This document shows, piece by piece, positions 1-64,000 of a stretch of DNA of 64,000 nucleotides (position 1 is its first letter; the number at the start of each line of letters is the position of its first letter). The position numbers and the translations under genes were made by a program. The notes beneath the pieces were generated by a model that ran no database searches, was not told the DNA's origin, and saw only the letters and a program-made list of their open reading frames with translations. Source of the stretch: Actinomycetota bacterium (lineage in GTDB: Bacteria > Actinomycetota > Coriobacteriia > Anaerosomatales > UBA912); assembly GCA_018334075.1 (NCBI GenBank), contig JAGXSC010000068.1, positions 1 to 64,000 on the forward strand. The letters run 5' to 3'.

Positions 1-109
1 AAACCTGCTCGACTCGCCAGGACAGCGCCAACCCTAAAGCACTGACCATCAAAATCATCAGCATCAGCGTCCGAACTCCAAAAGACCTGACAAGTTTTGT
101 GTCACGCAT
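1..109 (-). CDS. Unknown protein, N-terminal fragment with one membrane segment
   Basis: An ATG at 107-109 opens a frame that runs off the window edge, so only about 36 residues are visible. They start MRDTKLVRSFGVRTLM and continue into a hydrophobic stretch rich in Leu, Met and Val, followed by a charged segment. This pattern fits an uncleaved signal anchor or the first helix of a membrane protein. The gene starts 34 bases after the stop of the DtxR-type regulator on the same strand, so the two may share a transcript and the product may be metal-related, but nothing visible identifies the family. No strong ribosome binding site is seen. Confidence 0.5.
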   Translation of the reverse strand, partial: MRDTKLVRSFGVRTLMLMILMVSALGLALSWRVEQV

Positions 110-143
110 GCGCTTCGCTTTCGTCTAGCTGTTGCAGATTGCG

Positions 144-791
144 CTAATATTTAACCACAAACACACTGTTGGCCACTTCCCGTCCGATGACATGAGTTAC
201 ACCATCTACCTCTATTGTGATAGGTCCAAAGAAAGGTGCTACCTCGCGGATGAGTACCTGGCTACCCGGATACATATTCATCGACCCGAGGTAGGCCAAC
301 ATGGCCTCATCCTCCTCGGTTACCCTTGAGATAAGCAGGCTGGCTCCAGGCTCATGATCCCCAAGTGGAGTAGCCTCGATCAAACTGACATGTCCCTCGG
401 CGGTGGGAATGGGATGTCCATGCGGACAGGAGTCGGGATTGTCCAAAAACTTTTCGAGCCTTTCAAGGACTCTGGAAGATAGCGCGTGCTCCAATCTGCA
501 CGCATCTTCATGAGCCTCGTCCCACGACATCCCGAGTATGTCGACGAGAAAGCGCTCGGATATCCTGTGGCGGCGTATGATGTCCAACGCCAAGACCTGA
601 CCCTGCGCGGACAGTGAAACCTTGCCGCCGCTGCGGGTAATAAGCCCCCTCGACTCAAGTCGCTTCAGTGTGGCTGTGACCGTAGGGCCGGAAACTCCCA
701 TAGCAGCCGCGATCTTTGTCGGTCGGGTCACTCCGTTTTCAGATATCTTGTATATCGCTTCCAGATACTCTTCGAGAGTCGCTGTGGACAT
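144..791 (-). CDS. DtxR/MntR-family metal-dependent transcriptional regulator
   Basis: Predicted metal-sensing repressor of 215 residues. Residues 1-60 form a winged helix-turn-helix (ATLEEYLEAIYKISE, then a recognition region around VSGPTVTATLKRLESRGL). A central His/Glu/Asp-rich dimerisation and metal-binding domain follows (RRHRISERFL, DEAHEDACRLEH). The last 70 residues resemble the FeoA/SH3-like domain of long family members. The ATG at 789-791 is preferred because GGAGG lies 5 bases upstream; an ATG 12 bases further up overlaps that ribosome binding site. A dyad at 840-857, overlapping a TAGAAT -10 hexamer, resembles DtxR-type boxes and suggests autoregulation. Whether it senses iron or manganese cannot be told from sequence alone. 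Confidence 0.9.
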   Translation of the reverse strand: MSTATLEEYLEAIYKISENGVTRPTKIAAAMGVSGPTVTATLKRLESRGLITRSGGKVSLSAQGQVLALDIIRRHRISERFLVDILGMSWDEAHEDACRLEHALSSRVLERLEKFLDNPDSCPHGHPIPTAEGHVSLIEATPLGDHEPGASLLISRVTEEDEAMLAYLGSMNMYPGSQVLIREVAPFFGPITIEVDGVTHVIGREVANSVFVVKY

Positions 792-839
792 CACAACCTC
801 CACACCTTCAGTGGGGGGAATGGCTCGGGAAATGCTTTT

Positions 840-857
840 TGTTAGGTCATTCTAACA
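840..857. promoter_or_regulatory. Dyad operator candidate for the DtxR-type regulator
   Basis: TGTTAG (840-845), six bases, then CTAACA (852-857) is a perfect 6-bp inverted repeat. It keeps the TTAG...CTAA halves typical of DtxR, IdeR and MntR operators. It lies 49 bases upstream of the regulator's start and overlaps a minus-strand TAGAAT hexamer (849-854) that could be its -10 box. No good -35 is visible at 17-18 bases. Binding by the neighbouring regulator is an inference. Confidence 0.6.
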
Positions 858-996
858 CCCCCGGAAAGCGTGCGCTATCAACCCCACGCAGAAATTCGCC
901 TAAAATAGCCGATGATCCGGATTTCAGCTCTTATAATCCGTTGGTCGCTTATTTTCTACCGCTAATCACGTATATTGAATATTTCCAAAAAACCCC

Positions 997-1025
997 TTGA
1001 CCGACGATTCGCAACAAAGTAAGGT
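997..1025 (+). promoter_or_regulatory. Promoter of the structured RNA
   Basis: TTGACC (997-1002), a 17-base spacer, then TAAGGT (1020-1025) is a good housekeeping-sigma arrangement on the plus strand. The predicted start point, about 7 bases on at 1032-1033, coincides with the first base of the closing stem of the RNA candidate. No protein-coding start follows. Confidence 0.65.
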
Positions 1026-1032
1026 GATACAT

Positions 1033-1208
1033 GCCCCAAGAGGTTGGACTCGAAGTATAGGGAAAAGCAGTGTACCAGTAGCTGCCGGCGGAGGTTCATG
1101 ATTGCGAGCACGCGTGAGTTGGCTCGAAGGATTGATCACCCAAAGGAAAGAAATGGGAAGTTGCCTAGTACTTACTCCTAGAGCGAGGTTTCTTGGGGCG
1201 TCTCTTTT
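1033..1208 (+). ncRNA. Structured non-coding RNA, 6S-like candidate
   Basis: Seen directly: GCCCCAAGA (1033-1041) pairs perfectly with TCTTGGGGC (1191-1199). Inside it, CTCG pairs with CGAG, then AAGTATAGG pairs with CCTA-G-TACTT with one bulged base. The apical part contains CGAGC/GCTCG and two side hairpins (GCAG/CTGC and CCCA/TGGG). One long rod of about 167 nt, closed end to end, with a wide central opening and starting at a promoter, is the layout of 6S RNA, the RNA-polymerase regulator. The 3' side ends in GTCTCTTTT, a weak terminator-like tail. No SRP, RNase P or tmRNA signature is present. The 6S assignment is inferred from architecture, not from conserved bases. Confidence 0.5.
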
Positions 1209-1214
1209 GCCAAG

Positions 1215-1580
1215 CTAGGGTCTGTACACGATCTTGGCCACAGGCGATTCCCACACCACTACCTCTTTGACGCTAACTCTTCGGTCCACTGTCGCCGATA
1301 GGGCCTCGAAGATCACCCTCGCCAGATTTTCCGCAGTCGGATTTAGTGTATTGAACGGCTCGACGTCATTTAGGTAAACGTGATCGTAACTCGCAAGGAC
1401 TTGCGCAAGATCGCTCTTGAGTTGCTTGAAGTCATAGACGATCCCGATTTCATCGAGCGTCTCTCCTGCCACAGTCACCTCTATGTCCCAGGTGTGGCCG
1501 TGAAGTAAGCTACACTCGCCCGGATAACCACTGAGCACATGTGCGGCGTCGAAATGGGACTTGACGGTCAGCTCGTACAA
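1215..1580 (-). CDS. queD: 6-carboxytetrahydropterin synthase (QueD family)
   Basis: A 121-residue single-domain protein of the 6-pyruvoyl-tetrahydropterin synthase fold, the usual length for QueD. It converts dihydroneopterin triphosphate to 6-carboxytetrahydropterin for queuosine and other deazapurines. Zinc ligands are visible as FDAAH near residue 14 and LHGHTW near residues 27-29; the distal DHVYLND and the PTAENLA segment match the family. It is the last gene of the isc-mnmA-rnh string, 17 bases after the RNase H gene. No queC, queE or queF lies in the window, so a queuosine role is inferred from the family. A pterin-modifying paralogue is the alternative. Confidence 0.88.
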   Translation of the reverse strand: MYELTVKSHFDAAHVLSGYPGECSLLHGHTWDIEVTVAGETLDEIGIVYDFKQLKSDLAQVLASYDHVYLNDVEPFNTLNPTAENLARVIFEALSATVDRRVSVKEVVVWESPVAKIVYRP

Positions 1581-1597
1581 GTTGCCTTCCCCTTCTG

Positions 1598-2077
1598 CTA
1601 AAACAACGTGTCGCTTACAGAAACCTCATTCGATGAAGGTGCGTTGCCAACCTCGCCCCGGGCATCTATCGCTTCGTTGACCAAAAAGTCTGCTTCTTTG
1701 TTCTGCTCGCGAGGTATATAGATCACGCGAAAAGATTCGAACTTCTGTAACAAAGCACGCGCCTTTTGGTGCAGCGGCTTGAGATTAGCATGCTTGACTC
1801 GATACTCTCCGTTGATCTGCTTGACCACAAGTTCACTGTCGGCACAAGCAGTAATCTGCGTGACGCCTGCGAAATGGGCCACCTCAAGTCCCCAGATCAG
1901 AGCCTCATACTCGGCGATATTGTTGGTGGCCTCGCCGAGGTAGCGGCCGCCAGAGTACTCTATAGAACCGTCATCGGCAAAGAGAACGAAGCCAACGCCG
2001 GCAGGTCCCGGATTACCCCTGGCTCCGCCGTCCGATTTGAGGAGAGCCTTATGCAACTGGTTCTCCGTCTCCGGCAT
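1598..2077 (-). CDS. rnhA: Ribonuclease HI family protein
   Basis: Hydrolyses the RNA strand of RNA-DNA hybrids. The protein is about 159 residues. Acidic active-site residues appear in order: LKSDGGARGNPG (Asp), NIAEYEALIWGL (Glu), CADSELVVKQ (Asp), then REQNKEADFLVNEA (terminal Asp). This is the bacterial/archaeal-like class without the basic protrusion of E. coli RNase HI. The ATG at 2075-2077 overlaps the upstream zinc-ribbon gene by 29 bases. A TTG at 2054-2056 has a better-spaced GGAG and overlaps the upstream stop by only a few bases, so it may be the true start, seven residues later. Further upstream extension is not supported. Confidence 0.88.
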   Translation of the reverse strand: MPETENQLHKALLKSDGGARGNPGPAGVGFVLFADDGSIEYSGGRYLGEATNNIAEYEALIWGLEVAHFAGVTQITACADSELVVKQINGEYRVKHANLKPLHQKARALLQKFESFRVIYIPREQNKEADFLVNEAIDARGEVGNAPSSNEVSVSDTLF

Positions 2078-2789
2078 CGATAACGACCAGCATCCGGCGG
2101 CAAGCCGGGCAGACTCCGACCGCGGAGCCCGCCAGTAGTACCCGAACGGCATCAGCGGGCAGTGACATCCTGCAAGCAGTGCACGTCTCCCCCTGCAACT
2201 GTCCGACTGCGAGTTGGTCTTTGGCCTCTTTCAGTGACTCATATTTAACGCCGAGGTCCTCCGGCAACTCGGCCAATGTTTTATCTCGCTCCTGCAGCTG
2301 CTCGGCGATATCTACCTGAAGCTCTCCGCCGACCTTCTTGAACACCTCAATTAGCTGTTCTTCCCTGGATTCAAGTTTTTGGAGAGCCTCTTGCACCTGA
2401 TCCAGCTGCTGCTTGGCCTTTTCGGCGCGCTCCATCAGGCTTACCTGCTCCATCTCAAGCTTCTCGCGGCGCCTTCTGAGGGCATCCATCTCACGGGTGA
2501 TGTTGAGCAGTTCCTTTGGATTGGTCACCTCGCCAGACATTATCTTGCGCTGCTCGGCATCTATCTTCTCTCTTAGGCCTGAGCACTCGTCATCTATCCT
2601 GGCCACCTCGCGCTCAAACCGGGAGAGCAGCTCTTTCGACTTGACCTTTAGCGACTCGACCTGCCGCTTCTTTGCTCTGGTCTGAACAACTGCGTGCATC
2701 TCAGGCATCTCATCAAGGCGCTTGCGCAATCGCATGATCCCGGAATCCAAATCCTGGAGCCTGATAAGAGTCAGGCCGATATCGTGCAT
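2049..2789 (-). CDS. Coiled-coil protein with C-terminal C4 zinc ribbon
   Basis: About 246 residues. Residues 1-190 are almost entirely charged heptad sequence (RLRKRLDEM, EKLEMEQVSLMERAEKAK), forming a long antiparallel coiled coil. The C terminus carries a four-cysteine ribbon, CTACRMSLP...CPACRRML. This matches the zf-RING_7/DUF164 family, widespread in Actinobacteria and other bacteria, whose function is not settled. The ATG at 2787-2789 sits 12 bases below the end of the Nif3-like gene. A TTG at 2802-2804 overlaps that gene's TGA as TTGA and is an equally possible, translationally coupled start. Neighbours on both sides are nucleic-acid or metal proteins. Confidence 0.85.
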   Translation of the reverse strand: MHDIGLTLIRLQDLDSGIMRLRKRLDEMPEMHAVVQTRAKKRQVESLKVKSKELLSRFEREVARIDDECSGLREKIDAEQRKIMSGEVTNPKELLNITREMDALRRRREKLEMEQVSLMERAEKAKQQLDQVQEALQKLESREEQLIEVFKKVGGELQVDIAEQLQERDKTLAELPEDLGVKYESLKEAKDQLAVGQLQGETCTACRMSLPADAVRVLLAGSAVGVCPACRRMLVVIDAGDGEPVA

Positions 2790-2800
2790 ATCTCTTCTTG

Positions 2801-3916
2801 TCAAAACGTCCACCACTTTCGTTCGGGCCTGCCCACCGTGACGCGCTCCCGCGAAAGCCCGGGGGTGTTTCGAATCGCGTCTGCCAAGACGTGCACCAAA
2901 GGCCACTCGCTAATATCGTGACCGATCTCTATCACACAAAGATGTTGGGCTACAGCGTCCAACGCGTCATGATACCGTACTTCGCCCGCTATGAGCACGT
3001 CGGCATCGGCGGCGAGCGCGTCGGGAATCAACGATCCCGCCGAGCCACTCGCCGTGGCGACCTTCGACACTCTCGCCAAAGGATCGCCCCAGATGCGAGG
3101 CGCGCAATCCAACTTCGATGCTACCTGCTCGGCCAGGGACGCGAGTGTAGTGGAGGGAATAGTGCACACTCTGCCTAGGCGTGCCGCGCTCCTTGGGATT
3201 CGCATCTCAGTCAAAGTCACCAGCGGCTCCTCGTACGGGTGCGACGTCCTTATCGCCGAGACGACCCCGTCAACGGCAGCTGGAGCGCAAACGGCTTCGA
3301 TCCGCTGCTCGGGAACAGAGCTCTCCTGACCGGAGGCGCCGATATACGGGTTCGACTCCGCCATCGGCATAAATCTGCCTGTGCCGTCGACAGAAAACGA
3401 GCAGCCCTGGTAGGCTCCTATGCGCCCCGCGCCAGCTTTGGCCATTGCCTCTCTGAGGCTCACGGCCGACTCGGCGGGGACATACACCGTCACCATCACC
3501 ATCGGCATATATGAACGTTCGAGTGGTTCGCCTGACGGCACCCCGATTGCGTCCGCCAGTGCCGATGCTCCCTTTGGTGCGCGATCCAGATTCGTGTGCG
3601 CGGCGATTATCGAGATGTTGGCCTCTATCGCGGCTCGGACGATTTCGTAAGATCGCCCACCAGAAATCGGCATCTCCGGCTGCAAAAGCAAGGGGTGATG
3701 AGTCGCAAGCACATTCGCGCCCGCTGATATAGCCTGCTCAAGGGCGCTAACCGAGGGATCCAGGCACACATGAACGCCGCTTGCCGGCGCGTCTGGATCG
3801 CCACACAACAACCCCACCTTGTCCCAGGACTCGGCCCAATGCGAGGGAAACGCGTCCTCGATAGCGCGAAGAACGTCAACTACCCTCGGCTGATGTCGAG
3901 CATCACCTTTCGCCAC
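2801..3916 (-). CDS. Nif3-like dinuclear metal centre protein
   Basis: 371 residues, the long form of the NIF3/YqfO family (also annotated as GTP cyclohydrolase I type 2-like). Metal-binding motifs are visible: VLATHHPLLL near the N-terminal third, AAHTNLDRAPKG, and IEIGHDISEW near the C terminus. Between them is an inserted PII/CutA-like segment of about 100 residues (MVMVTVYVPAES...TSHPYEEP), as in YqfO. A GTG at 3914-3916 is chosen because GGAGGAGGAAA lies directly upstream; it lies inside the end of the PHP gene, a 37-base overlap. The cellular role of the family is unclear. Confidence 0.88.
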   Translation of the reverse strand: MAKGDARHQPRVVDVLRAIEDAFPSHWAESWDKVGLLCGDPDAPASGVHVCLDPSVSALEQAISAGANVLATHHPLLLQPEMPISGGRSYEIVRAAIEANISIIAAHTNLDRAPKGASALADAIGVPSGEPLERSYMPMVMVTVYVPAESAVSLREAMAKAGAGRIGAYQGCSFSVDGTGRFMPMAESNPYIGASGQESSVPEQRIEAVCAPAAVDGVVSAIRTSHPYEEPLVTLTEMRIPRSAARLGRVCTIPSTTLASLAEQVASKLDCAPRIWGDPLARVSKVATASGSAGSLIPDALAADADVLIAGEVRYHDALDAVAQHLCVIEIGHDISEWPLVHVLADAIRNTPGLSRERVTVGRPERKWWTF

Positions 3917-4701
3917 TTTCCTCCTCCATTCGGACAAACCGCGTAAGTGTAACCTGCGTCGGTCAAAGCGGCATACGCCTGCGAGAGCCCGTACCCTACC
4001 TCGGCGGGTTCATGAGCATCTGATCCCACGGTGGCCTCGACACCGGCACTGAAAAACGCCGAGAGCATCGGTGGAGCGGGATATATCTCCCCCACCGGTT
4101 TGCGAATTCCTGCCGTGCTTACCTCTATCGCCGTCCCGCCGAGAGCCGCACATGAAGCGGCGCTCTCATACCAGGCGTCGGCATCCCGAGTCGGCCTGTG
4201 CCCAAACTTTTTCGGCAGATCGGGATGCGCCATGCAGTCGAACAAACCGCTCGAGGCCGCGGCGCACCACTGGGAGAAGTAACGCTCGTAGACGTCATCG
4301 ACTGCAACCTCACCCCAACGCTCAAGCTCATGCGGACTGTCAAAGGCCCAACCGCCGAGAAAGTGCACGGAGCCCAAAAGGTAGGCGAGGCCAAGTCCGC
4401 GGGCTCGATCGATCATCTCCAGCATGTACTCCTGCCGATCTTCAAGCCAATCCACTTCAGCGCCGAGAACCACCTGTATCTCCCTGTAGCTTTCGGCAAG
4501 CGCAAGAACCTCGCTCGCGTACTCTTCGAGCTCACCAGGCGGAAGGCTTAGTCGGCGATCCGGGTCAAGGTCATCGGGAAGCGGAAGATGCTCGGTAAAC
4601 ACAAGCGTTGCAATACCCTTCTCGATGGCCGCCTCAACGTACTCGACAGCGGAGCCTTTCGCGTGACCGCAGCGCGCGGTGTGGACGTGGCAATCGATCA
4701 T
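3880..4701 (-). CDS. PHP-domain phosphoesterase, histidinol-phosphatase (HisJ-type) family
   Basis: 273 residues of a polymerase-and-histidinol-phosphatase (PHP) fold. Metal ligands are clear: MIDCHVHTARCGH at the start (HxH), FTEHLP, GAEVDW, GSVHFLGG, MAHPDLPKKFG and GSDAHEP at the end. The family includes histidinol-phosphatase (histidine biosynthesis) but also other phosphoesterases; no his genes are nearby, so the substrate is uncertain. The ATG at 4699-4701 overlaps the mnmA stop as ATGA, the commonest coupling in this window. An in-frame ATG at 4708-4710 is the alternative. Confidence 0.85.
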   Translation of the reverse strand: MIDCHVHTARCGHAKGSAVEYVEAAIEKGIATLVFTEHLPLPDDLDPDRRLSLPPGELEEYASEVLALAESYREIQVVLGAEVDWLEDRQEYMLEMIDRARGLGLAYLLGSVHFLGGWAFDSPHELERWGEVAVDDVYERYFSQWCAAASSGLFDCMAHPDLPKKFGHRPTRDADAWYESAASCAALGGTAIEVSTAGIRKPVGEIYPAPPMLSAFFSAGVEATVGSDAHEPAEVGYGLSQAYAALTDAGYTYAVCPNGGGKWRKVMLDISRG

Positions 4702-5747
4702 CTCTCGCATTCGGCAACTCCTCCGGCAACGACTCGGTTGCGCTGATAGCAAACAACGGCTTGACCTGGTGCAACCACCGGCACAGGTTCGTCGAAGACG
4801 ACGGTGATTCCCGATCCGGTGACACTCGCCACAGCTGGCACAGGTTGCGCCCTGTAACGCGTTTGCACTTCAACATTGGCAGAACCGGCTGCAAGACGCC
4901 AGAGCGTGTTTACCAGCCGCACTTCTCGGCGTAGCATATCTTTTTTTGTGCCGACCACCAGGCAGTTGGCATCGGGGTCGATCCGGTTGACATAGAGCGG
5001 ATATGCCGAGGAAACCCCAAGGCCCTTGCGCTGGCCCAAGGTGTAAAGTCCAATCCCTCGGTGTGTGCCGATCTGTCTGCCTGAGGTGTCCAGGATAGGT
5101 CCGGGTTTCACGGCCTCTGGAGCAAAACCCTTGATGAAGCTTCCGGTTCCTTGCTTAGGGACGAAACATATCTCTTGAGAGTCCGCACGGGTAGCGGCTG
5201 GCAGGCCGAGTGCGGCGGCTTTCGCCCTGACCTCGGATTTGAGTAGGCGCCCCAAGGGAAACATGACACGATCTATAGCCGGGCGATCGAGGCGATAGAG
5301 GAAATAGGACTGGTCTTTGGTCGCATCCGCTCCTCGTTCGACCAGCGGCAGGCCATCGGTGTCCCGAACTATTCCGGCGTAGTGGCCAGTCGCCAAAGCA
5401 TCCGCGCCCTGAGCCGTCACACGGGCCAAAAGATCCGAAAACTTCACGCGATCGTTGCACTCGATGCACGGATTCGGCGTTTTCCCCTCGGCGTAGGCGC
5501 TGATAAAGGGCTTGATGACGCGCTCCTGAAATACGTCGCGGAAGTTCAATGTGTAGTGCGGAATCTCCAGCGCGTCGCAAACGCGCCTAGCCGAGCGGAC
5601 AGCGTCCAGGCCGCAACATTGACCGACATCGTCACCCTCCGGCAGCAGCTGCATTGTGACCCCTGTGACATCATGGCCGGCCTCGACAAGTAACGCGGCG
5701 GCCACCGAAGAATCGACGCCGCCGCTCATCGCCACAAAAACCCGCAT
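4698..5747 (-). CDS. mnmA: tRNA-specific 2-thiouridylase MnmA
   Basis: Adds sulfur to C2 of the wobble uridine in tRNAs for Lys, Glu and Gln, using ATP activation and a persulfide sulfur source. The 349-residue protein begins with the PP-loop AMSGGVDSSVAA. The two catalytic cysteines are in TPNPCIECNDRVKF and DSQEICFVP, and the GHYAG tRNA/ATP-site motif is present. The C terminus is the usual beta-barrel. The ATG at 5745-5747 lies two bases beyond the iscU stop. Directly downstream of iscS and iscU, it can be supplied with cysteine-derived sulfur by the same operon. No tusABCDE relay genes are visible. Confidence 0.96.
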   Translation of the reverse strand: MRVFVAMSGGVDSSVAAALLVEAGHDVTGVTMQLLPEGDDVGQCCGLDAVRSARRVCDALEIPHYTLNFRDVFQERVIKPFISAYAEGKTPNPCIECNDRVKFSDLLARVTAQGADALATGHYAGIVRDTDGLPLVERGADATKDQSYFLYRLDRPAIDRVMFPLGRLLKSEVRAKAAALGLPAATRADSQEICFVPKQGTGSFIKGFAPEAVKPGPILDTSGRQIGTHRGIGLYTLGQRKGLGVSSAYPLYVNRIDPDANCLVVGTKKDMLRREVRLVNTLWRLAAGSANVEVQTRYRAQPVPAVASVTGSGITVVFDEPVPVVAPGQAVVCYQRNRVVAGGVAECER

Positions 5748-5749
5748 GA

Positions 5750-6217
5750 TCAGGCCTTGTCTCCTACCTCGCAAGCATCCTCGTCCACATGGCCGTGCGG
5801 ATCGAAATCAGGATCGTCGTGCTCAAGTCCTCCGGATATGGGCATCCGGCCGTTTCGCGTCAAGTAATCATCGACCGCCGATTTCAGGCCGTCGGTGGCA
5901 AGCACACTACAGTGCATCTTGGCGGGTGGCAATCCGCCCAGCTCATCGGCAACCTGCTTCTTCGTGATCGCGACCGCCTGCTCCAACGTCATGCCGCGCG
6001 CCATCTCGGTAACTATCGAAGATGTGGCGATAGCCGCACCGCACCCTAAGGTCTGAAACCGAATGTCGTCAATCGTGTCTTTTTCGACCTTTATCGTGAT
6101 CTTCATCATGTCGCCACATACAGGATTGCCGACCTCGCCAACCCCGTCCGGATCATCGAGTACCCCGACATTGCGGGGATTGTTGAAGTGGTCCATCACT
6201 TTGTCGCTGTATAGCAC
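5750..6217 (-). CDS. iscU: Iron-sulfur cluster scaffold IscU/NifU-like
   Basis: Assembles Fe-S clusters from iron and IscS-derived sulfur. About 155 residues, with the three scaffold cysteines in GNPVCGDMM, TLGCGAAIATSS and MHCSVLA, and the Asp after the first. The C terminus carries a 25-residue acidic, His-containing tail (HDDPDFDPHGHVDED) beyond the core domain, possibly metal-binding. GTG at 6215-6217 is the preferred start: GGAG sits 7 bases upstream and the protein then opens VLYSDKVMDHFNNPRN as family members do. An ATG 24 bases earlier is possible. It lies 48 bases after iscS. Confidence 0.93.
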   Translation of the reverse strand: MLYSDKVMDHFNNPRNVGVLDDPDGVGEVGNPVCGDMMKITIKVEKDTIDDIRFQTLGCGAAIATSSIVTEMARGMTLEQAVAITKKQVADELGGLPPAKMHCSVLATDGLKSAVDDYLTRNGRMPISGGLEHDDPDFDPHGHVDEDACEVGDKA

Positions 6218-6265
6218 CGCATTTCTCCAATCGCTCGCCAAAAGGGCGAATCACACTGCCTGACC

Positions 6266-7474
6266 TTACGCTGAACCAAACATCTTCGCATAAACCGGAG
6301 ACATCGCGCGAAGACGCTCCACTATGGGCGGAAGCGTCTGGAGGAAGTACTCCACGTCTTCTTCGCTCGAATACCTACCGAGTGAAACACGCAATGAGCC
6401 ATGGGCTACCTCGGGCGGACAGCCTATGGATAGCAACACGTGACTTGGCTCCAGCGAGCCGCTGCTACACGCGGATCCGGTGGAAACCGCGATGCCTTTA
6501 CCGTCAAGCTGCAACAGCATCGCTTCTCCTTCAACGCCCTTTATCAACAAGCTGACGATGTTGGGCAGCCTCTCTAGCGCCGAGGAGGTCATCTCCGTGT
6601 TCTCGATTCCGTTGAGCACGCCTTGTGCCAGTCGGTCCCGCAGCGCACTAAGTCTTTTCGCCTCGGCCGGCAGATCCTCGATCATGAGCTGCAAGGCGGT
6701 GGCAAATCCAACCGCGCCTGCAACATTTTGGGTGCCACTACGCTTTTTATACTCCTGGCCGCCACCTTTCAGCAGCGGTTCGAAAGGAGTACCCCTTTTC
6801 AGGTACATGACGCCAATCCCCTTGGGAGCGTAGATTTTGTGCCCGGAAAAACTGGCGGCATCGATGCCCATATCGGCAACATCAAAGGGAACCTTCCCCA
6901 GAGTCTGCGCCGCATCGGTGTGCATATAGGCCCCGCGTTCATGAGCGGCAGCCGCTAACTCACGGATGGGCTGCACGGTTCCTATCTCGTTGTTGCCGTG
7001 CATCACGGAGACCAAAGCCGTGTCATCGCGCAGAGCGGCCTGGAGATCATCGAGTGCTATCACACCATCGATGCGTGGCCGAAGGTAGGTAACCTCGAAT
7101 CCGCGCTTCTCAAGCGTATGCGCCGGCTCTAAAACCGCGTGGTGCTCAAAGGCAGAGACGATAACGTGCTTGCGGTCAGGCTTGGCGCGGGCCGCGATAC
7201 CGAGCAGAAGAGCGTTGTCAGACTCGGTTCCCGAACCTGTGAAGATGACTTCATTTGCACTGGCCGCGCCGATGAGGTGCGCGACCTTCTCACGTGCCTC
7301 CTCCATCGCACGATACGCTTGGCGACCGAGCGCATACATGGAGTTCGGATTCCCGAATCGCTCCGACAGATACGGGAGCATAGTCTCGAGCACGCGGGAG
7401 TCAACCGGAGTGGTCGCCGCGTAGTCCATATAGACAAATCGCTGAGTGTCTGAGTCCTTCAAGGCCGCTTCCAT
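6266..7474 (-). CDS. iscS: Cysteine desulfurase (NifS/IscS family)
   Basis: PLP enzyme of about 402 residues that converts L-cysteine to alanine and passes the sulfur, as persulfide, to IscU and MnmA. The PLP lysine is in SFSGHKIYAPKG and the active-site cysteine loop is STGSACSSG, the short-loop NifS/IscS type. HGNNEIGTVQPI and YMDYAATTPVD are also diagnostic. The ATG at 7472-7474 lies four bases after the stop of the Rrf2 regulator gene, indicating one operon under that regulator. Confidence 0.95.
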   Translation of the reverse strand: MEAALKDSDTQRFVYMDYAATTPVDSRVLETMLPYLSERFGNPNSMYALGRQAYRAMEEAREKVAHLIGAASANEVIFTGSGTESDNALLLGIAARAKPDRKHVIVSAFEHHAVLEPAHTLEKRGFEVTYLRPRIDGVIALDDLQAALRDDTALVSVMHGNNEIGTVQPIRELAAAAHERGAYMHTDAAQTLGKVPFDVADMGIDAASFSGHKIYAPKGIGVMYLKRGTPFEPLLKGGGQEYKKRSGTQNVAGAVGFATALQLMIEDLPAEAKRLSALRDRLAQGVLNGIENTEMTSSALERLPNIVSLLIKGVEGEAMLLQLDGKGIAVSTGSACSSGSLEPSHVLLSIGCPPEVAHGSLRVSLGRYSSEEDVEYFLQTLPPIVERLRAMSPVYAKMFGSA

Positions 7475-7478
7475 TGAT

Positions 7479-7910
7479 TTATTGAACCTTCGTCTCATCG
7501 ATTTCATGCTGATAGGTCACTAGCTCAGCCAAGGTTGTATCCGCGAACACGGCCTTTAGCGCCTCGGTCGCCCGATGCCATACGACAGCGGCGGCACAGT
7601 GGCCCGCCCTGCCGCATGTGGCGCCGCGGTCGGATTCACATCTCGGGGCAACCATAGGACCCTCAAGGGCCTCAACGATATCGAGCACCGTGATCGCCGA
7701 GGAGGCGCCCGCCAAAACAAAGCCACCTCGAGCTCCACGAATCGCGGTGACCAGATCGGCTCGACGCAGGGCCACAAGCAGCTGCTCCAGGAACTTTATC
7801 GGGATGTTTTGATGCTCGGAGATGAGCCGCGCGCTGACAGGGCGCGTACCAGAGGCGGCTATCTCTACCATAGCGAGCAGTCCATACTCGCTTCTTGCAG
7901 TCAATCGCAT
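7479..7910 (-). CDS. Rrf2-family regulator of the isc operon (IscR-like)
   Basis: 143 residues with the family N terminus MRLTARSEYGLLAMVEIA and a winged helix-turn-helix through LVTAIRGARGGFVLA. Three cysteines, spaced C-x7-C-x5-C in RCESDRGATCGRAGHC, lie where IscR holds its [2Fe-2S] cluster, so this is probably an Fe-S sensor rather than a cysteine-metabolism CymR. It is first in the operon with iscS, iscU and mnmA. A consensus promoter and a perfect dyad lie just upstream (7930-7982), which suggests autoregulation. Direct sensing of Fe-S status is inferred from the cysteines. Confidence 0.92.
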   Translation of the reverse strand: MRLTARSEYGLLAMVEIAASGTRPVSARLISEHQNIPIKFLEQLLVALRRADLVTAIRGARGGFVLAGASSAITVLDIVEALEGPMVAPRCESDRGATCGRAGHCAAAVVWHRATEALKAVFADTTLAELVTYQHEIDETKVQ

Positions 7911-7929
7911 CTATCGCCAATCGCTGAAG

Positions 7930-7953
7930 AATCATGACTAAATTCGTATGATT
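7930..7953. promoter_or_regulatory. Operator candidate for the Rrf2 regulator
   Basis: AATCAT (7930-7935), 12 bases, then ATGATT (7948-7953) is a perfect 6-bp inverted repeat around an AT-rich centre. It starts 20 bases above the regulator's start codon and abuts the -10 box, so a bound dimer would block transcription. Assignment to the Rrf2 protein is an inference from position. Confidence 0.5.
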
Positions 7954-7982
7954 TATTATTCCCCGACAGAAGCGATTGTCAA
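7953..7982 (-). promoter_or_regulatory. Promoter of the isc-mnmA operon
   Basis: On the minus strand a perfect TTGACA (7977-7982) is followed after 18 bases by TAATAA (7953-7958); ATAATA with a 17-base spacer is an alternative reading. It lies about 45-70 bases upstream of the Rrf2 start and is among the strongest promoters in the window. Confidence 0.7.
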
Positions 7983-8099
7983 GAGGCTTTGAGCGACTGA
8001 AGAAAAAACGCCACAACCGTCATATTCGACCAGTTGCCTTCAAGCGAGTACCACTGCTACGAAAAACATGACCGCTCGTCGAATCGAACACTTTTTCTC

Positions 8100-8259
8100 T
8101 TGTACGGACTCTGGTGCCGTGATAGTTTGTACATCCGCTTCTCGAGGCGGGCAACACTCTAAACCGATCCATGGTTGATAGCCACAGGGTGGCAAGAACC
8201 CGCTGGATTCGACTGAGAAAGTCTCGTAGCCCGGAAGGGCCGGGGCTTTCTCGCTTTTT
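8100..8259 (+). ncRNA. Possible small RNA with terminal hairpins, plus strand
   Basis: A weak promoter-like pair TTGTAC (8100-8105) and TAGTTT (8123-8128), 17 bases apart, precedes about 130 bases that fold into successive hairpins: CCGC/GCGG (8135-8150), GATCC/GGATT enclosing GCCAC/GTGGC (8166-8209), GACT/AGTC (8211-8223) and a terminator (8228-8259). There is no open frame of note and no gene downstream on this strand, so it would be a free-standing RNA running toward the end of ribH. I recognise no known family. AGGGTGGCA at 8186-8194 recalls part of the T-box consensus, but the rest does not match. Confidence 0.35.
8228..8259 (+). terminator. Intrinsic terminator, plus strand
   Basis: AGCCCGG pairs with CCGGGGCT (one bulged G) around a short purine loop, followed by TTCTCGCTTTTT. 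On the minus strand no T-run follows the stem, so it does not look like a terminator for ribH. It needs a plus-strand transcript to explain it. Confidence 0.6.
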
Positions 8260-8262
8260 CAG

Positions 8263-8724
8263 CTAAACCGATTTGAGCAGATTTGCCATCTCGATAGCGG
8301 ATACGGCGGCGTCCCAACCTTTGTTTCCGGCTTTCGTCCCACTTCGCTCTACCGCTTGTTCGATGGTATCGGCAGTTATGAGCCCAAATATCACCGGCAC
8401 ACCGGAGTCAACCGATATTTTCGCGACACCCTTGCTGGCCTCGGCTGCTACATACTCGAAGTGCGGGGTGGAGCCACGAATTATGACTCCTAGCGTAATG
8501 ACAGCGTCATACCTGCCCGAGTCCGCCATCTTTTTGGCCAGCAACGGAATCTCAAACGCACCGGGAACCCAGGCGACCTCTACGAGATCCATATCGACGC
8601 CATGGCGGGAAAGCGCGTCGGTAGCGCCACCGAGCAGCCTGGAAGAGAGCAGCTCATTGAACCTGCTTATCACTATCCCCATCCGAAGATTCGTGCCGAT
8701 CAAATCACCTTCGAAGACTCTCAT
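8263..8724 (-). CDS. ribH: 6,7-dimethyl-8-ribityllumazine synthase
   Basis: Condenses the ribitylamino-uracil with dihydroxybutanone phosphate, the penultimate riboflavin step. 153 residues, the full family length. [12 protein letters not shown], the [15 protein letters not shown] substrate loop and [13 protein letters not shown] are all typical. The start codon overlaps the ribBA stop as ATGA. It ends the ribD-ribE-ribBA-ribH operon. Confidence 0.97.
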
Positions 8725-9983
8725 CTGGTCTCTCCTTCACTCACGTCCGGATCTTCAAGTCGCAATCTGTGCTCTAGCCTCTCACGCTTCGTTTTTAGAT
8801 ACGCAATGTTTTGAGGGCATGCGGGCACCTCCAGTGGAACCTGCTCGCTCACTATCAGGCCATACCCTTCAAGGCCGATTATCTTCGTCGGATTGTTTGT
8901 CATAAGTCGCATGGAGGTAAGGTCGAGATCGGCCAATATCTGAGCTCCAATACCATAGTCGCGCAGGTCCGGTGCAAAACCCAGTGACTCATTGGCTTCA
9001 ACAGTATCGCATCCCCGCTCCTGCAGCTCGTAGGCGGCAAGCTTGTTGGCCAACCCGATGCCGCGACCTTCATGTCCCAGAACATACAAAACAACTCCCT
9101 CGCCCTCTTCCTGGATGCGCCTGAGCGCCTCGGCAAGTTGAGGTCCACAATCACAACGCAGGGAGCCGAAGATATCGCCGGTAAGACACTCCGAGTGTAC
9201 CCGGACGAGCACGTCTTTCTTCCCTGCTGGATTGCCGGCCACAAAGGCAAGGTGAGTCGAGTTATCGATCATCGACGAATAGCCATACAAAACGAACTCT
9301 CCGAACCGCGTAGGCATCTGAACCTGTGAGATGCGCTTTACAAGCCGCTCGGTCGCGTGCCTGTAGCGAATCAGGTCAGCTACGGTTACGATCGGCATAT
9401 CATGCTCACGAGCGAATCGCTCGAGCTCAGGTCGACGCGCCATCGCTCCGTCTTCACTCATAATCTCGCATATCACAGCGGCCGGAGTAAGCCCCGCCAG
9501 GCGCACCAGATCTAAGGAGGCCTCGGTATGGCCGGCCCGCTCAAGCACACCTCCAGCCTTCGCTCGTAATGGGAAGACGTGTCCCGGCATCGAAATGTCT
9601 TGCGGACCAGAGTCCGGGTTAGCGGCGACAGCTATAGTCATCGCTCTGTCATGAGCCGAAATCCCGGTTGTAATAAGGCCCTTGGCTCCGATCGAGACAT
9701 GAAATGCCGTGTCGTAGGCGGAGGTGTTGTCGTTGGTCATCGGCGGAATCCGCAAAAACTGCAAACGCTCGGCCGTCATCGGCATGCAAATCAATCCGCG
9801 ACCATAGGAAGCCATAAAGTTTATCGCCTCCGGTGTCACTTTCTCGGCGGCCATCACAAGGTCGCCCTCGTTCTCCCGGCCCTCATCGTCGACGACTATG
9901 ACCATTTGGCCCGCGGCGATGCGCTCAACTGCGCTGGAGATCGTTGAAAACGGTGTCTCGCCGGAAGCTCTCTCTTCCACTTT
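8721..9983 (-). CDS. ribBA: Bifunctional DHBP synthase / GTP cyclohydrolase II
   Basis: About 420 residues in two halves. The N-terminal half is 3,4-dihydroxy-2-butanone-4-phosphate synthase ([18 protein letters not shown], then GHTEASLDL). The C-terminal half is GTP cyclohydrolase II ([19 protein letters not shown] with its zinc cysteines, [15 protein letters not shown]). Together they feed both riboflavin precursors. The start is unclear because no ATG lies after the ribE stop: TTG at 9981-9983, just past that stop with AGG upstream, is chosen; GTG at 9975-9977 is nearly as good. A much longer N-terminal reading would run through most of the end of ribE and is rejected. Confidence 0.93.
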
Positions 9984-9987
9984 CAAA

Positions 9988-10656
9988 CTACCTGCCTTCT
10001 GTAAATTCGCGCAACAGATCACCAAGACCGCGGCGGGCTGGCCTGGAAGCGCCCTCGTCCGCGCCGACATAGTGCCCCACAAACCTCTCCACGTACTTGG
10101 CGAGCATATCAACCTCAAGATTCACCGCAGCACCGATCGCCTTGTCCTTTAGCGTTGTGGCTTTCTCGGTGTGCGGGATGACCGCGCAGGCAAAGCTATC
10201 ATCGCGCGTATCCGCTATCGTCAAAGAGATGCCGTCTACTGCGATCGATCCTTTGGACACGATGTAATCCAGCAGTTTTTCAGGCGCCGAGAACTGGTAG
10301 ATCGTGGAGTTTCCGGCAGGGTGCCGCATCAACAGTGATCCAGTCCCATCGATATGGCCGGTCACAAAGTGGCCGCCGAGACGATCGGAAAACCGCAATG
10401 CGCGTTCAAGGTTTACCTTACGGCCCTGGCGAAGAGTCCCCAAAGTCGTCATCCGCATCGTTTCCTCGCTTACATCGGCAAGAAAAGCGCCTCTGATGAA
10501 CTTTATTACCGTCAAGCAAGCACCATCGACGGCTATGGAATCACCTATCGCCATGTCCCGGCCGAATTCCGGGGCGTAGACCTCCAGGCGCATTCCACTT
10601 CCGACGCGCTCAGCCCGGGTGATGATTCCCTCGGACTCAATCATGCCAGTAAACAT
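9988..10656 (-). CDS. ribE: Riboflavin synthase, alpha chain
   Basis: Dismutates two ribityllumazines into riboflavin. 222 residues with two tandem lumazine-binding barrels. The first opens MFTGMIESEGII and has DGACLTV; the second has GGHFVTGHIDGTG and DGISLTI. It lies between ribD and ribBA, with a 31-base spacer on the ribD side. The last residues (RPARRGLGDLLREFTEGR) form a short basic extension after the second barrel. Confidence 0.96.
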   Translation of the reverse strand: MFTGMIESEGIITRAERVGSGMRLEVYAPEFGRDMAIGDSIAVDGACLTVIKFIRGAFLADVSEETMRMTTLGTLRQGRKVNLERALRFSDRLGGHFVTGHIDGTGSLLMRHPAGNSTIYQFSAPEKLLDYIVSKGSIAVDGISLTIADTRDDSFACAVIPHTEKATTLKDKAIGAAVNLEVDMLAKYVERFVGHYVGADEGASRPARRGLGDLLREFTEGR

Positions 10657-10687
10657 CTGTCGCTACCTCTTTCAAAAAGCCGTGACT

Positions 10688-11800
10688 TTACTGCTCGCAG
10701 ATATCTTCCGCGCGCCGCCAAACCGTAACTGCATCGCCGCCAGCGATACCTGCTTCCACCGCGCGCATGCGAGCTTCGAGGCGGTTGTTCTCAAACTGGC
10801 CTGCGCCCGTATACAGAGAGGGCGCCGACGCACCAAACACTCCACCTGCGTGAACAACAACGAGCTCATCTATGAGCCCGCCTTGCCACAGGGCCGAAAA
10901 AAGCCTCGAGCCAGCTTCAACCAGAAGGCTTCTGACATCGAACTCGGACAACGCCTTCAGCGCAGATATCACGCCGCCAGCAGTATCATAGCGTACCAGC
11001 GTCGCACACTCAGGAAACTCGTCGACTGTCGCACAAGACTCAACCAGGATCAAAACCTTGCCCGCGCCATCAGTAAGCATGTCCACCTTAGGCAAGTTTC
11101 GCGTGCAAAGGATCGCCCGGGCCGGTTGCCGAGATGCTAATGCGCCTGTAGCGTCGCGAACGGTAAGCGCGGGATTATCTGTGGCCGCGGTTGAAGCACC
11201 GACTAACACCGCATCGGCTCTGGAGCGCAGTGTCATCGTGATCTCCGCACCGCCTTCGCCCGAAACAGAGCATCGCTTGCCGGGAGCAGAGGTGATCTTT
11301 CCATCCAAAGACAGTGCAACCTTCACTCTCGTGAAGGGCAATCCTGTGCGCAGATGGTGCAGCCACTCCTCATTCAGTCGCTCGAATGGGGCGGGTTCGG
11401 AAGCGAAACTCACCTCCACTCCATTGTCGCGCAGAAACTTACAACCGCCCCGAGCTTTTGGGTTGGGGTCTTTCATGCCGGCAACGACAGTGGATATCCC
11501 CGCTGCTATCAGCGCCTCGGTGCACGGAGGCGTCAACCCATAGTGCGCGCACGGCTCCAGTGTCACGTACGCAATCGCACCAGCCGCCCTGGCACCTGCC
11601 TGCTCGAGTGCCACCGCCTCAGCGTGAGGCTTGCCTGCGCCGGCGTGGTACCCCTCGCCAACGATCTCGCCTTCGCGCACGATCACGCAACCAACCATCG
11701 GATTGGGCGAAGTGAGGCCTGCCCCGAGCTTGGCAAGCTCATACGCCCTGCGCATAAATGGATCGGAGATCAACTGCGAATCGTCGGTAAGTAAACGCAA
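10688..11800 (-). CDS. ribD: Riboflavin biosynthesis deaminase/reductase
   Basis: Bifunctional enzyme of about 370 residues. The N-terminal cytidine-deaminase-like half binds zinc through GKPHAEAVAL and LEPCAHYGLTPPC; the C-terminal half is the NADPH-dependent reductase (FTRVKVALSLDGKIT, then LLVEAGSRLFSALW). First rib gene of the operon. The start is uncertain: TTG at 11798-11800 is the longest possibility, and ATG at 11753-11755 (MRRAYELAKLGAGL) is closer to some relatives. None has a clear ribosome binding site. No FMN riboswitch could be recognised in the 71 bases between rpe and ribD. Confidence 0.93.
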   Translation of the reverse strand: MRLLTDDSQLISDPFMRRAYELAKLGAGLTSPNPMVGCVIVREGEIVGEGYHAGAGKPHAEAVALEQAGARAAGAIAYVTLEPCAHYGLTPPCTEALIAAGISTVVAGMKDPNPKARGGCKFLRDNGVEVSFASEPAPFERLNEEWLHHLRTGLPFTRVKVALSLDGKITSAPGKRCSVSGEGGAEITMTLRSRADAVLVGASTAATDNPALTVRDATGALASRQPARAILCTRNLPKVDMLTDGAGKVLILVESCATVDEFPECATLVRYDTAGGVISALKALSEFDVRSLLVEAGSRLFSALWQGGLIDELVVVHAGGVFGASAPSLYTGAGQFENNRLEARMRAVEAGIAGGDAVTVWRRAEDICEQ

Positions 11801-11871
11801 CGCCGAGAAACACCTCTCTTCTATCCTGCTGACAGCTGCAGGAGCGGCGCCATCGCCGAATATGCGATCGA

Positions 11872-12543
11872 TCAGATCGCCGATAGGGCAGCAGCGCGAA
11901 TTTCATTCATAGCTAAAACCGGGTCTTCCTGACAGAAAACCGCGTTTCCGGCCACCAGGCACCTTGCTCCGGCCTGAGCGACGAGAGGCGCGGTACGCGC
12001 ATCTATGCCGCCATCGACCTGGATTATGGGAGTAGCGCCTTCCTCGGCGCAAAGCCTGACCAATGCCCGAATCTTGTCCAGGGTACGAGGGATGAACGAT
12101 TGTCCGCCAAACCCAGGGTTGACACTCATCAGCAAGATCATGTCCACGACTCCGACGACCTCTCGGATCGACTCAACAGGAGTGGCGGGATTCAAGGAGA
12201 CTCCCGTGCGAGCGCCGGAAGCCCTGATCGTATGAAGAACCCTGTGCAGATGATCGCACGCCTCCACGTGAACCGTCACCATGTCCGCGCCCGCATCCAG
12301 ATACCAACCAACCGTCAAATCCGCGTTGCTGATCATCAGATGAACGTCGAGCGGAGTAGCTGTAATTCGCTTCAAGGCTTTTACGATCGGAGGACCAACG
12401 GTGAGGTTTTGAACGTAGTGTCCATCCATCACATCTACATGGATAAAGTCAGCGCCACCTTCCGAGATACCTTTCACGGCCTTGCCAAGTGCAGTGAAAT
12501 CAGCAGACAGCACAGATGGAGCCATGAGAATCGTTTCTGCCAT
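11872..12543 (-). CDS. rpe: Ribulose-phosphate 3-epimerase
   Basis: Interconverts ribulose-5-phosphate and xylulose-5-phosphate in the pentose phosphate pathway. 223 residues of a TIM barrel. APSVLSADFTAL, FIHVDVMDGHYV, LDVHLMIS, MSVNPGFGGQSF and IQVDGGID mark the active-site strands and phosphate-binding loops in order. It lies 71 bases upstream of ribD on the same strand. Co-expression would make sense because ribulose-5-phosphate is the substrate of RibBA; this is inference. Confidence 0.96.
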   Translation of the reverse strand: MAETILMAPSVLSADFTALGKAVKGISEGGADFIHVDVMDGHYVQNLTVGPPIVKALKRITATPLDVHLMISNADLTVGWYLDAGADMVTVHVEACDHLHRVLHTIRASGARTGVSLNPATPVESIREVVGVVDMILLMSVNPGFGGQSFIPRTLDKIRALVRLCAEEGATPIIQVDGGIDARTAPLVAQAGARCLVAGNAVFCQEDPVLAMNEIRAAALSAI

Positions 12544-12678
12544 TGCTCTTGAGTCCTTTTCGGCTTGATGGGCGTTACTGGGTATACCATTTTACAGAAC
12601 GCTGAATGGTTCCGCGCATTTACATTAAAGCTGCACGGAAGAATCGTTTTGCCGAGCCAAAAACGACAGGAGACAGAG

Positions 12679-13215
12679 ATGAACATCTACCGATGCCGCA
12701 TCTGCGGCGATAGCTACCTCGGTGCGGACGCACCCACGCACTGCCCTTACTGTGGAGCCCATAAGGAGCATCTGGTGGATCTGATGGAGTATCCCGAGAC
12801 GATCAACGATGTGAATCTCACCGAGATTGAACAAAACGATCTGCTCGAAGCGATTGAGCTCGAACGAAGCAACACCCGATTCTACCTGGCGATGGGAGCG
12901 GACAGATCGATGCCGCACCTCGCAAGCGCATACAAACGGCTCTCCAAAATCGAGGCCGAGCACTGTGAGCTTTTTTGCAAGCTGGCAGGGGTTCGTGAAC
13001 CCAAGGATCTCAAAATCCCGAGCGAGATAGCTAAAGATTGGTGCGCGAATATCGAGGAGTCCGTCGCACGAGAGCAAAAAGCGATGAAGTTCTATGCCCT
13101 GGCGGCAGAGCGGGCGACAAACGAGCGGATACGCGAGGTTTTCTCGGCGGTAAGCTCAATAGAGGCCGACCACATAGCGCTCGACGGCACCGCAAGCAGA
13201 ATCGCTCGCTGCTAA
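12679..13215 (+). CDS. Rubrerythrin-like protein with N-terminal rubredoxin domain
   Basis: 178 residues. The N terminus is a short rubredoxin-like iron site (CRICG...CPYCG, residues 6-25). A ferritin-like four-helix bundle follows with di-iron ligands in ELERSNTRFY, IEAEHCEL, ESVAREQKAMKFY and IEADHIAL. The rubredoxin-first order is that of reverse rubrerythrins, which reduce hydrogen peroxide in anaerobes. ATG at 12677-12679 counted from its A at 12679 has AGGAGAC just upstream. It is a single plus-strand gene between divergent rpe and convergent rpoZ. This supports an anaerobic or microaerophilic host. Confidence 0.88.
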   Translation: MNIYRCRICGDSYLGADAPTHCPYCGAHKEHLVDLMEYPETINDVNLTEIEQNDLLEAIELERSNTRFYLAMGADRSMPHLASAYKRLSKIEAEHCELFCKLAGVREPKDLKIPSEIAKDWCANIEESVAREQKAMKFYALAAERATNERIREVFSAVSSIEADHIALDGTASRIARC

Positions 13216-13239
13216 ACGGCGCTGTCGAGGAACCGATAC

Positions 13240-13488
13240 TTACTTGTAGCTATCTTGCGCTCTCAGATAGGATATCTCGCCATCGGCGATCTCATTGAGA
13301 GCTGATGATAGCGGCTTGGCGCTGGTCAGAGAGGCGATCTGTATCGGCGACATCGAAAGTATCGCTTGACTGCGCACGCCATTCAGCATGTCGTTTATCT
13401 GGCGCGCTCGGCGAGCGGCCAATATGCAAAGCGTGAACTTTGAGTCAACCTTGGAGAGCAAAACATCTATCTCTGGCTTGATTACCAT
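13240..13488 (-). CDS. rpoZ: RNA polymerase omega subunit
   Basis: 82 residues, typical length. KFTLCILAARRARQINDML matches the conserved YxLVxxAAKRARQI region, and PLSSALNEIADGEI is the downstream helix. It helps assemble the polymerase core by binding the beta-prime subunit. It lies 39 bases after gmk, the usual gmk-rpoZ order, and converges on the rubrerythrin gene. Confidence 0.92.
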   Translation of the reverse strand: MVIKPEIDVLLSKVDSKFTLCILAARRARQINDMLNGVRSQAILSMSPIQIASLTSAKPLSSALNEIADGEISYLRAQDSYK

Positions 13489-13527
13489 TGCTTGAATCTA
13501 CCCAACCTTTCGAACCTGAAGTTTTAA

Positions 13528-14133
13528 TCAGGGTGTCTCGGCATGTTCGTCAATTATTCGCACAATCGCCTCAGTGGCTCTATTGACATCGTCATTAGTT
13601 ACCACGAAATCATAGGTTTCGGCAAGCTCCATCTCCAGGATCGCGGTCCTGATACGCACCTTAATCTGCTCGGGACTCTCGGTGCCTCTGGTGTTCAGGC
13701 GACTCTCAAGCTCCTCCATGGAGGGCGTTTTAATGAAGATTAGGACCGAGTCCGGCATCGCCTTTTTTACCTGAAGCGCGCCTTGCGGGTCGATCTCAAG
13801 TATCACCTGCTTGCCCTCGGCGACCTTTTCGTCTATCAGACCACGAGGCGTTCCATAGTAGTTCCCGTGGACGCATGCCCACTCGAGAAACTCACCCGCC
13901 TCTTTGCGCTGAAGAAACTCTTCCGGAGACAGGAAGATATAACTTACGCCATCTAACTCACCGACGCGTGGAGTACGAGTTGTCGCCGAGACCGAAACCC
14001 AAAGATCAGGAACCCTGTCTTTCAAAGCCTGAACCAGGGTCCCTTTACCCGCGCCCGAAGGACCAGAAACTATGAACACATTTCCGACGCGATTGGCCAA
14101 TATTCTCGATTCCGTCAGTCTAGCCGCCCGCAA
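13528..14133 (-). CDS. gmk: Guanylate kinase
   Basis: Phosphorylates GMP to GDP with ATP. Up to 201 residues. The P-loop is VSGPSGAGKGTLV, the GMP-binding region includes SVSATTRTPRVGE and SYIFLSPEEF, and the lid carries NTRGTESPEQ. The start is not certain: TTG at 14131-14133, eight bases below the mihF stop, gives the full length; TTG at 14098-14100, with GAG four bases before it, would remove 11 residues. Adjacent mihF and rpoZ match the actinobacterial arrangement. Confidence 0.95.
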   Translation of the reverse strand: MRAARLTESRILANRVGNVFIVSGPSGAGKGTLVQALKDRVPDLWVSVSATTRTPRVGELDGVSYIFLSPEEFLQRKEAGEFLEWACVHGNYYGTPRGLIDEKVAEGKQVILEIDPQGALQVKKAMPDSVLIFIKTPSMEELESRLNTRGTESPEQIKVRIRTAILEMELAETYDFVVTNDDVNRATEAIVRIIDEHAETP

Positions 14134-14140
14134 GCTGCTA

Positions 14141-14449
14141 CTAACCGAGACGAGCCATCAGCTGCTCACGCTGACGGGCGCCTAGTCCCTGAACGCGACG
14201 ATTGGAAGATATATCGAGCTCATCCATGAGTTTGGATGCTTTTGCTTTTCCGTAGCCCGGAAGGCTCTCGAGCAAGGTCGACACTTTCATCCGAGCGACG
14301 ATCGGATCTGAATCTTGAGCCATCGCCTGGGCGAAAGTCACATCCCCGTTCTTGATCTTGGCGCGAAGCTCAGCGCGTTTCTGGCGCGCCTCGGCCGCCT
14401 TCTTTAGGGCAGCCTGACGATCCGCGTCGGAAAGCTTTGGAAGTGCCAT
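14141..14449 (-). CDS. mihF: Actinobacterial integration host factor
   Basis: 102 residues, starting MALPKLSDADRQAALKKA and containing the helix-two-turn-helix DNA-binding core (MKVSTLLESLPGYGKAKASKLM). mIHF is a nucleoid protein specific to Actinobacteria, unrelated to enterobacterial IHF; its presence is strong evidence for the phylum. It is preceded by its own promoter (14500-14529) and an excellent GAGGAGG ribosome binding site, and followed by gmk and rpoZ. Confidence 0.95.
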   Translation of the reverse strand: MALPKLSDADRQAALKKAAEARQKRAELRAKIKNGDVTFAQAMAQDSDPIVARMKVSTLLESLPGYGKAKASKLMDELDISSNRRVQGLGARQREQLMARLG

Positions 14450-14499
14450 AGTTCCTCCTCGTCCTCATTTAGGCAGGGCGGTCTGATTACACAACCTGA

Positions 14500-14529
14500 A
14501 TTGTAGACACACCTTGCCCACACTTACAA
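14500..14529 (-). promoter_or_regulatory. Promoter of mihF-gmk-rpoZ
   Basis: On the minus strand TTGTAA (14524-14529) is followed after 18 bases by TACAAT (14500-14505), about 50 bases above the mihF start. This separates mihF transcription from the pyr operon. No clear pyr terminator hairpin is visible in the same spacer. Confidence 0.65.
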
Positions 14530-14579
14530 CTCAATAACTCGGAGATAACATTACCCCTGACGTGCGAAAACAGCAATCC

Positions 14580-15170
14580 TCAATCGGCTATTCGCCTGCT
14601 TCCAGGTGATGTGATCGGCTCGCCAGCGCCGCACAGCGAACAAGAATCGGCCTCCCATGACTCAACGTCAAGTTGAAGTAGAGAGTAGCTCTCGGCCATA
14701 AAACGCTTGGATCCTCCCCGGTCGATAAGTGATGCTACGCCGATCGGAGACCCCCCGCAGGCGCGAATCAGGGTTTCTACCTCCGCGGCGCTCCCACCTG
14801 TAGTAACAACATCTTCAACCACGAGTACTCTGGCCTCTTCAGGCACCTGGAATGAGCGTCTGAACGTCATCACCCCGGCTTCACGTTCGCTAAATATAAA
14901 CCTGACGCCGAGAATATGGGCAACCGCAAATCCAAGAATAATTCCACCGACGGCTGGCGCTGCGACCAAATCAACCTTTTTCGGTGAAATCCGTTCCGCC
15001 AAAGCCGAAGCAAGCTGCATTGTGGTCTCTGGATCCTCAAAAACTCTTGCACACTGAACATAGGTATCGGAGTGTCTGCCGCTGGAAAGAACGAAGTGGC
15101 CCGAGAGTATCGCGCCGGTTTTCGAAAAGAGCTCCTTGATCTGGTCTTCGCCTATAACATACTTTTCCAT
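14580..15170 (-). CDS. pyrE: Orotate phosphoribosyltransferase
   Basis: Transfers phosphoribose from PRPP to orotate, giving OMP. 196 residues with FVLSSGRHSDTY near the N terminus and the PRPP-binding motif VLVVEDVVTTGGSAAEV. The ATG at 15168-15170 has AGGGAG directly upstream and lies eight bases from the pyrF stop; the long in-frame extension upstream is antisense-like sequence through pyrF and is rejected. A C-terminal CSLC pair (ADSCSLCGAG) is an unusual possible metal site. Last gene of the pyr operon. Confidence 0.95.
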   Translation of the reverse strand: MEKYVIGEDQIKELFSKTGAILSGHFVLSSGRHSDTYVQCARVFEDPETTMQLASALAERISPKKVDLVAAPAVGGIILGFAVAHILGVRFIFSEREAGVMTFRRSFQVPEEARVLVVEDVVTTGGSAAEVETLIRACGGSPIGVASLIDRGGSKRFMAESYSLLQLDVESWEADSCSLCGAGEPITSPGSRRIAD

Positions 15171-15177
15171 GCACTCC

Positions 15178-15885
15178 CTACTCTCCTTGGTACAGATGAC
15201 GGACAGCAAAGCGGACATCGTCGGCCTGCGTGATTGGGCGGCCGATAACCACATGAGAAGCTCCTGCCGAAAGCGCCTCTTCGACAGTGGCCACACGCAC
15301 CTGATCGTCGGGGGAAGAAGCTGCGGCCCGGACTCCGGGGGTGACCACCCACGCGCCTGAGGGCAGTGCGGCTCTGGCCAAAGTCGCCTCATGGGGCGAG
15401 CAGACGACTCCATCGACTCCCGCCGCAGCTGCGAGATCGACAAGCAAGGCGACTTGCTCGGCGATGGAGCGGTCAACGCCTGTTTCGCGCAGGGCGTCGG
15501 CGGAAAAGCTCGTGAGGACCGATACCGCGAGTACCTTCGGGGGATTCAGCCCGCAAGCTTGCGCCCCCTCGGCGGCGCCCTTCACGGCCAAGCGCATCAT
15601 CTCGGCACCACCAGAGGCGTGTACTGTGATCATCGATACGCCGAGGCGGGAAATCTCCCGTGCCGCGCCTTCGACTTGATGCGGGATGTCGTAGAGCTTG
15701 AGGTCCAGAAATATCTCGAACCCCATCTCCAGCAGCTTTTTTACGATTGCCGGACCCGCCGAGTAATACAGGGTCATACCGATTTTGACCCAACGCACCT
15801 CGCCCTGTAGCGACGAGGCGATCTTTAGCGCTGTGGTCGCGTCCGTATCCAGCGCGACGATGAGCGAATCTCTTGTCAACTTCAT
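15178..15885 (-). CDS. pyrF: Orotidine 5'-phosphate decarboxylase
   Basis: Decarboxylates OMP to UMP. 235 residues of the bacterial class I barrel. The catalytic region FEIFLDLKLYDIPHQV holds the Asp-x-Lys-x-x-Asp motif; VTPGVRAA and HVVIGRPITQA bind the phosphate. The ATG at 15883-15885 overlaps the pyrD stop as ATGA. Confidence 0.96.
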   Translation of the reverse strand: MKLTRDSLIVALDTDATTALKIASSLQGEVRWVKIGMTLYYSAGPAIVKKLLEMGFEIFLDLKLYDIPHQVEGAAREISRLGVSMITVHASGGAEMMRLAVKGAAEGAQACGLNPPKVLAVSVLTSFSADALRETGVDRSIAEQVALLVDLAAAAGVDGVVCSPHEATLARAALPSGAWVVTPGVRAAASSPDDQVRVATVEEALSAGASHVVIGRPITQADDVRFAVRHLYQGE

Positions 15886-16826
15886 GTTCTGAGTGCTCCT
15901 GTCAGGTCTGAGACACGAGCGATGCCCTTCGAGCGGCAAAACTCGTGCAACCCATCGATAGTCCTCACACAAGCAAGAGGATCAATGAAGTTCGCCGTCC
16001 CCACCGCCACCGCGCTGGCGCCTGCGAGCATGAATTCGGCTGCGTCTGTCGCTGAAGCGATCCCCCCCATGCCGATAATGGGTATCTTGACCGCCGAGGC
16101 AACCTGCCAGACCATCCGCAGGGCAATCGGCTTTATCGCCGGGCCCGACAGACCACCTACGACACGAGCGAGTCTGGGCCTGAATGTATTCGCATCTATC
16201 GACATGCCCAGCACGGTGTTGATGAGTGAGAGGGCCTCGGCACCTTCATCCTCGACCGCCCGGGCTATCTTAGTTATGTCAGTGACGTTTGGTGAAAGCT
16301 TTACGATCAGTGGCCGATGCGTTACCGACCGCACTGCACGTGTGACCTGCGCGGCTGCGGCGCAGGTGGTGCCAAACGCCATGCCCCCGGCATCTACATT
16401 CGGGCAGGATATGTTGACCTCGTACGCCGAGATACCCTCCTGCGCATCGAGGCGCTCCACTACCTCTACATACTCTTCTACCGTGTGGCCGTTGACGTTT
16501 ACAATCAACGGCACTGTCGGAAAGTGCTCCCGTAGCCAGCGAAGATCGCGCTCTATGAAGCGGTCTGCTCCGGGGTTTTGGAGCCCTATCGAGTTGAGCA
16601 TGCCGCTGGCTGTCTCGGCGATCCTTGGCGCGGGATTACCCTCCCAGCTTTTCGCGGACACTCCCTTAGTGACTAAAGCCCCGAGGCGGTTCAGGTCAAA
16701 AAAGTCCGAGTACTCTACCCCACTTGCGAACGTGCCACTTGCGGTCACCACAGGATTGGCAAGCTCAAGCGGACCTATACGCACGCTCATATCCACTTGC
16801 GATGTCGACCTGACGTCGTCGTTCAT
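15882..16826 (-). CDS. pyrD: Dihydroorotate dehydrogenase, class 1B catalytic subunit
   Basis: Oxidises dihydroorotate to orotate with FMN. 314 residues; the class 1 active-site cysteine is in NISCPNVDAGG. GLQNPGADRF and IGMGGIASATDAAEFMLAGA are FMN-binding signatures. It works with the adjacent PyrK to pass electrons to NAD, as in anaerobic and Gram-positive organisms. The ATG at 16824-16826 overlaps the pyrK stop as ATGA. Confidence 0.96.
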   Translation of the reverse strand: MNDDVRSTSQVDMSVRIGPLELANPVVTASGTFASGVEYSDFFDLNRLGALVTKGVSAKSWEGNPAPRIAETASGMLNSIGLQNPGADRFIERDLRWLREHFPTVPLIVNVNGHTVEEYVEVVERLDAQEGISAYEVNISCPNVDAGGMAFGTTCAAAAQVTRAVRSVTHRPLIVKLSPNVTDITKIARAVEDEGAEALSLINTVLGMSIDANTFRPRLARVVGGLSGPAIKPIALRMVWQVASAVKIPIIGMGGIASATDAAEFMLAGASAVAVGTANFIDPLACVRTIDGLHEFCRSKGIARVSDLTGALRT

Positions 16827-17629
16827 CTCCACAGCACCTCATCGGCGTCGAACACTGGCCCATCCACGCATGCTCGCTTGTTTCCATCTTTCGTGGCAAC
16901 GACACAAGAAAGGCAAGCGCCGATCCCGCAAGCCATCAGGCGCTCCAGTGAAACCTGGCACGGCACTGCGGCTTTTCTAGCGAGCATGACGACTGCCTGC
17001 TGCATGACTTCGGGTCCGCAGGTGTAGACAACATCAAAGGCGCCCTGGGATAACATATCGCTTGCGGCGATCGTAACCCTGCCTTCGATGCCGGTCGAGC
17101 CGTCATCGGTACAACAGGCCACCGATTGAGCTGTTTGCCGAAACAGGTCGAGGCAGTAGAGCTCATCGGCGGTCAAAGCACCGAGAGCAACGCTCACGGA
17201 GACTCCATTTTCGGAAAGCCGCTCCGCCAGCATCGCCAGGGGCGCGGCGCCAACACCTCCCGCCACGAGAAGTGCGCTTTTGGCTCGGTCAGGGATCTTC
17301 CATCCTCGGCCGATAGGGCCGATAAGGTCCATTTTCGCGCCTTCCTTGGCTTCCGCCATCTCCGACGTGCCAATCCCGACTACCTGATAGAGAATGTGAA
17401 TCGTCTCGTCAAAAGCTCTATAGACCGAAAAAGGGCGGCGCAAAAGAAAATCGCGGCCTTTGGCCACTCGAAGATGAACGAACTGCCCCGGCTCAACCGT
17501 CGCGGCCACAGCTGGAGCACGCAAGACCATGAGTCCGACTTTCCCGGTGATCATCTCATTGGCAATAACCACCGCTTCTGTGAGGCTCGGTAGTATGCGA
17601 CTTTGCTGCGTCTCGCATAGATCACACAT
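16823..17629 (-). CDS. pyrK: Dihydroorotate dehydrogenase electron-transfer subunit
   Basis: FAD and [2Fe-2S] flavoprotein of about 268 residues linking PyrD to NAD. FAD binding: [17 protein letters not shown]-binding: [17 protein letters not shown]. The cluster cysteines are in [12 protein letters not shown] with a further Cys in RACVDGP. The start ATG at 17627-17629 overlaps the carB stop. It gives an N-terminal MCDLC extension, a Cys pair that the PyrK core does not normally need; an internal later start would remove it. Order carB-pyrK-pyrD-pyrF-pyrE matches Gram-positive pyr operons. Confidence 0.95.
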
Positions 17630-20600
17630 CGAGCACGCCTGCCTCCTGGAAGTCCTGCAAAGCGACAACTTCAAGGTTACCTCGCTTTGCGGCCTCAATC
17701 GCTCCTACAGCCGCCTGGGCGGCCGACATGGTCGTTATGTTGGTTACCCCGTGCTGTACCGCAGCGGTGCGAATATGATATCCATCAGAACGCGTCTCTT
17801 GCCCGAACGGCGTGTTGATCACAAGTTGAACCTCGCCGTTTACCAACGCATCCAAAATATTGGGGCGCCCTTCGTGTTTCTTTAGCACCTCGATGACTGG
17901 AATCCCGGCGGCTTTCAGGGTTCGAGCGGTTCCCCGGGTCGAAAGAATCTCAAACCCAAGCGCGTGCAGATGCCTTGCGACAGGGACAACCGCTCGTTTG
18001 TCTCTGTCACACACGCTAATAAACGCTTTCCCGCCGACAGGAAGCGAGTAATCTACAGCCAACTGGGATTTGGCGTACGCCGAAGGAAAGTCCTTGGCAA
18101 TACCCATCACTTCACCGGTGGACTTCATCTCGGGACCAAGCACGCTGTCCGAGCCCGGAAATCTACCGAATGGCATGACCGCCTCCTTGACGCAAAACCA
18201 CTCCAGCTCACGGTCGTCGGCTGGCAGACCCATATCTGAGAGCATCTCGCCCGCCATTACACGCGCTGCGATCTTGGCCAACGGAACTCCCGTAGCCTTG
18301 CTGACGAACGGCACTGTCCTGCTCGCCCGCGGATTTACCTCGATGACATAAACCGCGGCATCCTTTACCGCAAACTGAATATTCATAAGTCCTTTGACGC
18401 CAAGCTCAAGCGCGAGCGTGCGCGTATGCGCGCGAATCAGATCGATCGTCTCCTGACCGAGCGTGAAAGGCGGTATGCAGCAGGCCGAATCTCCGGAGTG
18501 GATTCCCGCCTCCTCGATGTGCTCCATGACACCGCCGATGTAGACGTCACGTGTGTCGCAAACAGCGTCCACGTCCACCTCGATCGCCCCTTCAAGAAAT
18601 CTGTCGAGAAGCACAGGGTGATCTGGCGAGATTACGGTCGCTTCGTGCATATATCGCTCGAGATAATCTTCACAGTACGCGATAACCATTCCACGGCCGC
18701 CAAGCACGTAACTGGGACGGACCAGTAGAGGAAAGCCTATCGAAGCTGCGACATCGGCGGCCTCCTGAAGAGTGTGAGCCGTACCTGCGGGAGGATACGC
18801 AATCTCTAGCCTATCGAGAAGGGCCTGGAATCGCTTGCGATCCTCGGCAAGATCGATCGCATCCGGGCCGGTGCCCAAGATGGGGACTCCCGCGCTTGCC
18901 AATCTCTGCGCGAGTTTCAGCGGAGTCTGACCGCCAAAGGTCACAAGCACGCCGATGGGCTTCTCGACGTCGATTATGTCCATGACGTCTTCAAACGTAA
19001 GGGGTTCGAAGTACAGCCTGTCGCTGGTGTCATAGTCGGTAGAGACTGTTTCCGGGTTGCAGTTGACCATGATTGTCTCAAAACCCGCCTCGCCCAAGGC
19101 GTAGGCAGCATGCACGCAACAGTAATCGAACTCGATTCCCTGGCCGATGCGATTCGGCCCGGCACCAAGAATCATTATCCTGCCCTTAGCGTCAGCGGGG
19201 CCGGTCTCGCTCTCGGCCTCGTAGGTCTTGTAGAAATATGGTGTTTCCGCCGCAAACTCGGCCGCGCAGGTGTCAACCGCTTTGAAGGCAGGTATTACAC
19301 CCAACTCGAGCCTGTGTTGCCGGACTTGGTCCTCGGAAGCTTCGAGTAACCACCCTATCTGGGCATCACCAAGACCGTGCTGTTTTGCCTGACACATAAG
19401 CTCAGCGTCTACTTCAGCCAGCGTCCCGGCCCGCCTGATATAACCCTCTACTTGAACCATAGATTCTATTTTCTGCAGAAACCACCTATCTACCCTGGTC
19501 AACAGGTGGACATCCTCGACCGACTTACCTCGGCGAAAGGCCTCGGCGATATAGAATATTCGCTGCTCTGTCGGGGTTGAGAGCATATTCTCGAACTTGT
19601 GCTCACATATAGAATCCTTGCCATCCGCCCCCAGCCCAAGTCTTCCATTCTCAAGCGAGCGCATTGCTTTTCCGAGCGCCTCTTCAAATGTACGACCTAT
19701 CGCCATCACTTCGCCGACCGACTTCATCTTCGTCGTCAGGGTCTCATCGGTGCCCTCAAACTTCTCAAACGCCCATCTCGGCACCTTGACGACCGTATAG
19801 TCGATGCTTGGCTCAAAGCTGGCAGGGGTCTTTTTGGTGATGTCATTGGAAATCTCGTCGAGCGTATACCCGACAGCGAGTTTCGCCGCGAATTTAGCGA
19901 TGGGAAAACCAGTGGCTTTTGAGGCCAGAGCGCTTGAGCGCGAAACACGAGGATTCATCTCGATTACGACAAGCTTGCCGTCTTCCGGGTTCACGGCGAA
20001 TTGAACGTTGCTGCCGCCGGTCTCCACTCCTATCTCGCGCATGATCGCGATGGACGCATCCCGCATCTTTTGATACTCGCGATCGGTCAGGGTCTGGGCC
20101 GGCGCCACGGTGATGGAGTCGCCGGTATGAATCCCCATTGGATCGAAGTTCTCGATGCAACACACGATCACAACGTTATCTTTGCGGTCCCTCATCACCT
20201 CCATCTCATACTCCTTCCAGCCCAGCACGCTCTCCTCGACGAGCACCTCTCCGCGTGGCGAAAGCGCGATTCCTCCAGCCACGATCTCGCGAAGCTCCTC
20301 AATGTTGTACGCAATCCCGCCACCTGCTCCGCCGAGCGTAAACGATGGCCTGATCACAACTGGCATGCCGATCTTCTCGACCACGCGCTCCGCATCGTGA
20401 ACCGAGTAAGCGTAGCCGCCGCGAGGCACGGAAAGACCTATTCGACCCATAGCCTCAGCAAACAACCTGCGGTCCTCGCCCATCTTGATCGCATCCAGCT
20501 TCGCGCCGATAAGCTCGACGCCGTACTCGTCGAGAACGCCTGACTCCGCCAGAGCGACAGCGCAGTTCAGGCCCGTCTGCCCGCCGAGGGTCGGCAAAAG

Positions 20601-20855
20601 AGCATCCGGCCGCTCACGCTCGATGACCTTGGCGACGAACTGCGGAGTCACCGGCTCGACGTAAGTGCGATGCGCAAGTTCAGGGTCGGTCATGATCGTT
20701 GCCGGATTGCTGTTGACCAGGACTATCTCGTACCCTTCCTCACGCAAAACCTTGCACGCCTGCGAGCCCGAGTAGTCAAACTCGCACGCCTGCCCTATGA
20801 CGATCGGGCCCGCGCCTACAACCAGAATCTTGTGTATGTCGTCACGCCGCGGCAT
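17622..20855 (-). CDS. carB: Carbamoyl-phosphate synthase, large chain
   Basis: 1077 residues, the normal full length. It makes carbamoyl phosphate from ammonia, bicarbonate and two ATP. Two ATP-grasp halves are visible ([19 protein letters not shown] in the first, [18 protein letters not shown] in the second), with the oligomerisation segment between and an MGS-like allosteric domain at the C terminus ([17 protein letters not shown]). [17 protein letters not shown] and [17 protein letters not shown] start the halves. AAGGAG precedes the ATG. It is separated from carA by a universal stress protein gene, which is unusual. Confidence 0.97.
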
Positions 20856-20916
20856 ACTGCTCCTTCACTTTTCTGGCCGGATTTCTCTGCTGTACAAAAA
20901 GATCACAAATGTTCAT

Positions 20917-21768
20917 CTATGGAACAAACACAACCGGGCACTCAGCGCCGCTGATCAACCCCATCGCCGTGGCGCCTGGAGAAACCGAAATCGCGCGTAG
21001 CGGACCAGCGTCCTTGCGCCCCAACATGATGCCGGTAGCACCCGTCTTTTTCGCCTGGCCGAGAATTACATCGACAGGATCTCCGTGCATAACTACTGCG
21101 CTAACCTCTATCCCCGAACCCGATGCGGTTCTGACAAGCCCCTCCACCCGGGAGTATGCTTCCTGCTGCGCTTCGGCCATTGCCTCCGGCTCCAGTGCTT
21201 CAGTGATCACATGCACGATATGCACCGCTTCCAGCAGCCCTTTTTCCATCGCGGTAGCGGTGATAAAGGCCCTTGTGGCTGAGGGCGTAAAGTCAGTGGG
21301 AATGAGCACCCTGCGACCAAATGCCGAGGCAAGTTCGCTTGGCTCGGCTCGGTCGCGAAGGAGGTCGTAACGAATCAGCATCGTCGGAACCGTCGCTTCC
21401 AGTGCTATCTGTTCGGAGACGGAACCAGCGATGAGTTTGGTCAGCAAATCCTTGGCATGCGTGCCGCATACAACACTGTCGATCCCCGCCTCGGCGGCGA
21501 GCGCCACCATCTCGGCAACAGGATCTCCGGTTGCTATACGAAGCTCAACGTCCATCCCGCTCGCCGGCAGGCGCGATGCCACTTTCCGCAGCTCCAGAAG
21601 AGCTTTGTCTATCGCTCTTGCGATAATCGGACCCTCCATGCCACTTGCATCCACAGTGTGGGCGATGATCAATCTACGGGCACCCGACTCATACAATCCT
21701 TTGGCGAAATCTACTACGAGCTCGTCTTCCTCGCTCAGACCCACTGGAATCAGGACATTACGCAACAT
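20917..21768 (-). CDS. Tandem universal stress protein (UspA fold)
   Basis: 283 residues with two UspA domains, roughly 1-135 and 145-283. Each starts with a strand ending in P and D/S (NVLIPVGLSEEDE, RVLIPTDFTPSAT). Each ends with a glycine-rich nucleotide loop (CGTHAKD...GSVSEQ, LGRKDAG...SVSPGATAMGL). The second loop departs from the usual G-x2-G-x9-G-S/T, so ATP binding there is doubtful. The ATG at 21766-21768 lies 11 bases inside the end of carA, with AAGGTGAT upstream, so it is translationally tied to carA. Why a stress protein sits within the pyr operon is not known to me; a role in carbamoyl-phosphate control is speculation. Confidence 0.88.
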   Translation of the reverse strand: MLRNVLIPVGLSEEDELVVDFAKGLYESGARRLIIAHTVDASGMEGPIIARAIDKALLELRKVASRLPASGMDVELRIATGDPVAEMVALAAEAGIDSVVCGTHAKDLLTKLIAGSVSEQIALEATVPTMLIRYDLLRDRAEPSELASAFGRRVLIPTDFTPSATRAFITATAMEKGLLEAVHIVHVITEALEPEAMAEAQQEAYSRVEGLVRTASGSGIEVSAVVMHGDPVDVILGQAKKTGATGIMLGRKDAGPLRAISVSPGATAMGLISGAECPVVFVP

Positions 21769-23035
21769 CGAGATCACCTTGATTTCTCGCAACCCAGGGG
21801 TTTTCGTCCCCATCCATCATTCGTGTGAAGACCTCAAACAGGTACTTTGAGTCGTGTGGCCCTGGCGCAGCCTCGGGGTGGTACTGCACCGAAAAAGCCG
21901 GAATATCGAGTAACCTGATGCCCTCGACAGTCATGTCGTTGAGATTGACATGCGTAAGCTGAACACGCCCGAAGCGGCTCGATGCGACAACAGGAGCGAC
22001 TCGGGATGCGACCCAAGACGCGATGTCTCCGCAGTCATGAGCAAGGCCGCCGCTTTCCTCGGCGATTAGCGGCCCTATCGAGGAGAAATCCACGCAAAAT
22101 CCGTGGTTCTGGCTGGTAATCTCGACCTCACCGGAGAGCAGGTTCATCACAGGCTGATTGCCGCCGCGATGGCCGTACTTGAGCTTATATGTCGTGCATC
22201 CCAGTGCGAGGGAGAGCATCTGATGACCGAGGCATATGCCGAAAACAGGCACTTCGCCGAGAAGCTCCTGAAGCGTCGAGTAGAGGAAATCCACAGCGGC
22301 CGGATCCCCAGGTCCATTGGCAAAGAAGAGGCCTTGTGGCTTTAGCTCCCGAACTGCCGAAGCGCTCGTTTTTGGCGGAACCACGATAACCTCACAGCCG
22401 GCATTGGCAAGGCATCGCAAGATGTTGTACTTGATTCCCGAGTCAAACGCGACCACCCGATACCGGACAGGATCAGGCAGGTTACCCAGATCGACGGGAA
22501 CTCCTCCTCCCGGGACAGGCATGCCCCAGGTATATGGCGCGCTTACCGCGACCTCCGAGACAAGATCCCTGCCGACAAGTCCTGGCGATTTGCGAGCTTT
22601 GGCCACCAGTGAGTCCGGGTCAAAGTCAGTCGTCGACACTATCGCCTTCATGGCGCCGACTTCGCGAATCCGCTTGGTAAGACTCCTGGTGTCGATGCCC
22701 TCGATCGCAACCACGTTGTGACGCACCAGAAAGTGCGGGAGAGACTCTTCCGAGCGCCAATTGCTCGGCGTCTCGCACATCGAGCGAACTACAAGCCCTC
22801 GGGCGAAAACACCGCGAGACTCCATATCAGCTCCGTTGACGCCATAGTTTCCTATGTGCGGCATCGTCATCGTGATGATCTGCCCGGCATAACTTGGATC
22901 CGTCAGGATCTCCTGATAGCCGGTAAGCGAGGTGTTGAAAACAACCTCGCCGGAAGCCTCGCCGGAAGCGCCGCAAGAGCGACCCTCATATACGGTGCCG
23001 TCCTCGAGCGCCAGTACAGCGGCGGGAATCTTCAT
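21758..23035 (-). CDS. carA: Carbamoyl-phosphate synthase, small chain (glutaminase)
   Basis: Releases ammonia from glutamine for CarB. The N-terminal CarA domain (DGTVYEGRSCGASGEASGE...GNYGVNGAD) precedes a class I amidotransferase domain with the nucleophile in VFGICLGHQMLSLA and the His/Glu dyad in SVQYHPEAAPGP. At 425 residues it is longer than the usual 360-385. An inserted segment of about 35 residues (around HDCGDIASWVASRVAPVVAS) lies just before the NLNDMTVEGI motif, and there is a short tail. The catalytic residues are intact. It overlaps pyrC by four bases. Confidence 0.95.
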   Translation of the reverse strand: MKIPAAVLALEDGTVYEGRSCGASGEASGEVVFNTSLTGYQEILTDPSYAGQIITMTMPHIGNYGVNGADMESRGVFARGLVVRSMCETPSNWRSEESLPHFLVRHNVVAIEGIDTRSLTKRIREVGAMKAIVSTTDFDPDSLVAKARKSPGLVGRDLVSEVAVSAPYTWGMPVPGGGVPVDLGNLPDPVRYRVVAFDSGIKYNILRCLANAGCEVIVVPPKTSASAVRELKPQGLFFANGPGDPAAVDFLYSTLQELLGEVPVFGICLGHQMLSLALGCTTYKLKYGHRGGNQPVMNLLSGEVEITSQNHGFCVDFSSIGPLIAEESGGLAHDCGDIASWVASRVAPVVASSRFGRVQLTHVNLNDMTVEGIRLLDIPAFSVQYHPEAAPGPHDSKYLFEVFTRMMDGDENPWVARNQGDLDVA

Positions 23036-24327
23036 CTTGGAACTACCTCTCCGCTTCTCAAAGCAAGCCTTCCTCCAACTAGGACCTCTGTGGCCTTGCC
23101 AAAAAGTCGCTCGCCAATAAATGGCGAATTGACGGATTTGCTCTCGAAAGACTCTGCCTCAACTTCTACCTTAGCCTCAGGATCAATAACGGTGATATCC
23201 GCCGAGAAGCCCGCGGCTACCTTGACCTCGGGCAGACCAAGAGCCATCCGCGGAGCGACAGCGAGCGCTCTGGCGAAATCAGGCCAGCTCAGCAAACCCG
23301 GCCGGATCAAATGCGTGATCACTAAGGGAAGCGCGGTTTCCAGACCCGTGATTCCGAATGGAGCCAGCTCGAATTCGCGCTCCTTCTCATGAGCCGCATG
23401 CGGAGCGTGATCAGTCGCCACGCAATCGATGGTGCCGTCAATGAGGGCTTCGATAAGCGCCTGCCTATCTTCCGGTGTCCTCAAGGGAGGATTCATCTTT
23501 AGGTTGGTATCGTACTCTGAGCTTAGCGCGCTCTCATCGAGAAACAGATGATGCGGAGTCACTTCGGCGGTCACCTTCACGCCCCTGGCCTTGGCCTGCC
23601 GAACAAGCTCGGCGCTTTCCTTCGTCGACAGATGCGCGAGATGAAGTCGACACCCCGTCAGCTCGGCGAGACGAATGTCACGCGCGACCATCACATCTTC
23701 GGCGGCGGCGGGCTGACCGCTCAAGCCCAGCAGGGTCGAAACAACTCCTTCGTTGACCACGCCTTTCCCGGCGAGCGACTCATCTTCGCAGTGACTGATG
23801 ACCGTCGTGCCGAACGCTTTCGCGTAATCCATGGCTCTGCGCATCATGCCGGCACTTTGGATGCCGCGCCCATCATCGCTAAACCCTACGGCTCCCTCCG
23901 CGATCATGTCGGCGATCTCGGCAAGCGCCTGGCCCTGCTGTCCTACCGTACAGGCACCGATGGGATGAACCCGGACAAGACCGCGCTCTAGGGCGCGCTC
24001 GATGACAAAGCGTACTTTCGAGCCGGTATCTATCGCCGAGGAGGTATTGGGCATCGCGCAAACTGCCGTAAAGCCTCCTCGCGCCGCGGCGCGTGTTCCG
24101 CTTTCGATCGTCTCCACATCCTCCCGGCCAGGCTCGCGAAGATGAACATGGAGGTCGACGAGTCCCGGGAGCACCAGCTTTCCCGAGCAATCGATCACTT
24201 CGCCTTTCGGGATTTCAAGATATTCGCCCACCTCTACGATAACGCCGTCACACACGACCACATCCATGACGCCGTCAAGTCCAACCTGAGGGTCTACAAC
24301 ACGTCCACCCTTAAGCAGTAGAGCCAC
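23032..24327 (-). CDS. pyrC: Dihydroorotase
   Basis: Cyclises carbamoyl-aspartate to dihydroorotate. 431 residues of the amidohydrolase fold. Zinc ligands: DLHVHLREPG at the start, VISHCEDESL, LHLAHLSTKES, and the catalytic Asp in CVATDHAPHA. This is the multifunctional (class I) type found in Gram-positive bacteria. Its start lies 17 bases inside pyrB. Confidence 0.96.
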   Translation of the reverse strand: MALLLKGGRVVDPQVGLDGVMDVVVCDGVIVEVGEYLEIPKGEVIDCSGKLVLPGLVDLHVHLREPGREDVETIESGTRAAARGGFTAVCAMPNTSSAIDTGSKVRFVIERALERGLVRVHPIGACTVGQQGQALAEIADMIAEGAVGFSDDGRGIQSAGMMRRAMDYAKAFGTTVISHCEDESLAGKGVVNEGVVSTLLGLSGQPAAAEDVMVARDIRLAELTGCRLHLAHLSTKESAELVRQAKARGVKVTAEVTPHHLFLDESALSSEYDTNLKMNPPLRTPEDRQALIEALIDGTIDCVATDHAPHAAHEKEREFELAPFGITGLETALPLVITHLIRPGLLSWPDFARALAVAPRMALGLPEVKVAAGFSADITVIDPEAKVEVEAESFESKSVNSPFIGERLFGKATEVLVGGRLALRSGEVVPR

Positions 24328-25246
24328 TATCGGAACCTCCCAGCATCAGGTACATCACCGCCATACGAACCGCGACACCCGCAGTGACCTGGTCGAGAAC
24401 GACCGATCGAGCACTGTCCGCAACATCGGAAGACACTTCAACGCCGCGGTTCATCGGACCGGGATGCATCAGCAGCGCCCCCGGCTTCATACGATTGAGC
24501 CGCGCCGAGTTGATCGCGTACAGCTTTGCGTACTCCCTGATACTGGGAAACGCCGCCTGTTCACTTCGCTCCATCTGTATCCGTAGTAAATATACGACAT
24601 CGAGATCGTCCAACACCTCGTCGAGGGAGAAGGACACCTCGGCACCAAGTGCGGTCGGACGAGAAGGCATCAGTGTCGGAGGACCAACAAGGACGGCCGA
24701 GGCTCCCACCGCCTTCAGCGCGGGAACAAGCGATCTTGCCACGCGCGAATTGGCGATGTCGCCAACAATGCCCACCTTCAGCCCATCAAGGCGATCCATC
24801 TTTTTGCGTATAGTGAAAAGATCGAGCAGTGCCTGAGTGGGATGTTGATGCTTCCCGTCGCCGCCATTTATCACTTGAGAGTCCATGCACTGCGCCAGTA
24901 TACTGGCCGCGCCGGCGTAGGCGTGCCTTACGACCACAAGATCGCAGGCCATCGCGGAGAGCGTTTGCGCCGTATCGCGCAACGACTCCCCCTTCACCGT
25001 AGCACTGGCGGAACCGGAGATATTGATCGCGTCCGCGCTGAGGCGCTTCGCCGCTATCTCAAAACTTGTCCTCGTGCGGGTAGAGGGCTCGAGAAACAGA
25101 TTGACTATCGTCCTCCCTCTCAGCGTTGGAAGCTTCTTGATCCTGCGCTGATTGACTTCGAGAAAAGATTCAGCTGTGTCGAGGATTACCAAAATATCCT
25201 CGGTGGTCATATCCTCGACTGCGGTGATATGTCTGCAGCTAAGCAA
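24311..25246 (-). CDS. pyrB: Aspartate carbamoyltransferase, catalytic chain
   Basis: Forms carbamoyl-aspartate from carbamoyl phosphate and aspartate. 311 residues. EPSTRTRTSFEIAAKRL is the carbamoyl-phosphate loop; GDGKHQHPTQALLDL and GALLMHPGPMNRG are further signatures. No regulatory pyrI is present, consistent with control by PyrR. It starts with TTG at 25244-25246, one base after the pyrR stop, with AAGGGG six bases upstream. Confidence 0.96.
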   Translation of the reverse strand: MLSCRHITAVEDMTTEDILVILDTAESFLEVNQRRIKKLPTLRGRTIVNLFLEPSTRTRTSFEIAAKRLSADAINISGSASATVKGESLRDTAQTLSAMACDLVVVRHAYAGAASILAQCMDSQVINGGDGKHQHPTQALLDLFTIRKKMDRLDGLKVGIVGDIANSRVARSLVPALKAVGASAVLVGPPTLMPSRPTALGAEVSFSLDEVLDDLDVVYLLRIQMERSEQAAFPSIREYAKLYAINSARLNRMKPGALLMHPGPMNRGVEVSSDVADSARSVVLDQVTAGVAVRMAVMYLMLGGSDSGSTA

Positions 25247-25247
25247 C

Positions 25248-25808
<561 letters not shown>

Positions 25809-25867
25809 TCACCGGCCCGGGAAAGCCACTTATTCTCGCCCGTGGGAGTCAACATGCTGTGTAGCAT

Positions 25868-25900
25868 AAAAAAGCCTCCTCGCGCTACCGGCAAGAAGGC
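25868..25900 (-). terminator. pyr operon attenuator terminator
   Basis: On the minus strand GCCTTCTTGC pairs with GCGAGGAGGC over ten bases (two G-U pairs) around a five-base loop, followed at once by six T. It lies 62 bases upstream of the pyrR start and downstream of the PyrR loop, the layout of a classic pyr attenuator. Confidence 0.85.
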
Positions 25901-25939
25901 GGATCTGACCCCCCGCCGCTAAGGCGGTAAGCCATCTTT

Positions 25940-25966
25940 GGTTCCTTGCCGGCCTCACAGGACCGC
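25940..25966 (-). promoter_or_regulatory. PyrR-binding loop in the pyr leader
   Basis: The leader RNA reads GGTCCTGTGAGGCCGG and continues to GGAACC. It matches the PyrR target consensus ARUCCNGNGAGGYU closely. Flanking bases GGTTCC/GGAACC-like pairing closes an anti-antiterminator stem. Bound PyrR-UMP would favour the terminator at 25868-25900. Confidence 0.82.
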
Positions 25967-25984
25967 AGTTAAAGGTCGTGTCTC

Positions 25985-26013
25985 AGGATACCAGTTGTAA
26001 GGCTGACTGCCAA
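25985..26013 (-). promoter_or_regulatory. Promoter of the pyr operon
   Basis: On the minus strand TTGGCA (26008-26013), 17 bases, TATCCT (25985-25990). The start would fall near 25978, giving a leader of about 170 bases that contains the PyrR loop and attenuator. It overlaps the control region of the divergent protease gene. Confidence 0.7.
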
Positions 26014-26031
26014 TGGTGTCTCGCCGGGATA

Positions 26032-26037
26032 TATAAT
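26032..26037 (+). promoter_or_regulatory. -10 box of the protease gene, leaderless start likely
   Basis: A perfect TATAAT ends seven bases before the A of the ATG at 26044, so transcription should begin at or within a base of the start codon. No Shine-Dalgarno sequence precedes the ATG and no consensus -35 is seen 16-18 bases upstream, so activation or a weak promoter is likely. Confidence 0.55.
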
Positions 26038-26043
26038 AGAGAC

Positions 26044-28617
26044 ATGATGAAAAAAAGCCGCGACTTCTTCAGATCCTTGGGCCGCCTGCCGATCTCCATA
26101 GCGATCGTTTGCCTGCTTTCAATTAGCACTCTAAGCCTCGCTTCGGCTCCGGCTGCACCTGACAGCGCTCCGAGCATAATCGTCATCTATGAAGACGACA
26201 CCATGGCCGTCTCTGACTTTCACCAGCTAGCAAAGGACGGGCACGCGCCATCGGATATCGATGTTGTAAACGAGCGATTGATAGAAGTCCATCTACCAAA
26301 AGGCGCCGATCCCCGTAAGGCCGTGAAGAATGCGCTGGATAACCCCTCCGTCGTGGCCGCGGCGGAAAACCGGCTGATCGAAGCCCTTTCATCACCTCCG
26401 AACGATCCGAGATACCCGCCGCCTATCAAAGGCCAGCACCTCTATCTGGGCCCGAGCACTATCGCGACAAATTCGATAGGGCTTGAGTCGGTGTGGCAGA
26501 TTACCCGCGATGAGACGAGTGGCTTTGCCATGAACAGACACCGCCGAGGGGTGACGATGGCGATCATAGATACCGGCGTGTCGATTCCTTTGATGGAGGA
26601 TACCGGGCGCTTTGTTCCGGTGCTGAATAACGTGGCGCCTACCCCAAGTGCGAACACTTCGGATGACTCTAATAACTTCCACGGAACGGCTGTCGCCAGC
26701 GTCATCGCGGCCAACACCAACAATAATTTTGCCATCGCTGGAGCGCTCTACGATCTCGATAGCAGCATACTTGTGTACAAGGCGCTTGACAGCCGTAACG
26801 AAGGCTACAGGGCTGACATCATAGCTGCGATGATGGACGCCGCCAACAGGAGCGCCAGGGTGATCAACGCCTCATTCGGAGACCCTGCGACCACCATGGT
26901 CGACCGCCGATCGGTGCCTGACACGGCGACTCGCGACGTATGGCAGGCAGCTGTGGACTACTGCATCGCTAAAGGCTCCTTGGTTGTCGCCGCTGCGGGT
27001 AACAACAATGGGCCCGTTTTATACCCCGCCGCGTGCGAGGGAGCCCTAGCCGTCGGCTCGATAGATTTTGAGTCCGGTCAGCGCTCAGAATTCTCGAATT
27101 CTGGCCCGGAACTGGACGTGGTCGCCGCTGGTCGGAGAATCTGGACGGTCAGGCCCAGTGGAGACACTACCCAGGTAGCTGGAACCTCTTTTGCGACTCC
27201 TTTGGTCGCGGGCTCGATAGCCTACCTCTGGTCGTTGGTGCCCGATCTTACCCCTGAGGAGATGCTTTCATTCGCTCAAACCACCGCTGTCGGCACTTAC
27301 GGTTCTGAGCCTGAATTCGACAACGAAACAGGGTTCGGCAGGTTCGATTCGTACAGACTCTTCGAGCACATGCAACAGGCGATAGCTATTCAAAATCCAG
27401 TCACTCTCTCCGTCGGACCCCACGCGCAAAACAGCCGTGAGGTGCGTTTGACCTGGAGTGCAGCAGAAGGCCAAGGAGTGTTCTACCTTTATGGGTACGA
27501 AGGAGGTAGCGCCTACCGAACCACCAGCACAAGCGGAAGGCTCGTGCTGCCTGCTAGCGGGCCCAATACGGTGTGGGTACGATCGTTCGCTTCCGACAGA
27601 TGGAGCGCTCAGCAGCCTACCACCGTGAGCGTAAACGTTGCGGCAGGGTCGCATACGATCAATTCCTTGCGGCTGGAAGGAGCCAACCGCTTCCGGACAG
27701 CGCTCGCGATCAGCCAAGCATCCTTTCCCGCAACATCTTCTTCGGTCGTAATCGCTTCAGGCGAAAACTGGCCCGATGGACTAGCGGGTGGAACGCTTGC
27801 CTCTGTGTCCAGCGGACCTCTACTGCTGACCCGCGCAAACCGCCTGTCACTAGAGGTACGTGACGAGATACTTCGCTTGCGGCCACAGCGCATCTATATC
27901 CTCGGCGGGTCGGGAGCGATCTCCCCGGCAGTTGAGAGCGCGATAAGAAGCCTTCCGATTACCGGCACTGTCGAGCGCCTTCAAGGCCACGACAGGTACG
28001 CAACCGCCGCAAGAATCGCCAACCGCGTCAGAGACTACACGCACCCCGCAGCCAACAGCCAGGCCAACCGGGTAGTCGTTGCTTCTGGGGAAAACTTTCC
28101 AGACGCGCTTGCCGGGTCAGCGTTGGCCGCCTCGGCGCGTATCCCCATCTTGCTGACGCGACGCTCTGCTCTTACGACCTCGACAGAAGGAGCCCTCAGG
28201 GTCATCAGGCCTTATGAGACTTTAGTACTCGGCGGCGAGGGCGTGATCTCAAAAGCGGTGCATGACCACCTGCGAGCCAGCCTGTGGAGACCTTATCGCA
28301 TCTGGGGCGCCAACCGCTATGAGACTTCGCGCAAGATCGCCGAGTATGGCCGTAGTGGATCCAAACCCCTATTCGACGCCGGCCGCCTGGGCTTCGCCAC
28401 GGGTACGGCATTTCCTGACGCACTTGCGGCCGGACAGCTATTCGGAGGCAGGCGCACTCCGATCATCCTGACCGATCAGGCTACAGCCGTGCGGACAGAC
28501 CTGACAGCGTGGCTGCGCTCTCCTGGCCATACTATCGGTAATGTCACATTTCTGGGCGGGTCGGGGGCAATTGGATATGACCTTGAGTTCGAGATAAGAA
28601 ACGCGCTTTTGCGCTAA
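26044..28617 (+). CDS. Secreted subtilisin-like protease with three CWB2 wall-binding repeats
   Basis: 857 residues, exported. Residues 1-36 are a signal peptide (MMKKSRDFF, hydrophobic core, ASAPAA). A propeptide-like domain follows (about 45-115), then a peptidase S8 domain with an intact triad: Asp176 in AIIDTGVS, His213 in NFHGTAVAS, Ser382 in AGTSFATPLVAG. The oxyanion Asn is near 320 in AAAGNNNGP. From about 542 to the end are three cell-wall-binding type 2 (CWB2) repeats, each with a VVIASGENWPDGLAG-like and a YILGGSGAIS-like motif, which anchor proteins to wall polymers. An upstream GTG extension of 22 residues crosses the pyr promoter and is rejected. The gene meets the histidine kinase gene tail to tail. 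Confidence 0.92.
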   Translation: MMKKSRDFFRSLGRLPISIAIVCLLSISTLSLASAPAAPDSAPSIIVIYEDDTMAVSDFHQLAKDGHAPSDIDVVNERLIEVHLPKGADPRKAVKNALDNPSVVAAAENRLIEALSSPPNDPRYPPPIKGQHLYLGPSTIATNSIGLESVWQITRDETSGFAMNRHRRGVTMAIIDTGVSIPLMEDTGRFVPVLNNVAPTPSANTSDDSNNFHGTAVASVIAANTNNNFAIAGALYDLDSSILVYKALDSRNEGYRADIIAAMMDAANRSARVINASFGDPATTMVDRRSVPDTATRDVWQAAVDYCIAKGSLVVAAAGNNNGPVLYPAACEGALAVGSIDFESGQRSEFSNSGPELDVVAAGRRIWTVRPSGDTTQVAGTSFATPLVAGSIAYLWSLVPDLTPEEMLSFAQTTAVGTYGSEPEFDNETGFGRFDSYRLFEHMQQAIAIQNPVTLSVGPHAQNSREVRLTWSAAEGQGVFYLYGYEGGSAYRTTSTSGRLVLPASGPNTVWVRSFASDRWSAQQPTTVSVNVAAGSHTINSLRLEGANRFRTALAISQASFPATSSSVVIASGENWPDGLAGGTLASVSSGPLLLTRANRLSLEVRDEILRLRPQRIYILGGSGAISPAVESAIRSLPITGTVERLQGHDRYATAARIANRVRDYTHPAANSQANRVVVASGENFPDALAGSALAASARIPILLTRRSALTTSTEGALRVIRPYETLVLGGEGVISKAVHDHLRASLWRPYRIWGANRYETSRKIAEYGRSGSKPLFDAGRLGFATGTAFPDALAAGQLFGGRRTPIILTDQATAVRTDLTAWLRSPGHTIGNVTFLGGSGAIGYDLEFEIRNALLR

Positions 28618-28619
28618 AT

Positions 28620-31130
28620 TTATTCCTCGTCGCACTCAAGCATATGCTTTCCGAGCGGGAGCCGGATATCAAATACCGAACCATGCTCGACTCTCCGGCG
28701 CACCTCAATCTCTCCTCCGTGAGCCTCGACAAAGCGCTTGGCTAAAAACAACCCAAGGCCTATGCCACCGTGGTCTCTCGTGGAAGACATGTCAGCCTGA
28801 ATGAAGGGTTCGAATATCTCCTCTAGCCGATCCTCATCGATACCGGCACCTTCATCGGCGACGGAAATCGACATATGCGAACCGGCTCGCTCCACGGTAA
28901 CCGATACCGTGCTGCCTTCAGGCGAATATTTTAAGGCGTTGTCAAGAATGTTGCCGAGCGCTCTGCCGATAAACTCCGGATCCACATCAAGCTCGCAAGC
29001 TTCGGCGGATAGCGCTACGTCTACACGCCTGCCCGATTCCGCGGCCGCGCCCGTTGACATCTGGTCAACTAGCTTGCAAATATCAACGGTCCGTGACTTG
29101 AGATCATCGAGTCCGGCCATCAACTGTGTCACTGAAAGCAGTTTCTCGATCATATGATGCATTGTGGCGGCGTTTTGTCTAATGGCCGCAACCGCCGTGT
29201 CATACTGCTCGTGATCTACACCTATCTTTGACTCCAAAAGATCGGAGTAGCCAATAATCTTGGTAAGAGGAGTGCGCAACTCGTGAGAGACCATCGAGAC
29301 GAAATCGCTTCTTAGCCGCTCAAATTTCAGGCTTTTACTTGCGTCACTTTTGACTATCACTACGCTGACAACCTTGCCGGCACCATCGAACACTGGAGAG
29401 ATCGTCACGCTCTCAAGATACTCCCGCCCACTGCGATCTTTATTCAATAACTCTCCTTGCCAGCGCTTGCCTCCCACGACCGAGTTCCATACATCGCGAT
29501 AGCCCAATTCCGCGTATCCCTGACCGGTCGAGAAGAGTTCTGTGCCGATGACCTCACTCGCGAAGTATCCAGTCATCTCCCTATGCACCGTGTTGGCCCA
29601 GATGATCTTGCCGTAAGCATCGGTAATCAGAATGGCATTGCCTGCCCAATCCAGTGCCGCGGATTGAAGTAGCACCTTTTCCCTAGTTTCGGCAACGCTC
29701 AGCGCCGCACCCACTCGGCATGCCACGGCTTCCATCGACTGGATCTTCATGTCGGCGGCGGTCTCATTGAAGTCAGAAAGCGCGATCAGACAACCTTTCA
29801 CACGATTTTCAGCCTTGATGGGACAAAAAACCGCGCTCCTCACATTGGGGTCTTGCGCCAGAACCTGCCATTCGCTTCGCGCTTGCGAATCACAGAGGTC
29901 CACCACAAAGGCCACTGGGGGCATCCCATCATCAGCAAATCGTGTGCATGCGAAGTCCAGAAGCGGTTTAGTTGCCTTCGGGGAGAGGCGTCCGGTAGCT
30001 GCCGTGAGCTCCAAACCATCTTTTTCATCGAACAGCATTATAAGAACTGAGCCCATCTTGAATTCATGCGCAATTTGATCGCTTGCAGAGTGCAACATCT
30101 CCGCGAGAGAGCTGCTTTGAAGAATGGATACGTCAAGTATACTCATCACCCGTTCGGCCCCGCGGACGTAGAGTTGCTCCGTGACATCGATACCAAAACG
30201 GATGACACCTATCGGGCTGCCGTGTGCATCCTTGATCACCGACACCGACCACCTGAGTATCTTCATCACTCCAGAGTTCATGACCCAAGCCTCTGAATAT
30301 GAGACCGGCAAGCCATCGGCCATAATGGCTTCGTCCATTATCTTGCGTGCCTTGACCTGATCCGGCGGAGAAAAAATTTCTGCCGCGCACTTTCCGAGCA
30401 TCTCGTCGGCGGCATAACCAGATATTCGCTCCGCCCCGGGAGAGAAAAGTACGATCCGCCCGGCGGAATCTGTGGAGCAGATGAACACTTCTGCCGTATC
30501 GATGACAAGCTTGTTGAAATCAAGTGCTTTTTGCAGCTCTTCAGCCTTAGCCACACCTTTGCCTATCTCTTGGGTCAGGCTGTCAATCAGACGGCTCTTC
30601 ACGACGATCTGATCACCTAGCTCCCTCGTTGTCTGATCGATGATCGCATTCGAGCGCTCAAGTTCGGCAAGTTTCTGCTCCAACTTGCAGACAACACGGT
30701 CACTGTAAGCTCGCAGAATGCGAGCTTCATCCCGCTGGATCGGCGCGCAAGCCTTACTAGTGCTGGAGATGTGCGCTACCTCCTCCACAGTCGCAAGCAA
30801 CCTGTCAGCATCAACTGGCTTATTCAAAAAGCCATCCGCACCAAGCTCTATCGCGAACTTCTCGTCCTCATCATCGGTATAGGAAGCCGTCACGAACACT
30901 ACCGGCACATTGACTAAAGTCGGGTCATTCTTCCACCGCCAAACAAGCTGGAAGCCATCCATTTTGGGCATTAAAATGTCGGTAACGAGCAAGTCGAAGC
31001 TGTGAGAGCGTGTCGCGTCCAGCGCCTCAATGCCGTTGCAAACGGAAACAACCTCGTGATTCGCCGACCTCAGTATCGCGGTCATCAGGTAACGTGATGG
31101 CCCGTCATCTTCAACTAGCAGAATATTCAC
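28620..31130 (-). CDS. REC-PAS-GAF-PAS hybrid histidine kinase
   Basis: 836 residues with no clear membrane segment, so probably cytoplasmic. Order: receiver domain 1-118 with phospho-acceptor Asp51 in LLVTDILMPKMDG; coiled coil about 125-195; PAS 200-325; GAF about 340-480; PAS 490-605; HisKA with the H-box SMVSHELRTPLTKI; and HATPase with N-box NILDNALKYSPEG, G1 DEGAGIDED and G2 GGIGLGLFLAKRF. Having the receiver at the N terminus suggests it is an intermediate in a phosphorelay. GTG at 31128-31130 overlaps the TGA of the preceding response regulator gene. The input signal cannot be told. Confidence 0.92.
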   Translation of the reverse strand: MNILLVEDDGPSRYLMTAILRSANHEVVSVCNGIEALDATRSHSFDLLVTDILMPKMDGFQLVWRWKNDPTLVNVPVVFVTASYTDDEDEKFAIELGADGFLNKPVDADRLLATVEEVAHISSTSKACAPIQRDEARILRAYSDRVVCKLEQKLAELERSNAIIDQTTRELGDQIVVKSRLIDSLTQEIGKGVAKAEELQKALDFNKLVIDTAEVFICSTDSAGRIVLFSPGAERISGYAADEMLGKCAAEIFSPPDQVKARKIMDEAIMADGLPVSYSEAWVMNSGVMKILRWSVSVIKDAHGSPIGVIRFGIDVTEQLYVRGAERVMSILDVSILQSSSLAEMLHSASDQIAHEFKMGSVLIMLFDEKDGLELTAATGRLSPKATKPLLDFACTRFADDGMPPVAFVVDLCDSQARSEWQVLAQDPNVRSAVFCPIKAENRVKGCLIALSDFNETAADMKIQSMEAVACRVGAALSVAETREKVLLQSAALDWAGNAILITDAYGKIIWANTVHREMTGYFASEVIGTELFSTGQGYAELGYRDVWNSVVGGKRWQGELLNKDRSGREYLESVTISPVFDGAGKVVSVVIVKSDASKSLKFERLRSDFVSMVSHELRTPLTKIIGYSDLLESKIGVDHEQYDTAVAAIRQNAATMHHMIEKLLSVTQLMAGLDDLKSRTVDICKLVDQMSTGAAAESGRRVDVALSAEACELDVDPEFIGRALGNILDNALKYSPEGSTVSVTVERAGSHMSISVADEGAGIDEDRLEEIFEPFIQADMSSTRDHGGIGLGLFLAKRFVEAHGGEIEVRRRVEHGSVFDIRLPLGKHMLECDEE

Positions 31131-31507
31131 TCGTCCTCCTGGACTCTCGGTTGGAGATAGAGCTCTACTTGCTCACAAAATGTTTCAGGATCAATCGGTT
31201 TGGTGATACACCCATCACACCCTACTTGAATTATCGACTCGCGGTCGCCCTTCATTGAGTAAGATGTCAACGCCACGATGGGGATAGCACGTCCGTAAAG
31301 CTCCCGGATCTTACGGGTAGCGGCCCAACCGTCCAGGCGAGGCATCAGCATATCCATGAGTATCAGGTCAGGGCGGCACTCGGCGAGCGCGACAGCCTGA
31401 ACCCCATCGGTCGCGACAACGATCTCGTGACCCGCCCGCTCAAGCAGAAACTTGGTCAAATACAGGTTTTGCGGGTCGTCTTCGACCACTAAGATTTTCG
31501 TCGACAT
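31127..31507 (-). CDS. Stand-alone response regulator receiver
   Basis: 126 residues, a receiver domain only. Acidic pocket Glu9-Asp10-Asp11, phospho-acceptor Asp52 in LILMDMLMPRLDG, Thr/Ser near ALTSYS, and Lys in GCITKPID. No output domain, similar to DivK or CheY types, so it probably relays phosphate or binds a partner. Its coupling to the kinase through GTGA makes that its likely partner. A TACAAT hexamer at 31545-31550 may be its -10 box; GGGGGG precedes the ATG. Confidence 0.93.
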   Translation of the reverse strand: MSTKILVVEDDPQNLYLTKFLLERAGHEIVVATDGVQAVALAECRPDLILMDMLMPRLDGWAATRKIRELYGRAIPIVALTSYSMKGDRESIIQVGCDGCITKPIDPETFCEQVELYLQPRVQEDE

Positions 31508-31566
31508 AATCGCCCCCCTGCATCAGGAAAAAATCGATTCTCTTATTGTACTTAGTCTTACCCAAT

Positions 31567-32568
31567 TTACCGTTTTGACAGAAGCCCGGGCAGGATCCTC
31601 TCTCCCTTGGCTGTTCTGCCCATCGATTCCGGCCCAAGCTCAATGAGAAAATCGGCGAGGTCATTGGGTAAGCAGTCAGTAAAACTCAGCTGGGCGTCGG
31701 TGATGGGATGATCAAATATCAGCCGGTACGAATGCAAGAACTGTCTTTGAAGTCCACGACTGGCCCTCGCTCTTTTCAGGCCATAGACCGGATCTCCTAC
31801 CACCGGGTGATCGGTGTAACTCATGTGAACACGAATCTGATGTGTTCTTCCTGTGTAAAGCTTGCACTCGACGAGGGTGTATCCATCGTCGAGTTTGCCA
31901 GCGGAAAATCTTTCCAGCACCGAGAAGGTCGTCACCGCCTGCTTCGCCAGAGCCGAACTCGAAACCGCCATACGGGTCCTGTCCTTTGGATCCCGCGCAA
32001 TTGGAGCGTCAATAAGCCCGGTGTCGGGTGCGATGTAACCGTGTACAAGGGTAATGTAACGACGATCTACGGCGCGGATCTTGATGGCCTCCACTAATAC
32101 CGCCTGGGCCTCATCGTTTTTGGCCACTACCATCAAACCGGTGGTGTCCTTGTCGAGCCTGTGCACGATACCTGGCCTGTCCCAGCCCTGCAAGGTCCCG
32201 AGCTCTTGAGAGTGGGCAAGAAGCGCGTTGACCAGGGTCCCTGTCCAGTTGCCGTATGCGGGATGCACCACAAGGCCAGCTTGCTTGGACAGCACAATGA
32301 TGTCATCGTCCTCATGACGTATATCTAGAGGAATCATCTCGGGGAAAATCTCCAGCTCATCCCGTACCGGCAGAACCGCCGAGATCTTCTCTCCTGCGCG
32401 CGTCACGTGACACCTGGAGGCGACCTGGCCATTGACGGTTACAAGCCCCTCGTCAAGCAGGCGGGCGGCAGCTGAACGCGATGTAAACTCCCCGCAATTG
32501 CCGAGCAACCTGTCAATGCGTGATCCAGCCTCGGCGGATCGGACAATATGTTCGAACTTACGGTTCAT
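31567..32568 (-). CDS. rluD: 23S rRNA pseudouridine synthase, RluD/RluA family
   Basis: Isomerises uridines in 23S rRNA. 333 residues: an N-terminal S4 RNA-binding domain (SRIDRLLGN...LDEGLVTVNGQVA), then the catalytic domain with the essential Asp in IVHRLDKDTTGLMVVA, and the downstream GRTHQIRVHM motif. The pairing lspA-rluD is very common in Gram-positive bacteria. The stop of lspA lies nine bases upstream. Which uridines are modified is inferred from the family only. Confidence 0.94.
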   Translation of the reverse strand: MNRKFEHIVRSAEAGSRIDRLLGNCGEFTSRSAAARLLDEGLVTVNGQVASRCHVTRAGEKISAVLPVRDELEIFPEMIPLDIRHEDDDIIVLSKQAGLVVHPAYGNWTGTLVNALLAHSQELGTLQGWDRPGIVHRLDKDTTGLMVVAKNDEAQAVLVEAIKIRAVDRRYITLVHGYIAPDTGLIDAPIARDPKDRTRMAVSSSALAKQAVTTFSVLERFSAGKLDDGYTLVECKLYTGRTHQIRVHMSYTDHPVVGDPVYGLKRARASRGLQRQFLHSYRLIFDHPITDAQLSFTDCLPNDLADFLIELGPESMGRTAKGERILPGLLSKR

Positions 32569-32577
32569 TTGTAAACT

Positions 32578-33123
32578 TCAAATCACTTCGCTGTTGCCGC
32601 TGTTCAAAGCGGGATCCTCGTCATATTTTTCTCTGGGCTCAACAAACACCCAGATAATCAACATTACGACACCGATTACAATCGCCATATCGGCAATGTT
32701 GAACACGGGCCATCTGATCAGCGCAAAATCCAGGAAATCGGTTACCTTACCAAAGAGCAGCCTGTCGATAAAGTTGCCAGACGCGCCACTCATAAACATT
32801 GCAATCGCAATAACAACCCACCAGGTGTTGGGCTTGAAGACCATCCAATAAACAACGGCCAGCACTACAACAACAGCAAAGGTGATCAGAAACAGTGTCC
32901 TGCCTCCGGCGAAAAGCCCAAATGCCGCGCCGGGATTCAAGATATGCGTCAGATAAAACACCCCGTCCAGCAGAGGGACGGACTGCGCGGGAGCGAGGTA
33001 TGCTCGGGCAAACGCCTTGGTCACCTGGTCTAACGCCAGCAGCACGCCACCGACCGCTAGCATAGCCGGCAGCGGCCTGGCGCAAACTACCGAGATTCTT
33101 CTTCTGATTTGCACTGTATGCAC
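32578..33123 (-). CDS. lspA: Lipoprotein signal peptidase
   Basis: Cleaves signal peptides of diacylated lipoproteins. Up to 181 residues and four membrane helices. The two catalytic aspartates lie in SGASGNFIDRLLF and FNIADMAIVIG. The longest reading starts with GTG at 33121-33123 inside the TraR-type gene. The ATG at 33061-33063 (MLAVGGVLLALDQVTK) gives a more family-like N terminus and avoids the overlap, so it may be the true start. Substrates in the window include the DUF4349 lipoprotein and probably the BMP protein. Confidence 0.94.
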   Translation of the reverse strand: MHTVQIRRRISVVCARPLPAMLAVGGVLLALDQVTKAFARAYLAPAQSVPLLDGVFYLTHILNPGAAFGLFAGGRTLFLITFAVVVVLAVVYWMVFKPNTWWVVIAIAMFMSGASGNFIDRLLFGKVTDFLDFALIRWPVFNIADMAIVIGVVMLIIWVFVEPREKYDEDPALNSGNSEVI

Positions 33124-33452
33124 AAGGTCACGGTCGGCATGGCTTCAAGACGCTCAATCGATATAGCTTGTCGGCAATGTTCGCACGTATCGTAGGTACC
33201 ATCCTCGAGTCTTTTGAGGGCCGCCTTTACATTTGCGAGAGAGAAACGTAGGTTCTCATCTAGCGTCAGATCCATCTCTCGCGCGAAAGTTGCACTTCCC
33301 TGATCGGCCATATGATCTCGGTAGTTGTTTTCGCCGCTCTCCTCAGAGAGTAATTCATAGCCCTCGAGGCGGATGCGCTCAACCTCGGCCTCCAGCCGAT
33401 CATGCTCTTCTACAAGTCGAGCTCGAAACACACTGAGTGCCTGCGAATCCAT
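33087..33452 (-). CDS. TraR/DksA-type zinc finger protein
   Basis: About 121 residues: an N-terminal helical hairpin (residues 1-75, FRARLVEEHDRLEAEVERI) and a C-terminal C4 zinc finger YDTCEHCRQAI...TLCIQC. Family members bind the RNA polymerase secondary channel, but this coiled coil is shorter than that of DksA and the tip DxxDxA motif is not obvious, so ppGpp-type activity is unproven. ATG at 33450-33452 is chosen; a TTG five codons earlier is possible. An extended -10 element lies 62 bases upstream. It precedes lspA, a frequent pairing. Confidence 0.88.
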   Translation of the reverse strand: MDSQALSVFRARLVEEHDRLEAEVERIRLEGYELLSEESGENNYRDHMADQGSATFAREMDLTLDENLRFSLANVKAALKRLEDGTYDTCEHCRQAISIERLEAMPTVTLCIQCKSEEESR

Positions 33453-33513
33453 AGAAGCTGTATCCAATCCCTAAAACAGATCAGCCGTGGGTAGAAAATC
33501 TATATAGACAAGA

Positions 33514-33522
33514 ATTATATCA
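33514..33522 (-). promoter_or_regulatory. Extended -10 promoter before the TraR-type gene
   Basis: Minus-strand TGATATAAT contains the TG dinucleotide one base before a perfect TATAAT, so a -35 is not needed. None is visible. It lies between ileS and the TraR-type gene and would drive that gene, lspA and rluD. Confidence 0.5.
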
Positions 33523-33563
33523 TCTGCCTTGGAAAATCGATGGAATCCGGGCGCCGCTACCCG

Positions 33564-36398
33564 CTAGGTTTCGCCCTGCTTGTCGCGAATGACAGCTGCG
33601 CATCTGGCGCACAAATCCGGATGCAGGGTATCTGTTCCCAGCTCTCTGACATTCCAGCATCGCGGACACTTTTCTCCATCGGCCAGGTCGATCGCTACAT
33701 TTAGCTTTGGCTCAAGCTCAAGTCGCACCGAGCTGACGATAAACATGTCGGCCAATGAAGTCTTGCTGCGGGCGCTGAGTATGCCGAGGAGCTCTGATGG
33801 CGCGCCAATGGTGACGGCCGCTTCCTGGCTCTTGCCGATGACCTTTGCTTCCCGAGCCTCTTCAAGCGCCTTCGTGACCGCTTCCCTTACGCCGAGAACC
33901 TCCGAGTATATGGAGCGCAGGCTGGAAGCTTCCTCGGCTTTGCTCGCTGGAACTCGGCTTTCCGGCCAGCCAGCTAGCTGGACACTTGCCGCATCGCCTC
34001 TAATCTTCGCAGGAATGTGCTGCCAGACCTCCTCAGCGGTAAAGGTGATGACGGGTGCGAGCAGGCGCACGGTGTCCAGAAGTATGGCGGCGAGCACCGT
34101 TTGAGCGCTGCGCCGCGAGAGGGAATCGGGCGCATCGGAGTATAGTCGATCCTTGATCACGTCGAGGTAAAACGAGCTCAGGTCGGTAACGCAGTAGTTG
34201 AACACCGTGTGATAGACCTGGTGGAACTTCCAGTCATCGTAGGATTTGCCGACTCTTTCAACTATCTCAGTCAATCGGGTCAAAGCGTATCGATCGATCT
34301 CGGGCATGTCAGCCCATGCCACCGAGTTTTCAGGCGTGAAGTCATTGAGGTTCGAAAGGAGGAAGCGGAAGGTGTTCCTGATTCGCCGGTATGCGTCACT
34401 TGTTCTGGCGAGGATATCATTTGAGATCGAGACATCCTGACTGTAGTCCGCCGCTGCGACCCACAGCCTGATGATGTCGGCGCCGGATACTTTGATCACG
34501 TCGAGCGGCGATATAACGTTGCCAAGTGATTTGCTCATCTTTCTGCCCTCGCCGTCCACGATAAAACCGTGGGTCAGGACAGCCTTATACGGGGGCGCGT
34601 CGTATGCGCCGACTCCAGTGAGAAGAGCCGACTGGAACCATCCGCGATGCTGATCGGTGCCTTCCAGGTACAGCTCGGCAGGGCGGCACAGCTCAGGGCG
34701 AGTATCCAAAACGCTCGTATGTGAAACGCCGGATTCGAACCAGACGTCCAAGATATCGTCTTCGGGGAGCAGCTCGGCCGAACCACATCGCTCACACTCG
34801 GTTAAAGGTGATTGCGGCAGGTACTCGCTCGGCTGCTTGCGAAACCACGCATCGGCGCCTTCGGACTCGAAAAGCGCCTCTACGGCGTCGAAGGTGGCAT
34901 CGTTGGCAACCGTGTGGCTGCACATGGCGCACTTGAACACCGGGATCGGAACTCCCCATGCTCGCTGGCGCGAAATACACCAATCGGGACGGTCAGTGAC
35001 CATAGATCTGATCCGATTTACCGACCAACCGGGAATCCACTGCACATCCTCTATCGCGACGAGCGCGGCCTCACGAAGCGGCTTTGCCTCGGCGCCTTTT
35101 GCGCCCATTGAGACAAACCACTGCTCCGTGGCTCGGAAGATGACTGGCTGCTTACAGCGCCAGCAATGCGGGTAGCTGTGCGAGGTCTTCCCCTTGTGCT
35201 CCAGCGAGCCGATCTCATCTAGCCACTCAATGATCGCGGGATTTGCTCGCAGAATATGCATACCCTCGAATCTGCCGCCGCCCTGGTCAAAGACGCCTAA
35301 GTCATTAACGGGCATCGGGGTTGGCAGCCCGTACCTCTGCCCCACAAGCCAGTCTTCCTCGCCGTGTCCCGGCGCGGTGTGCACTGCTCCGGTCCCAACC
35401 GACAGGTCAACATGCTCGCCTGTGATAACGATACCTTCGACTCCATCGTGTATGGGGTGCCTGTACTTTGCTCCCGCCAAATCCTCGCCTTTGACCCGTA
35501 TCGGCTGACCCGCCGGATCGCTTATGAGCTCCCACTGTGGCCACGCGATCGTCTCGGCAAGCCGCTCGACCAGCGGCTCCGCTACGATGATGACCCTCCC
35601 GCTCACTCGAAGCGCAACGTAACTTGCATCCGCCGATAAAGTCGCCGCCACATTGGCCGGCAGCGTCCACGGCGTTGTCGTCCAGATCAGTACCGAGGCT
35701 TCTGTCGCAAACTCGGCAAAAGCCTTCGGAACCTCCAAGAGCTCAAGGCGCACGTAAATCGAGTTGCTCTCCACCTCCGAGTACTCGATCTCCGCCTCGG
35801 CCAAGGCGGTTTTGCACCGTATGCACCAGTGGATGGGTTTGGAGCCCTTGTAGATCATCCCCCGCTCATACATCCGCCGAAATACCCTGACGTTACCCGC
35901 CTCATAAGCAGGCGCGAGCGTCAGATATGGGTCCTCGAAGTCACCTTGAACACCGAGCCTCTGAAACTCCTCGGATTGAACGGAAACGTAGTTCATCGCC
36001 CATTCGCGACATCTCTCTCTAAGCTCCGATTGTCCGATCTTGGCCATGCGTTCAGGGCCGAGTTCTTTTTCCACCTGATGCTCAATTGGCTGTCCGTGGC
36101 AGTCCCAACCAGGTATATAGGGAGCAAAATAGCCCCGCATCGACTTGTACTTGACGATGAGGTCCTTTAGGACCTTGTTGAATGCGGTGCCCATATGGAT
36201 GTGACCATTTGCGTAAGGCGGCCCATCGTGCAATACGAATCGCTGCCCGTTCACATTCATGCTCAACCGCTTGCGATATACATCCTGCTCCTGCCAAAAC
36301 TTCAACCACTGAGGTTCGCGCTCGGCCAGGTTAGCCCGCATCGGAAACTCCGTTTGCGGGAGATTCATCGTGTCTTTGTAATCCGGCTTATCGCCCAC
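33564..36398 (-). CDS. ileS: Isoleucyl-tRNA synthetase
   Basis: Class I aminoacyl-tRNA synthetase of 944 residues, the zinc-binding bacterial type. HIGH-type motif in PPYANGHIHMGTAFNK, KMSKS in GRKMSKSLGNVISP, editing domain with VWTTTPWTLPANVA, and a C-terminal four-cysteine zinc site CPRCWNVREL...CARCAAV. The GTG at 36396-36398 has GGAG four bases upstream and lies eight bases after the divIVA stop. The divIVA-ileS-lspA neighbourhood is typical of Gram-positive bacteria. No T-box leader is visible upstream. Confidence 0.97.
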   Translation of the reverse strand: MGDKPDYKDTMNLPQTEFPMRANLAEREPQWLKFWQEQDVYRKRLSMNVNGQRFVLHDGPPYANGHIHMGTAFNKVLKDLIVKYKSMRGYFAPYIPGWDCHGQPIEHQVEKELGPERMAKIGQSELRERCREWAMNYVSVQSEEFQRLGVQGDFEDPYLTLAPAYEAGNVRVFRRMYERGMIYKGSKPIHWCIRCKTALAEAEIEYSEVESNSIYVRLELLEVPKAFAEFATEASVLIWTTTPWTLPANVAATLSADASYVALRVSGRVIIVAEPLVERLAETIAWPQWELISDPAGQPIRVKGEDLAGAKYRHPIHDGVEGIVITGEHVDLSVGTGAVHTAPGHGEEDWLVGQRYGLPTPMPVNDLGVFDQGGGRFEGMHILRANPAIIEWLDEIGSLEHKGKTSHSYPHCWRCKQPVIFRATEQWFVSMGAKGAEAKPLREAALVAIEDVQWIPGWSVNRIRSMVTDRPDWCISRQRAWGVPIPVFKCAMCSHTVANDATFDAVEALFESEGADAWFRKQPSEYLPQSPLTECERCGSAELLPEDDILDVWFESGVSHTSVLDTRPELCRPAELYLEGTDQHRGWFQSALLTGVGAYDAPPYKAVLTHGFIVDGEGRKMSKSLGNVISPLDVIKVSGADIIRLWVAAADYSQDVSISNDILARTSDAYRRIRNTFRFLLSNLNDFTPENSVAWADMPEIDRYALTRLTEIVERVGKSYDDWKFHQVYHTVFNYCVTDLSSFYLDVIKDRLYSDAPDSLSRRSAQTVLAAILLDTVRLLAPVITFTAEEVWQHIPAKIRGDAASVQLAGWPESRVPASKAEEASSLRSIYSEVLGVREAVTKALEEAREAKVIGKSQEAAVTIGAPSELLGILSARSKTSLADMFIVSSVRLELEPKLNVAIDLADGEKCPRCWNVRELGTDTLHPDLCARCAAVIRDKQGET

Positions 36399-36406
36399 TA
36401 TGCTCC

Positions 36407-37207
36407 TCAGTCTATCTTCTCTATCTCGGAATCTTCGTCGCGCTCGCCAAACATATCCAGGGATCCCAGTTGAAACTCTTTCGGATCCCCAAATACGGGC
36501 TCCTCGGCGATCAAATCAGAGTCGTCGATCTCACCCAACGCGATGCTTTGCACGAATCCTGAAGCAGGAGGCTCGATAGTCAAGTCTTCGACGGCAGGAG
36601 CTTCGCTGACCGGATGCTTCGCGCGCTCGGACCTAGATGGCGAGGGAGTCGCGGGGGCCTTCTCCTCGGCGTGCACAGGCAATGGCGGGGCGGGCTGCTC
36701 CACCTTTACGTCAGTAACCATGCCCTGACCAGTCTCTCCCACCAGAACCTGAACGTCATCGGCGAGCGGCAAGGGAGCGATTCCCTTCAGATGGGACTCC
36801 AACACCTGCTTGAAGGCAGCACGAAACTCCTCTTCGGCCTTTTTGATCCGGACGAGCTCCGCCGAAACCGTCTGCTTCTGGGTCAGGGCGTTGTGTATGA
36901 TCTCCTTAGCCTTCATCTCGGCATCACGCAGCACTACCGCGGCTTCCCCTTTTGCCCTCGACGTTATGTCTTCCGCGGAACGCTGCGCCGCCACTAAGGT
37001 ATTGTGCAGCGTCTCCTTTTGAGCCTCGAACTCCCTTATCTGATCGCGCGCCGTCTCAAGACGCTCGGAAAGATCGATGTTCTCCTTGAAGAGGCGCTCG
37101 AACTCATCGGCGACCTCGTCGAGAAATTTATCGACCTCTTCGACGCTGTACCCGCGCAAAGAGTTCCGAAATTCCTTATGATGGATATCGAGTGGCGTGA
37201 GCTTCAT
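36407..37207 (-). CDS. divIVA: DivIVA-domain cell division/polar growth protein
   Basis: 266 residues. The N-terminal membrane-binding domain is characteristic (LTPLDIHHKEFRNSLRGYSVEEVDKFLDEV in two blocks), followed by a coiled coil through about residue 140. A long, low-complexity Pro/Ala/Glu-rich tail (PAPPLPVHAEEKAPATPS) ends in an acidic terminus. DivIVA/Wag31 senses negative membrane curvature and organises septal or polar wall synthesis. It sits with sepF, yggT and proC, the usual post-ftsZ string. Confidence 0.95.
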   Translation of the reverse strand: MKLTPLDIHHKEFRNSLRGYSVEEVDKFLDEVADEFERLFKENIDLSERLETARDQIREFEAQKETLHNTLVAAQRSAEDITSRAKGEAAVVLRDAEMKAKEIIHNALTQKQTVSAELVRIKKAEEEFRAAFKQVLESHLKGIAPLPLADDVQVLVGETGQGMVTDVKVEQPAPPLPVHAEEKAPATPSPSRSERAKHPVSEAPAVEDLTIEPPASGFVQSIALGEIDDSDLIAEEPVFGDPKEFQLGSLDMFGERDEDSEIEKID

Positions 37208-37229
37208 CTCTAACGACCTTTCCCTCTTT

Positions 37230-37499
37230 TTACAATCCCAGGACGCTTAACACTGCCAGCAGAAGCGGCCGCACGAGCCATGAAAGCACCAAGATGGCCA
37301 CCAGCGGCGATATGTCGATCATTCCCAGATTAGGGATGATTCTTCTAAATATGCCGATATAGGGCTCTACTACTGTTCCTAAAATCCGCCGAATCTCCCA
37401 GACCGTTCCGGAAGCGGGCAGCCAGGACAGCAGCACATATACGATGATCAGCAGTGAGTAAAAATCTATAGCACGCATAAGAATCTGTGCGAGTGACAT
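37230..37499 (-). CDS. YggT-family membrane protein
   Basis: 89 residues with two hydrophobic segments, one near the N terminus (FYSLLIIVYVLLSWLP) and one near the C terminus (LVAILVLSWLV). Between them, EPYIGIFRRIIPNLGMIDISP is the family signature. Function is not established; members cluster with division genes and may aid membrane protein assembly or osmotic tolerance. The start overlaps the proC stop as TAATG. Confidence 0.92.
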   Translation of the reverse strand: MSLAQILMRAIDFYSLLIIVYVLLSWLPASGTVWEIRRILGTVVEPYIGIFRRIIPNLGMIDISPLVAILVLSWLVRPLLLAVLSVLGL

Positions 37500-38332
37500 T
37501 ACTTGTTCAGCTCCCTGGAACGATTGATCGCCGCGGTAACTGTGTCCGCAAAAGCCTTACGGACACCTGAAGATTCAAGCACCTCGATTGCGGCAGCCGT
37601 GACACCGCCGGGACTTGCAACAACATCGGCAAGCTCACCGGGGTGCATGCCAGTCTTGTCGAGAAGGTCAATTGTGCCTCGCAAAGTCTGGGTTGCCAAT
37701 AGCTGGGCGACATCTCTTGAAAGCCCATGCCGGACACCCGCTCTTGCCAGTGCATCTATCACTATCGCGACATATGCCGGACCGCATCCGGAAATGGCCG
37801 TTGCCACATCCTGAAAACTTTCCGGCAGTACCACGCTCTTCCCGACACTTCCGAATAACTCGCTTACCAGTTCAACCTGAGAATCGATAGCGTGAGTCCC
37901 AGCGCTTATCACACTCATGCCCCCTCCGGCCAACACTGGAGCGTTAGGCATCACTCTGACCACGGGAGTTGCATCAGGAAGCAACGCTTCCAATCTCGCG
38001 CATGTGATGCCCGCCGCTATCGACAGAATGAGCGCGTCGCCGACCTTACCGGCTATCTCGGAAACAACCTGCTCGATGATTTGAGGTTTGACAGCCAGCA
38101 GGATAATGGTCGCCCCATCAACGGCTTGCTCGGCGCTCTCGACGCAGTTGAGGTCAAGCGTCTCTTTCAGCTTCCGCCTCCTGCTTTCAGAAGGCTCGGC
38201 CACGACAACATGCTCCCTGCCGACGACTCCGGCTGACAGCATTCCGGCAACGATGGCCTCCCCCATCCTTCCTCCGCCAATAACGGCGAGGCGAGCAGGC
38301 CTGCCAAACCAGTTGCCACTAACATCTGTCAT
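37499..38332 (-). CDS. proC: Pyrroline-5-carboxylate reductase
   Basis: NAD(P)H-dependent last step of proline synthesis. 277 residues; Rossmann start LAVIGGGRMGEAIVAGML, central VRVMPNAPVLAGGGMSVI, and C-terminal DVVASPGGVTAAAIEVLESSGVR in the family signature. It overlaps sepF as ATGA. Its place between sepF and yggT is common in Gram-positive division clusters, with no known functional reason. Confidence 0.96.
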   Translation of the reverse strand: MTDVSGNWFGRPARLAVIGGGRMGEAIVAGMLSAGVVGREHVVVAEPSESRRRKLKETLDLNCVESAEQAVDGATIILLAVKPQIIEQVVSEIAGKVGDALILSIAAGITCARLEALLPDATPVVRVMPNAPVLAGGGMSVISAGTHAIDSQVELVSELFGSVGKSVVLPESFQDVATAISGCGPAYVAIVIDALARAGVRHGLSRDVAQLLATQTLRGTIDLLDKTGMHPGELADVVASPGGVTAAAIEVLESSGVRKAFADTVTAAINRSRELNK

Positions 38333-38871
38333 GCGTCGATACCGCCAAACACGCCCTTGTCCCGCATCCTCTTGACGTCTCCCTCCGAGACATCCACGTT
38401 TTCTGGTGTAAGCATGAAGACCTTATCGGAAACCTTCTGCAACCCGCCGTTGAGGCCGTAGGTAAGGCCGCTCGCAAAATCTATGAACCGCCTGCCAAGC
38501 TCAGGGGCGGTCCCCGTCATGTTCATTATGACCGGTGTGCCCTTCTTGTAACGATCGGCGATTCCTTGCGCCTCGGTAAAGCTCCTAGGCTCGACGATGT
38601 GCATTTTGACCTGCGGAGAAACCCTTGGGGTCGCGGTATCTACCGAGGTGACGCCAGGGTGTCTGGCACCCCGGTCCCACTCCGTATCCCGATCGAACTC
38701 GCTCAGACGCTCTACTCGCCTTACGCCACCAGAACGCATACCGTATGGCGAGGTATAAGCTTCCGCAGGTGGCCTGGGCTCATCCTCGGTATCGTCTTCC
38801 TCGTCGTAATAGTCGTCGTATTCGTAATCCCCAAAACCCAAACGCGCCTTGATTCTGCTCCACAAACCCAC
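38329..38871 (-). CDS. sepF: SepF cell division protein
   Basis: 180 residues. The N-terminal amphipathic helix (MGLWSRIKARLGF) binds membrane, an acidic Asp/Tyr linker follows (DYEYDDYYDEEDD), and residues about 88-175 form the SepF core (IVEPRSFTEAQGIADRYKKG, VIMNMTG, RRFIDFASGLTYGLNG). SepF anchors FtsZ to the membrane. With no FtsA in the cluster it is probably the main FtsZ anchor here. Confidence 0.95.
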   Translation of the reverse strand: MGLWSRIKARLGFGDYEYDDYYDEEDDTEDEPRPPAEAYTSPYGMRSGGVRRVERLSEFDRDTEWDRGARHPGVTSVDTATPRVSPQVKMHIVEPRSFTEAQGIADRYKKGTPVIMNMTGTAPELGRRFIDFASGLTYGLNGGLQKVSDKVFMLTPENVDVSEGDVKRMRDKGVFGGIDA

Positions 38872-38897
38872 AATGACTCCTCAAGACTCCGAACCGT

Positions 38898-39575
38898 CTA
38901 CTTGCCGAAGATGGCCCGCCCAATACGGACAATAGTTGATCCTTCTTCCACAGCCTCGCAATAATCGTTGGTCATGCCCATGGAAAGCTCCTCTAACTCT
39001 ACCCCATTTGAGGTCCTCGCGCATACAGAATCCCGCAGGTTACGCAGTTCCAGAAACACTTTTCGAGCTTCTTGCGGAGAGCCGAAGGGCGCCATCGTCA
39101 TCAACCCTCTGACCCGGACATTCTCAAACTCGGCAGCGGCAGCTAGCATCTCACTGGCCTGTGAGGAGCTAAAACCATGTTTGGTCTGCTCGCCAGCGAT
39201 GTTGAATTGCAGCAACAGCGCCTGGACAACGCCGGCCTGAAATGCCTTTTTATCTATCGTCTCCAGCAGGCGTAGCGAGTCGACAGAGTGAATCAAATGT
39301 GCACGGCCGACCACATCTTTGACCTTGTTGGTCTGTAGGGTTCCAACGAAATGCCATCTGGCATCGGGAAACAGGGCTTGCTTGCCGACGAACTCCTGCA
39401 CACGGTTCTCGCCGAAGTCACACATTCCCGCAGCCATGGCAAGGCGAACCTCTTCAACGCCTACGTTTTTTGTGACTCCAACGATGGTAACTTCCGAGGG
39501 AAAGCGACCGACATGATCGGCGGCGTCAGCTACCTTGTTGCGAACTAACCAATATCGATCGGCAATGGCGCTCAA
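38898..39575 (-). CDS. yggS: PLP-binding YggS/PROSC family protein
   Basis: 225 residues of an alanine-racemase-like barrel carrying PLP without a known reaction; it keeps PLP and amino-acid pools in balance. The PLP lysine is in VTIVGVTKNVGVEEV; FGENRVQEF and WHFVGTLQTNKVK are signatures, and LSMGMTNDYCEAVEEGSTIVR holds the phosphate. VTKNVGVEEV replaces the common VSKxxP with little change. It lies between phoU and sepF. Confidence 0.94.
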   Translation of the reverse strand: MSAIADRYWLVRNKVADAADHVGRFPSEVTIVGVTKNVGVEEVRLAMAAGMCDFGENRVQEFVGKQALFPDARWHFVGTLQTNKVKDVVGRAHLIHSVDSLRLLETIDKKAFQAGVVQALLLQFNIAGEQTKHGFSSSQASEMLAAAAEFENVRVRGLMTMAPFGSPQEARKVFLELRNLRDSVCARTSNGVELEELSMGMTNDYCEAVEEGSTIVRIGRAIFGK

Positions 39576-39586
39576 TTATGAGTCGA

Positions 39587-40249
39587 CTATTCCTCGGTAG
39601 GCGTAAAGGCGCCTTCGAACTCTCCGGTCACCAGATAGGCGATGCGCTCGCCTATGTCGACAGCGTTGTCCGCGATGCGCTCCAAGTAACGTGCCGCAAG
39701 TACCATCGATGACGCCCACTCGATGTCTTCATCCTCCTGCAGCCGCCCAAGCTCCCTGAAGAACTGCTTGTAGAGGTGATCGATCGGCTCGTCGAGATCC
39801 TCGAGTTTTCTCGCCAGCTCTATGTCGCTGGTTGCGAGAGCCTCGCTCATCGCTTCCAGCACCCTGTAAACCAGGTTTCCTTGCGCTTGGATCAAGTCGT
39901 AGAGGGTTTGAGGTCCCCTTCTGGCCGCAGTACGCTTTGTAGCCCGAGCGATATTCACGCCGAGATCCGCCATCCGCTCCAGATGCAAGGAGATGTAGGT
40001 GAGTGAGTACAGGAGCCTCAGGTCCCGGGCGACGGGAAACTGTGTAGCAATGATCTCTATTGCGTGCTCCTCGACTCCAAGGCATCTGCGGTCGAAAGCG
40101 GCATCGCCGGCTATTACCTGCTCGGCTATATCAACATCTCCATCAACCAGGGAACGGACCGCCAGCCGGGTCGTCTCCGTAACATCGTTGGATATCTGCA
40201 CGACCTCTGCCTTGAGAGCCTTAAGTTCGTTTCTAAATTCCTCGCGCAT
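39587..40249 (-). CDS. phoU: PhoU-family phosphate signalling protein
   Basis: 220 residues forming two three-helix PhoU repeats. Metal-binding-type motifs occur in each: around HLERMADLGVNIAR in the first and RYLERIADNAVDIGERI in the second. It usually damps phosphate transport and PhoR signalling, but no pst or phoB/R genes are in the window, so its partners lie elsewhere. Lone phoU genes near division genes occur in several Gram-positive lineages. Confidence 0.93.
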   Translation of the reverse strand: MREEFRNELKALKAEVVQISNDVTETTRLAVRSLVDGDVDIAEQVIAGDAAFDRRCLGVEEHAIEIIATQFPVARDLRLLYSLTYISLHLERMADLGVNIARATKRTAARRGPQTLYDLIQAQGNLVYRVLEAMSEALATSDIELARKLEDLDEPIDHLYKQFFRELGRLQEDEDIEWASSMVLAARYLERIADNAVDIGERIAYLVTGEFEGAFTPTEE

Positions 40250-40327
40250 CGATGCGCTCTCCTTTGTGCTCGATCGATATTCACTCGCAAGTATAACAAT
40301 GTTCTCGAGATTGGGCTCAGGTTTATG

Positions 40328-41176
40328 CTACTCAATCATCACCAAAGCACCGTGTCGCCCAGTCACGCCAGAAGCGCGAAACGAATAGAACTTGTCGGTG
40401 CTCTCCAGAGTGCACTTACCGACCTTCGCAATGGCGCTCGTTGTAAGACCGGCGCGCAGAAGATCGATAGTTACCACCTCGCTCAAATCAACGTTGCGTC
40501 CCAAAACAGCAGTGCGGCCATACTCTCGAGCGAAAGAGTCGGCGACCTCCTTGCCGACCTCGTAACAACGCCCGCAGATGTGCGGGCCGATATACGCAAG
40601 AATCTCCGAGGGCGCGCAACCCGCCAGATCGGCTAACATACGCGCAGCCTTCCCCGGCAGGCCGAGAAGGGCTCCGCGCCATCCGGCATGCACGACTCCA
40701 ACGGAGAGGACGGGTCCTTCGGCAACAAGGATAATTGGGACGCAATCAGCGAAGAGCATCAGCAAGGGAAGGTCTTTTTGCGATGTCAGCAAGGCGTCTG
40801 CGGCATCGAGGGATGCGTAACCCGCTGTCGCGCTGGTGCCACTGCGCAAATAGCTGGCGTCGAGCAGCGCCACTCCATCACTGTGAACCTGCTTCGCGCA
40901 GATAATACGTTGCGGATCATCTGCTTTGCCAAGAGCACGCAGCAACATACTTCGGTTCGATCTGACCAGCGAGGGGTCATCCCCCACATGTTCGGCAAGA
41001 TTCAAGGAATCATACGGAGTCGGGCTTGTCCCGCCTTCGCGCTCCGTGAAAAGAATCCTTACGCCGGATCGCTCGAAGAGTGCCTCATCGGTATAACCTA
41101 TGACCTTATCGGCGAATGTCTTCCTTGTGATCTTTAGAAGTGCAGGCATAGTGTGCCGTTCTCGCATGAAGGGCAA
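40328..41176 (-). CDS. pgeF: Purine nucleoside phosphorylase / laccase-domain protein (YfiH/PgeF)
   Basis: Up to 282 residues of the cytochrome-c-nitrite-reductase-like/YfiH fold. Zinc or copper ligands: CAKQVHSDGV, LFADCVPI, VVHAGWRGALLG and YIGPHICGRCYEVG. Family members have purine nucleoside phosphorylase activity, and E. coli YfiH acts in peptidoglycan precursor quality control, which would fit this wall-synthesis neighbourhood. The start is uncertain: TTG at 41174-41176 has AGAGG upstream; ATGs at 41165-41167 and 41147-41149 are alternatives. Confidence 0.92.
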   Translation of the reverse strand: MPFMRERHTMPALLKITRKTFADKVIGYTDEALFERSGVRILFTEREGGTSPTPYDSLNLAEHVGDDPSLVRSNRSMLLRALGKADDPQRIICAKQVHSDGVALLDASYLRSGTSATAGYASLDAADALLTSQKDLPLLMLFADCVPIILVAEGPVLSVGVVHAGWRGALLGLPGKAARMLADLAGCAPSEILAYIGPHICGRCYEVGKEVADSFAREYGRTAVLGRNVDLSEVVTIDLLRAGLTTSAIAKVGKCTLESTDKFYSFRASGVTGRHGALVMIE

Positions 41177-41268
41177 TCAACCTCTAGAAATATCCCGGTA
41201 AGTACTGTAAAACAAATAGTAGAGACGCGGCAATTGACAACATGATCTTCTAAGAACGGGGGCTAGTG

Positions 41269-42060
41269 ATGGATCTGTCTCGAGCGCTAAACGCTCCATT
41301 CAAAGACCGGGATTGGGTAGTCAAAGTCTTGCTGGGAGGCCTGTGGGGACTGCTGATAGTCACTATACCTGCGCAACTAGGGGCAATGATGGCCTACGTC
41401 CGCTCTGTTGCCAACGACGACGAGTCGCTTCCGGCCTGGAGTAACTTCGGGAGCAAGTGGGTCAGCGGATTCCTATTGCTCGTGGGCACGACCATCTACA
41501 TGCTGCCCGCTATCGTTCTTTCCGGCGTAATTATGGCTGGCGCTGCTGCCGCCATCGCTTCCCAAGATCCGTATGCAGCGGCAGCTGTGGCTGGAACTGG
41601 CCTCTTGCTTGGCTTGCTGTCTTTGATTTGGATGATCGTAGCCTCGCTACCATTGTCCGCCGCAATGGTGAACTACTCAATCACCGGACAGTTCAGTTCG
41701 ATGTTTGCGATCGGATACCTGATAAAGCTCATTCGTTCGAGGACAGGATTTTTCAAGGCGTGGGGGCTAAGCCTGCTCATAGGTGTGGTTGCAGGCATTA
41801 CCGTAAGTGCTCTGTCAATGCTGTTGATCGGATACATTCTGGCGCCGTGGATATACTTTCTTTCGTATATCTTCAGCGCTCATTTATTTGGTCAGTGGGC
41901 CAAAGCAGCAATGAGCTTGGGGCAGGCAGACGGACAGGTAAACCCACCTGCGCCACCCCCTGCACCTTTCGTCGCACCGCAGGCGCCGCCACCGGAGCCT
42001 GCGCCACCCGCAACTCCTGCACCTCCTGAGGAGCCGAAACCGCCCTCACCGCCGCAGTAA
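41269..42060 (+). CDS. DUF4013-like membrane protein with proline-rich tail
   Basis: 263 residues. Residues 1-210 contain five or six hydrophobic helices (for example LLGGLWGLLIVTIPAQLGAM and ALSMLLIGYILAPWIYFLS), with the N-terminal DLSRALNAPFKDRDWVVKVL reminiscent of DUF4013 proteins of Archaea and Actinobacteria. The last 45 residues are almost all Pro, Ala and Glu (PPAPPPAPFVAPQAPPPEP), a cytoplasmic or external tether. GGGGG lies six bases before the ATG; a GTG one codon earlier is possible. The only plus-strand gene inside the division region, it converges on ftsZ. Function unknown. Confidence 0.8.
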   Translation: MDLSRALNAPFKDRDWVVKVLLGGLWGLLIVTIPAQLGAMMAYVRSVANDDESLPAWSNFGSKWVSGFLLLVGTTIYMLPAIVLSGVIMAGAAAAIASQDPYAAAAVAGTGLLLGLLSLIWMIVASLPLSAAMVNYSITGQFSSMFAIGYLIKLIRSRTGFFKAWGLSLLIGVVAGITVSALSMLLIGYILAPWIYFLSYIFSAHLFGQWAKAAMSLGQADGQVNPPAPPPAPFVAPQAPPPEPAPPATPAPPEEPKPPSPPQ

Positions 42061-42086
42061 CCGGCGCATCAATCAAAAATAGCGGA

Positions 42087-43166
42087 TCAGAACATGCGTT
42101 TTTTCAGAAACGCAGGTATGTCCAGCTCCTCTTCGGACGAGCCAATTGGCTCGAACTTCGGGATGGAAACTTCCGAGCCCTCTTCGCCTGCAAACTGCAT
42201 AGACTCCTGGCGGCGGCGACCCTCAAAGCCAGTCGCAATCACTGTAACCCTGATCTGATCCATCATGGAGTCATCGATTACAGCGCCAAATATAATGTTG
42301 GCCTCTGGATGCGCGGCCTCGGCGACCGCTTGGGCAGCTTCGTTTACCTCGAACAGCCCAAGGTCGCTACCACCAGCAATTGACAGCAATACCCCTTGAG
42401 CTCCTTCGATACTGCTCTCCAGAAGCGGGCTGGAAATGGCTGCTTTGGCGGCATCGTGGGCACGATTGTCGCCCGCCGATATACCTATTCCCATTAGCGC
42501 ACTTCCGGCATCCTGCATGATGGTGCGAACATCCGCAAAGTCCAGGTTGATCAGTCCAGGAACAGTGATGAGGTCAGTAATACCCTGTGTTCCCTGGCGA
42601 AGAATATCATCTGCTACCCGAAACGCATCCAGAATCGACGTCTTCTTTTCGGCGACCTGAAGCAATCGATCGTTGGGAATGACAATCAGTGTGTCTACAA
42701 ATTCACGTAGCCGCTTGATGCCTTCTTCGGCCTGAAGAGCACGCTTGCGACCTTCGAACGCAAATGGGCGGGTTACAACCCCGACTGTTAGCGCGCCGAT
42801 CTCTTCCTTTGCGATCTGGGCAATGACTGGAGCTGCTCCCGTTCCAGTTCCGCCGCCCTGACCGGCAGTAACAAATACCATATCAGCGCCCTGAAGCGCC
42901 TCCTTGATCTCGGCACGATTCTCTTCGGCAGCTTGAAAACCAACATCGGGATCAGCGCCTGCGCCAAGTCCTTTGGTTAAGTTGACGCCGACGTGAACCT
43001 TATAGTCCGCATCGGACATCAGCAAAGCCTGTGCATCGGTATTGATGGCAATGAACTCTACGCCCTTTACGCTCGCCTCGACCATCCGGTTCACGGCGTT
43101 TGTGCCTGCGCCACCCACACCAACCACTTTTATGACTGCTAGATAGTTAGCTCCCGTTTCAATCAT
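42087..43166 (-). CDS. ftsZ: Cell division tubulin FtsZ
   Basis: 359 residues. GTP-binding start [17 protein letters not shown], tubulin signature [14 protein letters not shown]7 loop region [11 protein letters not shown]. The C-terminal partner-binding peptide is [12 protein letters not shown], which would bind SepF. The ATG at 43164-43166 has GGGGAG five bases upstream; the in-frame extension above it is not supported. A 176-base spacer above the start separates it from ftsQ. It holds a minus-strand TTGCAT/ATGCAA dyad and a poorly spaced TTGAAT/TATAAC pair, so ftsZ may have its own promoter. Confidence 0.97.
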
Positions 43167-43342
43167 TTTCACTCCCCGATCATCTCGGCGGTATACCATA
43201 AACCTAAAGTTGACGTTTACATTTGCTGTAAAACAGTATATCTTTGCATAAAGGTTATATTGAATGCAAGAGAAATTCAAGAGTTTCTGTAAATCCGCTG
43301 TTCAGGACGTTATGCTATTGTCCCTGCCGGCTGTGAGTGGGT

Positions 43343-44254
43343 CTAGAAAGTCTCAAGTGCGCGCCAAGTAGGTCTTTCTATAGAGCGCACATTGATGTAA
43401 ACAACGCTACCCGCGTGCTCTGTCATTATCTCCCGCGCAATCTCCTCTTTCCTTGTAATATCCACCGAAGGGCCAACAAATATCTCAACCCCTTCCTCTG
43501 TGATTAGCGCGGTTTCCCCTACCGAAGGTGCAGAGATCGCACGAACCATCTCGCGCATCTGTGGACTGAGCCCATTCCACACTTCAAGAGCGTTTTCCAA
43601 AGGCTCGGACCTGGGCCTTACCCCTGGTGTTGTCTCGATATCACCTATATCCCGTATCACCACGGCAGTGACTGTCTCATCAGGAGTCTGTCGAGCCAGG
43701 ATGTAACCACGAGCATCAAGAAGAAAGAACGAGGAATCGCCAACATCCAGCATGGCGACCGGAACCCTTTCCTCTACATCGATAATCACGGTGCCGGGAA
43801 ACCTGCGCGAGACCGTGGCGGCGGAAACCCATGGATCGCGCTTAATTCGCTCTTCTATCTCTAGCGTTGAGAGCCTCAGCAGAGTCTCATCTTCGGGGAT
43901 TGAGGCAGCCGCCCGGACGGACTCATCGCTCAACCGATCGTTTCCCTCAACCGTAACCGTTGTGATTCTGAAGAGGTCTGATTGATATATCGAAAACACT
44001 CCAAAGGCAATCAAGAGCAACGCCAGAGCCAGAAGCACAATCACTAGAATTGCCCTTCGCCTCCTAACGGCTAACCTGCGCTCTCGCGCAATGCGCTTTT
44101 GCTTGGAGATTTTGGATTTGCCCTTTTCGGAGGCAAGTCTCACTTCCGAGCGCGAAGCACGGCGAGGAGGCTCGGTTCTGGTCTTCTCCTTAGACCTTGG
44201 ACGAGCTCCATCGGCAGCCTGCTTCGCGGATATTACTACTTTTCTGCGCTTCAC
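43343..44254 (-). CDS. ftsQ: Division protein FtsQ/DivIB
   Basis: 303 residues: a strongly basic cytoplasmic N terminus of about 75 residues (RRKVVISAKQ...RERRLAVRRRR), one membrane helix (AILVIVLLALALLLIAFGVF), then the extracytoplasmic POTRA domain (ITTVTVEGNDRLSDESV, PWVSAATVSRRFPGTVIIDVEERVP) and the FtsQ beta domain. It joins FtsL and other divisome proteins. The GTG start overlaps the murB stop as GTGA. Confidence 0.93.
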   Translation of the reverse strand: MKRRKVVISAKQAADGARPRSKEKTRTEPPRRASRSEVRLASEKGKSKISKQKRIARERRLAVRRRRAILVIVLLALALLLIAFGVFSIYQSDLFRITTVTVEGNDRLSDESVRAAASIPEDETLLRLSTLEIEERIKRDPWVSAATVSRRFPGTVIIDVEERVPVAMLDVGDSSFFLLDARGYILARQTPDETVTAVVIRDIGDIETTPGVRPRSEPLENALEVWNGLSPQMREMVRAISAPSVGETALITEEGVEIFVGPSVDITRKEEIAREIMTEHAGSVVYINVRSIERPTWRALETF

Positions 44255-45162
44255 GAGAACGACCCCATAAAACGTATCTCTGGCTCCAGCTCTATGCCAA
44301 ACTTGTCAAAAACAGCTTCGCGAGCGTCGTGCATCAGCCGGAGCACATCGCTAGCCTTAGCACCTCCGAGATTGACGATAAAGTTTGCGTGCACATCCGA
44401 AATAGCAGCCTGACCTGCTCGGCGACCCTTGAGCCCGGCAGCCTCGATAAGCCGACCGGCAGAGTCTCCCTCGGGATTCCTAAAGACGCTGCCCCCGCAG
44501 GGCAGGCCGATGGGCTGGGTGCGCTTTCTGCGCGACAGGCTTGCATCCATTCTACGCCTGATTGCACTGACATCTCCGGTCTCGGCGCGGATCAAGCACT
44601 CTAAGGCTATACCTCTACTTGAGATATCACTGTAACGATAGCTCCATCCGACTTTATGTCCCTCGACCCTGACCAGCCCGTTTTCTGGAGTGTAGAGCGT
44701 TACCGACTGCACCAGGCTGCCTATCCACTCATCGCGCGATCCGGCATTCATCGCAAGCGCTCCACCGACTGTGCCAGGTATGCCTACTGCAAACTCAAGT
44801 CCTGACAGACCAGCTGCGTATGCATCGTGCACCACATGGCCGAGAAGCGCCCCGGCCCCAGCAATCAAGTGGCCATCACCGATCTGATGCTTACGGAAAT
44901 CGCGCCCCAATACGAGCACCGCTCCACGGTAGCCGCTGTCGGCAACCAGCACGTTGCTGCCCTTGCCAAGAACCTTCCACTCTATGCCGCATTCATCGAG
45001 CACTCCTATGCTAAGCGACAGATCCGAAACGGTATCAGCGATCACGAACAGATCGGCCGGCCCGCCTGTCCTGTACGTTGTGTGTTTCGCCATGCTCTCA
45101 TCTCGGCGGACTAGACCGCTGACATTCTCCAGTAACCGACTGTATGCGGCCTCTACCGACAC
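44251..45162 (-). CDS. murB: UDP-N-acetylenolpyruvoylglucosamine reductase
   Basis: FAD enzyme making UDP-MurNAc with NADPH. 303 residues: HTTYRTGGPADLFVIAD and GKGSNVLVADSGYRGAV bind FAD, SWRYSD is replaced by GWSYRYSDIS, and CGGSVFRNPEGDSAGRLIEAAGLKG carries the catalytic serine region. C-terminal NLGGAKASDVLRLM completes the type II form. The start lies nine bases inside murC. Confidence 0.95.
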   Translation of the reverse strand: MSVEAAYSRLLENVSGLVRRDESMAKHTTYRTGGPADLFVIADTVSDLSLSIGVLDECGIEWKVLGKGSNVLVADSGYRGAVLVLGRDFRKHQIGDGHLIAGAGALLGHVVHDAYAAGLSGLEFAVGIPGTVGGALAMNAGSRDEWIGSLVQSVTLYTPENGLVRVEGHKVGWSYRYSDISSRGIALECLIRAETGDVSAIRRRMDASLSRRKRTQPIGLPCGGSVFRNPEGDSAGRLIEAAGLKGRRAGQAAISDVHANFIVNLGGAKASDVLRLMHDAREAVFDKFGIELEPEIRFMGSFS

Positions 45163-46556
45163 TGGATCTCTCTCCGCTCATCAAGGACCCTTAGCACATC
45201 CGGCCCAATCGTTGTGACATCCCCTGCCCCCATCGTGATCAACATATCACCGGAGCGAAGTATCTGGCTCAAATACTCCGGGACGTCGGCGCGGTGCGGA
45301 AGGTACGCGACCCTTGCTCGGGGGAATGCGAACAAAACCGCTTCCAGTACGGTTTTACCCGAAACCCCAGGTATCGGCTGTTCGCCGGCACTGAATACAT
45401 CCATTAGAACCAGGTGGTCCGCATCGGTAAATGCCTCCCCGAAGTCGTTGGCGAGAGCCTCGGTCCTGGTGTAGCGATGAGGCTGGAAAACGGCGCACAC
45501 GCGCTCATATCCGCACTCTTTGGCAGCTCTCAGGGTCGCCTTTATCTCTGTGGGGTGATGCGCGTAGTCATCAAACACTGTCACCTCGTCTACGCTTCCG
45601 ATACGATCGAATCGACGCTTGACGCCACCATAGGTAGCCAGGGCTTGCGCGGACGCCTCGGGATCAAATCCGAGTCGCGCGGCGACGGCCAAGGCGCCGG
45701 TAGCGTTTTGGACCATATGTCGACCGGGGACGGTGGTCTTGGCCCCAACGGACCTTCCGTCCGGAAAGGTTACGACGAAGCGATACCCCATCCCGTCGTT
45801 TTCCAGTGAATGGCAGCGGACATCGGCACCCTCGCTGAATCCGTATGTGACCTTAGCTGCGGGGAGATCGCTTGCCAGCTCCAGTAATCGCCGATCTTCA
45901 GCACAGAGCACCAAGACTCCGTCGCCAGGTACCCGTGCCATAAACTGCGTAAAGATTGCCTCCACGGCCTCAAGGGAACCGTAGTGATCCAAATGCTCGG
46001 CCTCGATGTTTGTGACCAACGCTATCGCAGGGTCAAGATAAAGAAGGGAGCCATCCGACTCGTCCGCTTCAACGACATAGTGGGTTCCCGAGCCGAGCTT
46101 GGCATTGATACGAAACCTTGAGACCTCACCGCCGACCACAAACGTCGGATCGGCGTCGATCCCTTCGAGCATCGTGGCGATCATCGCACTTGTCGAAGTC
46201 TTGCCGTGAGTTCCCGCTACCGCAACCGTAACGCGATCTCCAGCCAGAGATGCAAGCATTCTGGCTCTGGGCCAGATCGGCAGTCCCCTCCTTTTGGCTT
46301 CGACCAGCTCAGGATTGTGGTCGCCAATCGCCGAGGATACAACCACCAAATCGGCATCGCCGAGGGCGCTTGAGTCATGACCGATACTCACCCGAATGCC
46401 AGCCTCGGACATAGCCTTCGTATAGCGCGATTCTTTTAGATCGGAGCCGGTGACCCTCTTGCCCATCCCATGTAAAACGAGGGCAATACCGCTCATCCCT
46501 GCGCCACCTATACCGATAAAGTGCGCACTTTCGGGTAGTGTACTGTCACGCCTCAC
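45153..46556 (-). CDS. murC: UDP-N-acetylmuramate-L-alanine ligase
   Basis: ATP-dependent addition of L-Ala to UDP-MurNAc. 467 residues. N-terminal FIGIGGAGMSGIALVL, P-loop AVAGTHGKTSTSAMIA, EADESDGSLLYL, then FDDYAHHPTEIKATL and VFQPHRYTRTEAL in the C-terminal domain, all MurC-specific. It lies between murG and murB. Confidence 0.97.
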   Translation of the reverse strand: MRRDSTLPESAHFIGIGGAGMSGIALVLHGMGKRVTGSDLKESRYTKAMSEAGIRVSIGHDSSALGDADLVVVSSAIGDHNPELVEAKRRGLPIWPRARMLASLAGDRVTVAVAGTHGKTSTSAMIATMLEGIDADPTFVVGGEVSRFRINAKLGSGTHYVVEADESDGSLLYLDPAIALVTNIEAEHLDHYGSLEAVEAIFTQFMARVPGDGVLVLCAEDRRLLELASDLPAAKVTYGFSEGADVRCHSLENDGMGYRFVVTFPDGRSVGAKTTVPGRHMVQNATGALAVAARLGFDPEASAQALATYGGVKRRFDRIGSVDEVTVFDDYAHHPTEIKATLRAAKECGYERVCAVFQPHRYTRTEALANDFGEAFTDADHLVLMDVFSAGEQPIPGVSGKTVLEAVLFAFPRARVAYLPHRADVPEYLSQILRSGDMLITMGAGDVTTIGPDVLRVLDERREIQCR

Positions 46557-46586
46557 TGGCTCTCCTTGTCGTATTAGTTGTGCACC

Positions 46587-47702
46587 CTAAGGGTGCTTTC
46601 GTTTGCTGGCAGCCGCTATCACGGTATCGGCGAGAAGTCGTGTCGCCTGCGGGTTGGCAAACGACCGTGACGCGGCCGACATGTTAGCACGCTTAACTGG
46701 GTCGAAGAGGATTGATGTCACCGTTTCGACGAAATTTTCAGGATTGAGTTCCTTGTCCGGTATCAAGATCGCGCCGCCGGCATCGGCAACCGCTGACGCA
46801 TTCAGCGTCTGGTGGTCTTCGGTGGCGTATGGATAGGGAACGAGGACCGCCGGACGACCGAGAGCGGTGATCTCGGCTATGGATGTAGCCCCGGCTCGAG
46901 AGACGACAAGATCGGCCGCCGCCAACGCCGAGCCCATATCATCGATGTAGTCGAGCGCTTTGTAGCGCTGTGAGTTCACTCCCCTTGCCCGCAGGGCGGA
47001 TACGACCGAGTCATGCTCGGCCCCCTTGCCGGTAATGTGCACGATGTGCACGTCGGGATTGTGAAGGAGCTGCTCGGCAACCTCAACGGCGACTTCGTTG
47101 ATACGGCGCGCGCCTCGAGAGCCGCCGAATATCAACAGCACCAAGGAGTCATCGGGAATGCCTAATGACTTTCTGCCCTGCGCTCGATCTGCCAACAGAA
47201 CCGCAGGGCGAACGGGGTTGCCCGTAACAACCACCTTCGAGACGCCGACGAGCTTTTCCGAGGCGCCCGGATAGGTCAGAGCGAGCACCGCAGCGTAGCG
47301 GGCCAGTATCCGATTGGCAAGACCCGGCACCGAGTTTTGCTCGTGCAAAACGAGCGGGGTGCGCGTTAGTGCGGCTGCTAATCCGACCGGCACACAGACA
47401 TATCCACCAAATGCGACGATGACGTCGGGCTTATCGGCAACAATACGCACTATGGCCCGGGTCGTGGAGAGCGCAGCGACCGCCAGAGCGCGGAGAAGAG
47501 AAAGTGGGTTTGCGCGATCATAACCCTGGGCTGCCAATGGGGCGAACGGAAGACCGGCCTCGCTTGCCAGACGACGTTCTGGTCCAGTTGGCGTTCCGAA
47601 GTATGTAATGTCGTTATGTCCGTCTTGCTGAAGCGCTTCGGCGACGGCCAGTGCCGGATATATGTGCCCCGCCGTCCCGCCGCCGCTCATCCATATGCGC
47701 AC
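46587..47702 (-). CDS. murG: MurG, lipid II-forming GlcNAc transferase
   Basis: Adds GlcNAc to lipid I at the inner face of the membrane. 371 residues, GT-B fold: glycine loop MSGGGTAGHIYPALAVAEAL, LVLHEQNSVPGLANR, and the UDP-GlcNAc site VSRAGATSIAEITALGRPAVLVPYP. GTG at 47700-47702 has AAGGAG seven bases upstream. The ftsW frame runs 89 bases past this start, an unusually long overlap. Confidence 0.96.
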   Translation of the reverse strand: MRIWMSGGGTAGHIYPALAVAEALQQDGHNDITYFGTPTGPERRLASEAGLPFAPLAAQGYDRANPLSLLRALAVAALSTTRAIVRIVADKPDVIVAFGGYVCVPVGLAAALTRTPLVLHEQNSVPGLANRILARYAAVLALTYPGASEKLVGVSKVVVTGNPVRPAVLLADRAQGRKSLGIPDDSLVLLIFGGSRGARRINEVAVEVAEQLLHNPDVHIVHITGKGAEHDSVVSALRARGVNSQRYKALDYIDDMGSALAAADLVVSRAGATSIAEITALGRPAVLVPYPYATEDHQTLNASAVADAGGAILIPDKELNPENFVETVTSILFDPVKRANMSAASRSFANPQATRLLADTVIAAASKRKHP

Positions 47703-48855
47703 TACGATGCTCCTTCTTTCTGACAGGTGCCCTGACTGTTGCTCTCCCGGATGCTCCATGCGACGAGACCGACAAGATCACTCCAATACATATCAGCGTA
47801 AGCGTCATGGCCGTTCCGCCGTAACTGACGAGCGGCAACGGCTTTCCGGTCACCGGCATGAGACCGACCACCATGGCCATATTGATTATCGCCTGAATGA
47901 CGATAGTGCCGGTCAGTCCGCCAGCTACCAGTCGGCCAAACATGTCTTTGGATCCGAATGCAATCCTGAACCCAGCATACGTGATCACTCCAAAAGCCAG
48001 AACCACCGATAGCGAGCCGATCAGGCCCAGCTCCTCGCCGATGATCGCAAATATGAAATCGGTATGAGCGGCAGGCAAGTACGAAAACTTCTGCTTTGAC
48101 ATCCCGACGCCCAGGCCATCTACCCCGCCGGAGCCAAAGGCGAGCATCGCCTGAATCGACTGGTACCCGGAGCCGAGCGGATCTGCCCAGGGATCACGAA
48201 ACGCAAGCACCCGCTCCTCCCTGTAGGATGCCAGGAACATCAATGCGAAAGCGCCAACAGCGCCCAATGCCGTCATTCCCGCCAGCAAGGCAGCGCTAAC
48301 TCGGCCCAGAACAAGTACCAGATAGATGGAGGCGGCAATGATCACAGTTGTGCCCATATCTGGCTGCAGCATCACAAGTGAAGCGACCGCCGAGAACACC
48401 AGAAGCAACCTGATAGCCAGCTGTTTGGCTTCGATGATCCCGGCTCGCCACTGAGAGAGCAGTAAGGCAGCAACTAAAAGGCTGGCCAGTTTCGCATACT
48501 CGGAGGGCTGGACTGTGATAAAGCCCAAATCCAGCCAGCGCGTCGCTCCCCATACTTCTGAGCCAGTCACAAGTACCAACACCAGCGCAACCAGGCAAAC
48601 GCCGAGAAACGGCCATGCAAGCAAGGACAGCTTACGATAGTCCACGGCTTGCGAAAGCACCATCAGCAACAAGCCGACACCGAGAAAAAGAGCGTGCCGC
48701 TTGAGATGGTACATGCTGTCCTCAAACATTATGTAGCCAGACACCGAAGAGGCCGAGTACACCATTACAAGACCAAGCAACACCAGGTAAACGGTAGCCC
48801 CAAGGAGAAGATACCGCGCTTTGCTGCCGCCTGCGTATTTGGGCGCGGCGCTCAT
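47614..48855 (-). CDS. ftsW: FtsW/SEDS lipid II polymerase
   Basis: 413 residues with about ten membrane helices. SEDS signatures: VYSASSVSGY, WGATRWLDLGFITVQPSEYAKL, QPDMGTTVI, and AAHTDFIFAIIGEELGLIGS, then LPLVSYGGTAM. It polymerises glycan with FtsI at the septum. After the last helix is an Arg-rich tail of about 40 residues (RKKEHRSAHMDERRRDGGAH), most of it encoded over the start of murG. The ATG overlaps the murD stop by four bases. Confidence 0.94.
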   Translation of the reverse strand: MSAAPKYAGGSKARYLLLGATVYLVLLGLVMVYSASSVSGYIMFEDSMYHLKRHALFLGVGLLLMVLSQAVDYRKLSLLAWPFLGVCLVALVLVLVTGSEVWGATRWLDLGFITVQPSEYAKLASLLVAALLLSQWRAGIIEAKQLAIRLLLVFSAVASLVMLQPDMGTTVIIAASIYLVLVLGRVSAALLAGMTALGAVGAFALMFLASYREERVLAFRDPWADPLGSGYQSIQAMLAFGSGGVDGLGVGMSKQKFSYLPAAHTDFIFAIIGEELGLIGSLSVVLAFGVITYAGFRIAFGSKDMFGRLVAGGLTGTIVIQAIINMAMVVGLMPVTGKPLPLVSYGGTAMTLTLICIGVILSVSSHGASGRATVRAPVRKKEHRSAHMDERRRDGGAHISGTGRRRSASARRT

Positions 48856-50243
48856 CTGACGCCTTCCTCCTCCGCAAAGCGTGCTACCTGGCCAGCAAAG
48901 TACCGACCGCGGTGCTCGAAGTCATCAAACTCATCGAAAGATGCGCATCCGGGCGACAGCAAAACGACATCCCCTGGCCGAGCCAGCTGCTTGGCCACCG
49001 CAAGTGCATCGCCAAGCCTGCCCGCACTCAAGCACTCCACGCCGCAGGCCTTCATCGCCGAGACGACCTCTGGGGCCGCCTCGCCAAAAGCCACCACTCT
49101 GGCCGCACAATCCCTGGCGGCAATGGCGACGCCGCTAAACTCGCTTCCCTTGTTTCTTCCGCCCATCAACAGCACTATGCCCCTGTCAGGAAATGCCGCT
49201 AGCGCCACAATCGCAGAAGCCGGGTTTGTGGCCTTGGAGTCATTGACGTACTCGACGCCATCGATCGTGTCGATCCTTTGCAACCGATGAGTCACAGGCG
49301 CAAAGCTTCTCAGTCCTCGGCGAATAGCCTCTACCTCGACGCCCCATGCGAAAGCTGCCGCGGCGGCGGCTAGGGCGTTGTTGATGTTGTGAGCTCCAGG
49401 TATGAGTAGCTCGGTTGCGAAAACCAGCTCAATCGGGCCGAGGGGGCCGTCCAGAACCAGGGTGCCATCTAGCATCCCGGCTCCGCCGGGTTCAAGCGCT
49501 CTTCGCGATACACGAAAGATCCGAACGCCTCGAAGCTCAAGGGCATCTGCGATGACGGGAAGCCTTGGGTCGTCAGTGTCTATGACCGCGACATCGCCGT
49601 GGCCCATGTTGCGAAATATCCGGGTCTTGTCGGCGATGTACCTCTCAAGCGAACCATGCCAGTCCAGGTGGTCCTCGGAGATGTTGAGCAGCACGGCTAC
49701 CTTGGGTCGAAACTCCTGAGTCAACACAAGCTGAAAAGAGGACACCTCGGCGACTATGGCTGTCTCAGCCAGAGAAACATCTGCCACATCGATTGCGGGA
49801 CGCCCGATGTTGCCGACGCACTCGACAGCCAGGCCACCCTCCCGCAGCAGATGGGCAAGGAGCGCTGTGACCGTTGTCTTGCCGTTCGTGCCGGTCACCG
49901 CCAACCACGGAGAGCTCGAGCGCTCAAAGGCGAACTCCAGCTCGCCGATCATCCGCTCGGACGACAGCGCGGCCGAGGCAAAGAGCGGCGCATGCGGAGG
50001 GATGCCGGGACTTACCACAACAAGATCCGCCGGCTCGACCAATTCGGTTGCGCCAAGAAACACGTCGACAGATCTTTCGCGCAGTGCGGTGGCGTAATCC
50101 TTGAGTTTCCCGGATTCGCCGGAGTCGTACGCCGTGATGCGAAGCTCACCGGGGTCCCTGCGTTGCCGCAGCAGGTATCCGATCACGCTCAGCCCCGATC
50201 TTCCTAAACCAAGCACAGCCACTTTTTCAGGTAAACCGCGCAT
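48852..50243 (-). CDS. murD: UDP-N-acetylmuramoyl-L-alanine-D-glutamate ligase
   Basis: ATP-dependent addition of D-Glu. 463 residues: VAVLGLGRSGLSVI at the N terminus, P-loop AVTGTNGKTTVTALLAHLL, NISEDHLDWHGSLERYIADK, NDSKATNPASAIVALAAF and LSPGCASFDEFDDFEHRG, all MurD signatures. It lies three bases below the mraY stop. Confidence 0.97.
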   Translation of the reverse strand: MRGLPEKVAVLGLGRSGLSVIGYLLRQRRDPGELRITAYDSGESGKLKDYATALRERSVDVFLGATELVEPADLVVVSPGIPPHAPLFASAALSSERMIGELEFAFERSSSPWLAVTGTNGKTTVTALLAHLLREGGLAVECVGNIGRPAIDVADVSLAETAIVAEVSSFQLVLTQEFRPKVAVLLNISEDHLDWHGSLERYIADKTRIFRNMGHGDVAVIDTDDPRLPVIADALELRGVRIFRVSRRALEPGGAGMLDGTLVLDGPLGPIELVFATELLIPGAHNINNALAAAAAAFAWGVEVEAIRRGLRSFAPVTHRLQRIDTIDGVEYVNDSKATNPASAIVALAAFPDRGIVLLMGGRNKGSEFSGVAIAARDCAARVVAFGEAAPEVVSAMKACGVECLSAGRLGDALAVAKQLARPGDVVLLSPGCASFDEFDDFEHRGRYFAGQVARFAEEEGVR

Positions 50244-50246
50244 CGT

Positions 50247-51290
50247 TTACCCTCTCACCGTGCCCACAAAGTACAAGGCGAATCCTGCGCCTGCCAAAAT
50301 TCCTGTCACCACCCAAAAGCGAACCATGACCTTCGTCTCCGACCAGCCAAGCATCTCGAAGTGGTGGTGGATGGGCGCCATCTTGAATATTCGCTTGCCG
50401 GTCAGCTTGTACGAGGCCACCTGCAATATCACAGAGAGGCCCTGGATTACATAGATTCCGCCGATAAGCACAAAAAGAAGCTCCGTCTTCGTTATGATCG
50501 CAAGAGCCGCAAGTCCGGCTCCAAGCCCAAGCGATCCTGTATCACCCATGAAGATGTCCGCAGGATGGCTGTTGTACCAGAGAAAACCTACACAGGCTCC
50601 TGCGGCGGCGGCCGCAAGCAGAGCGATATCGAGATGATCCTGACGAAACGCTATTCCGGCGTAAGCAAGCATCACTATTGTGATGGTGCCGGCGGCCAGT
50701 CCATCGAGTCCGTCCGAGAGATTCACAGTATTGGTCGTACTGATCATCATCAGAAACACCAGACCAAGATATAGCCATGGAACCACGATTGCGTATGAAC
50801 CAAGCTGAAAGATCGAGGTATATACGCCCAAGTCCAGCGACACACCAGTCATCGGAATAAGCACTTCCGAGGAAACATGTCCCCAGTTCACCGCCAAAAG
50901 GCCGAAGAGAAGCGCGATGGCACCCTGCCCAGCTATCTTGATTCTGGGGGTAAGCCCCAAAGAGCGTTCCCGCGCCACTTTTGACCAGTCGTCCAAAAAG
51001 CCGAGCGCACCGCACGCGATGACTGCCGCAAGCGCCAGCAGCGACAGGCGGCCAAAGTTTCCCATGAGAACATAGATCGCTGTAACGACAAGTATGATCA
51101 GCACTCCGCCCATGGTTGGAGTGCCCTGTTTGATTAGATGCCCCTGCGGCCCATCGGCCCGCACCTGCTGCCCGATATTGCGATATCTCAGCATCTTTAT
51201 CCATAATGGAAAGAGCGCAACGCAGGCCACTACCGCCAGCACTATGCCCAAAAACACCTGATAAGTTGGATATGTTGCAATATCAATCAC
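50247..51290 (-). CDS. mraY: Phospho-MurNAc-pentapeptide transferase MraY
   Basis: Forms lipid I on undecaprenyl phosphate. 347 residues with ten membrane helices. Active-site motifs: GTPTMGGVLII, LGFLDDWSKVARERSLGLT, NTVNLSDGLDGLAAG with catalytic Asp, DTGSLGLGAGLA, and MAPIHHHFEMLGWSETKV. The start lies eight bases inside murF. Confidence 0.97.
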   Translation of the reverse strand: MIDIATYPTYQVFLGIVLAVVACVALFPLWIKMLRYRNIGQQVRADGPQGHLIKQGTPTMGGVLIILVVTAIYVLMGNFGRLSLLALAAVIACGALGFLDDWSKVARERSLGLTPRIKIAGQGAIALLFGLLAVNWGHVSSEVLIPMTGVSLDLGVYTSIFQLGSYAIVVPWLYLGLVFLMMISTTNTVNLSDGLDGLAAGTITIVMLAYAGIAFRQDHLDIALLAAAAAGACVGFLWYNSHPADIFMGDTGSLGLGAGLAALAIITKTELLFVLIGGIYVIQGLSVILQVASYKLTGKRIFKMAPIHHHFEMLGWSETKVMVRFWVVTGILAGAGFALYFVGTVRG

Positions 51291-52695
51291 TTGGACTCAC
51301 TAGCTCCTCGACTATTCTTTCCAATCCAATCACACGAGAGGCCTTGACGAGAACCGCGTCTCGCGGACGCAGCAGCTCTTTTAGCTTTCGGTTTGCGTCG
51401 TCAATGGTATCGAAGCTCATCACTCTCGCGTGCTCCATACCTTCGGCTTTGGCTCCATCGGCAATCCTTATCGCTCGCTCTCCAACTGTCAACAGATAGT
51501 CGATCCGAAGCCTTGAGACCTCCTCGCCAATGCGAAAGTGCGCCAACTCGGTCAAAGAGCCAAGCTCGGCCATGTCGCCCAAGACCGCAACTCTGCGATC
51601 TGCCATCGAGATTGCCGATAGCGTCTCGATCGCCGCTCGCATCGAGGCGGGCGAGGCGTTGTAGGCGTCGTTGATTACATGCACGCCACCGGCGGTGACG
51701 AAAGCCTGCATCCGCATCTCGGTGACGAGCGCCTCTTGCAATCCGGTAGCGATCCCTTCGAGGCTCATCCCCAGGTGCCTGCCGACGGCTGCAGCTGCGA
51801 GCGCGTTATACACATTGTGTCGCCCCGGCAGCCCAAGCGTGATGCTGACCGAGGAATCATCTGCGACGATGTCGAAGGTCGCCAGGCTTCGCTCATCAAG
51901 TGAGACTCGCTCTGCCCGAACCTCGTTGTCCTGCCCGAGGCCGTATGTAACAACCCTGGCAACAGCTTCCGCAGCGATCCGCTCTGTATATGCATCGTCT
52001 CCGTTGAGAAAAACAGTGCCCTTGGCGGTTATCGAATCGACGAGCTCGGCCTTTGCGTCAGCAATAGCATCTTGACTGCCGAGAAGCTCGATATGACTTG
52101 TGCCGATATTCGTGATAACCCCTGCTGTGGGCTGCGCGATCTGCGCGAGTGCCCTGATCTGCCCCGTTCCCCGCATGGCCATCTCCAGCACGATCACATC
52201 GGCATCGGCTCCGGCCTCGAAAAGCGTAAGGGGCACTCCAAGCTCGTTGTTTTTGTTTCCCTCTGTTGCCACCACCCTGGCGGCCCGCGATAACACGCTT
52301 GTAATGAAGTCCTTAGTGGTGGTTTTGCCGGTCGAGCCCGTAACCCCTATGACCGGGCAAAAGAGCCTGGAGCGATGATGCCTCGCAAGTGCCTGAACCG
52401 CACCGAGGGCATCGGCGACCCGAACCGCTACAACCAATCTTTTGGAAGCATACTCCGCAACGGCTCCCAGACGATCATCGGAGCACGTGACGAGCAGCAC
52501 CCTGGCTCCCAGAGAGATCGCCTGCTCAAGATAGTCGTGTCCGTCTACATTGTTTCCCTCGAATGCAACAAAGATATTGCCCGGCTCGATCTGCCTTGAA
52601 TCTATCTTGAGCCCATTGGCCATTGTATCGGTGGATCCAAAAAGGATTTCGCCTTTGGTTATCTCAGCAAGTGACCATACCGGCAATGTCAGCAT
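51283..52695 (-). CDS. murF: UDP-MurNAc-tripeptide D-alanyl-D-alanine ligase
   Basis: Adds D-Ala-D-Ala to the tripeptide precursor. 470 residues: GNIFVAFEGNNVDGHDYL in the N-terminal domain, P-loop GVTGSTGKTTTKDFITSVL, EMAMRGTGQI, NIGTSHIELLGS, INDAYNASPASMRAAIETL. It overlaps murE by seven bases. Confidence 0.97.
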   Translation of the reverse strand: MLTLPVWSLAEITKGEILFGSTDTMANGLKIDSRQIEPGNIFVAFEGNNVDGHDYLEQAISLGARVLLVTCSDDRLGAVAEYASKRLVVAVRVADALGAVQALARHHRSRLFCPVIGVTGSTGKTTTKDFITSVLSRAARVVATEGNKNNELGVPLTLFEAGADADVIVLEMAMRGTGQIRALAQIAQPTAGVITNIGTSHIELLGSQDAIADAKAELVDSITAKGTVFLNGDDAYTERIAAEAVARVVTYGLGQDNEVRAERVSLDERSLATFDIVADDSSVSITLGLPGRHNVYNALAAAAVGRHLGMSLEGIATGLQEALVTEMRMQAFVTAGGVHVINDAYNASPASMRAAIETLSAISMADRRVAVLGDMAELGSLTELAHFRIGEEVSRLRIDYLLTVGERAIRIADGAKAEGMEHARVMSFDTIDDANRKLKELLRPRDAVLVKASRVIGLERIVEELVSPSD

Positions 52696-54143
52696 AGTGA
52701 CCTCAAAACCTCCGTGGCGACCTCGCGGTCAACGAACCTGATAGTCTTATCGGCGAATATCTGGTAATCCTCGTGTCCTTTTCCCGCGATCAAGACTGCA
52801 TCCCCCTCCCGGGCAAGTGACAGTGCCGCTCCAATAGCCTGGGCTCTATCTGGTTCAACCTGGTAACTGGAGAACCCCTGGTCGACCCCACGCTCGATCT
52901 GCGCGATGATAGCTTCAGGGTTCTCGCTACGGGGATTGTCGCTCGTGAAGATCACATAGTCTGCGACCTTCGCCGCGGCGGCCCCCATCAACGGCCTTTT
53001 CGCGGGATCCCGATCACCGCCGCACCCAAAGACAACGATAAGCTTGCCGGGCGTCACTGCCCTAAGCGCGCTCAGCACTTGCTCAAGACTATCCGGAGTA
53101 TGCGCGTAATCAACAAACACAGAGAAGGGCTGACCCTCATCGACTCGCTCAAGGCGGCCCGGAACCTGCACGGCCTGCGCGAGGCCAGATGCGATCTGCT
53201 CGGCGCTGTACCCCAAAGCATAGGCGCAGCCTGCGGCTACAAGTGCGTTACTGACATTGTAGGCTCCGGCTAAAGTCAAAAACACATCAGCAGAGCCACT
53301 CGGCAGGCATAGCTGAAAGCTGGATTGGCCGGGCGACAGCTTGACTGTCTCGGCTCTTACTTCGGCACTCGGAGTGAGTCCGACGGTGATCACACTGTCA
53401 AGCTCGGAGGCGAGAATTAAGCCGGCGGCATCGTCGATGTTTACCACCCTGTTCTCCGCTTCCGCCTGGGTAAACAGGCGCTTTTTCACCGAGAAGTACT
53501 CCTCCATCGTTCGATGGTAGTCAAGGTGGTCTTGTGTGAGATTGGTAAATGCGGCGACCGCGAAACGCATGTAGTCAACTCGGTGCAAGTCGATGGCGTG
53601 CGATGATACTTCCATGGACACCGCCTGCACGCCCGAGTCAACCATCCGGGCGAGCAATCCCTGTAGCTCGAGTGATTCCGGTGTCGTTCGCTCGTTTTGA
53701 AAAGTTTCCCGGCCGATCCTCGTTTCCACCGTTCCGATCAGCCCAGTGATGCTGCCAACGCTTCTCAGAATCGAGTCGACAAGATAAGTAGTTGTTGTTT
53801 TGCCGTTTGTTCCCGTAACCCCTATAACAGGCAACTTGTGACTTGGGCAGTCAAAAATTTCTGCCGAGGCGGCCGCAAGCGCGATCCGCGAATCACGAAC
53901 CAGCACAGTCGGGATCTCGGTGCCTGCTGAATGCGGCTTGACAGCCACGATGGCAACGGCTCCATTTTTCACCGCGTCGTGAGCAAACTCGTGTCCATCG
54001 AACTGGTGACCAGAAATGCAGAAAAACACATCGCCAGAGCGAGTGTTGCGAGAGTTGTATGTTATCCCCGTGCAGCTAACCGGATGGCCTGAAATCACCA
54101 ATTCCCCGGGGATCAAGTCGAGTAAATCGTAAACCGTTATCAC
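52689..54143 (-). CDS. murE: UDP-MurNAc-dipeptide-diaminopimelate ligase
   Basis: Adds the third residue of the stem peptide. 484 residues: GVTGTNGKTTTTYLVDSIL P-loop, EVSSHAIDLHRVD, NLTQDHLDYHRTMEEY, FVDYAHTPDSLEQVL. The C-terminal motif TSDNPRSENP holds the DNPR sequence of meso-diaminopimelate-specific enzymes, so the wall is probably DAP-type. It follows ftsI after 50 bases. Confidence 0.96.
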   Translation of the reverse strand: MITVYDLLDLIPGELVISGHPVSCTGITYNSRNTRSGDVFFCISGHQFDGHEFAHDAVKNGAVAIVAVKPHSAGTEIPTVLVRDSRIALAAASAEIFDCPSHKLPVIGVTGTNGKTTTTYLVDSILRSVGSITGLIGTVETRIGRETFQNERTTPESLELQGLLARMVDSGVQAVSMEVSSHAIDLHRVDYMRFAVAAFTNLTQDHLDYHRTMEEYFSVKKRLFTQAEAENRVVNIDDAAGLILASELDSVITVGLTPSAEVRAETVKLSPGQSSFQLCLPSGSADVFLTLAGAYNVSNALVAAGCAYALGYSAEQIASGLAQAVQVPGRLERVDEGQPFSVFVDYAHTPDSLEQVLSALRAVTPGKLIVVFGCGGDRDPAKRPLMGAAAAKVADYVIFTSDNPRSENPEAIIAQIERGVDQGFSSYQVEPDRAQAIGAALSLAREGDAVLIAGKGHEDYQIFADKTIRFVDREVATEVLRSLC

Positions 54144-54193
54144 CCGCTCTCGAGTCGTCGCGAATGAACGATACTAGCATCGCGCACTCTTGA

Positions 54194-55927
54194 CTACAGG
54201 ACATCGGCGCCTACTGTCGTCGTATCGTCAATTTGCCTTTCGGGTTGAGGAGATATCCCGATGTGTGAAACGACAAACTCGGCGATCCTTCTAAACGCAG
54301 GAGCGGCGACCACTCCACCGAAAGCGTTGCCGCCAGGCTCGTCTATATTCACAAGTATCACTACTTGCGGATCGCCAGCCGGCAAAAAGCCCGCAAATGA
54401 AGCGATGTACTTTCCTTTCGCATACCCCGATCCATCTTCTTTGATCTTCAGGGCGGTGCCCGTCTTTCCCGCAACCGAGTATCCCGGCATAGCCGCGGCG
54501 CTACCCGTTCCTGATGTAACCGCCGAGACAAGCATTTCGCGCATCGTCGCAGAGGTCGACTCGCTGATGGCGCGTGGCCCGGTGGTTTGAGCTCCGTCAG
54601 CTGAACTCAGCAGATGCGGAGCTGGGAGAGTGCCGCCGTTTGCAATCGCGCACATAGCGCGCGCAAGCTGCATTGGAGTTAGCGATATTCCCTGACCGTA
54701 AGTGAGTGTACCTAGCGTTGAGGGGGACCATTGATCAACCGGGATAAGTACGCCTCTTGACTGTCCCGGGAAGTCGATTCCGGGTGCCTCGTTCAAGCCA
54801 AATCTATCGAAGTAGTCGTATAGGGTTTCCGGCCCCATGGCCATACCGAGCTTGACCGAGCCAACGTTGCTGGAAAAAGCCAATATTTCGGTGAGGTCCA
54901 TCCGGGCAAACTCCCTTCTGCGAGCCTCACCGATCGTCCTTCCGCCTATCTGTATCGTGGCCGGCAGATCAAAGACGCTTTCTGGCGTGAACAAGCCTCT
55001 ATCGATAGCGGCGGCGACCGTCAACGCCTTCAGGGTCGAACCTGGCTCATACACATCTGTTAGAGCCCGATTCCTGACCGCGCTTTGATCGGCCGACCGG
55101 AAGTTGTTTGGATCGAACCCAGGGTAGGAAGCCATCGCATAGATGCTGCCATCATTTGCATCCATCACAATCACATTACCGCCGATAGCGCCTGAGGATT
55201 TTACCGTCTCGGCCAGCACCATTTGTGCTTTATGCTGAATGTCTTTGTCGATCGTGAGCTGTATGTCTTCGCCATCGACGGGCAGCTCTGTATGGCTCAC
55301 GCCGCCCGGAATAGGTCGACCAGAGGGGTCTCGCTCAGCGATGATACGACCAGGAGTGCCTGCCAGCACATCGTCGTACTGTTTTTCGATGCCGGTAAGA
55401 CCTATGTTGTCGACGCCTACGAACCCGAGAACCTGAGCCGCAAGCTCGCCGAAGGGATAGACACGGCGGGAGTCATCGAGAAAGCCGATACCGGCAAGAT
55501 CCAGCTCCTTTAGTGCGTTGGCCCGCTCGATATCGACCTTTCTGGCGATGTAGACGAATCCGGCATCCCGGCGAAGCTTCTCCTCATACTCAGCAGCATT
55601 GCCGCCGAGTATGGTCGAAAGCGACTTTGCAGTTGCAGCAGGATCCTTTACGAATCTAGGGGATGCATATATGGAGCGTGCCTCTACGCTGATGGCCAGC
55701 GGTTCGCCTTCACGGTCAAATATCGTGCCCCGCCGAGGCAGAAGCTCCAAATCTCTTGTCCGCTGCTCTTCGGCTAACTTTGCAAACGCAGGAGCCTCGA
55801 TGACGTGCAGCTCGACCAGACGAGCGGATATGGCGAGCAGGGCCAGCGTGACCGCAACCCACAGAAAGATGAAACGACCGCTGCCTGAGGTTGACTTCGC
55901 GCGTTTCTTGCGCCTCTCGCCCAACAT
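54194..55927 (-). CDS. ftsI: Septal transpeptidase, class B penicillin-binding protein (FtsI)
   Basis: 577 residues: short basic N terminus, one membrane anchor (FLWVAVTLALLAISARL), dimerisation domain with ELLPRRGTIFDREGEPLA, then the transpeptidase with SxxK in EPGSTLKALTV, SxN in AFSSNVGSVKLG and KTG in VAGKTGTALK. No PASTA repeat follows, so it is FtsI-type rather than the PASTA-bearing Spo VD kind. It cross-links septal peptidoglycan with FtsW. Confidence 0.95.
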   Translation of the reverse strand: MLGERRKKRAKSTSGSGRFIFLWVAVTLALLAISARLVELHVIEAPAFAKLAEEQRTRDLELLPRRGTIFDREGEPLAISVEARSIYASPRFVKDPAATAKSLSTILGGNAAEYEEKLRRDAGFVYIARKVDIERANALKELDLAGIGFLDDSRRVYPFGELAAQVLGFVGVDNIGLTGIEKQYDDVLAGTPGRIIAERDPSGRPIPGGVSHTELPVDGEDIQLTIDKDIQHKAQMVLAETVKSSGAIGGNVIVMDANDGSIYAMASYPGFDPNNFRSADQSAVRNRALTDVYEPGSTLKALTVAAAIDRGLFTPESVFDLPATIQIGGRTIGEARRREFARMDLTEILAFSSNVGSVKLGMAMGPETLYDYFDRFGLNEAPGIDFPGQSRGVLIPVDQWSPSTLGTLTYGQGISLTPMQLARAMCAIANGGTLPAPHLLSSADGAQTTGPRAISESTSATMREMLVSAVTSGTGSAAAMPGYSVAGKTGTALKIKEDGSGYAKGKYIASFAGFLPAGDPQVVILVNIDEPGGNAFGGVVAAPAFRRIAEFVVSHIGISPQPERQIDDTTTVGADVL

Positions 55928-55958
55928 TCCTCCTGTAAACGTGCAGTGCTAACCCGAA

Positions 55959-56360
55959 CTACCTTGGTGCTGCCGCCTCTGCGTCCTCCATCGAAGTCGC
56001 CTGGGCGGGAGAGTTATTCTCAGCGAGGATCGGCTCGCGGACCCTCGTGTTCACAGCCAGATAGCTCACCTGAGTGGCCGGCATCATATTTAGCGATCCG
56101 GCCGCTATCGACTCGATCCGGGAAGGTGTGGCAAGATTTATGCGACTCAGCTCTAGAATCTCGCCTCTTTCGCGCTCATCTTCGATCTCGGCGGCAAGGC
56201 GCGCTTGCTCAAAGGTTAGCTCGGCAGCGTTAGCCATAATTGTCACCCTGCCGATACCAAAGATAGCCAACAACACCATAAATAGAGTTGCGAACTGGAA
56301 TATCATGCGACTGCGGCTATCCGCGTTATGCCGTTTTTTTGAACAAGCTGCGACGCCCAT
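55959..56360 (-). CDS. ftsL: FtsL-like septum protein
   Basis: About 133 residues: short basic N terminus, one membrane helix (MIFQFATLFMVLLAIFGIG), a coiled-coil stretch (TFEQARLAAEIEDERERGEILEL in part) and an Ala/Glu-rich tail. Sequence is poorly conserved in this family, so the assignment rests on topology and position between rsmH and ftsI. ATG at 56358-56360 has AGGAGAGG directly upstream; a longer reading overlapping rsmH is less likely. Confidence 0.8.
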   Translation of the reverse strand: MGVAACSKKRHNADSRSRMIFQFATLFMVLLAIFGIGRVTIMANAAELTFEQARLAAEIEDERERGEILELSRINLATPSRIESIAAGSLNMMPATQVSYLAVNTRVREPILAENNSPAQATSMEDAEAAAPR

Positions 56361-56408
56361 CTTCCTCTCCTGTTCGCTCTTCCTTGCCGCAAAATGATGC
56401 AATGCGGG

Positions 56409-57341
56409 CTAGATCTTCTCTGCGACCCTCAGTCTTGCGCTGCGAGATCTGGGGTTCACTTCTATTTCTGCGGCGGTTGGAACCACCGGCTTTCCTGTAA
56501 TTGTCCGGAGTTTCGGCACTTTTCCACATGCGCACACCGGCATTGCCGGAGGGCACTTACAGCGGTCCTGCAAATCGGTAATAACGCGCTTTACGATCTT
56601 GTCCTCAAGCGAGTGGTAGCTTATGACCACCAACCGTCCGCCTGGCGCCAACCATCTGACTGCCGTATGAAGCGCCTTTTCCAAGACCTCCAGCTCAGAG
56701 TTGACCTCGATTCGCAGGGCCTGAAAGGTCCTTCGCGCAGGGTGCGGTCCCTGTCGGCGCGCGGCTGCGGGAACAGCCATCTTGATGATCTCTACGAGCT
56801 CACCGGTGGTCTTTACGGGGCGGCGGCCTCGCGCTGCTACGATGAAAGCTGCTATTCGCGAGGCCCACTTTTCCTCCCCGTACTCGCGGATGATGCGGGC
56901 CAGCTGTGATTCGGAGTAGGTATTTACGATATCCGCTGCTGTGATAGGCCCGCCGAGATCCATCCGCATGTCCAACGAAGTGTCCTCCTGATAAGTAAAA
57001 CCACGTTCAACCAGATCAAGCTGTGGCGAGGACACACCGAGGTCGAAGAGAAATCCGTTGACATAGGGAACCTGCGCCTGCAACAACAGCCGATCGAGAT
57101 CGGCGAAGTTCCCTTTCAACAACACGACATGCTGGCCGAGGCGGAGTATGTCCGCTGCTACGTTTAGTGCTGCATCATCCTGGTCGATTCCGACAAGGAT
57201 GCCTGAGGGCGCAATCAAATCTACTATCCGCTTCGCGTGTCCTGCCCCGCCTAAGGTGCAATCGACGATTATCGAACCGGGTTGCAATGATAAGTACTGC
57301 GTGACCTCGGCCAGCAAAACTGGAGTGTGCCGATATTCCAT
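56409..57341 (-). CDS. rsmH: 16S rRNA (cytosine-1402-N4) methyltransferase
   Basis: SAM-dependent methylation of C1402 in 16S rRNA. 310 residues: YRHTPVLLAEVTQYL start, SAM site IVDCTLGGAGHAKRI, VNGFLFDLGVSSPQLD, RRTFQALRIEVNSEL, and LVVISYHSLEDKIVK. ATG at 57339-57341 with AAGG seven bases upstream, ten bases below the mraZ stop. Confidence 0.96.
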   Translation of the reverse strand: MEYRHTPVLLAEVTQYLSLQPGSIIVDCTLGGAGHAKRIVDLIAPSGILVGIDQDDAALNVAADILRLGQHVVLLKGNFADLDRLLLQAQVPYVNGFLFDLGVSSPQLDLVERGFTYQEDTSLDMRMDLGGPITAADIVNTYSESQLARIIREYGEEKWASRIAAFIVAARGRRPVKTTGELVEIIKMAVPAAARRQGPHPARRTFQALRIEVNSELEVLEKALHTAVRWLAPGGRLVVISYHSLEDKIVKRVITDLQDRCKCPPAMPVCACGKVPKLRTITGKPVVPTAAEIEVNPRSRSARLRVAEKI

Positions 57342-57351
57342 TATCAAGCCT

Positions 57352-57783
57352 TCAGAGCATGCCCGCTTCGGACAACTCTTTTGCGAGGTCTTCGATGTTC
57401 TCCCCAGCCTCGCTGTACTCATCCCACATCGCGGAGTCCCAAATTTCTATCCTGTTGCCGTTGCCCGCGATCGCAACGTCTTTGGAAAGGCCGGCATAGG
57501 CTCGTAAGTTTCCTGGCAGCCCAATGCGTCCGGCGGAGTCAAGCTCGACCTCAACCGCCCCGGCCGTGAAAAATCTGCGAATCTTTCGCAAACGAGGCTC
57601 AAAGTCCTCCTTTGCCACCAACTCTTCGACGAAGCGTCCGTACTCGCCGGCTGGATAGACGTAAAGACACTTGTCCAACCCTTTTGCGACGACAAGCTTG
57701 CCCGTCATCTCCGAGCGGAATCGCGAAGGCAGCGAGACACGTCCTTTGGCATCCAGCGTGTGCCGGTGATCGCCTAGAAACAT
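57352..57783 (-). CDS. mraZ: MraZ transcriptional regulator
   Basis: 143 residues made of two AbrB-like SpoVT/MraZ repeats, each with a DxxGR motif: TLDAKGRVSLPSRFR and ELDSAGRIGLPGNLR. MraZ binds TGGGA direct repeats and represses its own dcw operon in other bacteria. Such repeats lie in the promoter just upstream. The ribosome binding site GGGGAGG is 12 bases from the ATG, farther than usual. Confidence 0.95.
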   Translation of the reverse strand: MFLGDHRHTLDAKGRVSLPSRFRSEMTGKLVVAKGLDKCLYVYPAGEYGRFVEELVAKEDFEPRLRKIRRFFTAGAVEVELDSAGRIGLPGNLRAYAGLSKDVAIAGNGNRIEIWDSAMWDEYSEAGENIEDLAKELSEAGML

Positions 57784-57864
57784 ATGTGCTCATCGCCTCC
57801 CCTCGTGTCTCGAGGAATACTCCGTCGGACATTGCCCAAAGGCCACCGTGGCCTGATGGGATAA

Positions 57865-57893
57865 ACTGTATACCACTATGTCCCACTTTTCAA
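57865..57893 (-). promoter_or_regulatory. dcw promoter
   Basis: Minus-strand TTGAAA (57888-57893), 17 bases, TACAGT (57865-57870), about 80 bases above mraZ. One MraZ box lies between the two hexamers, so binding would block polymerase. Confidence 0.6.
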
Positions 57894-57917
57894 CACCTAG
57901 ATGGGAATTTTTCCCAC
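57881..57917 (-). promoter_or_regulatory. MraZ boxes
   Basis: Minus-strand AAAGTGGGA-type repeats: GTGGGA at 57881-57886 preceded by AAAA, and GTGGGA at 57912-57917 preceded by TTG. E. coli MraZ uses TGGGN repeats 5 bases apart; here the pair is about 31 bases apart, with a weaker TGGTA five bases below the first. Repressor use is inferred. Confidence 0.5.
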
Positions 57918-58066
57918 CAAATCACACAATCGAGCGATTTGCCTACGAATCCGGGTACTCCGGGGCGCGTTTCTGAAAACCAAACGAGCGCTTTCATCGT
58001 CAAATTGATCAGGTACGCAGGAAACGCACATTGACAGTGGAATTCAACAATCGAGATTCGACACTG
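57918..58066. other. Spacer between divergent dcw and small-peptide promoters
   Basis: No gene seen. A plus-strand TTGACA at 58031-58036 lacks a credible -10 at 16-18 bases. Confidence 0.4.
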
Positions 58067-58095
58067 TTGCCGCTTTTGCAAAGTGGGAGTAGAAT
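58067..58095 (+). promoter_or_regulatory. Promoter of the small membrane peptide gene
   Basis: TTGCCG (58067-58072), 17 bases, TAGAAT (58090-58095). Start near 58102, giving a leader of about 33 bases with GGAGGTGAAGG before the ATG. Confidence 0.65.
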
Positions 58096-58134
58096 CTAAA
58101 TCAGGTCGAACCCGCTTTCGGAGGTGAAGGTTTC

Positions 58135-58281
58135 ATGGTCGGAGCCCTGTTCGGAGCCAATGTTGCAGGCACTTTGTGGATCACGATGTGGTGGGCTTTC
58201 TTCATAGTGGTCGCCATGGGTATTGCACTGGGTGTCTATGCAGCCCTGGAAATGAAGAAGCTCGAAGACAAGTCCGAATAA
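58135..58281 (+). CDS. Small membrane peptide, 48 residues
   Basis: ATG at 58135-58137 to TAA at 58279-58281. The product starts MVGALFGANVAGTLWITMWW, contains one long hydrophobic helix (about residues 10-36), and ends with a charged EMKKLEDKSE tail. A strong Shine-Dalgarno sequence (GGAGGTGAAGG) and a good promoter precede it, and a strong hairpin follows at 58314-58346. I do not recognise the family. It is too short for many gene finders, so it may be missed in existing annotations. The two following plus-strand genes also encode membrane proteins. Confidence 0.75.
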   Translation: MVGALFGANVAGTLWITMWWAFFIVVAMGIALGVYAALEMKKLEDKSE

Positions 58282-58313
58282 GCTGGTAGGTAGTTTCCAC
58301 TGTCTTTGTGTCC

Positions 58314-58346
58314 GACGCCCTCCTGCCAACCTAGGCAGAGGGCGTC
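58314..58346 (+). terminator. Hairpin after the small peptide gene
   Basis: GACGCCCT-C-CTGCC pairs with GGCAG-AGGGCGTC (13 pairs, one bulge) around AACCTA. No T-run follows, so it may be a partial terminator or a 3'-end stabiliser rather than a full intrinsic terminator. It lies 32 bases after the stop codon and 45 before the next start. Confidence 0.45.
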
Positions 58347-58391
58347 AGTGTTGCTGATAGCGAATAATCCAGCAGACATTTGGAGGACCAA

Positions 58392-59417
58392 GTGGAAAGA
58401 TCGAAAAGCGTAAAACTCCCTCAATATTCGCCGATTCTCTATCTGGTAGCGGCATTCGTCGCCTTGACACTTCTGGTAACGGGGTGCTCGGCAATTTCCA
58501 CAGACGAAGGCGCGGGAACAGATCTCGGAACGCCGGAGCCGATGATATACCAGGACACGGCCGCCGATGGAGATCGGGCAGTCTCGCCTGACATGACCCC
58601 TTATGGAGACCCGCAGGCGGAAATCCTTCTTGCCCCTGCTCCGGGCGCCGGTCCTGATGCATCTGCAATTCCCCAGGAAGATCGACTGATCGTCCAACGC
58701 GTCGAGATGCGTCTTGGTGTCGATGCGATCGATTCTGCGGTTGAATCACTCAGGGCGGCGGCGAAAGAGCACAACGGAACCATAATAGACCTGAATGTGA
58801 GCACCGACGAAGGATTCCCAATCTACAGGCAATCCGAAGTGACGGCGATGGACGGAGCTCCTATTTCCGGATACCTCACGGTCAGGGTGCCCGCTGAAAA
58901 CCTCGAAACCTTTATAGCAACGATTTCAGAGATCGGAGCCGTGCTGCGCCACGCGGAAACCCAAAGTGACGTGACGCAGGAACACTTGGATCTCGATGCT
59001 CGGCTGAAGAACCTGCAGGCAAGCGAGGTTCAGTTGCGCGACTTTCTCGCAAAAGCTAAGAACGTGACCGAGATGCTCGCGGTTGAAAAAGAGCTGTCCC
59101 GCATTCGCGGAGAAATCGAGTCGATGCAAGCGCAAATAGCTTACCTGGAAAGGCAAGCGGCACACTCTGTTGTCACGATAGAGCTTACTGGACCAAAGCC
59201 CATCGTGCGTCCGACCGGTGAAGATTGGGGCTTCGTAGCGGCACTGACCGAGTCTGTTCGAGCCTTCGTGCGCACCATCAACACATTGATCGTGTTGCTC
59301 GGAGCACTCACGCCGGTGATCATCATTCTGGCGCTTGCAGCGCTGGTACTGCGCCTCTACCTCAACAGGAGGCGCGCCATGAAGGCGGTCTCGGGCTCCA
59401 AGGATCCCGCCGCTTAA
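58392..59417 (+). CDS. DUF4349-type lipoprotein with coiled coil and C-terminal helix
   Basis: 341 residues. The signal peptide ends with a lipobox, LLVTGCS, so the mature protein is lipid-anchored. The extracytoplasmic part (about 110-260) resembles DUF4349: VQRVEMRLGVDAIDSAVESL, YLTVRVPAENLETFIATI, a coiled coil (EHLDLDARLKNLQASE, SRIRGEIESMQAQIAYLE), then a conserved HSVVTIEL. A membrane helix close to the end (LIVLLGALTPVIIILALAALV) means it spans from the lipid anchor back into the membrane. GTG at 58392-58394 has GGAGG five bases upstream. Function unknown. Confidence 0.85.
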   Translation: MERSKSVKLPQYSPILYLVAAFVALTLLVTGCSAISTDEGAGTDLGTPEPMIYQDTAADGDRAVSPDMTPYGDPQAEILLAPAPGAGPDASAIPQEDRLIVQRVEMRLGVDAIDSAVESLRAAAKEHNGTIIDLNVSTDEGFPIYRQSEVTAMDGAPISGYLTVRVPAENLETFIATISEIGAVLRHAETQSDVTQEHLDLDARLKNLQASEVQLRDFLAKAKNVTEMLAVEKELSRIRGEIESMQAQIAYLERQAAHSVVTIELTGPKPIVRPTGEDWGFVAALTESVRAFVRTINTLIVLLGALTPVIIILALAALVLRLYLNRRRAMKAVSGSKDPAA

Positions 59418-59420
59418 GCG

Positions 59421-59672
59421 ATGGGCCTACTGAGACCAAAGATCAAAATCCCCTTGTGGGCGGCGGTTGCCATTCCGGCCGCCGCCTACCTGATAAGATC
59501 GATCGGCAGGGGCTTCGATTTCAGCCCCGATATTCCCGAAGACATTATCGCGGCGGTAGTCTTTGTGATCGCACTAGTGATCGTCGGAGCTTTTCGGCAC
59601 CGTGCGCACTCTCACCAAGGCGACGAGACCGCTTCCAGAGAGATACAACAGGAAGACCGCCACTCCGGCTAG
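59421..59672 (+). CDS. Small two-helix membrane protein
   Basis: 83 residues with two hydrophobic segments (IPLWAAVAIPAAAYLI and IIAAVVFVIALVIVGAF) separated by RSIGRGFDFSPDIPED, and a hydrophilic His/Glu-rich tail. It starts three bases after the DUF4349-type gene, suggesting co-expression, but its ribosome binding site is weak. The last 99 bases overlap the minus-strand gene at 59574-59849, and the overlapped part encodes the less typical tail. No family recognised. Confidence 0.6.
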   Translation: MGLLRPKIKIPLWAAVAIPAAAYLIRSIGRGFDFSPDIPEDIIAAVVFVIALVIVGAFRHRAHSHQGDETASREIQQEDRHSG

Positions 59673-59849
59673 CGCTGGAAGCATCAGTAGGTCCTCGGCG
59701 ATATCGAGTGATTGCACACCCGGTGCGCCTTCACCTGATACGACGGTAATCCAGGCTCCTAGCGCCACGCCAATCGCGACCCCTACCGCCCAGGTTCCCG
59801 CCCAAAACACAGTGGCTGGTAGTGAGAAACTGCCTTTTCGCATCACCAT
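59574..59849 (-). CDS. Small membrane protein of the nucleoside transporter operon
   Basis: 91 residues with two hydrophobic helices (VFWAGTWAVGVAIGVALGAWI and LLMLPALAGVAVFLLYLSG). The ATG at 59847-59849 lies one base after the stop of the last permease gene, with GAGAAGAG upstream, so it looks like the operon's final gene. It overlaps the convergent plus-strand gene by 99 bases. No family recognised; an accessory role with the transporter is inferred from position only. Confidence 0.6.
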   Translation of the reverse strand: MVMRKGSFSLPATVFWAGTWAVGVAIGVALGAWITVVSGEGAPGVQSLDIAEDLLMLPALAGVAVFLLYLSGSGLVALVRVRTVPKSSDDH

Positions 59850-59850
59850 G

Positions 59851-60804
59851 TCAGCTCTTCTCGTAAGGCTTACCCACAGCCGCGGGCGCAACAGCCCTGC
59901 CAACAACACCCGCGAGGACAACCACGGTCAGCACATAGGGTAGCATCAGGAAAAACTGTGATGGAATAGCAACTACATCACGCAGCAGCTGCAACTTGAT
60001 CTGAAGCGCATCCGCAAAGCCGAACAGCAGCGAGGCGCCGTACGACCCCGCGGGCGTCCAGCGGCCGAATATGTTTGCGGCAAGAGCGATAAAACCGCGA
60101 CCGTTGGTCATTCCTTCGGTAAACGACCCGACCTGCTCCAGCGTCAGATTCGCTCCGGCCAGACCAGCCAAAGCGCCGCTCATGAGCACAGCTACATACC
60201 TGCCGCGATACACGTTGATACCGACCGTGTCCGCGGCTTGCGGATGCTCGCCGAGCGCTCGCAGACGCAATCCCCAACGCGTATTGAACATGGCCCACTG
60301 CCCAACGATAGCGATCAAAATCGCAATGTAAACGATAGGGGTGTAGCTGAACAGCGTCGTATTGATCCACACCCAGATATCTGCCAGATACCCTGTTGTC
60401 GGCCCATTCAATTCCAGTAACGGGCTAAGTCGCGTCACCGGGTCGGTGGTTCCAGGGCGCTGGAAGATCACTTCCATGAAAAATCCGGTCAGGCCGCCAG
60501 CTAAAATATTTATAGCCGTGCCCGAGACAACCTGATCGGTCTTGAGCGTGATCGAAGCGAACGCGTGAACGAGCGCCAGCGACAAGCCCGCTACAACCGC
60601 TACCGCGACGCCTCCCCACGCACTCCCTGTGAAGGTGGCCCCGACCACACCCATGAACGCCGAGAAAAGCATGATTCCCTCGAGCGCGATGTTCACCACA
60701 CCGGCCCGCTCACAGATGGCGCCGCCGATCGCGGCAAGGGCAATCGGAGTTGCGATTCGAATTGCCGAAGCAAAAAGATCGGGGGCGAGTATATCGCTAA
60801 GCAC
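59851..60804 (-). CDS. Nucleoside-type ABC transporter permease 2
   Basis: 317 residues with eight or more helices, of the branched-chain/ribose permease superfamily in its simple-sugar/nucleoside (NupQ/YufQ) branch. GAICERAGVVNIALEGIMLF at the N terminus and the cytoplasmic EAA-like LRALGEHPQAADTVGINVYRGRY are characteristic. It pairs with the larger permease whose gene overlaps its start by eight bases. Likely substrates are purine or pyrimidine nucleosides, by analogy with BmpA-NupOPQ systems. Confidence 0.9.
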   Translation of the reverse strand: MLSDILAPDLFASAIRIATPIALAAIGGAICERAGVVNIALEGIMLFSAFMGVVGATFTGSAWGGVAVAVVAGLSLALVHAFASITLKTDQVVSGTAINILAGGLTGFFMEVIFQRPGTTDPVTRLSPLLELNGPTTGYLADIWVWINTTLFSYTPIVYIAILIAIVGQWAMFNTRWGLRLRALGEHPQAADTVGINVYRGRYVAVLMSGALAGLAGANLTLEQVGSFTEGMTNGRGFIALAANIFGRWTPAGSYGASLLFGFADALQIKLQLLRDVVAIPSQFFLMLPYVLTVVVLAGVVGRAVAPAAVGKPYEKS

Positions 60805-61897
60805 CTTTTGCCTCCCCTTTGCCGCTCAGAGGCCTGACAACCCAGCGAGCCAGCTGCTGCGCGGCCACAAAAAAGATTATCAGGGCCTGAATTATGAAGA
60901 TTACCTCCGGAGGCACGTCGGCCTGCATCTGCATGGTTCCGGCGCCCGCGGACAACGCTCCGAACAATATGGCCGCTGCGACGACAGCGAGCGGATTGTT
61001 TCTCGCTAAAAGCGCAACCGCGATTCCGGTAAATCCAAAGCCCGCCGAGAATTGATCGAACAGCCGGCCGTGTACCGCAATCACCTCCATGACTCCCGCC
61101 ATGGATGCCAGTGCGCCTGAGATGCAAAGCGACTTGACGGTAGTCGATGAGACGGATATGCCGCTTGTCTCGGAGGCAAAAGGATTGTAGCCAACCGCTC
61201 GGGCCTCAAAACCCAAAGTGGTACGCTTGAGTATCCACCAAACGAACACCGCAAACGCCAAAGCCATAAAGAACCCAACGTGAGCGCGTCCCGTCTCCAG
61301 GAAGGGCATAAGCTCCACGAGTCTTGGCAAAGTTGATTCTGGTGGAAGCTCCTTAGTCTGCGGAATCGCCCCCTCGGCCTGAAGAGGGCCGGTAACAAGC
61401 CACGAGACTATGTACCGCGCTATGAAGGTAAACATCATTGTGGTGATTACCTCGTGAGCGCCCACCCGGGCTTTGAGAACCGCGGGCACGAACGCCCATG
61501 CGGCTCCCGAGATCATTCCGGCAACGATAATTGTGGGGATCGTGACGACAGGTGGCAAGCCGGCAAGCAAAAGGCCAAGCCAGGCGGCGACCAGGCCGCC
61601 CATGAAAAGCTGGCCCTCTGCGCCAATGTTGAACAACCCAGCCCTGAATCCGTAAGCCACCGCGAGACCGGTGAATATTAGCGGAGTTGCGCGAAGCATC
61701 GTGTCGCCAATTTGACGCGGGCCGCCAAACGAGCCGTCGAGCAGGGCAAGGAAGGCCTTGCCGGGATCGTAGCCGACCAGCCAGATGATTAAAGATCCCA
61801 CAAGCATGGCCAGTGCGATCGAGACAAACGGCGTTGCGACATGCTCAAGCGCTGCTCGGATCCTGGCTGCGCGTACCTCCTTTTCGCTGGAGATCAT
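60797..61897 (-). CDS. Nucleoside-type ABC transporter permease 1
   Basis: 366 residues, the longer NupP/YufP-like permease. Hydrophobic segments run throughout; GLFNIGAEGQLFMGGL and RAVGYNPFASETSGISV are the counterpart motifs to those of its partner. Start overlaps the ATPase gene by four bases. Together the two permeases form the heterodimeric channel. Confidence 0.9.
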   Translation of the reverse strand: MISSEKEVRAARIRAALEHVATPFVSIALAMLVGSLIIWLVGYDPGKAFLALLDGSFGGPRQIGDTMLRATPLIFTGLAVAYGFRAGLFNIGAEGQLFMGGLVAAWLGLLLAGLPPVVTIPTIIVAGMISGAAWAFVPAVLKARVGAHEVITTMMFTFIARYIVSWLVTGPLQAEGAIPQTKELPPESTLPRLVELMPFLETGRAHVGFFMALAFAVFVWWILKRTTLGFEARAVGYNPFASETSGISVSSTTVKSLCISGALASMAGVMEVIAVHGRLFDQFSAGFGFTGIAVALLARNNPLAVVAAAILFGALSAGAGTMQMQADVPPEVIFIIQALIIFFVAAQQLARWVVRPLSGKGEAKGA

Positions 61898-63462
61898 CGG
61901 TTACTCTCTTCCCGTGGCAATTGACTCGCTTTATCAGTCAACTTCTCGCCGCCTCCCCCGGTCATGTAATAACCGAGTTCTTCGTCGCTTGCTTCTCCTG
62001 CCTGAAACTCCTTGACTATCCGGCCTTCATACATCACGAGAATTCGATCGGCTAGTGACTGAATCTCCTCGAGCTCAAGCGATACCAGCAAAACTCCCGT
62101 GCCGGAATCACGCTCGGCAAGAATCTGCTTGTGAACAAACTCGATTGCCCCAACGTCGAGTCCCCTGGTAGGTTGAGCGGCGACAAGCAGCTTCGGGTCG
62201 CGACCCAACTCACGGGCGAGAACCAGCTTTTGCTGATTGCCGCCTGAGAGCGAGGTGCCCGGCACATCGACGGAAGGGGTGCGCACATCATACTCAGAGA
62301 CTCGCTCTTTGGCGGTGTCTCTAATAGATTCTGGGTTCAGGATTCCATATCGGGAGAAGGGCTGATTCCGATGATCGCCGAGGAGGATATTGTCTGACAG
62401 GTTGAACTCGAGCACCATGCCTCTACGATGACGATCTTCAGGCACATGGGATACACCCGCCGCGATCGTCTGCCTTACAGAGGCTCCGGTAATGTCCTTG
62501 CCGGACAATCTGATGGTACCACTTGAGACCTTGCGTAAACCGGTGATAGCCTCGACGAGCTCACTCTGGCCGTTTCCGGAGACACCCGCTATCGCCACCA
62601 CCTCACCCGCACAGACGCTAAAGGATACTCCACGCACCGCCTCAAGTCGACGCTCGTCAGGCACAGAAACCTCAGTGACTTCGAGCAGTGCCTCTCCGCA
62701 CTCCGACGGCTTCTTCTCAACCCTGAAGACCACGTCGCGGCCAACCATCAATCGCGCGAGGCCTGCTGTATCTGTCTGAGCCGGTCGAGTCTCGCCAACA
62801 ATGTGCCCGTCTCGCATGACTAAAACCCTGTCAGCGATCGACATCACTTCCTCGAGCTTGTGGGTAATGAATACAACCGACAGCCCTTCGGCTACCAGGG
62901 AGCGCACTACAGAAAAGAGCTCCTTTACCTCCTGCGGTGTCAGCACCGCTGTTGGCTCATCGAGAATCAATATCCTCGCGCTTCGGTAAAGAGCTTTCAA
63001 TATCTCGACCCGCTGCTGCATGCCTACTGGCAGGTCACGGATGATGGAGTCCGGATCGACACGGAGTCCGTATCGCCGAGAAAGCTCCATGACGTCCTGT
63101 CGGGCCTTGCGCATATCCAAAACTCCGCCCGGGTGCGCAGGCTCGTGGCCCAAAACAATATTTTCCGTAACCGACAAGGGCTCAACAAGCATAAAATGCT
63201 GGTGCACCATGCCGATACCAAGATCGATCGCGGCTCGAGGAGACCGAATATTGACGGGGTTGCCGTCAAGCAGAATCTCACCAGAATCCGCACTGAGCAA
63301 CCCATAGACGATCTTCATCAGCGTAGATTTACCGGCCCCGTTTTCCCCAAGCAAGGCCACAATCTCACCCTCGGATAAGGTAAACGAGACTCTATCGCTT
63401 GCCAGAACACCTGGAAAGCGCTTCGTCAGTTCACGAACCTCAAGCAGGGCAGCACTCATCAT
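61894..63462 (-). CDS. Nucleoside-type ABC transporter ATPase (two ABC domains)
   Basis: 522 residues with fused ATPase domains. The first has a normal Walker A (LLGENGAGKSTLMK), signature LPVGMQQRVEILKAL and Walker B ILILDEPTAVLT. The second has a degenerate Walker A (IAGVSGNGQSELVEA) but a full signature (LSGGNQQKLVLARELG) and an altered Walker B (LLVAAQPTRGLD), as in sugar and nucleoside ATPases of the RbsA/YufO type. It therefore probably has one good and one impaired catalytic site. Confidence 0.94.
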   Translation of the reverse strand: MMSAALLEVRELTKRFPGVLASDRVSFTLSEGEIVALLGENGAGKSTLMKIVYGLLSADSGEILLDGNPVNIRSPRAAIDLGIGMVHQHFMLVEPLSVTENIVLGHEPAHPGGVLDMRKARQDVMELSRRYGLRVDPDSIIRDLPVGMQQRVEILKALYRSARILILDEPTAVLTPQEVKELFSVVRSLVAEGLSVVFITHKLEEVMSIADRVLVMRDGHIVGETRPAQTDTAGLARLMVGRDVVFRVEKKPSECGEALLEVTEVSVPDERRLEAVRGVSFSVCAGEVVAIAGVSGNGQSELVEAITGLRKVSSGTIRLSGKDITGASVRQTIAAGVSHVPEDRHRRGMVLEFNLSDNILLGDHRNQPFSRYGILNPESIRDTAKERVSEYDVRTPSVDVPGTSLSGGNQQKLVLARELGRDPKLLVAAQPTRGLDVGAIEFVHKQILAERDSGTGVLLVSLELEEIQSLADRILVMYEGRIVKEFQAGEASDEELGYYMTGGGGEKLTDKASQLPREESNR

Positions 63463-63499
63463 CGTTTCCCGTCAAAAATATCGGACGCCGCATACAAGC

Positions 63500-63541
63500 G
63501 TAAGGGCGACCGGCGCGTCATCGCATTCCAGTCGCCCTTAC
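63500..63541 (-). terminator. Intercistronic hairpin between lipoprotein and ATPase genes
   Basis: GTAAGGGCGAC pairs perfectly with GTCGCCCTTAC (11 pairs) around a 20-base loop. No T-run follows on the minus strand. Such hairpins after binding-protein genes often protect the upstream message or lower downstream expression, giving more binding protein than ATPase; that role is inferred. Confidence 0.5.
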
Positions 63542-63602
63542 GTCGAATCAGCCAGATACGTCACCAGCATAACCGATGCCAAGTATCACTGACTCCTTGT
63601 CT

Positions 63603-64000
63603 TTACAGCTCATCTCTCGTCTGAGGAACGGCCACGGCGCCGGAGAGCACATCCTCACGTGCCTTCTCCACAGCGTCCTTGATTTCCTGCGATACATTGT
63701 CGTCAAAATCATGGAAGGGCGCCAGGCCTACACCTTCCTCGGCAAGGCCGAAGGAGATGTTCTGAGCACCCTCGAAGGTGCCTTCCAGGGCCGCTCTGAT
63801 CGTCTCGAACACTGCTACATCAACGCGCTTGACTGCCGAGGTGAGCATGACATCACCCGAGTTGGGAACTGTCAAATACTGGTCAGCGTCAACGCCGATA
63901 AACAATGCGCCTCTCTCCTGGGCTGCAGTAATGGAGCCCAGTCCGGTAAGGCCGGCAGCCGCGAAGACCACGTCCGCACCCTGACCGATGGCGGACATCG
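63603..64000 (-). CDS. BMP-family nucleoside-binding lipoprotein, C-terminal fragment
   Basis: The visible 132 or so residues run off the window edge and form the C-terminal half of the BMP/Med periplasmic-binding fold: GADVVFAAAGLTGLGSI, ALFIGVDADQYLT, VMLTSAVKRVDVAVFETI, and FGLAEEGVGLAPF. The family binds nucleosides and delivers them to the permeases encoded downstream. The lipobox would lie outside the window. It is followed by 140 bases containing a strong hairpin before the ATPase gene. Confidence 0.9.
   Translation of the reverse strand, partial: MSAIGQGADVVFAAAGLTGLGSITAAQERGALFIGVDADQYLTVPNSGDVMLTSAVKRVDVAVFETIRAALEGTFEGAQNISFGLAEEGVGLAPFHDFDDNVSQEIKDAVEKAREDVLSGAVAVPQTRDEL

Follow-up and report, generated by a model that had tools for sequence, protein, structure and literature searches.

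Y RNAs (Ro60/Rsr) have a near-invariant end-to-end stem and a variable distal part, and occur as several paralogues. According to a 2022 abstract (PMC9130861), 6S RNA is widespread except in Actinobacteria. Ms1-like RNAs, which bind the polymerase, occur in Actinobacteria, and Ms1 itself is about 300 nt long, with a HAD IB hydrolase gene beside it (PMC9130861, PMC11077062).

The window analysed here is a 64,000-nucleotide stretch of contig JAGXSC010000068.1 from an Actinomycetota bacterium of the order Anaerosomatales (class Coriobacteriia). Near its start, the initial annotation described a structured RNA under a promoter of its own, possibly 6S RNA. Comparative evidence supports a structured RNA whose promoter-set start coincides with its closing stem, and a conserved, independently transcribed RNA almost certainly exists at this site. 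The RNA looks like an unrecognised class, which would found a new family. The newness concerns the family itself; structured orphan RNAs in general are already known. No literature on this RNA was found in the open library, an absence that is no proof of novelty.

Locus, promoter and transcript ends

The main copy lies between dtxR and queD and is on the opposite strand to both in nearly all genomes, which argues against a leader. The usual order is dtxR (opposite strand), the RNA, then queD and the RNase H, zinc-ribbon, nif3 and PHP genes (opposite strand). Copies adjoin the dtxR/queD pair in 66 of 99 cases; the remaining 33 lie elsewhere, many of them after gatB, a gene identified by reading the locus sequence, while the other neighbours were identified with Pfam. 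The coordinates of the features are collected in Table 1.

A DtxR-box-like palindrome (TTAGGTCATTCTAA, window 841-857), possibly autoregulatory, is found just upstream of the dtxR-type gene. An operator link between DtxR and the RNA was considered and rejected, since with the pattern used such palindromes lie upstream in just 4 of 99 cases.

The promoter TTGACC-17-TAAGGT is present as first annotated, and the same layout precedes the RNA in 99 relatives. When the copies are aligned on the RNA start (n = 99), they have in common TTG(A/C)C and TAnnGT, 17 bases apart, preceded by A/T-rich stretches. Conservation in the −35 element reaches 1.8 bits per position, and the A/T-rich stretches fall at about −39 to −42 and −46 to −50. 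A generic sigma-70 scan does not list this promoter because it demands 9 of 12 consensus bases. The −10 element would set the transcription start at the first bases of the closing stem (P1), and we infer that the RNA is independently and strongly transcribed from its own promoter.

The covariance model built from relatives (R1, described below) matches the window at 1030-1204 (E 9e-34). The start is expected at 1031-1033, with a U-rich tail ending at about 1209; positions 1201-1209 are probably the 3' end, where transcription would terminate. The sequence 3' of the RNA is pyrimidine-rich and often U-rich among the copies and, as judged by eye, is followed in some genomes by a terminator-like hairpin. 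A resemblance of the tail ACACCUCUUUU to the anti-Shine-Dalgarno end of 16S was dropped, as the bases differ between genomes. No reading frame is conserved across the RNA copies, and a coding reading was rejected on this ground.

Table 1. Coordinates of the RNA gene, its elements and its neighbours in the window
Feature	Position	Strand	Basis
DtxR-type metal-dependent repressor with FeoA domain, divergent neighbour	144..803	-	Pfam Fe_dep_repr_C 1.5e-32; conserved
UP-element-like A/T-rich stretch	970..996	+	A/T enrichment in 99 copies; putative function
−35 element TTGACC	997..1002	+	TTG(A/C)C in 99 copies
−10 element TAAGGT	1020..1025	+	Family consensus TAnnGT, 17-base spacer; 99 copies
RNA gene	1031..1209	+	Model R1 match; predicted start and end, from promoter position and tail
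P1 closing stem, 5' strand	1032..1045	+	14 pairs, 97.7 to 99% of cells paired; compensatory changes
P2, 5' strand	1049..1050	+	Pairs with 1182-1183; covariation 1049-1183, both pairs compensatory
P4, 5' strand (GCAGT)	1067..1071	+	Pairs with 1160-1164
Near-invariant core, 5' side (GTACCAGTAGCTGCCGGCGG)	1072..1091	+	Relatives
GNRA terminal tetraloop (GTGA) of distal hairpin	1114..1117	+	119/120 copies
Near-invariant core, 3' side (AAGGAAAGAAATGGGAAG and bases after)	1143..1173	+	Relatives
P1 closing stem, 3' strand	1187..1200	+	As for the P1 5' strand
Pyrimidine/U-rich 3' tail TCTCTTTTG	1201..1209	+	Position and character kept in 99 copies
queD (6-pyruvoyl tetrahydropterin synthase), convergent neighbour	1215..1580	-	Pfam PTPS 1.8e-40; conserved
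Downstream cluster of RNase H-like, zinc-ribbon coiled-coil and Nif3 genes	1598..3937	-	Conserved

Fold, covariation and variant copies

The fold of 1030-1210 alone (−52.6 kcal/mol) is no more stable than those of shuffled sequences (z +0.24; 113 of 200 shuffles as good), so proof of structure rests on comparison. In a structure-blind MAFFT alignment of 21 sequences, 93.4% of pair cells are standard and two-sided changes occur in 24 of 44 pairs. The covariation score, 0.369, compares with a maximum of 0.145 when partners are slid; the consensus structure scored here is the RNAalifold product of the same 21 sequences. A structure-blind MAFFT alignment of 95 copies gives, among its strongest covarying pairs, 40-133, 9-165, 38-135, 83-90, 20-154 and 57-116 (position 1 of the RNA is window 1030). 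In alignments fitted to the structure, the score is 0.531 (at most 0.146 slid) for the second class described below alone and 0.543 (at most 0.117 slid) for both classes together.

The structure is one long rod consisting of P1, the short helices P2 to P7 with internal loops between them, and a terminal hairpin. The 9-bp perfect stem described in the initial annotation (1033-1041 with 1191-1199) is confirmed and backed by compensatory changes, and wobble pairs lengthen it to 1032-1045/1187-1200. The sequence of P1 is nearly invariant; several of its pairs do not vary at all and many hardly do, with position 9 free to change as a pair (AU, GC, CG). The strongest covariation in the RNA is that of P4, at positions 40-133 and 38-135. 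The inner helices are also backed by compensatory changes. In the structure predicted from the alignment, the wide central opening of the initial annotation is a series of conserved internal loops alternating with paired segments. Conserved bases, which the initial annotation did not recognise, are seen once relatives are aligned, about 45 positions being invariant in the 21 sequences. The core is roughly GUACCAGUAGCnGCC opposite GGUAnGAAAnGGGAA, both nearly invariant, and a GNRA cap is present on 119 of 120 copies, compared with 33% of shuffled segments. In two families the core has an additional hairpin in its 3' half.

The promoter, P1 and the tail persist in short (88-91 nt) and diverged (140-160 nt) paralogues, in which the core is lost or changed; P1 is therefore a module in its own right. 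The 88-nt form is found at three loci (L318, L319 and L320, at about 1001-1088 in each), where it has P1 and its own TATAAT-like −10 element; in L319, the one locus examined in this respect, it lies about 115 nt ahead of a phasin-like gene. Weak diverged relatives (E 5e-8 to 7e-5) are seen in a third lineage of the phylum (L282 2719-3148 and L283 3001-3161), in tandem in L282 and at both loci preceding a lipoprotein-like gene on the same strand.

Distribution among genomes

Similar DNA was found by blastn in 53 of 61 related genomes, the weakest of these matches possibly being due to chance, with identities of up to 83% within the family and about 70% within the order. Model R1 was built from 21 relatives, and R2 and R3 were enriched with further copies. 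R1 matches 63 of 69 Anaerosomatales genomes (49 of the 51 good ones), with E down to 1e-40 and one to three copies per genome, and none of the 231 genomes sampled from other Coriobacteriia. With R2 and R3, the RNA also turns up in a second class of Actinomycetota, in 28 of 36 genomes, a few of these having weak matches only; a second family that was probed returned the identical 36 genomes and therefore belongs to this same class. Many copies in the second class still adjoin the RNase H, zinc-ribbon and nif3 genes, and these shared neighbours point to vertical inheritance of the RNA; queD can be about 900 nt away there, or is not detected nearby. At one second-class locus (L252 3001-3931), about 300 bp separate the RNA from the RNase P RNA gene, the two facing away from each other.

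Pattern matches confirmed by the model are mainly in records labelled as Coriobacteriia, Anaerosomatales or Actinobacteria MAGs; named matching records include Coriobacteriia and Anaerosomatales MAGs and Coriobacteriaceae bacterium EMTCatB1. Those in Streptomyces, Salinicola, Marinococcus and others were rejected as chance. A 52-nt match (L284) and weak matches in families f44, f60 and f68 may also be chance and were left out of the counts. Among viral contigs, neither the exact core pattern nor the P1 pattern occurs, and a phage origin was rejected, as the model confirms none of the 27 matches to a looser pattern. The RNA is naturally absent from the queD-dtxR site of a 94% complete Anaerosomatales genome (G028), in which the two genes are consecutive with no room for it, and from the same site in a sister family in Coriobacteriia; it is thus not indispensable.

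Proposed function, alternatives and comparison with known RNAs

The presence of the RNA in nearly all of one order and most of a second class implies that it should serve a general use. We propose a stand-alone, strongly transcribed RNA of about 175 nt that would act in trans as part of an RNP, with P1 as a protein handle and the distal core as the working domain, a reading to which we give about an even chance on the basis of the sequence comparisons. The promoter would put the start where the first bases form one strand of P1, the 3' end forming the other, so that P1 would hold a protein and also shield both RNA ends. The core would fold into the working domain, with its near-invariant internal loops and GNRA cap making a tertiary fold. 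Specific recognition of P1, by a protein or by processing machinery, is suggested because its bases are nearly invariant though the pairs could vary; this invariance could instead reflect termination or RNase processing rather than a protein handle. The diverged and short paralogues would fit a division of the RNA into two modules. More tentatively, and in our view possible rather than probable, the copies may form a modular RNA superfamily of deep-branching Actinomycetota, in which a constant promoter, P1 and U-rich tail serve as a putative protein plug and the distal domain is swapped, cut short or duplicated, as a Ro-independent analogue of Y RNAs.

Identity with 6S RNA, or with a second RNA of the 6S type, such as Ms1, that mimics an open promoter to bind RNA polymerase, is improbable. 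The length, rod shape, end-to-end stem and own promoter are all in its favour, as is the occurrence of polymerase-binding RNAs of the Ms1 type in Actinobacteria (PMC9130861, PMC11077062). Against it, the Rfam 6S model (RF00013) gives no match at E up to 10 in 900-1300, nor in the relatives, and the genome has a better 6S candidate at another locus (C3:5951-6121, minus strand, full length, E 9e-6), at 35.8 bits below the Rfam cut-off of 46.4. Matches to 6S are present in 60 of 69 Anaerosomatales genomes, 44 of them over the cut-off, at loci other than that of the new RNA, with aspS beside them in at least 16 of the 21 loci examined, and the 6S loci are not recognised by the model of the new RNA. 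The conserved internal loops of the new RNA are sequence-specific and, in the predicted structure, broken by paired segments rather than forming a single open bubble, and Ms1 differs in its length of about 300 nt and its HAD hydrolase neighbour. The 6S identity of the initial annotation was thus abandoned, a better 6S match at another locus being one of the outcomes that it had itself named as refuting. Its suggestion of a possible new RNA class has held up, no Rfam 15 family matching, at the gathering score or a low E-value, in the window or overlapping the RNA at about 30 relative loci and nothing meaningful appearing at E up to 10 around it (900-1300). The 6S candidate itself (L031 1501-1671) is located just downstream of aspS; the 44 of 69 Anaerosomatales genomes with 6S above the cut-off are in contrast to the statement in the abstract of PMC9130861.

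It is somewhat less probable still that the element acts in cis, whether as the leader or riboswitch of a neighbouring gene or as an antisense RNA to the 3' end of queD. In most genomes a gap of roughly 14-90 nt does separate the end of the RNA from that of queD, which is on the opposite strand, but both neighbours are on the opposite strand, the paralogues adjoin unrelated genes such as gatB, and in the second class queD is distant or undetected nearby; a riboswitch or leader was rejected, as the next gene at the main locus is convergent, the paralogues' neighbours vary and no co-oriented target is present. A ligand-binding or catalytic RNA acting alone, with the core as a pocket that P1 merely closes and terminates, is unlikely, though less so: the near-invariant internal loops and GNRA cap suggest a compact tertiary fold, whereas there is no expression platform or regulated gene downstream and the short paralogues have no core. 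Conservation by chance, or of a repeated DNA element with no RNA function, is hardly credible, for although some genomes hold several copies, compensatory changes and a conserved promoter are found, and of the one to three copies one is fixed in synteny.

The proposed trans-acting RNP RNA belongs to a family that has no Rfam entry and is now a defined molecule with a testable structure; cultured strains of Anaerosomatales are now available (PMC9686372), making a search for its partner feasible. RNase P RNA (RF00010) is a separate gene in the genome (C24:28023-28376, 301 bits), which rules out this identity. With raiA, OLE and ROOL, the new RNA shares conservation, a stand-alone gene and a function not evident from the neighbours, but it has no Rfam match to any of these orphan structured RNAs. 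Like Ms1, it is a stand-alone structured RNA kept in synteny in Actinobacteria; the identity was rejected on a comparison of length and neighbours (175 nt; dtxR, queD, RNase H, zinc ribbon, nif3). Like 6S RNA, it is a rod of similar length with an end-to-end stem, standing alone under its own promoter, but it has no sequence or model match to 6S, for which these genomes carry a separate gene next to aspS, and it is predicted to have conserved internal loops where 6S RNA has a single open bubble. Identity with Y RNAs was rejected, as no TROVE (Ro) protein was found in the 69 Anaerosomatales genomes (the control genome, Deinobacterium, was positive) and there is no Rfam Y RNA match; what the new RNA shares with Y RNAs is the nearly invariant end-to-end stem, the variable distal part and the occurrence of paralogues.
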